This document shows positions 1 through 34,407 of a DNA stretch of 34,407 nt, piece by piece. The stretch's first letter is position 1; the number at the start of each line of letters is the position of its first letter. A program made the translations under genes and the position numbers. The notes beneath the pieces are model-generated. The model did no database searches. It saw only the letters and a list, made by a program, of their open reading frames with translations, and was not told the DNA's origin. Location of the stretch: IMG/VR virus record IMGVR_UViG_3300022853_000051, positions 1 to 34,407 of that record. One strand, given 5' to 3'. The stretch comes from a virus.

Positions 1-127
1 AAACATTCACGTCTGGTTGTGGGATGCAGTCGGACGATAATCAAAAACGGGATGAGGCGTTGCTATTAGGTGAGTCTACGACCCCCGAAGCCCAACCCAT
101 CGGCTCTGCCGTGGGTGGGTAGTTCAC
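1..127 (+). mobile_element. Right end of an IS200/IS605-family (TnpB-type) element
   Basis: The first 127 bases are richer in G+C than what follows. They combine an open frame closing at a TAG, a GAAGCCC box at 87-93, a long imperfect hairpin at 91-119 and the sequence GTAGTTCAC ending at 127. This combination is the usual organisation of the right end of IS200/IS605 elements, where the tnpB 3' end, the omega-RNA scaffold and the cleavage pentamer overlap. The left end, any tnpA and most of tnpB lie outside the window. Base composition changes sharply after 127, which is where I place the element boundary. Confidence 0.65.
1..127 (+). ncRNA. Omega-RNA (reRNA)-like scaffold, 3' part
   Basis: The hairpin at 91-119 pairs CCCA with TGGG twice and then CGGC with GCCG around a TCT loop, with single-base bulges between the blocks. 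It is followed by the pentamer TTCAC at 123-127. In TnpB systems the scaffold ends at the right end of the element and the guide is the flanking DNA immediately after it. The predicted guide would therefore start at 128 with ACTATAATATTTTCCAAAAA. The 5' limit of the RNA is unknown and probably lies left of the window. Confidence 0.5.
3..122 (+). CDS. tnpB: TnpB-like RNA-guided nuclease, C-terminal tail (partial)
   Basis: An open frame enters from the left edge and closes at the TAG at 120-122. It reads TFTSGCGMQSDD, then a Gln/Glu-rich stretch, and ends ...TPEAQPIGSAVGG. Only about 39 residues are visible, all beyond the RuvC and zinc-finger core, so no catalytic residue can be checked. TnpB proteins commonly end in such a variable tail, with the last codons overlapping the conserved 3' hairpin of the element; that is the arrangement here. 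The call rests on this context and not on domain evidence. The alternative is a chance open frame over a structured RNA. Confidence 0.55.
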   Translation, partial: TFTSGCGMQSDDNQKRDEALLLGESTTPEAQPIGSAVGG

Positions 128-209
128 ACTATAATATTTTCCAAAAATTCAATTCAGTATTATCCAAGATTTGCCCGTGCCGCAAAAAAAACAGCGCATA
201 GCATCATAG

Positions 210-632
210 TCATTTCTTCGGTTTCAGATGTGGGATATAGTGCTCTAGGCATATTTTATCCGCCTTATTCTTTATGCGATTCAACTGCGTGCTGGTGCTG
301 AATGATAGCTTGTTTCTTTCTTTAATTTTTTCATCTAATATCTTGAGAGTGTAAATCAAAGTCCCTCGCTTTATTTCGAACAAAGGCTTTTGATTATGAA
401 ACCCTACAAGAACATTTCCAATCAAGTCCTCTATCCTCCAAGACAGTGAGGACGTTCCTTTCTCCATTTTATCGATAGCATCCTGCATTGCTTTAATTTT
501 ATCTGTAGCTCTCTCTTCTCTATCAACTTTATGAGCAAGAGATTCTAGTATTTGTGCCTCGTCGTCTTTTCCGTCGTTTCTTAGGCTTTGAGCTTGAGAT
601 TTTAAGTTTCTAGACTGTTTTCTTTTACTCAT
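210..632 (-). CDS. Hypothetical small basic helical protein, last gene of the repair operon
   Basis: A protein of 140 aa that I do not recognise. The first 60 residues are Lys/Arg/Glu/Gln-rich and look helical (MSKRKQSRNLKSQAQSL, then a charged repeat-like stretch), followed by a more mixed C-terminal half. It has no signal peptide, membrane segment or catalytic motif. Its ATG overlaps the TGA of the SbcD-SbcC fusion in an ATGA junction at 629-632, so it is probably translated by coupling. It may assist the nuclease complex, but that is only guilt by association. Confidence 0.75.
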   Translation of the reverse strand: MSKRKQSRNLKSQAQSLRNDGKDDEAQILESLAHKVDREERATDKIKAMQDAIDKMEKGTSSLSWRIEDLIGNVLVGFHNQKPLFEIKRGTLIYTLKILDEKIKERNKLSFSTSTQLNRIKNKADKICLEHYIPHLKPKK

Positions 633-3600
633 GATATTGTGTGTTGATTTGTGGAGGATATTGCCGTTGACGTGGTAAAACTGAAATTGCTTACTCCTGC
701 GTTTTCTGGGAGAGCAGAAAACTCCTTATTAATAAATCCTCTGTCTTTTGTTACCTCAACTATGTTATCTACACAGTCTTTTACTTCATTTCTATGTGTA
801 ATAATTAGAACATTCTTATACTTCGTCCCTAAGTACAAGAGCATGCTCTGAACCTCTGAGATTAAGTCATCATCAAGGCTTCCAAATCCTTCATCAATCA
901 TTATAATTGATGGCTGAGAAACGGCATGATTTGAAATCTCGTGCAAAGCGTTTTTTATAGCCAGAGACACAATGAATTTTTGAGATGATGACGCCATAGC
1001 TCCAAGAGGTAGTGCATCAAATTTATCTTCCATAAAATAGAAGACTTCTGTCACGTCTCCTTTGTCATCAATCTCTAAATCAACTTTAAACTCAACAATC
1101 CCTGATAGGATGTTCTGTATTTTCTCATTGATAGTAGGAAGCTTTGTCTTAATAACCATCGCTGGTATTCCTTGCCTGTGCACAGCTTGAAGGTACAGAC
1201 TGTGACGACGATATAAAGTGTCAAATTCGCGTATCTCCTTCAACCTTTCCTCTTTGCCTTCCACGTCTCGACTTAAAACCGCAAGTTCACCCGCTAATAT
1301 TCGTAATTTCAAAACGATAGATGTGATGCTTTGCTTGTATCCCTCAAGCAATTCTTGATTATCATCTATCGTTTTTTGAGTTTCTGTGTTAGATTCAATG
1401 TTACGCTCATTTTTGTCAAAGTTATCGCACATCACTTTTAGCTCCACAAGCTCTTTGCGCGTCTTCTCAATAGCATCAGAGAGCTTTGATAGCTCATTTG
1501 AGCGGGAATTAATTAACTCGTTCATCGCAACGATGTCTTTGGCTCCTAATAGTTTTTCTCGGTCTTTAGAGATGTTCTCTAAGAGCATTTCCTTTGCGGC
1601 AAGTTTAACTTTTGTTATTTCTAACTCAGAGTTTCTAGTTTCAAAATTCTGGTTATGATTCTTGCAAACCTCTACTTCTTTAAGTACATTCTTTTTCTCT
1701 GTGAGTTCCCGCTCAAGCCTAGTTTTTCGGATATTCTGTTCTGTTTCACCAAAAGGGTTCGGTTTTTCAGATACATTTCCGCAAGTCGGACACTTCTTGC
1801 CTTGGAAAGAGATGATTTTGTTTTGACACTCGATAATATCAGACTGAATCTTTCTAATCGATTCCTCTGTAGTCGTGGTGTCTTCGATGAATTTTTTTGA
1901 GTTCTGTAATATCCAAGTTTCAGACTGCTGCTTAATGGATTCAATATTAGTCTTTTGGGCTCTTTCTTGCTGCAGTTGATGCTCGACATCTGATAGGTTT
2001 TTCTCACCTTCGAATGGGACATCTTTTCGAAGATTGCTGTCCAGCCAAGATTTAAGTTCGGACTGGCGCTCAATATCTTTATTAAGTAGGTCCTCTGATA
2101 GTTCGATTTCATTCTCTAATACGTCTTTGGAGTCAAACTCCATTATCTCCACTCTATGAAGCTTGCGGGTGTGCTCTAAAATTTTGCTGTTTATGTCAGT
2201 TTGTTTTGTTTCGCTTAGAAATTGCTCTTCCTCAAGGCTCTTGATTTGAATATTAAAATCTTGCTTTTGAATATTTTTCTGAGCTATTTCTTCTTTAATC
2301 TCAGGAACTTGCCCAGCATCTTTAAAGTCTCGATTGAGATTGTTTTGTTTTTTATTAACAAAGTCGTATCTCATCTTAAAGTTAGACAAGTCAAGGTATC
2401 TAGCAATTAGAGCATTTTTAGGTTGCTGGCTCAAAGCCAGGTAGTCACTGTCATTGTTTGAAGCGTGAAGAGCGATTATTGAAAAATCTTCATAATCTCC
2501 AATTGCTTTTTTTATCTGTCCTTTAATGTTTGTGTTCTCAGCAACTCCTTCATCTGTTTCTTCGTCTGTCCACATCCAATCTTGCTCTCCAGTTGGAATT
2601 TGGACTTCTTTCCAAATCTCGAACCGAGTTGGGTAAGAATTCCCGCCGTTCCGCTTTTGAACGACCTCGCGAGTAATTCTAAACTTCACCCCTTCAATTG
2701 AAACGACTACACTCACATATCCTTTGTTGGATTTTGTGTAAATATTTACGAGCTTGGACTTATTTTTGGTCCCAATAATAACTTCAAACAGACCGAAAAC
2801 TAAAGCACGAAGAGTGTTTGATTTTCCGCAGTAGTTCTCGCCGAAAATCCCAGTCAACCCTGGCATGCTTTCTATTGGAAAATAAACAGCTCTATCGGGA
2901 AACGAAAATAAGTTTCGAACTTCCATCGATAGAATATCGAATTTTTTTGATTTGATTTTTTCTTTGTCAAGTCCAAGTTCTTTTTCAATTGAGTATGCAA
3001 ATGTAAACAACTCTTGTAGCTCATCGTCTTCCATGTCATGCTCAGTGCGTTTCATGAATTTTTTAAATCTGCCTTCAAAACTATCTCCACCTTCTAATAC
3101 TTCACTATCATCGCCCAGGTCTTCTTTTTGCAAAGTCTTCCATTCCACGCGAATACTCTCACACTTATATCGGTCCTTTATAAGCTTGGTTATTTGATTG
3201 GTACGTTCTTGTGATTTGTTTTCCTCAAAATCTTCGACAGTTACAATTACTTTTGTTTTTCTCTTGTTATTGGAAAAACTCATGTTCTCTATTCGGTCCT
3301 CAACTGACTCTCCACGGGTTACTGTGATTTTTGCAAATCCCCAGTCATTTAAAACTATCTTTCTTTCGTGGGTTTTAGTTTTAGTATCCCAAATCAGATA
3401 TCCTTTGTCTATTGATTCTCCATAGCCCTGTTGGATGCAACTTCCACTATAAGCCATTCTGCCATCAAAGAAATCTTGGTACTCGTGAAAGTCACCCATC
3501 ATGGTGATGTCAAAATCTTTGAATATCGATTTTTTCCAGCTGGCCTGGTTTGAATTTTCATGACCATTATCCATGCGAGCACCATAAAGAGCTCCGTGCC

Positions 3601-4105
3601 ACATAGCGATATATGTTTTATCAGCTTCTTTCTGGTCTAACTCCAGCACTTTTTCGTCTCGACAAGAGAAAATGCCATATGTATGATTTTCGTCGATACT
3701 GAAAAATCCAGATAAAGGATAGTAGTAAACGCTGTTTTCCCAAAGATTTATTGAGGATGCATTTTCTTTTGTGACTTGGTAAGTGGATTTTCCTCCCAAA
3801 ATCTCTGAAAGCTCGAAAATTGGGCTAATAACATCGCCTTGGCTCTCTTGTTTCATGTTCATATCATGATTTCCAGCTATAATATCTACTGGTGCAATCT
3901 CAGAAAGTTTTAAGAAAAACTCTGACATCAATATGAACGACTTAGGAGACATGGAGACCTTATTGTGTAATACGTCCCCAGTTATAGCAATACGGTCTAC
4001 TTTGTTTGATTTTAGGTCCTCATATAATCTTTCAAAAACCTGACGATATTCAGCGTGTCGAGTTGAAAATCGAATGTGAATATCTGATAAGTGTGCGATT
4101 CGCAT
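629..4105 (-). CDS. SbcD-SbcC (T4 gp47-gp46 / Mre11-Rad50) single-chain fusion nuclease-ATPase
   Basis: A protein of 1158 aa joining both halves of the Mre11-Rad50 type complex. Residues 1-250 form the metallophosphoesterase: D8 and H10 (LSDIH), G43-D44 (TGDV), GNHD 78-81, H170 (MWHG) and GDFHEY 204-209. From about 390 a Rad50/SbcC ATPase begins, with Walker A GENYCGKS at 422-429. Two coiled-coil arms flank a zinc hook CPTC at 772-775. A weak signature ASSSQKF lies near 1038-1044, Walker B with D1071-E1072, a D-loop SLDDD at 1076-1080 and the switch His at 1104. In T4 the two halves are separate proteins that process DNA ends for recombination-dependent replication. The arms, about 170 aa each, are short for SbcC. 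No stop or frameshift separates the halves. Confidence 0.93.
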   Translation of the reverse strand: MRIAHLSDIHIRFSTRHAEYRQVFERLYEDLKSNKVDRIAITGDVLHNKVSMSPKSFILMSEFFLKLSEIAPVDIIAGNHDMNMKQESQGDVISPIFELSEILGGKSTYQVTKENASSINLWENSVYYYPLSGFFSIDENHTYGIFSCRDEKVLELDQKEADKTYIAMWHGALYGARMDNGHENSNQASWKKSIFKDFDITMMGDFHEYQDFFDGRMAYSGSCIQQGYGESIDKGYLIWDTKTKTHERKIVLNDWGFAKITVTRGESVEDRIENMSFSNNKRKTKVIVTVEDFEENKSQERTNQITKLIKDRYKCESIRVEWKTLQKEDLGDDSEVLEGGDSFEGRFKKFMKRTEHDMEDDELQELFTFAYSIEKELGLDKEKIKSKKFDILSMEVRNLFSFPDRAVYFPIESMPGLTGIFGENYCGKSNTLRALVFGLFEVIIGTKNKSKLVNIYTKSNKGYVSVVVSIEGVKFRITREVVQKRNGGNSYPTRFEIWKEVQIPTGEQDWMWTDEETDEGVAENTNIKGQIKKAIGDYEDFSIIALHASNNDSDYLALSQQPKNALIARYLDLSNFKMRYDFVNKKQNNLNRDFKDAGQVPEIKEEIAQKNIQKQDFNIQIKSLEEEQFLSETKQTDINSKILEHTRKLHRVEIMEFDSKDVLENEIELSEDLLNKDIERQSELKSWLDSNLRKDVPFEGEKNLSDVEHQLQQERAQKTNIESIKQQSETWILQNSKKFIEDTTTTEESIRKIQSDIIECQNKIISFQGKKCPTCGNVSEKPNPFGETEQNIRKTRLERELTEKKNVLKEVEVCKNHNQNFETRNSELEITKVKLAAKEMLLENISKDREKLLGAKDIVAMNELINSRSNELSKLSDAIEKTRKELVELKVMCDNFDKNERNIESNTETQKTIDDNQELLEGYKQSITSIVLKLRILAGELAVLSRDVEGKEERLKEIREFDTLYRRHSLYLQAVHRQGIPAMVIKTKLPTINEKIQNILSGIVEFKVDLEIDDKGDVTEVFYFMEDKFDALPLGAMASSSQKFIVSLAIKNALHEISNHAVSQPSIIMIDEGFGSLDDDLISEVQSMLLYLGTKYKNVLIITHRNEVKDCVDNIVEVTKDRGFINKEFSALPENAGVSNFSFTTSTAISSTNQHTIS

Positions 4106-4140
4106 GTTTGATGCTATTGTGTTTAATAGCGAATATAGCG

Positions 4141-4146
4141 ATTATA
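4141..4146 (-). promoter_or_regulatory. Possible -10 box for the SbcD-SbcC fusion gene
   Basis: On the minus strand TATAAT lies 36 nt before the ATG at 4105, in an 87-nt AT-rich gap that is one of the few real gaps in this operon. No convincing -35 box sits at the usual spacing, only a T-rich run. The gene may instead be read from upstream. Confidence 0.3.
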
Positions 4147-4179
4147 ATTAATAAGTCAGATGTAAAAAAAGGAAAAGTT

Positions 4180-4203
4180 TTCAACTATTCAACTATTCAA
4201 CAA
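4180..4203. repeat. Three tandem copies of an 8-bp unit
   Basis: TTCAACTA TTCAACTA TTCAACAA in direct tandem overlaps the stop codon of the phosphoesterase gene (TAG at 4195-4193 on the minus strand). Its position at a gene end suggests slippage with little coding cost. No function is evident. Confidence 0.6.
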
Positions 4204-4870
4204 ATGATACCTCGACAATTGTGCGACCAGGTTTTTGCTCTAGAATAAGAGCCTCTCCTTTTTCTATCGCATCCACGAGAATAATGTTTGGATTGTCAAG
4301 AGTTATTGAAAATTGTCTAGTGTGGCCCACAATCTGTTTCCAGTCATCAATTCTGTTGATGTTTAGACTTCTTGGCCTGACCCAAATAGGGCTGGACACA
4401 GTTGAATCACCGTGTCTTTGAAAACCAGCGAATGCAAAGTGTGAGATGTGTAGGGAGTTGATTTTTTTAACAATATCTTTCGTGTCAACTTTATGAATAT
4501 CGCACCAATCTTTAGTGACTCCTGCATGAGAAATGAGATAGTCATCTATGGAGTGGCACCATTGCATCAAATCCTTGTTATCCTCTAGAAGTGCTTCAAT
4601 ATTTAAAAATGCTCCAGCTTGAAACCCGCTATACATTCCGCCTATTCCCATATAATGGGCATCATGGTTTCCTGTGAGCAAAGTTACGTCGTCTGGTCTT
4701 TCTTTTTTGAGAGCGATGATGTCTCTGAAGTTGTCCATCTGCTCCAGAGCTGTAAACTCCTTGCTGTCGAAGTAATCTCCGACAAATACGATTTTATCAG
4801 GATTAACTGATTTGACATGCTTTTTCCAGGATGGTCCTCCGTGTATGTCTCCTAAAATTAGATGTTTCAT
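4193..4870 (-). CDS. PPP-type calcineurin-like phosphoesterase
   Basis: A protein of 225 aa with the complete ordered motif set of the PPP/lambda-phosphatase family: GDIHGG at 7-12, GDYFD at 31-35, GNHD at 67-70, ISHAG at 113-117 and VGHT at 181-184. Together these supply the two-metal site. Such enzymes hydrolyse phosphomonoesters (phosphoprotein, nucleotide or Ap4A-type substrates); the substrate here cannot be told from sequence. Its ATG overlaps the upstream stop by one base (TAATG at 4870), so it is coupled to the RuvC-like gene. It is distinct from the Mre11-like domain encoded downstream, which lacks this ISHAG/VGHT arrangement. Confidence 0.88.
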   Translation of the reverse strand: MKHLILGDIHGGPSWKKHVKSVNPDKIVFVGDYFDSKEFTALEQMDNFRDIIALKKERPDDVTLLTGNHDAHYMGIGGMYSGFQAGAFLNIEALLEDNKDLMQWCHSIDDYLISHAGVTKDWCDIHKVDTKDIVKKINSLHISHFAFAGFQRHGDSTVSSPIWVRPRSLNINRIDDWKQIVGHTRQFSITLDNPNIILVDAIEKGEALILEQKPGRTIVEVSFVE

Positions 4871-5415
4871 TATTCGCTTTTAAGTGCTGCTTGTTTCTCC
4901 AAGGTAATCATGTGACACAGAGCGATGGTGTAGCTGTCGCACATATCGAAATTTTCATCCATAAGCTTCCTTGACTTCGGACCGTATTTCCAATTCAAAA
5001 GAGGCTGCAATTTACATACTTCCTCCCACACTTGAGATTTGCTTTCAGAGCCTTTTTTTCCAAATTTCACATGCGGGTATGCAGTTTTTCGTGCAGAGTT
5101 TACGTTGTAGTATACTGGCTCTATTCCCCAGGTTTTATAGCATACAGCCGAAATCATTCCGTTAAAGAAATTAAGCAATCCGATTGTTGTAGCAGAAGAG
5201 AATTTTCCAGCGAACTTTTTAAGCGGTTCCTCTATAGCAATATATGTCAGTTCCATTTTACTTATTTCACTTAAATGCTCCTCGAAGTGTTTTAGCTTTT
5301 CAAAAAGAGTTTGTTTTGGACGCATTTTAACGTACCCAATCTTGAGCATGTCTCCATCTTCTGAAAAAAGTGTGTACCCAATACAGGTGGTTGATATATC
5401 TAATCCTAAAATCAT
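4870..5415 (-). CDS. RuvC-like Holliday-junction resolvase (RNase H fold)
   Basis: A protein of 181 aa. It opens with the RNase H-fold strand LGLDISTTCIGYTLF (catalytic D6), has IAIEEPL with E62/E63 as the second acid, and DMCDSYTIAL with D157/D160 as the C-terminal acids. Spacing and length fit RuvC (about 170 aa). In a phage it would resolve recombination or branched replication intermediates, which suits its operon with the SbcD-SbcC fusion. It overlaps the preceding small gene by ATGA (5412-5415) and the following phosphoesterase by one base. Assignment is by motif order; overall identity to cellular RuvC appears low. Confidence 0.8.
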   Translation of the reverse strand: MILGLDISTTCIGYTLFSEDGDMLKIGYVKMRPKQTLFEKLKHFEEHLSEISKMELTYIAIEEPLKKFAGKFSSATTIGLLNFFNGMISAVCYKTWGIEPVYYNVNSARKTAYPHVKFGKKGSESKSQVWEEVCKLQPLLNWKYGPKSRKLMDENFDMCDSYTIALCHMITLEKQAALKSE

Positions 5416-5600
5416 TTTTCTTCTGTATCTTTTTTAAGGTTGTCAACAATCCCAGCCTGTAGATAAGTAACATGTTCTAGCATAACTTCCTTTATCGTTT
5501 TCTTCTCAGGAGCCGTCAGGGTAAGCCCTTCTGATTTGAGGATACTCAAAAGTGTGGAAATGATTGTTATTCTTTCTGCAATTGAAATTGTTCTTATCAT
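5412..5600 (-). CDS. Hypothetical 62-aa protein, first gene of the repair operon
   Basis: A small Leu/Ile/Thr-rich, probably helical protein (MIRTISIAERITIISTLLSI...) with an acidic-basic tail and no recognisable motif. It is supported by its ATGA overlap with the RuvC-like gene at 5412-5415 and by lying directly after a strong terminator. Only about 10 nt separate the terminator T-run from its ATG, so little room remains for a separate promoter. Its expression may depend on read-through or on an element inside the terminator region. Confidence 0.6.
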   Translation of the reverse strand: MIRTISIAERITIISTLLSILKSEGLTLTAPEKKTIKEVMLEHVTYLQAGIVDNLKKDTEEK

Positions 5601-5610
5601 GTTTAATGAT

Positions 5611-5643
5611 AAAAAAAGCCTTGACGAATATCAAGGCTTTTTT
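5611..5643. terminator. Bidirectional intrinsic terminator
   Basis: AAAAAAAGCCTTGA and TCAAGGCTTTTTTA form a near-perfect stem around CGAATA, with A-runs on one side and T-runs on the other, so it can act on either strand. It sits just after the stop of the 370-aa structural gene (5661) and before the repair operon, ending minus-strand late transcription. Confidence 0.92.
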
Positions 5644-5660
5644 ATTTGTAGTGTTACTGG

Positions 5661-6773
5661 TTATACGTCCAGTTCCAATGTAAATGTTAATACTCCAGTG
5701 TACCCTTTCTCTTTAGCTCTGTCCAGTTTAGCAATAGCTAAAAGCTCTTCCTCTTTGTTGTAGAGCCCGATTTCGGTTACATAAGTTGAATCAAAGTTGT
5801 TTGTTCCAAGAGTGTACTCTTGAAGGTTTTCAGAGAAGTTCCACGTTGGGTTGTTTGTAAAGTGAAATTCTCCTGGAAGAGCCATGCAAACGACTGATGT
5901 TTTAAAACTAATGTTTAAGTCGTAAAACTGAGCAGTACTTCCTGAGCCAAACCAGATATCTGTTGTTCCAACCCCAGAGTTTGCATATGCGTGTGGGGTT
6001 GTTTTTCCAGATGCCCACGGGATTTGATTTACAATCATCGGGTGAGTTAACACCATATATCCTTTGTCTAGCGCTGCAAACCCAACAGGGACATCATAGT
6101 TGTATCCTTGGTTTGTTGTGGTTGGGTAAATTTCAGGTACTGCGGCGGCAAGATTTACTTGGCTCCAGGGTCTTTGGTCAGAATTAATGTCGATTTGCAT
6201 CCCATCTGGGTGCAAGTTTTGATATGCTGTTGCCGAAGGTCTGTCAAGATAGCTTGATGTATTCCAAGTGGTTTGACTCGCTTTGTTAACGCCGTTTCCG
6301 TCTGTGGTTCCTGTATAAGGAAGGTTAATTTCATCACAAAACAAAAATGCAATATTCTTACCTAGAAGGGCGTTTTCGCTCTTCTTCTCCAGTATGTTGT
6401 ATGTTGACGACACAATTGTTTTAGCGGTCCAATTGGGGTTATCTGCTATTCCATGTTGAGGAACTGTAAACGTAATGGAACGTCCATCTATCATCTCACT
6501 GTAGAAGCTTCTTGGAATAGGCGCTATTACAATTTTACCGACATTTAGCTGATAAATCTCAGGATGTGCGGAAGCCATTGTACTTCCTGATGCTAAATCT
6601 GCTGCAATGTGTGGAAGGTTAAATGACACAAAGTAATTAGCTTCTGTAGAAGTCAGCCCAGTCCTAAAACACGCAGTGTATGTCAGGTCAGACGTAGCAA
6701 CAGACTTTAGTGATGCAGTCTCACTCTTTGTTGAAATAACACTCTGTATTGGTTTTTGAAAATTACTTGGCAT
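5661..6773 (-). CDS. Virion protein, tail/baseplate periphery, with shared C-terminal module
   Basis: A protein of 370 aa, rich in Ser/Thr/Asn/Gly with beta-type composition and no signal peptide. Its last 40 or so residues (from about TYVTEIGLYNKEEELLAI to the end LTFTLELDV) match the C-termini of the two large paralogues at 7917-10025 and 10056-12251, which end in TYITEIGxLNxxGxLVAVGKP and LxLELDF/LKLEF. The shared module suggests a common attachment or trimerisation role in the tail. The rest is unlike its neighbours. It is the last gene before the terminator at 5611-5643. A tail-fibre or receptor-contacting role is plausible but not shown. Confidence 0.8.
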   Translation of the reverse strand: MPSNFQKPIQSVISTKSETASLKSVATSDLTYTACFRTGLTSTEANYFVSFNLPHIAADLASGSTMASAHPEIYQLNVGKIVIAPIPRSFYSEMIDGRSITFTVPQHGIADNPNWTAKTIVSSTYNILEKKSENALLGKNIAFLFCDEINLPYTGTTDGNGVNKASQTTWNTSSYLDRPSATAYQNLHPDGMQIDINSDQRPWSQVNLAAAVPEIYPTTTNQGYNYDVPVGFAALDKGYMVLTHPMIVNQIPWASGKTTPHAYANSGVGTTDIWFGSGSTAQFYDLNISFKTSVVCMALPGEFHFTNNPTWNFSENLQEYTLGTNNFDSTYVTEIGLYNKEEELLAIAKLDRAKEKGYTGVLTFTLELDV

Positions 6774-6836
6774 CGTTTATATTATTATTGATGTTGAGAT
6801 TTTTTTGTTGGATTTTTTTTGACTATGTACCAGTGA

Positions 6837-7388
6837 TTAACCTTGTCCGAGTCCGACACCATCGCCGCCTTCAGTAGGTCCGCCAGGTCCGCCGCCAATC
6901 TGTAAACCAGTATAATTAAACCTTACCTCAAAAGTTAAGGAGTTCTCAGACTGAAGTGTTTGACGTCCGTAAGATGTAAAAACAAGCTTCCTGTAACGAA
7001 TCATACTAGAATTAAGCGCGGCACGACCATTGTTAATCCATGTTTTTATGTCAGCAATCATGCTATCTGGCAAAGCAGTTTCATAATCTCTATACCCGTC
7101 TGTATATGTTGCGTCTTTTTTAGCAAAAGTCACATATAAAGTCGAATTTGAGATTGAATTCGTGTCAGTCGGGTCTGGAAAAGTGAGTTTTAAAAAATGA
7201 GACCCTTCTCCTGTGCTATCGGTAAGAGGTATAACTTTCTTGTTTCCTGTAGCCAAAGTAGAGACAGTAATACCTTGAGCATAAGGCCCAAATATTTTGT
7301 GCCCCTCAGAAATAACTGTCTCGTTGTTGGTTGTCGCCAGAGTCACCTTTCGGAAGACTACGTTTGTTGGGCTTGGATTGTTAGGCAT
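6837..7388 (-). CDS. Hypothetical structural protein with Gly-rich C-terminus
   Basis: A protein of 183 aa. The body is Thr/Ser/Asn-rich, of a beta type typical of virion proteins, and contains a short helical part near PDSMIADIKTWINNGRAAL. The C-terminus is almost pure Gly/Pro/Glu (GGGPGGPTEGGDGVGLGQG), like the tail of the next protein upstream. No known domain is recognised. The start is preceded by an A-rich stretch (AAAACTAAAAATG) and not by a clear Shine-Dalgarno sequence. It lies within a run of tail genes, so I infer a minor virion component. Confidence 0.75.
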   Translation of the reverse strand: MPNNPSPTNVVFRKVTLATTNNETVISEGHKIFGPYAQGITVSTLATGNKKVIPLTDSTGEGSHFLKLTFPDPTDTNSISNSTLYVTFAKKDATYTDGYRDYETALPDSMIADIKTWINNGRAALNSSMIRYRKLVFTSYGRQTLQSENSLTFEVRFNYTGLQIGGGPGGPTEGGDGVGLGQG

Positions 7389-7406
7389 TTTTAGTTTTGT
7401 TTATTG

Positions 7407-7880
7407 TTATCCTGCGTTTGGCAATTGAGTTCCACCTGTTCCAGTTCCTGTGCCTACACCACCGCCGTCATCTGTACCTGTTCCACCACTAGTGTCACTT
7501 CCATTTGGAAGGTCATTAGAGCCTCCAAGATTAACAGATATATCTAAAACATTGTCGGTCAAGTTTGTGCCGTAAAGAACATCTTGGGAAACAAGTTGGT
7601 CAAAGTTTTCAAAAAATAACTGGTTGCGCTGTTCGTAATTCACAGAAGTCTTTAAACAACCCTCGCTTTTTCCAGAAATATCTGGGACTTCACCTGAAAT
7701 TAGTGTAATCGTTGTTTTGTAATTGACGTCGGGGTCTCCTAGGGCAAATGACTTAATCTCAAAGAGGTCATCTCCGAACGCGTCGAAACGAATATTGCTC
7801 TTATTGAAAAGATATTCACGACCTTTGTCGGTCAAATATGCTTTCGCATAAAGTGTGTCTGCTGATGCTATGAATCCCAT
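7407..7880 (-). CDS. Short tail protein sharing the N-terminal module of the large paralogues
   Basis: A protein of 157 aa. Residues 1-55 (DTLYAKAYLTDKGREYL ... FALGDPDVNY) follow the same pattern as the N-termini of the genes at 7917 and 10056: a T-Y/F-x-x-x-x-L-T-x-x-G-R-x-x-L block followed by an S/G-D-x-x-x-N-Y block. The last 40 residues are a Gly/Thr/Asp-rich tail (GGVGTGTGTGGTQ). It looks like a small member or adaptor of the same tail-protein family with a flexible end. A CTATTTA motif lies about 20 nt before the ATG. The molecular role is unknown. Confidence 0.8.
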   Translation of the reverse strand: MGFIASADTLYAKAYLTDKGREYLFNKSNIRFDAFGDDLFEIKSFALGDPDVNYKTTITLISGEVPDISGKSEGCLKTSVNYEQRNQLFFENFDQLVSQDVLYGTNLTDNVLDISVNLGGSNDLPNGSDTSGGTGTDDGGGVGTGTGTGGTQLPNAG

Positions 7881-7900
7881 TTTTTTTATTCTCTTTCTAG

Positions 7901-7907
7901 TAAATAG
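7901..7907 (-). promoter_or_regulatory. CTATTTA motif before the 157-aa tail gene
   Basis: CTATTTA on the minus strand, about 20 nt before the ATG at 7880, between two close tail genes. It is a shortened copy of the TATTTAT motif found before other structural genes. Confidence 0.35.
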
Positions 7908-7916
7908 TTTCTCTTA

Positions 7917-10025
7917 TTAAAAATCTAGCTCTAATTGGAAGGTTAAATACCTTGCCGAGCTTTTCTTAATAGGATAAGTAGGCTTCCCTACAGCCACAAG
8001 TAAGCCTTGGTCGTTAAGTATGCCTATTTCGGTTATATATGTGTTTGCGTCTTCTGCCCCATCAAAACCTCCGTTATTAGAAGCGTTGAACTCGCTGTCT
8101 TTTGCTACAATTGTAAACACAGTTTTGTAGGTGGTAGACATTATTTTTGTTTTGATGTTTCCAAAGAAGAAATCTTCGTTTCCATATGTCATCCCAGTAA
8201 GATTTAAATAATCACTGTTGAATGTGAAACCGCTTGAAACCCCATATAAATTATTGCTGGGTCCAGCAATAAAATTTGGCTGAGTTGTCCCTGATTTTAT
8301 GTCATCTAGAGAGACAATAAATTGCTGCCCCTGTAAGTATGTTGGGTCGATGGTTGTGTGTGTTGACTCACCAGAGTAAACTCCATTACCAAACGCTTTA
8401 ATATCAGAGGCGCCAGACCACTTTCCTGGGTGCAACGCATCCAAGCCTTTGTCTTCATCTTTTCTAACTTCTTGAACTAAAATCTGAACTTTATTGGCAC
8501 TCCACCCTGTTCCAGAGTATGTAGTGAACCCTGCTGTGTTCCTTAGGTAGGGGAATGCTTTAGTTGGAAATGAGCACGTTAAATACTGAGCATATCCGTT
8601 TTCGTCAGTAAAGCCTTCAACCTTACTTATATATCCACAATGCATAGCTTGCTTGTAACCGTAGGAATCTGTTGAGCTGTATGGAGTTTTAGATTGAGTA
8701 AAATATGTTACATAGTAGTAATGGTCGCTTCTCAATAGCCCTGACGTATTCATTACTGTAGAAGGAGACTTTGGTGCAGACTGACTTCCAACAATCAAAG
8801 GAGGGAGCGTGTGGTTACGGTCGGTCTTATAAGACATTGCCGTCAATAACTCAGGGTCTGTAACTACAATAAGTTTTAGCTTATTATAGATTCTTCCCAC
8901 AATTAAAGCACTACTTGAAGTCCCATCCTTTAATAGGGTGAATGAGGTTTTCGCTGCTTGGTCAAAATACACATCGCTTCCTTCGTCTGTAAATCTCTGG
9001 CCACTCTCATAAGCTTGTCCTGGGTTAGCACTTTTTCGATGCCACATAATGCTGGGCATGTCAACCTGAGTTGTTCCTGGGACTAATTGTTCAGCATATG
9101 TATTTCCCGTGTACTTATTAGAGTAGTGAATAAACCCTACTTGTCTCAAGTCATCTTCGAATCCAAAATATTGTTTTGTGCCACTATACTCTTTGGAGGC
9201 AAAAGTAGAATAACTATATCCTGTGTTGGCTCCTATAGCCATTTTTGTTTGACCAATCTCTCTTGACGTTCTTACAATATTTAAGTTCCAGACTGGACAA
9301 TTTTCCGTTGCTCCAGAGCCATAGTATGTTTCTACGCCATTCCAAGGATATTCATACCAAGCAACGTTTCTTGTGCCTGAAGCAAATATAGGAACAGGCC
9401 TGTCTACTCGTATTGAATCAACAGAAGCATCTGCCGTTCTTATCCTATAAAATAAATCCACAAACGGGGCAGTACTAATTAATTGCGGTTCTGAGCCTAT
9501 AGGTGCAGAATACCTTAAAAGCAGGAGATTTCCGCCTCCTAGCATTACTTCGGTTGAGGAGCTCCACGTAGCTGGTCCACTAATTAACCCTGTTGTTGTT
9601 TGTCCGCTCCTGATGTATCTGCTTGGATGCAATATGTAATCATTAACAGTTGCTGAGTCAGCTGTTGTTGCAGACCAGAATCCGACTGAGCTAGTTTGAG
9701 CCGTAGCAATCTGTTTTGTCACGAACACTTTTGACGTTAAATCTAAAGCATTTGTTCCATCAAAGTTTAATGTCGGAAGGGCAGGTTGGTTATCGTGTGG
9801 TTCCATAACCCTGCTTTTGCAGATGTTAAACATCTCTGTGGCTGGAGGATTAAGGTTTGCAAAATAAGGTGTATCTGGATATCTTCTATTGAACTCGTAA
9901 TTGATTTCTCTATCGGAAACCACTGCTTGACTAAAATTTAGCCTACCCAATGCCAATTCCTTTCGGCCCTTGTTGGTGAGCTTAACACTGATAAATGTGG
10001 TTGGTTCTTGTTGCAAAAAAGCCAT
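7917..10025 (-). CDS. Large tail/baseplate protein, paralogue A
   Basis: A protein of 702 aa. The N-terminal block (TTFISVKLTNKGRKELALG ... SDREINYEFNRRY), the central block (PVWNLNIVRTSREIG, RQVGFIHYSN) and the C-terminal block (TYITEIGILNDQGLLVAVG) match the 732-aa protein encoded directly upstream, so the two are tandem duplicates. The composition is Ser/Thr/Tyr/Gly-rich, as in tail-fibre and baseplate-periphery proteins. There are no catalytic motifs. The N-terminal module is shared with the 157-aa gene and the C-terminal module with the 370-aa gene, so the ends probably dock to common partners while the middle varies. Confidence 0.85.
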   Translation of the reverse strand: MAFLQQEPTTFISVKLTNKGRKELALGRLNFSQAVVSDREINYEFNRRYPDTPYFANLNPPATEMFNICKSRVMEPHDNQPALPTLNFDGTNALDLTSKVFVTKQIATAQTSSVGFWSATTADSATVNDYILHPSRYIRSGQTTTGLISGPATWSSSTEVMLGGGNLLLLRYSAPIGSEPQLISTAPFVDLFYRIRTADASVDSIRVDRPVPIFASGTRNVAWYEYPWNGVETYYGSGATENCPVWNLNIVRTSREIGQTKMAIGANTGYSYSTFASKEYSGTKQYFGFEDDLRQVGFIHYSNKYTGNTYAEQLVPGTTQVDMPSIMWHRKSANPGQAYESGQRFTDEGSDVYFDQAAKTSFTLLKDGTSSSALIVGRIYNKLKLIVVTDPELLTAMSYKTDRNHTLPPLIVGSQSAPKSPSTVMNTSGLLRSDHYYYVTYFTQSKTPYSSTDSYGYKQAMHCGYISKVEGFTDENGYAQYLTCSFPTKAFPYLRNTAGFTTYSGTGWSANKVQILVQEVRKDEDKGLDALHPGKWSGASDIKAFGNGVYSGESTHTTIDPTYLQGQQFIVSLDDIKSGTTQPNFIAGPSNNLYGVSSGFTFNSDYLNLTGMTYGNEDFFFGNIKTKIMSTTYKTVFTIVAKDSEFNASNNGGFDGAEDANTYITEIGILNDQGLLVAVGKPTYPIKKSSARYLTFQLELDF

Positions 10026-10041
10026 ATGGGAAAGTTTATCT

Positions 10042-10048
10042 TAAATAG
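10042..10048 (-). promoter_or_regulatory. CTATTTA motif before paralogue A
   Basis: CTATTTA on the minus strand, 16 nt before the ATG at 10025, in the 30-nt gap between the two paralogues. It is another short form of the recurrent motif. Confidence 0.35.
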
Positions 10049-10055
10049 TCTTGGT

Positions 10056-12251
10056 TTAAAATTCTAATTTCAATTGGAGCACTTTCCATTCTCCGCTACC
10101 TTTTCGAATAGGGCGCGTCGGTTTCCCGACAGCTACAAGTTCTCCATCAGAATTTAGTACTCCTATTTCTGTAATGTATGTGTTGTCATTTTTTTCTGCA
10201 TCGAATGAAGAATTCTGTGAGCTGTTTAATTCTCCGCCCTCAACAACTAAAGTGATGTACGTATCATATCGCACTTTCTTTTTAGCAGTCTTAATATTTC
10301 CAAAGAAGTGATTTTCTGAACCCAAAGCTAATCCGTTATTTTTTTCATCATTGTAAAGATTAAAATAGTCATGCAACTCGTATATGTTTCTGGTTGAGCC
10401 ACTTAAAAGGAGAGGCATTGTGTCGCCAGATGTTATATCGGCTTGCGAAACAATGAACTCAGCGTTGTAAAGCTGGGACGGCTCAATTAAGCTTGAGCTT
10501 GCATGTCCAAAAGAAAACACTCCTGCAGGGTCTTGGTTTTGCGCATTTTTGTTCAAGCTTGAACAACCAGACCACTTTCCAGGATGCAAGCTATCTGCAC
10601 CTCCGTCCCTGTTTACAGGTACTTCTTGAACTAATATTTGAACTTTACTAGCTCCCCAGCCTGTTCCTGAGAATGATTCAAACGTTTGACTGTTTCTCAT
10701 GTACGGAAGCTGGCCCTGAGGAAAAGTTCCTTTAAGGTGTTTGTGGTATCCATTTTCGTCCGTGTGACCGCTTAGTTTTTGAACATAACCACAGTGCATG
10801 TAATAGTGATGCCCAAAATTTCTACCTTCAAGATAAGCGTTTGAGCTCAGTTCTCCCAATTCACCTGGGCTCATGTAATAGGTCATGTAGTAGTTATGAT
10901 TACTTTTCATAAACCCAGGCTTCTTGCCAGTGTCGAACTGAGGCTTAGGGCTTGACACAGAAGAGAAATTCATTGGCGGAAGTGTCCAGTTTCTATTTGA
11001 CTTATATGACAACGCCGTCAATAGTTCTGGGTCTGTTAAAACAATCGTTTTAAGGTCGTAGTAAACTCGACCAACTGTTAATGGACTTCCTGTAACAGCG
11101 TCACGAAGGAGTGTATATGATGTTCCCGCTTTTTTATCTTGATAGATAGTACTTCCGTAATCTGTAAATCTATGGCCAGAGCTTATAGCTGTTCCACTTA
11201 TGAAAAGATTCCCGCTTTCATCTGTGGCTCTGTGCCAAAGTAAATCAGGGATGTCTACCTCAGTGGCGCCTGGAATTATGGAATCCCAGTAGGTTTGACC
11301 TGATGATTCATTGGAGTAATGCAAGAAGCCTACTTGTCTTTGATTTTCATCAAAGTCAAACATTTCTTTTGCCCCTGCGTATGGAACAGAGCCGTAGTTG
11401 GTGTAGCTATGGCCTATGTTCCCTCCTACAGCTTTTCTTTTGTGTCCAATTTCCCTTGATGTTCTTACGATGTTTAAATTCCAAACAGGGCAATTTACTG
11501 TTACGGCGGAGCCATAGTAGTTATCTACGGCGTCAAATTCATAGACAAAATATGGTAGAGGCTTGTCTTGCCCAGACTGAGCAGCAATAAAAGGAGGGTT
11601 TCGGTCTAAAGTTCTCCTGCCTGAAGAAATTTCATTTGTTACGCGATACCATTTAGAAATCATTGCCACGTCGTTATAGCGAGCATTTGACATCCCTAAG
11701 AACCCATTAGCGGTGTTAATAGACGTGGTAGTGCGTAAATACAACAGCTGACCCAATTTTGGCAATACTCCAGCTAGAAGGTTGGAGGTACCAAAAACGA
11801 AGTCAATAGCTCCTTCTTGTATGCTTGTGCTGTTTGAGCCTGAGTAAACCCAGTTATTTTTTAGCAGGTATCGCCCAATCTTGTGTTTGTTACCATTCGT
11901 TAATGCGCTCCAAAATCCTACAGAATCCGTTTGAGCAGTTGTTGTCTCGTTTTTTACGTGCACTCTTGAGTTTAGCGAGTAAGGTTGAGAGCCGTCATAA
12001 TTTATTGGACTTAGAGCAGGGTGGTCATCTTTTGGTGAAAAAATGCTGTTTCCACTTAAAGCTAGTTCGGTGCCGCTATTTGGGTTTAGATTCCAAAGCG
12101 TATCATACCTACGGTCAAAAGAGTAGTTTGTTTCTCTATCCGATAACACGGCTTGGTCGAAAGTCAAGTTACCTTGAGCCAGTCGTCTTCGTCCTGTGTC
12201 GGTTAGTTTTATGTTTATGTACGTGTTGTCGTCCTGAGTGAGAAATGACAT
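10056..12251 (-). CDS. Large tail/baseplate protein, paralogue B
   Basis: A protein of 731 aa from the ATG at 12251; a TTG one codon earlier would add a residue, but ATG is preferred. It aligns along its length with the 702-aa neighbour. Shared blocks are NTYINIKLTDTGRRRLAQG near the N-terminus, SDRETNYSFDRRY, CPVWNLNIVRTSREIG, RQVGFLHYSNESSGQTY, and TYITEIGVLNSDGELVAVG at the C-terminus. It carries extra insertions relative to paralogue A. It heads the minus-strand run ending at 5661 and diverges from the tail-protein-I-like gene at 12364. Function is inferred as structural from composition and context only. Confidence 0.85.
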   Translation of the reverse strand: MSFLTQDDNTYINIKLTDTGRRRLAQGNLTFDQAVLSDRETNYSFDRRYDTLWNLNPNSGTELALSGNSIFSPKDDHPALSPINYDGSQPYSLNSRVHVKNETTTAQTDSVGFWSALTNGNKHKIGRYLLKNNWVYSGSNSTSIQEGAIDFVFGTSNLLAGVLPKLGQLLYLRTTTSINTANGFLGMSNARYNDVAMISKWYRVTNEISSGRRTLDRNPPFIAAQSGQDKPLPYFVYEFDAVDNYYGSAVTVNCPVWNLNIVRTSREIGHKRKAVGGNIGHSYTNYGSVPYAGAKEMFDFDENQRQVGFLHYSNESSGQTYWDSIIPGATEVDIPDLLWHRATDESGNLFISGTAISSGHRFTDYGSTIYQDKKAGTSYTLLRDAVTGSPLTVGRVYYDLKTIVLTDPELLTALSYKSNRNWTLPPMNFSSVSSPKPQFDTGKKPGFMKSNHNYYMTYYMSPGELGELSSNAYLEGRNFGHHYYMHCGYVQKLSGHTDENGYHKHLKGTFPQGQLPYMRNSQTFESFSGTGWGASKVQILVQEVPVNRDGGADSLHPGKWSGCSSLNKNAQNQDPAGVFSFGHASSSLIEPSQLYNAEFIVSQADITSGDTMPLLLSGSTRNIYELHDYFNLYNDEKNNGLALGSENHFFGNIKTAKKKVRYDTYITLVVEGGELNSSQNSSFDAEKNDNTYITEIGVLNSDGELVAVGKPTRPIRKGSGEWKVLQLKLEF

Positions 12252-12266
12252 CAAATTGTTTTACTG

Positions 12267-12273
12267 ATAAATA
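12267..12273 (-). promoter_or_regulatory. TATTTAT motif, minus-strand side of a divergent promoter region
   Basis: TATTTAT on the minus strand, 15 nt before the ATG at 12251. The 112-nt gap also carries the same motif facing the opposite way at 12343-12349, as expected for a divergent pair of promoters. Confidence 0.45.
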
Positions 12274-12342
12274 ATCATCCAAAAAATAACACAGAGTGTT
12301 TCTAAAGTAAATGCACATTGAGGTTAGAATCTTTTTGATTAA

Positions 12343-12349
12343 TATTTAT
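12343..12349 (+). promoter_or_regulatory. TATTTAT motif, plus-strand side of a divergent promoter region
   Basis: TATTTATTGAAAAG starts at 12343, with 14 nt between the 7-mer and the ATG at 12364. The same 14-nt string occurs before the 1040-aa gene on the other strand (26166 downward), also 14 nt from its ATG. That is good evidence for a real element. Confidence 0.5.
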
Positions 12350-12363
12350 TGAAAAGACATTCA

Positions 12364-14781
12364 ATGCCTATTTTCGAACCAAACACAGCAGATACGATTT
12401 CTGTAAACTTCCGCCCAGGACAGGATTTCAGGGATTTCCCTACACAATCCCAGTCAGTGTTCACGTTTGGCGACTACAGAGTCACGAGAAATCCAAGCAC
12501 AGACATTGTTAATGGGGATACTCAAGGACTCCGATTTGATGGGTATGAGTCTCTTTCTAGTCTTAATGTTTCTGGGTTTTCTAGAAACAATTCTGTATTT
12601 GTGTCATCTCGTGAACTTAATTTAAAAAAGAAAGACCCGTCTAACTACGCGTATTTTCAAACTCTTAAGTTAGACATCGCCACATCTTTGGATAATTCGA
12701 TTACAGCGTGGCCATATGCTGTGGCATCTATCCAAAAAGAATCTGCTGGAGTAACGGCATATGAGTACACAGCTGTTACCACGGGTACCACAGCCTCTTA
12801 TTGCAAGTTTAAGGTGCCATACTCTGCTTTAACTAACCAAGGCGGTGTAATTCTTAACTCAGGCTCTACAATTACAGGAAGAAGCCTTTTAATGGATACA
12901 CAGGACTATGTTATTCAGCTTAGCGGTGTAACGTTATACGATAATCCTTTACATGTAATATCCGCATACACATTTTCAGCTGGAACATACTTAGAATTTA
13001 CTTTAGAAACGCTTTTATTTACTGGGTCAACAGACACAGAACAAACAGCTGCTATATGGATTCGCCCAACTGATAGAATTCTAAAGAGCTTTTATAAAGA
13101 CAGGACTCCTCTGGAGAATCACATATTAACAAGCGGAGCATGGAGGCATCAAAACCCGCAGTTCGATGACGGAAACTACATCACAACCACATACACATGG
13201 CCTAAAAATATTGATGGCTTCAACATTGACATAAACACAGCGGGGTACGTAACTTACCAGGACAACCTTCTCACCTTAGCTGAATTGCTAGATTGTGAGA
13301 AAACCGATATTATGATGCGAACTATGATTCCAGAAAATTACTTGGACTTAGATTCTGCCGACTCTCTTTACAGAAGAACAATCCAAACCTACGCTCACCA
13401 GTTTGACGAAATAAAACGTTACATCGATGGAATATCTTATGCTCACACAGTTGAATATGATGGGGAGTGTAGTGTTCCAGACAAGTTTATGTTTAAATTA
13501 GCTGAACTTCTTGGATGGAAGTTAACCAGCGGTTTTAACGAACTAGACCTTTTGGAGTACCTCGCTACAAGCGTCGGGTCCACAGGGAGCCCTAAGAAAG
13601 AGTACGACCTTCAGCTTTGGAGGAGAATGATGGTGAATCTAACTTGGTTGTTTAAACGAAAAGGAACACGAGATGCTATGCAGTTTATTTTTAAACTAAT
13701 TGGTGCACCAGACTGTATGATTCGAATTGAAGAGTTTGTATACGACATCAATAAAGCAATTATTACAGGCTCCACGGGAACTATTTTAGAGCTGCAACTG
13801 AATAATAAAATTAACGAGCACGGTTACATCAATTATGATGATTCCAATTTTGCTTTTCAAGAAGGCGGCATGGGTCGTGGAAATGGAGATAAATACATAA
13901 ATCAGTGGAGAACTGAGTTTGACCCCATTGCTAGAATTGATAACATTAAAATCCAAACAGGGGCAACAATAAATTGGGGTTCTGAAAACATAATGAATTC
14001 CAAGGAGTTGATTGTAGGAATCGACCCCGCTCAAGCTATTGAGTGTGATTTGCATGAATATTACCAACTAAGCGGAACGTGTTGGGTGTGGGGCTCTGGA
14101 GACCCATTTCAGTTTTCCAACTTAAATGTTCCATTTGAATGGACTATTGAGGATTGCAGTAAAGTAAACCCTGGAAACATAACGGGAATGACGCTCGCGC
14201 AATGGACTGATTTTATTTATAAATCAAATGTAGACCCCGTCAACAGGAAGACGTCTAATGCGCACAATGGTGGATACCACTACCATAAATTGCGAGAAAT
14301 ATATATGCATTACTATAAGATGACAACCCCTGACCCAAATCAAATTGGATTTGGGAAATTAGAAAAGTTTCTAGAGCTAATAGAGGTCCAGTTTTACTGT
14401 GCGGCGGAACAATTGATTCCCGCAACTTCTATTCTAGAGGCTTTTGGTACGATTTATAGAAATACAGTATTTAATAGACAGAAATTTGTTTATCCTGTTG
14501 GCATAAATGCTGGTTCTGAATTTCAGATAGCAGTGCCTTTGTCTCCTGATAATCAACTTTATCCTATTCGAGTTACTAATACTGTTAACGACATTATAAC
14601 AATGTCAGGAACTCCCTGGGCCTTAACGTCGCAGGTTGTAGCAGAGATAAAGCTGGATTTATGTCCAGTCACATTAAACATTGGAGCAAACGTTGATTTA
14701 GTCCAGTCTCAAATTGATACATTTGAAATTGAAGTTGAAGTTGATGATTTTGTTGAAGATATAGAAATAATTGATGGCTAA
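12364..14781 (+). CDS. Tail-protein-I (P2 gpI)-like baseplate protein
   Basis: A protein of 805 aa from the ATG at 12364 (MPIFEPNTADTISV). An upstream TTG at 12349 overlaps the TATTTAT motif and is unlikely to be the start. Residues roughly 300-460 carry the hallmark pattern of phage tail protein I: a segment with MIPENYLDLDSADSLYR, then FKLAELLGWKL, then LFKRKGTRDAMQFIFKLIG. The flanks are beta-rich virion-type sequence. Tail protein I lies at the baseplate periphery near tail-fibre attachment in P2-like phages, which fits the tail genes around it. The end is acidic (repeated Glu-Val/Asp). It overlaps the next gene by 8 nt. Confidence 0.7.
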   Translation: MPIFEPNTADTISVNFRPGQDFRDFPTQSQSVFTFGDYRVTRNPSTDIVNGDTQGLRFDGYESLSSLNVSGFSRNNSVFVSSRELNLKKKDPSNYAYFQTLKLDIATSLDNSITAWPYAVASIQKESAGVTAYEYTAVTTGTTASYCKFKVPYSALTNQGGVILNSGSTITGRSLLMDTQDYVIQLSGVTLYDNPLHVISAYTFSAGTYLEFTLETLLFTGSTDTEQTAAIWIRPTDRILKSFYKDRTPLENHILTSGAWRHQNPQFDDGNYITTTYTWPKNIDGFNIDINTAGYVTYQDNLLTLAELLDCEKTDIMMRTMIPENYLDLDSADSLYRRTIQTYAHQFDEIKRYIDGISYAHTVEYDGECSVPDKFMFKLAELLGWKLTSGFNELDLLEYLATSVGSTGSPKKEYDLQLWRRMMVNLTWLFKRKGTRDAMQFIFKLIGAPDCMIRIEEFVYDINKAIITGSTGTILELQLNNKINEHGYINYDDSNFAFQEGGMGRGNGDKYINQWRTEFDPIARIDNIKIQTGATINWGSENIMNSKELIVGIDPAQAIECDLHEYYQLSGTCWVWGSGDPFQFSNLNVPFEWTIEDCSKVNPGNITGMTLAQWTDFIYKSNVDPVNRKTSNAHNGGYHYHKLREIYMHYYKMTTPDPNQIGFGKLEKFLELIEVQFYCAAEQLIPATSILEAFGTIYRNTVFNRQKFVYPVGINAGSEFQIAVPLSPDNQLYPIRVTNTVNDIITMSGTPWALTSQVVAEIKLDLCPVTLNIGANVDLVQSQIDTFEIEVEVDDFVEDIEIIDG

Positions 14782-16021
14782 GAAAAACGATACAAATATT
14801 GCTAGAATAAGGAATGGTGTAATTCAAAAAACCAAAACCTCAAAAACCTCTGGTACTAAATCTACTAAGGGTCAATCTTTCTATGCCAATACTCACTTAA
14901 ACCATAAAGCATCAGTCAGTGATGTGTTTGAGTTCGATGCGCCTGTTTACAGCGCAATTACAGCAGGAACTCTTCTTTTTGCAGGTCAGACCAATAAGTC
15001 AATTTTTGAACTCTACGGCAGGCCTCAAATAAAGTTTGCATTTTCAGCAAACAATGCTGTATTTTTGTCAGAGAACTACTTAGGAATGAGTCATGATATA
15101 TACAAAGTTCCTTATACGGAAATTCTAAAGTATAGAGAGGTTCCAAGTCAGGAAAATTACGATATTGTAAAAGGAAGAATAGCTCAGCCTTTTATTTCAT
15201 TTTCAGCATCAACAGCTATAACTACCACACTTACTAGCGAAGCCGTTCCATATGTGTTTTCGCCCGAACAAATAGATAAACCACTTAAAGGCAGGTCTGA
15301 AGAGATATTTGAGGACAAAGCAATGTATTTTTTCAATACTCGTCACGCTTTCAGAGAAGTCTTGAATACATATAAAAATGTAATTGGGATGAACGAAAAA
15401 AGCTTAAATTACAATCGGCTTCCGTCTTTCAAAACATTTGGTGATGAAAATATTATTGAATCTGGTTCTTGGAGCGGATTAACAGCTAAAGGGCTTTTCT
15501 TCACTTGTTTTTACCCGCCCTCTGTTCCTAAAGTGGAAAGCCCTAGACCTGAAAGCTATTCAGCAGAAACATTTACTCCAGAATTCTTTTTCTCTAATGT
15601 GTCTGATGGGGATGAGTACTTGATAGAAATTACTTATCAAGCAGTTAATAGTGGGTTTACTATATCTAGCGCCACTTCTAAGTATTTCTACTCCAAAGCG
15701 GAAACAAACAATAGCACAAGACGTGTAGCAAACGTTGAGAAAACATCGTTCATCTCAGAGACAACAAGAAGAGCTTCTGTTCCTTTGGTTCCAGGTTCAA
15801 CATATTATTATCGGTTAGGAAATGTGAAATATGTTGTAAATCTGTTTGGAGTTAAACAGTCTATTATTTCATACACAGAGGCAACTCAGAGTCAAGTGTA
15901 CTCTGGCCAGACAATTGGTTATATTGTGGATTCTCCAGCTGACTCTTCTGCGCCAAGCGAAGGTACAGGGGGTTCTGGGACTCAGACTACAGAATACGAA
16001 GGCTTGCCTCCTCAGAGGTGA
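14774..16021 (+). CDS. Structural protein with fibronectin-III-like region and Gly-rich tail
   Basis: A protein of 415 aa starting at the ATG at 14774, which overlaps the preceding stop; a TTG one codon earlier is less likely. The N-terminus is Lys/Thr/Ser-rich and likely disordered (KTKTSKTSGTKSTKG). Residues about 250-360 have an Fn3-like pattern (PEFFFSNVSDGDEYLIEITY ... VPLVPGSTYYYRLGN). The C-terminus is Ser/Gly/Thr-rich (PSEGTGGSGTQTT). Translational coupling to the tail-protein-I-like gene suggests a partner in the same substructure. Its stop at 16019-16021 abuts the stop of the convergent gene with no gap. Confidence 0.75.
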   Translation: MAKKNDTNIARIRNGVIQKTKTSKTSGTKSTKGQSFYANTHLNHKASVSDVFEFDAPVYSAITAGTLLFAGQTNKSIFELYGRPQIKFAFSANNAVFLSENYLGMSHDIYKVPYTEILKYREVPSQENYDIVKGRIAQPFISFSASTAITTTLTSEAVPYVFSPEQIDKPLKGRSEEIFEDKAMYFFNTRHAFREVLNTYKNVIGMNEKSLNYNRLPSFKTFGDENIIESGSWSGLTAKGLFFTCFYPPSVPKVESPRPESYSAETFTPEFFFSNVSDGDEYLIEITYQAVNSGFTISSATSKYFYSKAETNNSTRRVANVEKTSFISETTRRASVPLVPGSTYYYRLGNVKYVVNLFGVKQSIISYTEATQSQVYSGQTIGYIVDSPADSSAPSEGTGGSGTQTTEYEGLPPQR

Positions 16022-16894
16022 TTAGGAGTTTTGAACGTCGTCAAACGTTTGATTGAAGTCGATATTTCTGACTTCTCTCTTAATGTCAATCTCGCCAGTT
16101 CCAAACTGATTCTTCTTAGTGAGAAGACTGTATTGTCTCCAAAGATTCCCTTGTTCATCAAAGTAAGATAGTCGCCCAGTAAGATTGTCTCGGATAGAGT
16201 TCCCTGTGAGAACTCTGCCAAGGGTTTTAAGATTTTGGTCCACCATTTCGACTTCAATCATAACTGGGTCAAAGAAAGTGTTAGAGATTAAAATCGACTG
16301 ACCAGCACTTCCAAGGCTTGGTTGTTGAGCATTGGATATTAAAGTGTTTTCGTCTGGCGTGACCGTCAAGAATAAACTTGTTCCATTCTGGTCTAACACA
16401 TAAGATGTAGAGCTTGAGTTTGAGCTGGATGAATTCACAGATACATTTACCAAGTCGCTGGAAGTAACAATGCGGTGAAAGTTTTTTATTTTTATTCCGT
16501 TCTCGTCAATATACTCAAGGCGGTACCCAATTAAGCTTCCTGTGTCTTGAAAGTTTAATTTTGGAATAATTATTCCTTTTTTAGACATTTGTATTTCAGT
16601 GTCTGTATTGGTCACAACGATTGAACAATCAATTATTTGAGTTTGAAATGTCTTTGGTTTGATGATTACTGTATAAAAACCAAGCTTATTAAAAATAGTA
16701 GCGGGGAGGCGAAGTTTATATGACCCGTCTGCGCCAATCATTTTTCGGAACTCGCTTTCTGTAATAGAACCAAAAAGAGGTTTAAATTGTAAATCTCCTA
16801 CGACTTCATGAGAAGGCGTGAATGCATACAAGATGTCCACGTCATTAAAATCGACTGATGCAAGTGTTTTTGTTCCGTAAAGTCCTGTTGCCAT
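16022..16894 (-). CDS. Hypothetical virion protein, 290 aa
   Basis: The start is MATGLYGTKTLASVDFNDV, with TATTTAT 14 nt before the ATG. The predicted fold is beta-rich; a Ser/Asn linker (VSVNSSSSNSSSTSY) near residue 150-165 separates an N-terminal part that contains FYTVIIKPKTFQTQI from a C-terminal part that contains DPVMIEVEMVDQNL. No known domain is recognised. It is the last gene of the minus-strand block 16022-26145 and meets the plus-strand gene tail to tail. A minor baseplate or tail component is the simplest reading. Confidence 0.75.
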   Translation of the reverse strand: MATGLYGTKTLASVDFNDVDILYAFTPSHEVVGDLQFKPLFGSITESEFRKMIGADGSYKLRLPATIFNKLGFYTVIIKPKTFQTQIIDCSIVVTNTDTEIQMSKKGIIIPKLNFQDTGSLIGYRLEYIDENGIKIKNFHRIVTSSDLVNVSVNSSSSNSSSTSYVLDQNGTSLFLTVTPDENTLISNAQQPSLGSAGQSILISNTFFDPVMIEVEMVDQNLKTLGRVLTGNSIRDNLTGRLSYFDEQGNLWRQYSLLTKKNQFGTGEIDIKREVRNIDFNQTFDDVQNS

Positions 16895-16908
16895 GATTCT
16901 TATTTTCT

Positions 16909-16915
16909 ATAAATA
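16909..16915 (-). promoter_or_regulatory. TATTTAT motif before the 290-aa gene
   Basis: TATTTATAGAAAATAAGAAT on the minus strand, with 14 nt between the 7-mer and the ATG at 16894. The 75-nt gap 16895-16969 holds no other clear signal. Confidence 0.5.
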
Positions 16916-16969
16916 GTGACGCTGAATTATCTTTCTATGTCTACGTCGAATTTGGTGGATAAAATATTT

Positions 16970-18724
16970 TTACCCGTCTGTTCCATCGTCAATTGGAGAT
17001 GCGATTTCAAACGGGATTCCTGTCCATAGTGGAGACATGTAACTTGTATTTGCTCCTCCACACACGGGGTTGAAATCATTGAATTTTATAAATTCAAATC
17101 CTCCATAATCAGTTTCAGACTCTGTGTCATCTAATAATATAGCTCCAAGCACTCTAATATTGTATACATTTTCTTCTCCACTGAATTCATTTGTGCATAA
17201 GCTGCCGTTGTATCTGGTTAAAACTGATACGTAATATCCAGCTAGATAGTCTTTGTTGACTTGGGATTCAAAAACATTGCCGTAATTAGTGAATTCGAAA
17301 GTCCCTATCTCGACTTCCCCGCCGCTCCCGTTTTTAAGAACGAAGCCATGTGAGTACATATTGTCTCCGTCTGGGTTTGTATATCCTTCATTGTTGTATT
17401 TAATGTTGATGCTGTATAAGGATTGAGCGTAAAGCCTCTCGATGGCCTCTGTTCCTGTTTGAGGAATGATTTCACCAGCCTCAATTAGCTGAGAGTTTGA
17501 TGGCAGCGAAATTTCAAAATCTACGCCACTTACTGGGACTTCAAAAGTTCCTCCTGGCTGCACTAAGGTATTATCCCATAAAATATCAAATTCTCCGTTA
17601 TTTGTTATCTTTAAAGAAATGTCATCTAACCCACCGTTGAATGATGGCCCAAACCTGTATGTGGGGAAATTATCATAATTGGCTTCTGCAAAACCATTTT
17701 CTTCATTGCTAACATTTTCTAAGTACACATTTCCGTATTTCAGAGCCCATCCATTCTGTGTCTCGTTTAAGTCTTGTGGGATTTCGCTAGAAACTGGGCT
17801 TCTTAACTGGAGCTGGCCGCCTATTGTTGGTCCTTTTTGTCTATAAAAGTCTCCAAAATTTATCGTTGTCCATCTTCTGTTTATAGAGAGCGAATTGTTT
17901 TCCACATACATTAGTGCGTTTTTATAAGCTCCTTGATTTGTATCTAACTCCACTTTTATAGTGTTTTCTATTGTGACAACTATGACTGGAGAAGTGTTTA
18001 AAACAGAGTTTGCTATATTTTCAATAAGCACATCTTTTGTCTGTTCTCCAATCTCAAATTGAACAGGTATGGATGTTATTAAGCCTGCAAATCTCCCATC
18101 AAAATTAGGTGTACTAAGTCGATAGAGTTTTACGCTTAAACGTTCGACTCCGCCCTCAGACTGATTGTTTAAGCCAAGTTTTAATGTAACGGGGCTGTCT
18201 GTATCATAGAAGTAGCTCAGATATTGAGTTATTCCATTTGACAAGAGAGAGCTGTCTTCTGTCTCTAAGAAAGAAACTTTGTTAAATATTGTTTCATCCT
18301 CAATGACAACTGTTATTGTAGAGTTTGATTCTTTTGGTAAACAATTTATTGCTCCAACCAAAGCTAAACTGAAATCTTCGTCTCTTCCGACTTCTAGCTC
18401 AAAATCTTTTTTAAGCTCCACAAACACAGTTTTGATTTGCTCTCCCTCTGCCCAATTTAAAACAATTGGCAAGTTTATCCCTACGTCTTCAAGTCCAGCT
18501 GCGCCAGGAATAAATACCACACTGACGCTTTCTCTCCCTTTTTCAGAAGAAGCAAGTAGTGATACATCTATCCTAATGGAGGTGTTCTCTGGAGCTCGTC
18601 TAAATGTTTCTGTAAAAAACACAGTCGGAACCTTTGTCTCTGAATAGAGAAAATTCTCATTTAACTCCAGGTTTGTATCTACGAAACACTGTAGTATTGT
18701 TGATATCTTATTTGACTCCTCCAT
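16970..18724 (-). CDS. Virion protein with Calx-beta-like repeats
   Basis: A protein of 584 aa. Residues about 36-144 and again about 170-275 follow a Calx-beta-like pattern: a beta strand, then a V-x-F-x-x-G/E-G-E-Q-x-K-x-V/D-V block (AEGEQIKTVFVELKKD and EIGEQTKDVLIENI), ending in strands such as NSTITVVIEDE. Such domains are extracellular adhesion or stability modules. The C-terminal half is unrecognised. The ATG overlaps the preceding stop (TAATG), so it is coupled to the 249-aa gene. Either a fibre or a decorated baseplate protein would fit; no catalytic residues are seen. Confidence 0.7.
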   Translation of the reverse strand: MEESNKISTILQCFVDTNLELNENFLYSETKVPTVFFTETFRRAPENTSIRIDVSLLASSEKGRESVSVVFIPGAAGLEDVGINLPIVLNWAEGEQIKTVFVELKKDFELEVGRDEDFSLALVGAINCLPKESNSTITVVIEDETIFNKVSFLETEDSSLLSNGITQYLSYFYDTDSPVTLKLGLNNQSEGGVERLSVKLYRLSTPNFDGRFAGLITSIPVQFEIGEQTKDVLIENIANSVLNTSPVIVVTIENTIKVELDTNQGAYKNALMYVENNSLSINRRWTTINFGDFYRQKGPTIGGQLQLRSPVSSEIPQDLNETQNGWALKYGNVYLENVSNEENGFAEANYDNFPTYRFGPSFNGGLDDISLKITNNGEFDILWDNTLVQPGGTFEVPVSGVDFEISLPSNSQLIEAGEIIPQTGTEAIERLYAQSLYSINIKYNNEGYTNPDGDNMYSHGFVLKNGSGGEVEIGTFEFTNYGNVFESQVNKDYLAGYYVSVLTRYNGSLCTNEFSGEENVYNIRVLGAILLDDTESETDYGGFEFIKFNDFNPVCGGANTSYMSPLWTGIPFEIASPIDDGTDG

Positions 18725-19473
18725 TATCTTTCTTCTGAGGTTTCAGGGCTGGATAGACTGCTTCCAGCTGCATTTGTTTCAATAGGAAGCTCTTCTCCAG
18801 TGGGGTTTATTAGATTTAAAAATGTTCTCACCATTTCTCCAGACTGAATATCTGTCAAGCCTTGCGATGTTAAATAGTGCTCTACTGGGTTAAGTCTTGA
18901 ATCTACGTAGTCGTTGCAAACTTTAAATTTACTTCTAGGCAATTGACTGTGGCTAAAGTTTAATTTTACAGGGATATAATAGCTGTCTTGAATGTTTATT
19001 GGGACAAGCTCTTCTCTAGGTGTGTCAATTCTTATTTGGCTCAAAAGACTTTCAGGGAGCCCTGTCATTGGTTTTGTTGTAACATCTCCTTCCCACTTAA
19101 ACCATCCATCATTCACGATTATTGAGATAGTGTTTGCAAGAGATTCATCGATAGCTGCCGTAACAGACACTTGTTGCCCCTGAAGTTCTGATTCAAAAAA
19201 TTTATTAAACACCGCTTGAAGCTTTGAGTCGTCATAAAATATTTCCAGAAACTCAGCCTCAGTTGTGGCTCCTTTAATAAATACAATGAACTGGTCAATA
19301 ATAAGCTGATTCTGGGGGTCGTTTAGATAAGCGCGTACATTGAACTCACTGGTCAACCCGCCGCCTAAGTTTTGAGTATAGACATAATAGTTGTTTTGCA
19401 GGTCAAGGCCGCTATTGACGACTGGTCCATTTGTTTTAAATCTTTTGTTTATAATTATGTTGTGCTTCTGCAT
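18724..19473 (-). CDS. Hypothetical virion protein, 249 aa
   Basis: I recognise no family. The sequence opens MQKHNIIINKRFKTNGPVV, has a middle helical segment (TTEAEFLEIFYDDSKLQAVF) and ends in a Ser/Glu-rich, probably flexible tail (SSLSSPETSEER). It is tied by one-base TAATG overlaps to the 173-aa gene before it and the 584-aa gene after it, so the three form one translational unit and probably one substructure. Confidence 0.72.
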   Translation of the reverse strand: MQKHNIIINKRFKTNGPVVNSGLDLQNNYYVYTQNLGGGLTSEFNVRAYLNDPQNQLIIDQFIVFIKGATTEAEFLEIFYDDSKLQAVFNKFFESELQGQQVSVTAAIDESLANTISIIVNDGWFKWEGDVTTKPMTGLPESLLSQIRIDTPREELVPINIQDSYYIPVKLNFSHSQLPRSKFKVCNDYVDSRLNPVEHYLTSQGLTDIQSGEMVRTFLNLINPTGEELPIETNAAGSSLSSPETSEER

Positions 19474-19994
19474 TATCTATTAATAGCTGTTTTCAATACC
19501 TCTGCTTTTGAGATAATGTTGGTTAGATTTATCTGAGCCTTTTCTATGTCATATATCGTTGTGTCGCTCCCAAGCACACTTGCCCACGGCAGCTCATTTC
19601 TCCCTCCAGAGTCGAACCAGTTTTTTAATTCATCATCACTTAAAAACGATACATCAAATCTTACACTTCGAATAAAGTTTAATTGAGAAAAACTTAAATC
19701 TTCTCCATTGTTGACTTTGTTTCTGGCGATGTCATCGAAAAAGCCGTATTCCAAAAAGTATGGATTTATTTCTTGCCTTGGGATTTTTTTTATACCAGTG
19801 TCAATTTGTGTGTCAACATACTCATGTATCTCAAACGTTTGATTGAGGTTTACATTGATGTAAAAATCAAACTCAGGCCGCATACCTAAGCTTCTAGTTG
19901 AGACTTGAAACACGCCGTAGCCTTGAGTGAAGGCTGAACTCGGCCTCACGTCTATGTATATTTGAGTTTTTACTATGTCGTTTTGATATGTCAT
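19473..19994 (-). CDS. Hypothetical virion protein, 173 aa
   Basis: The protein is beta-rich at the N-terminus (TQIYIDVRPSSAFTQGYGVF) and more helical at the C-terminus (INLTNIISKAEVLKTAINR). No known domain is seen. It starts a three-gene translationally coupled unit. The TATTTAT motif ends only 5 nt before its ATG, the shortest distance among the nine sites. If the motif is a promoter here, the transcript would be nearly leaderless. Confidence 0.72.
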   Translation of the reverse strand: MTYQNDIVKTQIYIDVRPSSAFTQGYGVFQVSTRSLGMRPEFDFYINVNLNQTFEIHEYVDTQIDTGIKKIPRQEINPYFLEYGFFDDIARNKVNNGEDLSFSQLNFIRSVRFDVSFLSDDELKNWFDSGGRNELPWASVLGSDTTIYDIEKAQINLTNIISKAEVLKTAINR

Positions 19995-19999
19995 CTATT

Positions 20000-20006
20000 A
20001 TAAATA
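20000..20006 (-). promoter_or_regulatory. TATTTAT motif before the 173-aa gene
   Basis: TATTTAT on the minus strand with only 5 nt (AATAG) to the ATG at 19994, in the 23-nt gap after the 1000-aa gene. It fits the motif but is closer to the start than elsewhere. Confidence 0.4.
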
Positions 20007-20017
20007 ACCTGTTTCAA

Positions 20018-23000
20018 TTATTCTATGTTAAATCTAAAGCCTCCGAGACCATTTCTTCCTGTGTTTAGTTCTCCGACCTCTATTCCAGGCGCAAATTGTT
20101 TTGCTTTTAAAGAGAAAGGGTTTATATCAGGCTCTTCTTCAGTCTCTAAATCGAGCACTTCTTCAAAAATGTCTGATAAAAAATCTCCCAGGGTTTCAAT
20201 AAGGTTTGCATTTTCTCCCTCATTGTATCCGTCAAAGTTTACTAAATTATCCAATTGAACGTTGAGTCCTGGAGTTTTGGAAACCAAGGTTAGCTTGTTG
20301 TTGGTGACACTTCCTGAAAAAGGTCCTTCTGGTACTTCATTGCCATTCCCCTCGTCGAGTCTTAGTCTCAGTATCGCATTTGGCTCCAATGGACCATTTT
20401 CATCCGACACTGGGATGGGGAAACCATTCCACCAAGTATTTGCAGCCCTTTTTGTAGCAGAACTCGAAGGTCCACCAACAGTAAGTGTGTATGCCCCATC
20501 GCCATTGCCTAGAGTTATGTCAAATGAACGTGTACCGTTAAAGTTGTTTCCAATATCAGACATGTCTTCAATCTGAACTTCCCATATAGCTCTTGTGTTT
20601 TGAGTAGATATGATTTCACTGGTGCATGGTATAGGGACTATGGGGGCGGCTCTAAATTCTCCCATAAACTCTATTTCATCGTTTTCATTCAGAAAAAACC
20701 CTTGCTGTGTTAAGTTTTCTTCGTTGAGAGGCAAAAGGCTTGACGATAAAAGGAGAACCCCGTTTATGATAACACTTCCATATTCCATAATTTGATTTTG
20801 GTCAGGACTGAATGTGGCCTCATAATACGATACCCCTTTTAGGTCATTAGCGTTTAATCTAAAATTACACTGCTCAAGAGTTGAGTCATATGGGTATAAA
20901 ATGTCTCGATACCCCGTAACAAGGTATCTATCAACTACCGCCCCCTCCGTAGCTTGTATAGGAGCAGAAGGTATATAGGTTTCTTTGTAGCCTAATTTGT
21001 TGATTGTGAATTTGTATCTAGATTCCTGATTTTGGTTAGAATTGGCATAGAGAGATACCCTCATTGGCATTTGAGGGTTCAATTGGAAAGTGTTCAAATA
21101 ATTAACTAATGTGATTGGGTTCTTAGAAAACACAACTAGCCTCACTCCAGGGCTAGTTGATGTTAACGTTATTTTTCTTGCATCATCATCGAATACTGCT
21201 TTAAATGGTTTAGGGGTGCCATATAACCTATACCAGTCACTTGGTCCATCATCTAGTCGAGACTTCATGTTTTCGTATATGTATTGAAAACTTCCGAGGG
21301 AAGTGGCAGCTATATCTGTTCCATTTATATTGATGTTCCCAACAGCGCTGATTGGCAAGTCATCTAATGAATTAATTAACACATCTTCATAAATAATTTC
21401 AACCTTGTGAAGGAGATTGTCTGAGTACGGGGTTTTTATTCTAAATGTCCTTGACTCCTGAGCCTCTATTGTAGAAGATGCGTCAGTACCTAGGAGTTCA
21501 TTTGGAGGAATAATTGTTCGAATGCCTTCATTTGTAATCGTGAGGTCAAAGAAGTCATTTGTATAGAACTCTTCATTTCGGCCTTGCCAAAAGTTTCCAT
21601 TCCTCAAAATTGAGGGGCCAGGCGCTGTTCTATCGAAGTCTTCATCAGCTGTTATGTCATAAGAAGTTCTTCCAGTAAACCTTGCTCTGTTTTCCCAGAT
21701 ATTTCCAAAATTGTATCTTACTTCTTTTTGAACAGTATTGTCGAGAAGTGTAAGCCCGTGATAAGGAAATACTCCTTTTTCTACTCGGACCGCATTTTCT
21801 CCATCAATTTTAAAAAACTCATCTAACTCAATTTCAAAGTCGGTATTTGCTTGAAATGTAAACAACTTATTTTGTTCAATTGTGGTCCACTCCAAATCTA
21901 AGGGGAGGCTCACTTGATTGCCTTCATGAAATATAGATATATCAGGAGCTGTACCAACAAAATACCTTGAACTGTTTGTGTTGTCTGGGATATCAAAAAA
22001 CTGAGCACTTAGGACTATTGCTGTAAAATCAAATTCTTCATTATCTCCAAAAAACCCTAGTGTGGATACTGCTTCAATAGTATATGCCCCTTGATAGTCT
22101 CCATCTAGTATTCGAAGGTTTTGTCCAACAGTAAAATATTGAAGGTTATCAGGGAGAATAGGAATTAAAACAAATGCATTACCATTTAGAGCTGCTAGTG
22201 ACTGGTCTTCTTGTTCAGGCGGAATATTAACCTCAAAAACCCTCTGTGGGTTATCTGCACCCAAACCAGACAAAACCCCTTGTGAATACCCTGCAAAGGG
22301 TGTATTGGGGCTCCATGTTAAAGTTAATCTTTCATTTCCGAAAGGGCTAAGTTTATCCAGAGACAAAGTGTGGTTCACAGACTGTCCTTCTGACAAGGTG
22401 GTTTCAGGGGCATCCCATGTGTATTTAGCAACTTTTTCCTCTATAATATCATAATCCAGTCTTATCCAGTGTTTGTTGAAGAAGAATGGAAAGTTGTTTT
22501 CTATTAACACTGAACTATCAAGATTGATGTCTAGCGTTTCGGTTCCGTATGGTGCAAAATTCCCTTCAGTATCATAGTGGACTAGCTTTTGACTCCAGCG
22601 CTGTTGCTTGTAGCTAAAATTGTCTGAATCTACTTGAAAGTAGACATCATCAGAAAAGAAGCTATCAACCTCTAAAATATATTTTCCTCTCTTTTTTCCG
22701 AACACATTTTCTTTTCCATATGAAACAAGAGTTGTCTCAACAGAGTCTATTTCGTTCAAATACAAAGGGTCCGTAAACACTCTTATAGTTAAATTATTAC
22801 AATCAATTATTGTACTAGATATTTCTCCGTAAATTCGAAAATTTCGAGACGCATTTCTTTCTTTTACAAATTGCTCGGCTAAGTCAAAGTTGTTGTCATA
22901 TCGGCTTTGATTCATGTTTTTATAAGATTGAACCAAATCAATCTCTAAAAACAAATCAACATCCTCAGACGATGCGTTTTTTAAAGCCGTCAGTAATATT

Positions 23001-23020
23001 TTATGTTTCTTTTTATTCAT
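20018..23020 (-). CDS. Large virion protein, 1000 aa, probable baseplate/tail component
   Basis: The N-terminus is short and basic (MNKKKHKILLTALKNASSED) and leads into a long Asn/Asp/Thr/Phe-rich, beta-type body. A Calx-beta-like fragment may lie at about 215-255 (SEGQSVNHTLSLDKLSPFG). The end contains an acidic amphipathic stretch (DFLSDIFEEVLDLETEEE). No signal peptide or enzyme motif is present. It begins 2 nt after the stop of the 1040-aa gene, so the two are coupled and similar in size. The order after gp6 (two proteins of about 1000 aa) recalls T4, where gp7 (about 1000 aa) follows gp6, but I see no sequence match to gp7. Confidence 0.78.
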   Translation of the reverse strand: MNKKKHKILLTALKNASSEDVDLFLEIDLVQSYKNMNQSRYDNNFDLAEQFVKERNASRNFRIYGEISSTIIDCNNLTIRVFTDPLYLNEIDSVETTLVSYGKENVFGKKRGKYILEVDSFFSDDVYFQVDSDNFSYKQQRWSQKLVHYDTEGNFAPYGTETLDINLDSSVLIENNFPFFFNKHWIRLDYDIIEEKVAKYTWDAPETTLSEGQSVNHTLSLDKLSPFGNERLTLTWSPNTPFAGYSQGVLSGLGADNPQRVFEVNIPPEQEDQSLAALNGNAFVLIPILPDNLQYFTVGQNLRILDGDYQGAYTIEAVSTLGFFGDNEEFDFTAIVLSAQFFDIPDNTNSSRYFVGTAPDISIFHEGNQVSLPLDLEWTTIEQNKLFTFQANTDFEIELDEFFKIDGENAVRVEKGVFPYHGLTLLDNTVQKEVRYNFGNIWENRARFTGRTSYDITADEDFDRTAPGPSILRNGNFWQGRNEEFYTNDFFDLTITNEGIRTIIPPNELLGTDASSTIEAQESRTFRIKTPYSDNLLHKVEIIYEDVLINSLDDLPISAVGNININGTDIAATSLGSFQYIYENMKSRLDDGPSDWYRLYGTPKPFKAVFDDDARKITLTSTSPGVRLVVFSKNPITLVNYLNTFQLNPQMPMRVSLYANSNQNQESRYKFTINKLGYKETYIPSAPIQATEGAVVDRYLVTGYRDILYPYDSTLEQCNFRLNANDLKGVSYYEATFSPDQNQIMEYGSVIINGVLLLSSSLLPLNEENLTQQGFFLNENDEIEFMGEFRAAPIVPIPCTSEIISTQNTRAIWEVQIEDMSDIGNNFNGTRSFDITLGNGDGAYTLTVGGPSSSATKRAANTWWNGFPIPVSDENGPLEPNAILRLRLDEGNGNEVPEGPFSGSVTNNKLTLVSKTPGLNVQLDNLVNFDGYNEGENANLIETLGDFLSDIFEEVLDLETEEEPDINPFSLKAKQFAPGIEVGELNTGRNGLGGFRFNIE

Positions 23021-23022
23021 TA

Positions 23023-26000
23023 TTAAAAGATGTCATCAAGTAAGTTAGATAGTCCACTAATCACTCCGCCTAAATCCCCGTCAAGAGCTAGATTAAACAC
23101 GCTTTGAACTGTATCGCTATCAATAATTTGATAACCGCTGTCCTCTATACAGGTTAGCTCATAAGGAGATTGAGAGCTCCAGTATGAAGCCGCGTGCCTT
23201 TTGCTGTTTGCGCCATCCCAAAAAGAGCCTCGATATCTTATGTCAGCAGTGTTTTGATAATAACGAGGGCCTCCGTTGCATTTTTGGTTTCCAGTCAAGC
23301 TTGACCTTGTTTTTACGTTCTTAGAGATAGAGTGTAAATGAACCTTGTTATGAATGCCGCCTGGAGGCGTGGACGCAAGCTCTCTAGTGATAATGTAATA
23401 TGTGTTTGTTTTTCTCAAATTCTGAGAACCAGTAGTTGTTAAGTTTTTATAGAATTTAACATTCCTAAACTCAAATTTGTAAACGCATTTTGTGTAATAT
23501 CTCTCTGTATAATCATAGTCAGCATTGCTTTCTGCTTGACAAGTGAGATGAGACCAGTCATTTGCCACTTCAAACAAGCTAAGTTCTATTCCTTGTCCAG
23601 CCGCTAAAGAATACGCATTTCCATTCCCAAATTTTATCTTAGCAGTTTTTATACCTAAGTTCTGAACATACAGCTTGGCGTCATTCACGGTTGACTGGTT
23701 TACTTCGCTATGCTCAGCATACCTCCATTCGTCTTGGTTTCCGTCGTCCTCAGTTTGTTTAAACTGAGGCTTTCTGTTTCCTGCTGTGTGTGACCCTTGA
23801 ACTCTTGTTGGTCCAAAGTAAAATGTAATGGAAGATTCGTTTTCTTTTAATTTAAGAGGATTGAGATTCTCATTTGGGTTCGAATTAACAATTCTGTAAA
23901 GGTCTAAATAGCCTGTCTTGATGAACGAATTTGAGTTTGAGCCTAAGTTTAAGTGTGTTTTTTGCCCCGTGTTAGACGCGATTACAGTCATCGAGTTAAA
24001 ATGAGGAGATTTGCTTATGGTTCCGCCAACACTCCCTTCTTCTGGAGTCGTAATAGAGTTCGCATTACTTGCATTTAAGTCTTTGTCAAATGTAGCTTCT
24101 GATATTCCCCACCAAGAATATATTGCAGTTCTTGCCCAACCTTCTGGTTTCAGAAAGTATCCGTAACCACACTCGGTTCTTTGATACTTTTCTCCATTTA
24201 ATACGCTTGATACGCCAGGCTGTGCTGGAAATGTTGGAATGTTTGGTTTGTATCCATTTGCATATTCTTCACTTCTATTCCCTCTGTTTTCATATCGATA
24301 TAAAGTATTTTTTGACACAAATCTTGAAAAATCAGTTCGGAACCAGTCTCCATTAGTTCTATCAGACTCCACGCCATAACCACCAGTGCCTCCACCAAAG
24401 CCGTCATCTTGAAATTCTTCCACAAATGGATGTCCAATTCTGTCTCCATCTGTATACAAAGGGTGTTCTAGTACATATGAACCATCTTCTCCCGCGTTGT
24501 CATAAAAGTCTGGATTAGACTGAGATGGGAGCCTTGGTATTCCATATGGCTCAGGGTAATTATGACTCCACGCCTTTTCATAGGGAAACACCCCATTTGA
24601 TGCGCCTTCCGCAGCCGCAGAAATGGGCACTTCATCAAAGTTTTCATATGGAAAGTTTAAGTGAAAATGGTCTCTTCTTGAAAAGGTATTATCTTCAGTT
24701 AGGACTGTTTTTTGACCAGTAGCTCGGTATATAGCTTGCGGGCTATCATAAAACAGCTTCATTTGATATGCTGCCAACCATACTCCACGGTTCCCAGTTG
24801 GGACTCCTTCTCTGTCAGTCTTTAAGCCTTGTGGGTCATAGCAATTGGCAGGGAGCTTAAATGCTTGCCAGCCATCTCTTCTTATTTCAATGCGACTTTT
24901 GAGCTGTTTAAACTCATTTTTCCACATAAACTGCTGATTTTCTTCTCGGCTTCTAATGTCAGGAACTTCTACAACTTCAACATTTCGAATAGGATACCCC
25001 TCAGTAGCCATATCTCTAATCTGAACCTGAACAGGTGTTGGAACGCCCTGTGATTGTAATTGCTCAATTGTTTCCTCGTCTATCGCCACAGGGGGAACGA
25101 AGAACGTGCTCCATTTTCTGAGGTCAAGGTTTGAGTTTATGTTTACTTCTGTATATCCAGTCTGAAAATCGCCCCATGTTGGGACAACGTCAATTGGGAA
25201 CTGCCGAAAAAAGAAAGAAGGAACAGTGTCAAAATTTGGTTGATTGTCTGCTGGGAATGGGAAAAAATTTAAAGATATTTCATCCTTAGTCAGCCCTTGC
25301 TTAAACATGTCAACTTCAAACACCATCGTTTGTGTCCCAGTAGGGACGTTGTGAATAACAAATTCTCCCTCGTCATTCGTGTAGGTCATGAATTTATAAT
25401 GAGAGGGCACTTGAGTGAAGTTGCTACCATCTTGTAAAAACTGCTCAGTATCTGCAGAGAAGCTCTCGGTATTAAAGTAGTCACTTTGTTTGCTAGCCTC
25501 TTTTAAGTTAAAACTAATTCGACTTCCATTATCATCTACATCAGTTGCGTCTGAAAACACGTCTGAGGGGGCAAACACGCCAATAGGGACATTTCTAAGC
25601 GGAATCTTGATATTGTTACCATTTTCATCTTTCACCTTCTGCATAGCCATTATACGGCCAAACACAACTCCTGTGTCAGACTCTTGTGTGGGGAAAGAGT
25701 TTCTGAGATTGTTATATATTGATAGAGTGTCTAAAGTTTTTTGAGTTCTCTCTAAACCTATTGTTATAAATAAATCATCCACAAGTTGTTCTCGGAAAAA
25801 AATGTAACTCTGAGAGTTTCCTGAAAACAGTTCGTTCATGTCAAGAGCAAAATTTCTTCTTGCTCTTGACTTTTGTGAAGAGGATAATGTGTAATCTAGA
25901 GTATTGGTGTAAACTGAGCCCGTAATTGTGCCAATTCCAGCAGATGCAGGATTAACCCCAGAGTTGTTCACTCCTTTGTTAATCCATTGTTGATTACCAT

Positions 26001-26145
26001 CAAAAGTGGTAATTTCATAAGGGAGATTTAGGTTGTCAAAAGTCATGTACGCAGGACTCTTTCCTTCTCCTGGTTGAAGGAAGGTATCGAAGTATACTAT
26101 TGTTGTACCTGTTTTAGATTCTTTATAAAGGATTTCCTCGCGCAT
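23023..26145 (-). CDS. Large virion protein with carboxypeptidase-regulatory-like domain, 1040 aa
   Basis: Residues about 157-282 fit the carboxypeptidase-regulatory-like (CarboxypepD_reg) beta-sandwich: GVVFGRIMAMQ, an insertion, then NDEGEFVIHNVPTGTQTMVF. The remainder is Asn/Tyr/Gly-rich and unrecognised; the C-terminus (DGDLGGVISGLSNLLDDIF) is acidic. It occupies the place of T4 gp7 (after gp6, similar length), so a baseplate wedge role is possible by position. The start codon at 26145-26143 lies inside a perfect 14-bp inverted repeat, and the sequence next to that start carries the TATTTAT motif, so translation is probably structure-regulated. An HNH endonuclease gene separates it from gp6. 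Confidence 0.8.
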   Translation of the reverse strand: MREEILYKESKTGTTIVYFDTFLQPGEGKSPAYMTFDNLNLPYEITTFDGNQQWINKGVNNSGVNPASAGIGTITGSVYTNTLDYTLSSSQKSRARRNFALDMNELFSGNSQSYIFFREQLVDDLFITIGLERTQKTLDTLSIYNNLRNSFPTQESDTGVVFGRIMAMQKVKDENGNNIKIPLRNVPIGVFAPSDVFSDATDVDDNGSRISFNLKEASKQSDYFNTESFSADTEQFLQDGSNFTQVPSHYKFMTYTNDEGEFVIHNVPTGTQTMVFEVDMFKQGLTKDEISLNFFPFPADNQPNFDTVPSFFFRQFPIDVVPTWGDFQTGYTEVNINSNLDLRKWSTFFVPPVAIDEETIEQLQSQGVPTPVQVQIRDMATEGYPIRNVEVVEVPDIRSREENQQFMWKNEFKQLKSRIEIRRDGWQAFKLPANCYDPQGLKTDREGVPTGNRGVWLAAYQMKLFYDSPQAIYRATGQKTVLTEDNTFSRRDHFHLNFPYENFDEVPISAAAEGASNGVFPYEKAWSHNYPEPYGIPRLPSQSNPDFYDNAGEDGSYVLEHPLYTDGDRIGHPFVEEFQDDGFGGGTGGYGVESDRTNGDWFRTDFSRFVSKNTLYRYENRGNRSEEYANGYKPNIPTFPAQPGVSSVLNGEKYQRTECGYGYFLKPEGWARTAIYSWWGISEATFDKDLNASNANSITTPEEGSVGGTISKSPHFNSMTVIASNTGQKTHLNLGSNSNSFIKTGYLDLYRIVNSNPNENLNPLKLKENESSITFYFGPTRVQGSHTAGNRKPQFKQTEDDGNQDEWRYAEHSEVNQSTVNDAKLYVQNLGIKTAKIKFGNGNAYSLAAGQGIELSLFEVANDWSHLTCQAESNADYDYTERYYTKCVYKFEFRNVKFYKNLTTTGSQNLRKTNTYYIITRELASTPPGGIHNKVHLHSISKNVKTRSSLTGNQKCNGGPRYYQNTADIRYRGSFWDGANSKRHAASYWSSQSPYELTCIEDSGYQIIDSDTVQSVFNLALDGDLGGVISGLSNLLDDIF

Positions 26146-26179
26146 CTACTTGCTTTTCAATAAATATGCGCGAGGAAAT
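26132..26179 (-). promoter_or_regulatory. Start-codon-sequestering RNA hairpin
   Basis: ATTTCCTCGCGCAT (26132-26145) and ATGCGCGAGGAAAT (26166-26179) are perfect 14-bp inverted repeats around a 20-nt loop. In the minus-strand RNA the 3' arm starts exactly with the ATG of the 1040-aa gene, and the loop holds AAAAGCAAGTAG, the likely ribosome-binding region. With no T-run after it, it is not an intrinsic terminator. Transcripts entering from upstream would fold it and hide the ATG. Confidence 0.75.
26160..26166 (-). promoter_or_regulatory. TATTTAT motif inside the hairpin loop
   Basis: TATTTAT on the minus strand overlaps the last base of the 5' hairpin arm and continues into the loop, 14 nt before the ATG at 26145. 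RNA starting downstream of it would lack the 5' arm. Confidence 0.5.
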
Positions 26180-26211
26180 TTATAATCTAAATGCTGATGT
26201 AGATAGATTCG

Positions 26212-27114
26212 TTAACTAGCTATGGATTGTAACTCTTTTAGTGAGATTGAACATTTATCATTTTTCATCATGTTTTCTTCCCAAGGAATCATTTCTAAAT
26301 TGGCTATGTTTCCGATTATTTCTGGATTTACATCGTTTCTAAATCCCTCAGCGATAGAATATTTATGGTCAAGATGGTACGCGCCGTCTTCTCCTGCTTT
26401 GCCTCTTTTGTCGAAGTTTGATAGTGATTGGAGGTCTTGCTTATTTGTGATGCTTCTGACTTTTTGATGGTATTTTTTAAACTTTGGACGTATAGATTGA
26501 AATTCTTTATACGTATAACCAGTTCTAGCGAGGTAAATGTGGTCATGTAACCCACTCTCTTTGTTTTTTGTTTTTGTTTCTCTGAATTTGTCTAAACTTT
26601 CCTCTGAAAACAGCCCTCCTCCATTATATGTGTTTTTCAATTCAGTTCTAATAATTCCCTCTTTTTCTAACCAGCCTCTGACGCACCCATATGAAACACC
26701 TAAATCAGATGCTACTTCTTTTAGAGACATGCCATCTGTGTATTTTGAAATGATATCAGACTTTAAGTCGGTTCTGCCTTTTTCGTAATCTGAGCTGCTC
26801 CTGAGTTTTATTTTTTCTTGCTTCAAAATTTTGGTCACACTCGTTCTTGAACATCCAATTTTATCTGCGATTTGATAAGATGACATTCCATCGTTATAGT
26901 GTTTAATGATTTTTGAGACAGGAAAAGAGTTTGGTCGTTTTTTGCCCGACATAGCTTTTGAAATGCTTCGAACTTCAAATCCTCGTCGTTTGATAACTTT
27001 CGTCACAAGGGTCGCGCTGTAACCAACCAACTTAGAAACTTCTAATGAAGACTTCTTTTGTTGAACATATAATTCTATTATCTGATTTTCCTCTTCGTGT
27101 GTTAATTTTCTCAT
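26212..27114 (-). CDS. HNH homing endonuclease with three helix-turn-helix repeats
   Basis: A protein of 300 aa from the ATG at 27114; a GTG at 27120 would add two residues. Three similar helix-turn-helix units occupy about 3-50, 63-106 and 116-158 (for example DGMSSYQIADKIGCSRTSV and DGMSLKEVASDLGVSYGCV), suited to recognising a long site. The C-terminus carries an HNH-type nuclease pattern: HLDHKYS near 247-253, IANLE near 270-274 and a final N-x-x-K within EENMMKNDK. Free-standing enzymes of this kind are common between T4-like phage genes and spread by cutting alleles that lack them. It sits between gp6 and the 1040-aa gene and probably targets this junction. Confidence 0.87.
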   Translation of the reverse strand: MRKLTHEEENQIIELYVQQKKSSLEVSKLVGYSATLVTKVIKRRGFEVRSISKAMSGKKRPNSFPVSKIIKHYNDGMSSYQIADKIGCSRTSVTKILKQEKIKLRSSSDYEKGRTDLKSDIISKYTDGMSLKEVASDLGVSYGCVRGWLEKEGIIRTELKNTYNGGGLFSEESLDKFRETKTKNKESGLHDHIYLARTGYTYKEFQSIRPKFKKYHQKVRSITNKQDLQSLSNFDKRGKAGEDGAYHLDHKYSIAEGFRNDVNPEIIGNIANLEMIPWEENMMKNDKCSISLKELQSIAS

Positions 27115-27178
27115 TTCCACTTTGTTTGTAGAATGATAATCAACACATGTTCGAATCTAAAGGTCCTGACAAAGAAAA

Positions 27179-29044
27179 TTAAGAGGCAACACGGATTTTT
27201 ACGTCCATATTTGGATTCCTGAGCTCAAACATAGCTAAAGAGCTTCCAAAAATGGCGTTGTCCTGTGGGTTCATAGCTACTCTGTATCCTCCAGTTCCAA
27301 TGATGTTTTCAATTGCCCCTGTGGATTGAGCATGTAGCGTCTCTGAGTACCCACCTCCTTGCATGTTGAAGAAATCAATGTCTACAACGTTTACTACGCC
27401 TGGAAGCTCTCTCAACATATCGGTAAGCTGCGATATGTAAATGTTTTGCCCCATTTGCCAATTGTCTACATCAAAGAATTTTTCGACTTCATCAATAGCG
27501 GCTGCTTTAATCTCCCTTGTGTTGAAGTTGTTGTTATCAATGTACAAATCAATGTTCAGTGAAATATTTATAACTTTTGCATCGTTTATTTCTACAAAGT
27601 CATTTACCATTCTATATTTGGAAAGATAGGTCACGATGTTGCTTTTTATTCTACTGGTGGAATTCGCAACAAGCTTCCCTTTTCCATTGATGGAAAGAAT
27701 GTACATTTTAACTTTGTTATCTGAAACTTTAGAATGCAATCTGAATGGAACTCCAAACTTTCCATCCATCTGGTATGCTCTAGATGTGTAATCACCTATG
27801 GTTACACATCTTTCTTGTGCAGCATGGTTAGCTGAGATGTTATATTTTATCTCTTCAGTAGACGGCAGGCCTTTACCTCCAATCCCAGGAATAGGGTTGT
27901 TTGACTTGGTAGATGCAACTACTTCCGCGTTCGTAGCTTCACTTACCCCGTTTATTACTGATTCTATATTTGCGACAGAAGTAAGAGTTGAGGCTCCTAC
28001 GTTTGAAAGCTGCCCTCCTCCTACTCGATATTGAACATAAACAGTTGCGCTCTGAGGAATTTTATTTCCAAGAGCAGTGTTGTCTAAAATGTCTGAGACA
28101 TTTAAGTTTGAATTATCCTGACATACGTCTTCTCCAGAAAGAGCGTTAATGTAAGTAGTGTATGCAGCATAGTCTTCATCTCCTCCGCCAAAAGTAATTC
28201 GGCAACTTCCATCCGCTAGAAATTCTTTTTCAAATCGTTTAGGGACATCTTTCCAATAGCCTATTTGAATTCCATTTACCTGAGAGAAATTATCGTTCTC
28301 CATGAATATTTGAGAGGTTGGCAAAAAGTCTACCTCATAGTATTTCATTGTGTCGTCGTTCCACTCTGAGTAAGTAGGTATCTTGTTGACACCTGCCGAT
28401 GTGTATACGATAATTGAAATTATTTCCAGCACATTTTTTTCAGGAAGTTCAATCTGGTAAAAAGGAACGCCCCCATCGGTTGTAACATCTTGCCTAAATG
28501 TCTTTGTTACTCCAGCGCGAATCTCTTCTCTTTTGACAATTCTATATTTTAGGAGGTCTTGGTTTGCGTTGAGAACTGGTTGAATAGTTCTGTTTGCTAT
28601 TCCATTATCAGAAAAATCACTTGAAAAATCAATGTCATTGAGGGTTTCAAATATTTGACCAGCCCCTTTTACCTGCATACCCCTTCTGTATAACGGTAGA
28701 TAAGTTATGCTTGGCCCAGTAGAGGTAGCGGGAACATCTATTATAACGTCAATCAGCGACACAGCTGGGCGAACGCCAGGCACTTTATACCCTTTTGTTT
28801 TAGCAAGGCGATAAACGGAGACTCTTTCTTGAACTCCATCCAAAAATAATTCATTAAACTTTTTGTCAGCAACATAGCTAAGCAAGTCGCCAACATAAGC
28901 ATTTAGCTCAAGCATGGCCATTCCAGGTGACGCGACATTAAAATCTTGCCATTGGTCAGGAAAGTATGCTTTTAAATACTTTATTAGGTCCTGTTTTATT
29001 GTTTGAAAATCTCTGCTGAGATAGTTTACTTGAATTTGTCTCAT
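27179..29044 (-). CDS. Baseplate wedge subunit, T4 gp6-like (baseplate J family)
   Basis: A protein of 621 aa, close to the length of T4 gp6 (about 660). The N-terminal 95 residues carry the family pattern: NYLSRDFQTIKQDLIKYLK, FNVASPGMAMLELNAYVGD, a KFNELFLDG block, then RLAKTKGYKVPG. The C-terminal half has the usual region of strands and helices ending in INISQLTDMLREL-like sequence (IYISQLTDMLRELPGVVNV). gp6 forms the ring of the contractile baseplate that links wedges together. The ATG overlaps the gp25-like stop (ATGA at 29041-29044), the gp25-gp6 pairing expected of a baseplate locus. Confidence 0.9.
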   Translation of the reverse strand: MRQIQVNYLSRDFQTIKQDLIKYLKAYFPDQWQDFNVASPGMAMLELNAYVGDLLSYVADKKFNELFLDGVQERVSVYRLAKTKGYKVPGVRPAVSLIDVIIDVPATSTGPSITYLPLYRRGMQVKGAGQIFETLNDIDFSSDFSDNGIANRTIQPVLNANQDLLKYRIVKREEIRAGVTKTFRQDVTTDGGVPFYQIELPEKNVLEIISIIVYTSAGVNKIPTYSEWNDDTMKYYEVDFLPTSQIFMENDNFSQVNGIQIGYWKDVPKRFEKEFLADGSCRITFGGGDEDYAAYTTYINALSGEDVCQDNSNLNVSDILDNTALGNKIPQSATVYVQYRVGGGQLSNVGASTLTSVANIESVINGVSEATNAEVVASTKSNNPIPGIGGKGLPSTEEIKYNISANHAAQERCVTIGDYTSRAYQMDGKFGVPFRLHSKVSDNKVKMYILSINGKGKLVANSTSRIKSNIVTYLSKYRMVNDFVEINDAKVINISLNIDLYIDNNNFNTREIKAAAIDEVEKFFDVDNWQMGQNIYISQLTDMLRELPGVVNVVDIDFFNMQGGGYSETLHAQSTGAIENIIGTGGYRVAMNPQDNAIFGSSLAMFELRNPNMDVKIRVAS

Positions 29045-29427
29045 TGTCCGTCATCAAAATTTACTGTAATTGATACATCGTCTTTTAAACCCCCTAATTC
29101 TGGGATTTTATAAATAACATCCACAGTCAATGTATAGCTCTCTTCATTAAAACTGTAGTTGATAGTACTTATGCTTATGTTTGGAATAAATTCGATAATT
29201 TTATCAGTAAGTTCCTTGTTTAATTCCGATTGAGCCCTTGAGTCCCACGGCTCGAATATATAATCATACAGAGGTGAGTACAAGCGGTTGTTCATTACGC
29301 GCTGACCTCTCTTGGTGGTCAACAGCGAAATTAAATTCGTGCGTATAGCATCTGCATCTGTTTTTGTAGTAGAAAACATGCCCCCTTGGCTGGTTTGTTG
29401 GAAAGGAAATCGAACTCCGATATACAT
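29041..29427 (-). CDS. Baseplate wedge protein, T4 gp25-like (GPW/gp25 family)
   Basis: A protein of 128 aa; T4 gp25 has 132. It has the family signature at the N-terminus: GVRFPFQ, GGMFSTTKTDADAIRTNL, LLTTKRGQRVMN, then a YDYIFEPWD block. This family carries the EPR-like or EPxD core motif that binds the baseplate hub and is conserved in all contractile injection systems; here the core reads FEPWD. It is coupled to gp6 by overlap. A TATTTAT motif lies 17 nt before its ATG. Confidence 0.92.
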   Translation of the reverse strand: MYIGVRFPFQQTSQGGMFSTTKTDADAIRTNLISLLTTKRGQRVMNNRLYSPLYDYIFEPWDSRAQSELNKELTDKIIEFIPNISISTINYSFNEESYTLTVDVIYKIPELGGLKDDVSITVNFDDGQ

Positions 29428-29444
29428 CTGTAATACAGTTTCTC

Positions 29445-29451
29445 ATAAATA
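29445..29451 (-). promoter_or_regulatory. TATTTAT motif before the gp25-like gene
   Basis: TATTTAT on the minus strand, 17 nt before the ATG at 29427. It is in the 73-nt divergent gap that also holds an oppositely oriented copy at 29477-29483. Confidence 0.5.
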
Positions 29452-29476
29452 GAGGCGGGAAAAAAAGACCGCTATC

Positions 29477-29483
29477 TATTTAT
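29477..29483 (+). promoter_or_regulatory. TATTTAT motif facing the Vsr-like homing endonuclease
   Basis: TATTTAT on the plus strand, 17 nt before an ATG at 29501 and 34 nt before the endonuclease ATG at 29518. It probably belonged originally to the structural gene now starting at 30633. Confidence 0.45.
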
Positions 29484-29500
29484 TTAAAAAGCACACGTAG

Positions 29501-29521
29501 ATGTCAATTTTCAAGATATGA
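29501..29521 (+). other. Six-codon mini-ORF MSIFKI overlapping the endonuclease start
   Basis: ATG TCA ATT TTC AAG ATA TGA lies at the usual distance from the TATTTAT motif. Its TGA overlaps the ATG at 29518. The peptide MSIFKI resembles the start MSTYKIYP of the structural protein at 30633, so it may be a remnant of that gene's original start and may now drive coupled translation of the endonuclease. Confidence 0.4.
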
Positions 29522-30636
29522 GGCGATTAACAACAATAGAGTTTATACAAAAATCTACAATGATGAATAATTGTAGATATTCTTACAGTAATGTCATTTA
29601 TAAAAATGCTAGAACAAATGTTGTAATAACTTGCATTAAACATGGTAATTTTTCTCAAAACCCCAGCGTTCATCTACATCAAAAAAGTGGGTGTCCTAAA
29701 TGCAAATCTTATGCCAATGGCGTTTTAAAAAAATCAAACACTCACGATTTCACTGAAAAATCCATAATTGTACATGGGGCTACATATGATTATTCTTTAG
29801 TTGAGTATGAAAATAATCAAAAAAAGGTAAAAATTATATGTAGTTCACACGGAGAGTTTAGCCAAACCCCAGCCAATCATTTATTTGGCAGCGGATGTAA
29901 ACAGTGCGCCGATTGCAAATCGTCCAAAGCTCTAGTTTTGGGTCTTAAATCTTTTTCAGATAAAGCAAAAATGACTCATGGAGATAAATATAACTACTCC
30001 AGCGTTAACTACATTAATACAGCTACAAAAGTAAAAATTATATGCAGTTCACACGGAGAATTTAGTCAAACTCCAAATTCTCACCTTCAAGGAAATGGTT
30101 GCCCTCGGTGCTCAGGAAAAGCTAAGTACAACAAAAAAAAATTTCTTTTAAGAGCTATGGAAGTACATGGAAATCGTTATAAGTATACTGCCATAGGAAA
30201 AAATATTACCAATCGCACAAAAATTAATATCGACTGCTTAAAGCATGGAATTTTTGAGCAGTCGATTGATGCTCACATAAATAAAAAACAAGGATGCCCT
30301 GTATGTAATACATCGAAAGGAGAGCTATTAATACAAGAATATCTAACCCTTAGAAAAATAAAGTTTTTTCCTCAAAAAACTTTTAATGATTGCATTAACC
30401 CAAAAACTGGAAAAAAACTTTATTTTGACTTCTATGTTGACGAGTTAAATACATGCATAGAATACGATGGCGAACAACATGAGAAATCTATTGCACATTG
30501 GGGAGGGGAAAGAGGTTTTACTAAAAGGAAAGAACTTGATTCTATTAAAAATGATTACTGTGTAAAAAATGACATATCCTTGATTAGAATCAGGTTTGAC
30601 GAAAAAATAAACTTAAAGCTTAACAACTTGCTATGA
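29518..30636 (+). CDS. Vsr/EDxHD-like homing endonuclease with four zinc-finger-like repeats
   Basis: A protein of 372 aa. Four repeats of about 45-68 residues (about 18-62, 88-130, 155-198, 218-263) share the pattern [IV]xCxxHGxFxQxxxxHxxxxGCPxC, a likely zinc-binding DNA-contact array. After them a C-terminal nuclease domain has FDFYVDE near 303-309, IEYDGEQHE near 314-322, KNDYC near 344-348 and LIRIRF near 355-360. This resembles the Vsr-like EDxHD homing endonucleases typified by I-Bth0305I. It lies between gp25 and a structural gene in an inserted position, and its stop overlaps the next ATG (ATGA). An orphan repair-type endonuclease is less likely in this context. Confidence 0.83.
   Translation: MRRLTTIEFIQKSTMMNNCRYSYSNVIYKNARTNVVITCIKHGNFSQNPSVHLHQKSGCPKCKSYANGVLKKSNTHDFTEKSIIVHGATYDYSLVEYENNQKKVKIICSSHGEFSQTPANHLFGSGCKQCADCKSSKALVLGLKSFSDKAKMTHGDKYNYSSVNYINTATKVKIICSSHGEFSQTPNSHLQGNGCPRCSGKAKYNKKKFLLRAMEVHGNRYKYTAIGKNITNRTKINIDCLKHGIFEQSIDAHINKKQGCPVCNTSKGELLIQEYLTLRKIKFFPQKTFNDCINPKTGKKLYFDFYVDELNTCIEYDGEQHEKSIAHWGGERGFTKRKELDSIKNDYCVKNDISLIRIRFDEKINLKLNNLL
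29827..30066 (+). repeat. Near-identical DNA repeats inside the endonuclease gene
   Basis: The stretches from 29827 and from 30031 (each about 35 nt, 204 nt apart) differ at only a few, mainly synonymous, bases and encode VKIICSSHGEFSQTP twice. The other two repeats are more diverged, so repeats 2 and 3 probably arose by recent duplication or gene conversion. Confidence 0.75.
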
Positions 30637-32054
30637 GCACTTATAAAATATACCCCTCGAAAGGTAATACGATAGCATCGGGAGCTTTCGCCAACTTCAA
30701 TTCCAGTCAAAATGCTGTGACGGACTTGTTTTATGGTGGAGGTGTTGAAACCTCTGTTAATCTTAGGAACGCATTCTCTAGATTTCTTGTCCAGTTTGAC
30801 TTAGCTGGCTTGACCTCAAAGATTGCAAACAGAGAGATTATGTCTGGGTCAGTGATATCTTATAGACTTAGAATGAAGAACTCCATCCCTGCAGAAAGAC
30901 TTCTGGAGAAGAATTGGGAGTTTGATAAGCTACAGCGACAGATAGCTGCTTCTTTTGATTTGCAAGTATTCCCTGTGAACAAAGCTTGGGACGAAGGTCG
31001 CGGGTATGATTTGGTTAAAGAGGATTATCTTGTGAAACAAAAAGGAAATCTCCTTATTTCGGGGTACTCGAACTGGAATTCGGCTTCTATCGCAACTGCG
31101 TGGGATGCTGCTGGGGTTTACACTAATCCATCTGCTTCCACGACAAGCTACGGAGAACAACACTTTGCTATTGGAAACGAAGATTTAAACATCGATGTAA
31201 CCGACATTGTTGCTGACTGGTTGTCTGGTGGTTCCGCAAACTATGGAATGATGGTTGCGTACCGACGAGATTATGAGGCTTTAAGTAGCGATACTCGAAC
31301 GATTGCATCTTTCTTTACCCATAAGACCAATTCAGCATTTAAACCCTATATAGAGGTCTTATATGACCAAACTATAAAAGATGACCGAAATCAAGTCACC
31401 AACAACAGAGCTTCAAGATTGTTTTTGTACACATTCTCTGGGAATACTCCTGCTAATTATTCGACAGCGAGCACAGTAAACATTTTAAACTCCGCTGGGT
31501 CTGCTGTTCACTCTGGATTGGTTCCAACTCAATTAGAGAAAGGCGTATATTACATCGATGTGTTTATGAGCGGTACAACTCGTGGTCAACAATATAGAGA
31601 TGTTTGGCAAGGCGTTTCTTTTAACACTGTATACGATACTCAAGATATCACTCAATACTTTACGATTCAAGACAACTACTACACTGGGACACAGTTCCAG
31701 CCAGCTATAAATGATTACGTTCTTGATATTTACGGACTTCCAGAGGGCGGGATTGTTTATACAGACCAGCAGATTAGAGTTTACTGTAACATGCGAGCTG
31801 CATATTCGACTCAGCCTCCAAAAAATAATTACTCAATCAAATACAGATTGTACATGAACAATCAGATAGAGGCAGTTGGGTGGACCGAAGTGAATCAAGC
31901 AGTTATTAACAAGAAGAAACTAAACTATCTTACGTTGGACACAAGCTGGCTGCTTCATAATCAAACATATCAATTGCAGTTTCAAATAGAGGAGTGGGGC
32001 ACCTCAAGAGTTTATCCTAAGACTATTGATTTCAAAGTGCAAAGACCTTTCTAA
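30633..32054 (+). CDS. DNRLRE-like structural protein, 473 aa
   Basis: The start is MSTYKIYPSKGNTIASGAF. The N-terminal 210 residues have a DNRLRE-like beta-sandwich pattern: FSRFLVQFDLAGLTSKI, an SYRLRM strand, and later LNIDVTDIVADWLSG followed by NYGMMVAYRR. This fold occurs in surface and adhesion proteins and in virion proteins. The C-terminal half is beta-rich and unrecognised. The ATG overlaps the endonuclease stop (30633-30636), and the stop overlaps the metalloprotease start by one base. The lack of a promoter of its own suggests it now depends on transcription through the endonuclease gene. Confidence 0.75.
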   Translation: MSTYKIYPSKGNTIASGAFANFNSSQNAVTDLFYGGGVETSVNLRNAFSRFLVQFDLAGLTSKIANREIMSGSVISYRLRMKNSIPAERLLEKNWEFDKLQRQIAASFDLQVFPVNKAWDEGRGYDLVKEDYLVKQKGNLLISGYSNWNSASIATAWDAAGVYTNPSASTTSYGEQHFAIGNEDLNIDVTDIVADWLSGGSANYGMMVAYRRDYEALSSDTRTIASFFTHKTNSAFKPYIEVLYDQTIKDDRNQVTNNRASRLFLYTFSGNTPANYSTASTVNILNSAGSAVHSGLVPTQLEKGVYYIDVFMSGTTRGQQYRDVWQGVSFNTVYDTQDITQYFTIQDNYYTGTQFQPAINDYVLDIYGLPEGGIVYTDQQIRVYCNMRAAYSTQPPKNNYSIKYRLYMNNQIEAVGWTEVNQAVINKKKLNYLTLDTSWLLHNQTYQLQFQIEEWGTSRVYPKTIDFKVQRPF

Positions 32055-32587
32055 TGCAAAATCAAATTATAGATGAGGGATTGTCGGAAGAAAAAGGCCT
32101 AAACGAACTGACCAGCGGCGTGTTGGTGGCTCTAGGTAATCAAATTGCTCAGGAGATTAATCAAAACAAAGGGCACTTGGACTTAGGAACATATGGTCTC
32201 GTTCATACAGGCGGTATATCTCAAAAGTATCAAGAGAAATTAGGTCCAAAAGTTAATTCATTTTGGGAACAGCTGGACCTGCTGGTGTCAATTGTAAGAA
32301 GTAACGCAACTGGTTCGGCCCAATACATACACTCACCTAAAGCTGATGGCACATATAATTACGGTGCAACAAAGCGTATTGAGCTATTTGTGTCCCCAGA
32401 AGACATGCAAGAACTGGCAGATAAAGTGATTGAGTATAAAGATGAAGTCACAGGAATTGATGTATATTTCAAGCTGTACTACTTGTTCCATAGTTTATTG
32501 CTGCATGAATTACGTCATGCGTTTGATGACATGCGTACCGATGGAATGATATTTAAGAATAAAAAAAACTATAAGGTTCCAAGATAA
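32054..32587 (+). CDS. Zincin-type metalloprotease, N-terminal part (frame closes at A8 run)
   Basis: This frame encodes 177 aa and contains HELRHAFDD near residues 153-161: an HExxH zinc and catalytic motif with a following acidic residue, preceded by a hydrophobic helix (YFKLYYLFHSLLL). After the eight As at 32561-32568 the frame runs only nine more codons to a stop. The adjacent frame stays open through the stop and leads into the C-terminal piece with the likely third zinc ligand. The pair therefore look like one protein of about 306 aa. By position it could be a virion-associated or processing protease, but the substrate is unknown. Confidence 0.72.
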   Translation: MQNQIIDEGLSEEKGLNELTSGVLVALGNQIAQEINQNKGHLDLGTYGLVHTGGISQKYQEKLGPKVNSFWEQLDLLVSIVRSNATGSAQYIHSPKADGTYNYGATKRIELFVSPEDMQELADKVIEYKDEVTGIDVYFKLYYLFHSLLLHELRHAFDDMRTDGMIFKNKKNYKVPR

Positions 32588-32597
32588 GCACGGCCAC

Positions 32598-32975
32598 ATG
32601 AATACTGAGCCAACAAGTGATGAAGACCCAGAAGTATTCAAAAAACAAAGAGGAAAAGCTTACCTTCAGCAACCTCACGAAATATGGGCTAGAGCATCTC
32701 AGGCAATGCATAATCTAAGATACACAGTTGGCACAGCCGAGTTTGATGAGACCATTAGAATGATTCCTTTAAAGCTTGTGGTGACACAATTCAGGACTAA
32801 CTTTAAATGGTGGAATAATATTTCTGATAAAGCAAAAAGAAGACTTGTTAAAGCAGTTGCAAATCAGTGGAACGAAGTGGATATTGATTTAAAGCAAAAG
32901 AATGCATCAAACAGCGTGGAGCTCGCTGAGCTACGCCGTTACATCAGAAGTGTCGTGGCTGAGGTGGTCAGCTAA
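32598..32975 (+). CDS. Zincin-type metalloprotease, C-terminal part (separate frame)
   Basis: The coordinates mark the first ATG, but the open frame extends back through the A8 run (T-I-R-F-Q-D-K-H-G-H before MNTEPTSDED). It has a YLQQPHEIWARASQ block in which the Glu is a good candidate for the third zinc ligand expected after HELRH. Without the upstream half it has no catalytic motif, so it is probably not an independent gene. The C-terminus is charged (DIDLKQKNASNS ... RRYIRSVVAEVVS). Its 3' end overlaps the convergent methyltransferase by 45 nt. Confidence 0.6.
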   Translation: MNTEPTSDEDPEVFKKQRGKAYLQQPHEIWARASQAMHNLRYTVGTAEFDETIRMIPLKLVVTQFRTNFKWWNNISDKAKRRLVKAVANQWNEVDIDLKQKNASNSVELAELRRYIRSVVAEVVS

Positions 32976-33704
32976 TCGCTTTGTTGCGATTTCGAAATTC
33001 TCTTCATCTTTTTCTATTGCAATAAATCTCCTGCTTTCTTTTAAAGATGCTATCGGAGTTGTTCCAGAGCCCACGCAATTATCCAAAATAAGCTCTCCTG
33101 GGTTAGAGTAAGTTCGAATCATGTACCTCACAAGCTCTTCTGGCTTTTGTGTGGATATAAACCTTTGCTCTGCTCCTGAGTTGTCGTTGTTGACAGTGAC
33201 CCACTCCTGGACGCTCGTTGGGTATCTATCTGTTTGTCCGCCTCCTTGTATGCCTTTCTTGGTCTTTCCGTATGTGGTTCCATCGGAAGTGTGCTTCGTG
33301 AATGAATTAACAGGCTTGTGTCCTGTTGTTTTCTGAGGATTGTAGGTGCATGGCTTCTTGTAAAAAACAAGAACGTTCTCATGTTTTTTAAGAGGCTGGT
33401 GTTTTGCGTTCAAAAAGTTAGAGGACCTGTTTTTAACCCAAATCCATTCATACTTTAACCATTTGATGTTGGATACTCCAAGAATTTTGTCGAAAGGGGT
33501 TGATGCTGTTAGCACATATGCACAGTTCTCTTTTCCAATGCGCTTGTACTCTTTCCACAAAAGCTCTAGGTCAATGGGTGAATCCCATTTGTTTTTAGTC
33601 TGGTTGTAAGGTAAATCACAAAAGACCATGTCCACTGAGTCTTTTGGAATAAGTTTCATCACCTCAAGGCAATCACCGAAATGAATAGTGTTTTCGTTCA
33701 GCAT
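32931..33704 (-). CDS. Orphan beta-class DNA methyltransferase (N6-adenine or N4-cytosine)
   Basis: A protein of 257 aa from the ATG at 33704, which lies 7 nt after the previous stop; a longer form from a TTG at 33737 overlaps that gene and is less likely. The catalytic motif DLPY at 30-33 comes before the AdoMet-binding motif DNCVGSGTTP at 208-217, the order of beta-class amino-methyltransferases. A TQKPEEL block lies at 185-191. These enzymes transfer a methyl group from S-adenosylmethionine to the exocyclic amine of A or C in a short site. No restriction endonuclease is seen nearby, so host-defence evasion or replication timing are the likely uses. Confidence 0.9.
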   Translation of the reverse strand: MLNENTIHFGDCLEVMKLIPKDSVDMVFCDLPYNQTKNKWDSPIDLELLWKEYKRIGKENCAYVLTASTPFDKILGVSNIKWLKYEWIWVKNRSSNFLNAKHQPLKKHENVLVFYKKPCTYNPQKTTGHKPVNSFTKHTSDGTTYGKTKKGIQGGGQTDRYPTSVQEWVTVNNDNSGAEQRFISTQKPEELVRYMIRTYSNPGELILDNCVGSGTTPIASLKESRRFIAIEKDEENFEIATKRLADHLSHDTSDVTA

Positions 33705-33711
33705 ATTTGTC

Positions 33712-34242
33712 TTATAGGGCTCTCCCTCTTTCTTCAATAGGAATTGCTTGGTTTACTTCATTATAAATCAGTCGAGCCAATTCGTAGATTGCAAAGTAGC
33801 GTGCCTGGCTAATGCTTTGCTCTACATCTTCCGTCAACTGAACCACTCTTGTGTAAGTCCTCAAACTGCTTACTGCGGAAATAACTACACAGTTTGTTTT
33901 TTTGTTGACCTCTGATATGAAAACGCTATAGCTTGAGCCATATTTCAGTCTACTTTTTTTAGCTATTTTTTCGGCAGCAAGGTCGGTACATAAAGATGTT
34001 TGGATGTTTACTTCGTGAAGTTTAAAAAAAGAACGAATCATAGCAGGCCTTGGGGAGGTAATTCCACATTTATATCCAATTTCTATATTTTGAGACAACT
34101 CTGACAAAGCAGTTCCAACCGTCCCCATTGTATATATTTCGACAGTGGTAATGGTAATTTTATGTTCTTCAATAGATTCAGCAATAATGCCTAAGAGTTC
34201 TTTTTTGCTGTAGCTATTTATAGCCGTTTTTTTCCAAATCAT
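33712..34242 (-). CDS. CinA C-terminal (PncC-like) fold protein, probably non-catalytic
   Basis: A protein of 176 aa. The order of segments resembles the CinA/PncC amidase domain: a strand ITITTVEIYTMGTVGTAL, then IGYKCGITSPRPAMI, a helix TDLAAEKIAKKSRLKYG, a strand SSYSVFISEV, a strand CVVISAV and a final helix ISQARYFAIYEL. The conserved AESCTGG catalytic box would lie in the first strand-turn but reads VEIYTMG here, so amidase activity is doubtful. PncC recycles nicotinamide mononucleotide. The match is weak and made by eye; an unrelated phage fold is possible. The ATG overlaps the upstream partial gene. Confidence 0.5.
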   Translation of the reverse strand: MIWKKTAINSYSKKELLGIIAESIEEHKITITTVEIYTMGTVGTALSELSQNIEIGYKCGITSPRPAMIRSFFKLHEVNIQTSLCTDLAAEKIAKKSRLKYGSSYSVFISEVNKKTNCVVISAVSSLRTYTRVVQLTEDVEQSISQARYFAIYELARLIYNEVNQAIPIEERGRAL

Positions 34243-34407
34243 TTACACTGGGATAACGTAATTCTTTATTGCACACTTGGCACACTACTTTAAGCTCTGA
34301 CGAACCCTTGTTTGACGAAACAAACTTTAACTCATCTTTTGGGTGTTCACAAAAGTTTTGAACCTCTTGCAGCTCTTGCTCTTGTTTTAAGATTCCGCTC
34401 TGCAGTT
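34214..34407 (-). CDS. Zinc-ribbon-like protein, C-terminal part (partial)
   Basis: An open frame enters from the right edge and ends at a TAG at 34216-34214, giving at least 63 visible residues. After a Gln/Glu-rich helix (LKQEQELQEVQNF) it has CEHP and, about 25 residues later, CQVC, a C-x-H ... C-x-x-C arrangement that could bind zinc. The tail is short (LRYPSVNDLEKNGYK). It overlaps the start of the CinA-like gene by 29 nt, so the two are probably co-transcribed. The N-terminus lies outside the window and no function can be assigned. Confidence 0.6.
   Translation of the reverse strand, partial: LQSGILKQEQELQEVQNFCEHPKDELKFVSSNKGSSELKVVCQVCNKELRYPSVNDLEKNGYK

Follow-up and report, generated by a model that had tools for sequence, protein, structure and literature searches.

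In bacteriophage T4, the long RNA of gene e (lysozyme) folds over the translation start and the RNAs from its promoters lack the 5′ strand of the structure (as described in passages of PMC3014915), which is the arrangement proposed here. A hairpin combined with a promoter whose RNA escapes it has also been described, near homing endonucleases, for T4 I-TevI, I-TevII, I-TevIII and segB and for Aeh1 mobE, and structure at the translation start for the T4 baseplate genes 25 and 26 (both in sections of PMC2988022). As genes 25 and 26 are listed there as repressed by such structures, the view of an earlier sequence-only reading of the present locus, that this logic would be new on a structural gene, was too strong. 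Structure improves the initiation of T4 gene 25 (in a part of PMC3014915), and in Bacteroidota, in which Shine-Dalgarno signals are absent, start-region structure tunes initiation (according to a portion of PMC6847099).

The present locus deviates from these systems. Gene e has TATAAATA promoters and its long RNA is early, whereas here the motif is TATTTAT, there is no Shine-Dalgarno signal, and the long RNA likely originates from a unit led by the same motif. In the I-Tev, segB and mobE cases the endonuclease is silenced, whereas here the gene concerned lies downstream of an endonuclease and the hairpin persists without it. The gene order is shared with the T4 gene 6–gene 7 junction; however, the T4 genes overlap by four bases, leaving no room for a separate promoter, whereas the window (the whole 34,407-nt stretch of viral DNA analysed) has a putative one between them. 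Owing to its promoter motif, which is not of the T4 late type, the hairpin is not filed in the T4 gene e/I-TevI set.

The element in front of the 1040-aa gene is interpreted, with a probability of about 0.6, as an RNA hairpin that would hide the start codon, carry the gene's own putative promoter in its loop and insulate the gene from read-through. The RNA of the upstream gp25–gp6 unit, with or without the endonuclease gene, would carry both arms, fold and bury the AUG, and the 1040-aa gene would not be translated from this folded read-through RNA. RNA from the TATTTAT promoter would begin downstream of the 5′ arm, be open at the AUG and be translated. The gene would be insulated from upstream read-through, with its own promoter setting its level. 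Where transcription starts, that translation is blocked and what the device is for are points that we infer. The coordinates are collected in Table 1.

Table 1. Features of the start-codon hairpin and its surroundings (window coordinates).
Feature	Position	Strand	Basis or remark
5′ arm, perfect 14-nt core ATTTCCTCGCGCAT	26166..26179	-	inverted-repeat search and folding
5′ arm, outer extension TTTAGATTATAA; pairs with 26113–26131, two bulges	26180..26191	-	folding and alignment
3′ arm, carrying the ATG and opening codons (MREEI) of the 1040-aa gene	26132..26145	-	similar residues in three relatives
3′ arm, outer extension, within the coding sequence	26113..26131	-	folding and alignment
Hairpin loop, 20 nt	26146..26165	-	
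TATTTAT promoter-like motif, 14 nt before the ATG of the 1040-aa gene	26160..26166	-	
Putative transcription start region, ~6–10 nt past the motif	26150..26154	-	analogy with T4 late promoters
1040-aa gene in the position of T4 gene 7 (assigned to the baseplate wedge by synteny only)	23023..26145	-	
Free-standing HNH homing endonuclease-like gene, listed with a GTG start	26212..27120	-	absent from L002 and L004
gp6-like baseplate wedge gene	27179..29044	-	phrog_219, 1.2e-22
gp25-like baseplate wedge gene, first of the upstream unit	29041..29427	-	phrog_43 and PF04965
TATTTAT in front of the gp25-like gene (17 nt from its ATG), from which read-through RNA probably originates	29445..29451	-	

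The perfect 14-bp inverted repeat (ATTTCCTCGCGCAT / ATGCGCGAGGAAAT) is located exactly where the sequence-only reading had placed it, with arms that are 100% complementary and 20 nt apart. The ATG of the 1040-aa ORF constitutes the first triplet of the 3′ arm, and TATTTAT lies inside the loop with one base common to the motif and the 5′ arm, in agreement with that reading. The stem is longer than first described, as 26191–26166 aligns with 26145–26113 at 26/26 bases, interrupted by gaps of 4 and 3 nt (score 17.5). One perfect repeat of at least 14 bp with a loop of 3–40 nt was observed against 0.017 expected per shuffled window (962 shuffles), and a chance origin of the 14-bp repeat is excluded. 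A scan of a 109-kb near-identical contig in 2179 steps gave its top score (16.5 on the step grid) at the start-codon hairpin, the runner-up elsewhere scoring 14.0, and the folding z-scores at the hairpin were -6.7 on the plus strand and -6.3 and -4.1 on the minus strand. The longest perfect repeat of the window is another one, of 15 bp, almost all A/T, with 42 nt between its arms (30355–30426); it sits within an endonuclease-like gene (29518–30636). An Rfam search of 25000–30000 gave a single match, of sub-gathering score, away from the hairpin.

Both transcript forms were folded, the short RNA starting 2–12 nt after TATTTAT and the long RNA including the 5′ arm. Since the arm precedes the putative start region, RNA begun just past the motif would lose it, as had been claimed. 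The claim that read-through RNA would hide the start also held in the predictions, with the AUG unpaired at 0.03 in read-through RNA versus 0.38–0.45 in RNA begun past the motif. The predicted cost of opening the start was 26.0 kcal/mol for the long RNA and 5.1 for the short one, and the difference of 21.0 ranked first among 93 motif-led genes of 10 contigs. The accessibility measure of the start region was 0.005 for the 1040-aa gene. Against shuffled upstream sequence, the AUG pairing probability of the window was unexceptional (0.279, with 28% of the shuffles as high), because the start is GC-rich and easily paired, so that this measure saturates. An incoming ribosome should not open the perfect core: the endonuclease frame closes at 26212, ahead of the hairpin, and the two remaining frames close at 26189 and 26182, ahead of the core. 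As a class, motif-led genes were without such hairpins (39 genes, median percentile 0.56), start hiding under 0.05 being found in 4/39 of them vs 3/83 sampled controls, and a start hairpin as a general rule for TATTTAT genes is ruled out by this 39-gene test. A motif-led 119-aa gene of L017 (4585–4944; G001:44585–44944) has a start region unusually hidden by upstream RNA and is possibly a second instance in the same phage.

Read inverted, the upstream arm (26191–26166) reproduces the opening 33 nt of the 1040-aa gene with two small gaps and zero mismatch. The 5′ arm thus probably originated in one inverted copying event, and for this reason the main rival to the insulating hairpin is a neutral scar: a template switch would recently have copied the beginning of the gene inverted upstream, the copy would have become fixed in a single species, and any effect on expression would be incidental. 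The 26/26 matches with only two small gaps point to one copying event rather than to stepwise evolution of pairs. The 3′ arm encodes residues that are similar in relatives, so that the newcomer is probably the 5′ arm, whose outer end also adjoins the boundary of the endonuclease allele at 26192. The complete hairpin is present in the window and in three near-identical contigs, L001, L002 and L004 (at least 99.6% identity where aligned); L010 ends within the hairpin loop. These copies argue against an assembly error, and being so nearly identical, they say nothing about selection on the hairpin. L002 and L004 keep the hairpin without the endonuclease gene, which rules out that it is a part of the endonuclease. 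In L002 (around 4904–4953) and L004, a 47-nt piece replaces the gene and encodes ISLKKLKSTIS, compared with ISLKELQSIAS at the endonuclease C-terminus (15/2000 shuffles as good). The site therefore looks like a deletion remnant, and its description as a virgin empty site is doubtful.

Evidence on the other side comes from more distant gp6/gp7 relatives, which were found by viral-contig searches with protein alignments and by single-protein searches. A tree was built of 26 distinct gp7-position genes including that of the window, with junction states assigned by hand; repeat contigs or junctions were left out, among them L001, L004, L049, L052, L053, L071 and L097, as were L046, L051, L055, L056, L085, L089 and L094. 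The 26 genes comprised 11 with no promoter motif (8 of them starting at most 49 nt from gp6), 5 with a promoter-like motif only, 7 with the motif and a terminator-like stem, and 3 with a start-codon hairpin, namely, the window, L042 and L048. The stem of L042 and L048 (TGTATCAT/ATGATACA) occupies the window's register, its 3′ arm likewise covers the start codon, and four of the seven inner pairs differ from those of the window on both sides. A start hairpin of the window's geometry with pairs changed on both sides, the kind of check proposed earlier, was thus found in a related lineage, but the close relatives L068, L069 and L070 showed interrupted upstream-start pairing only, with opening-cost differences of -0.1, 2.8 and 0.5 kcal/mol, respectively. 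The window and L042/L048 lineages are separate on the gene tree, so that the start hairpin needs at least two changes, and as the stems differ between the lineages, a separate gain in each is more probable than one gain followed by a loss. Because a related branch has a similar arrangement in different letters, the element is probably a real, if T4-like, control device.

This shared geometry with another stem argues against the neutral scar, as does the sequence identity within the pair: the gp7-position proteins of L042 and L048 are 67% identical (first 700 aa), yet they have in common, without any change, a 33-nt block upstream and the 8-nt start arm. Part of this upstream identity could be due to the promoter alone. 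A copying event can equally give rise to a functional element. The neutral scar is considered rather unlikely, but it is a live alternative and the best of those to the insulating hairpin.

Pairing was also compared in a fixed register, taking the better of two offsets. It amounted to 14/14 pairs in the window and 12/14 in L042 and L048, against a mean of 7.0 in 85 other motif-led genes, only one of which reached 12. The eight motif-bearing gp7-position genes had 14, 12, 12, 10, 10, 10, 10 and 10 pairs of 14 (p 1.1e-5, ignoring kinship). In composition controls for the window, L042 and L048, 0/85 foreign arms and 0/85 foreign starts paired as well. The controls were marginal for L068–L070 (permutation p 0.02–0.03; 15–17/85 foreign arms as good) and not significant for L040 and L009 (p 0.10 and 0.43). 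The longest helix anchored at the ATG, among 12 genes examined, was 14 bp in the window, 8 in L042 and L048, 7 in L037, L039, L041 and L009, and 3–6 in the other five; in L037 and L039, the 7-bp helix adjoins the near motif, a variant, making them a possible, weak third case of a start hairpin. In opening-cost difference, the gp7-position genes of L048, L042 and L040 ranked 2, 5 and 7 (L040 through another fold), and the eight motif-bearing gp7-position genes exceeded the rest (p 0.022; 0.008 as five lineages). The choice to set gp7-position genes against the rest was made once the data had been seen, and relatedness is handled only through the five-lineage test. In some relatives without TATTTAT at the junction, the AUG was likewise partly paired to upstream RNA (L034 0.57, L092 0.65, L093 0.51).

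The description of TATTTAT as recurrent was borne out by 19 occurrences in the window vs 9.85 expected, a count reached by 0/100 shuffles. The statistics of the motif were obtained on the contigs G001 (a near copy of the window), G005, G007 and G008 with simple ATG-based gene calls, and in each of the four it was the top enriched 7-mer 11–27 nt before start codons. It was found 10–20 nt before the ATG of 39/152 unit-leading genes vs 0/135 followers (Fisher 1.6e-12), a follower being a gene within 20 nt of the preceding gene and contig-end genes being left out of the test, and in six further contigs before 47/200 leaders vs 1/146 followers. The motif is flanked by a T-rich stretch ~7–13 nt upstream and by A's downstream. 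Its reverse complement ATAAATA, which resembles the T4 late promoter, was not enriched (2/292 genes at the promoter position). TATTTATA and the T4 late promoter TATAAATA are reverse complements of each other, but the orientation of TATTTATA to the genes is opposite throughout the group. Shine-Dalgarno-like sites before starts showed no excess over a control stretch in G001 (3 vs 6 of 136) or in the other three contigs (1 vs 1 of 51, 0 vs 2 of 35 and 1 vs 2 of 70). Its placement before starts and at the head of operons makes TATTTAT a directional, phage-promoter-like motif with short leaders; by analogy with T4 late promoters, transcription would begin about one helical turn from it (the distance in the part of PMC2988020 that treats it). 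A literature search did not find TATTTAT described as a promoter or late promoter of a phage or bacteriophage. CGTATAT (in G001 and Flavobacterium phage immuto) and 7-mers of TATATTTAG (in immuto) were also enriched before genes and may represent a second promoter class.

The gp25 and gp6 homologues are adjacent in the T4 baseplate order, and the description of the 1040-aa gene as a virion gene stands with regard to its position beside them; the 1040-aa protein itself has no PHROG or Pfam match, although its position and length fit a gp7 homologue. Its PDB matches, a short stretch against propeller proteins, nearly all of them designed "Pizza" ones, were dismissed. A second HNH homing endonuclease-like gene (29518–30636; phrog_559, 1.4e-77) adjoins the baseplate unit, and between it and the divergent gp25-like gene, two CTATTTAT on opposite strands (29445–29483) form an inverted repeat that is a putative back-to-back promoter pair. 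Elsewhere in the window, a large gene (629–4105) matches SbcC-like palindrome-specific endonuclease subunits (phrog_77), and an intergenic perfect 13-bp repeat AAAAAAGCCTTGA/TCAAGGCTTTTTT (5612–5643) is probably a two-way terminator.

This neighbourhood bears on the purpose proposed by the sequence-only reading, an early-off, late-on switch of the strict T4 type, in which early or middle read-through RNA would be kept silent and translation confined to late RNA begun in the loop. The anatomy is that of T4 gene e and I-TevI (as given in parts of PMC3014915 and PMC2988022), and TATTTAT precedes gp25 here as well as the terminase large subunit and Gp20-like genes of immuto. But the gp25–gp6 unit, the sole nearby same-strand unit reading into the gene, itself begins at TATTTAT, and the gene beyond points the opposite way; the silenced read-through therefore most likely comes from the same promoter class, and an early-off purpose is not indicated. 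The profile of the gp55-type late sigma factor (phrog_234) matched 0/10 contigs, all of them possibly partial, and 2/14 controls, and the best phmmer match with T4 gp55 was unconvincing (E 0.048). As these 10 possibly partial contigs yielded no T4-type late sigma factor, "late" is a class that we infer for TATTTAT, and the timing switch is regarded as improbable.

Several relatives have a terminator-like stem at the same junction, and in these, termination may perhaps block the upstream read-through that a start hairpin would block in two branches. Among 16 promoter-motif junctions, it was found upstream of the gene in L009, L011, L012, L036, L037, L038 and L041, weakly in L037 and L041, and not in the window's species, L042, L048, L040 and L068–L070; the stems of L039 and L097 were not counted as they end 168 nt upstream, before the gp6 stop. 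In the L011 group, the ATG is preceded at ~40 nt by TATTTAT and, as the near motif, by the variant TATATTTA, and TATATTTA-like sequences precede gp7. In L011 and L038, CTATTTAT is situated within the loop of the stem and is followed by a second promoter-like sequence closer to the ATG. In the L011-clade stem, covariation (two-sided changes at 2 pairs) was no more than in shuffles, and the stem is therefore only moderately supported. All three start hairpins occur at junctions without a terminator. The notion of start hairpin or terminator, never both, was dropped, as L037 has a weak terminator-like stem together with the 7-bp helix on its AUG (unpaired 0.03), and so few cases do not make a rule.

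The hairpin of the window is not itself a terminator, since the minus strand has no U-run after the stem; a simple terminator scan of the minus strand at 22500–29700 likewise found none. Both observations weigh against an RNA-processing or 3′-end element, with an RNase III-like cut or protection of the 3′ end of the gp25–gp6–endonuclease RNA and start hiding as a secondary effect. A stem of ~26 pairs does stand between two transcription units, but in L042/L048, too, the 3′ arm lies over the start codon, and such an element is very unlikely. Least credible is a DNA-level operator, with a protein on the two arms and RNA folding irrelevant: the arms are symmetric about the promoter and the operator bound by T4 I-TevI overlaps its late promoter (in a section of PMC2988022), but the arm recurs elsewhere in the near-identical contigs only with 2–3 mismatches, and the L042/L048 arms carry the two-sided differences noted above.

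The lack of Shine-Dalgarno signals and the presence of TATTTAT before immuto genes suggest a Bacteroidota host. In immuto, TATTTAT was found at -20 to -3 before 8 genes vs 0.73 expected; it was outside the top eight 7-mers listed for three stretches and absent before the gp6 gene. The gp6 of immuto is 26% identical and that of a Microcystis phage slightly closer (28.7%), and L097, whose gp6–gp7 junction is almost identical to that of the viral contig L039, belongs to a MAG with the label Deltaproteobacteria; the Bacteroidota host is therefore only a lead.

If the insulating-hairpin interpretation is true, the T4 logic of a promoter that escapes a hairpin would also operate in distant T4-like phages, which are represented here by metagenome contigs only. 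It would be used without Shine-Dalgarno signals, on a gene in a baseplate position and with its own promoter motif, and would have arisen at least twice at the same gene. The output of the 1040-aa gene would, as is suggested, be deliberately uncoupled from that of its neighbours. For predicting transcription units in these genomes, a concrete motif would become available: a T-rich stretch, then TATTTAT, then an A-rich leader. More tentatively, the start of the gp7-position gene may be a recurring insulation point in this group of distant T4-like phages, whose branches would independently have put a promoter inside or beside an RNA structure that blocks read-through, either a hairpin or a terminator-like stem. 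In the loop-promoter forms, one compact element would then both stop incoming expression and start fresh expression, and promoter-in-loop insulation would be a general design, beyond a timing trick of a few T4 genes.
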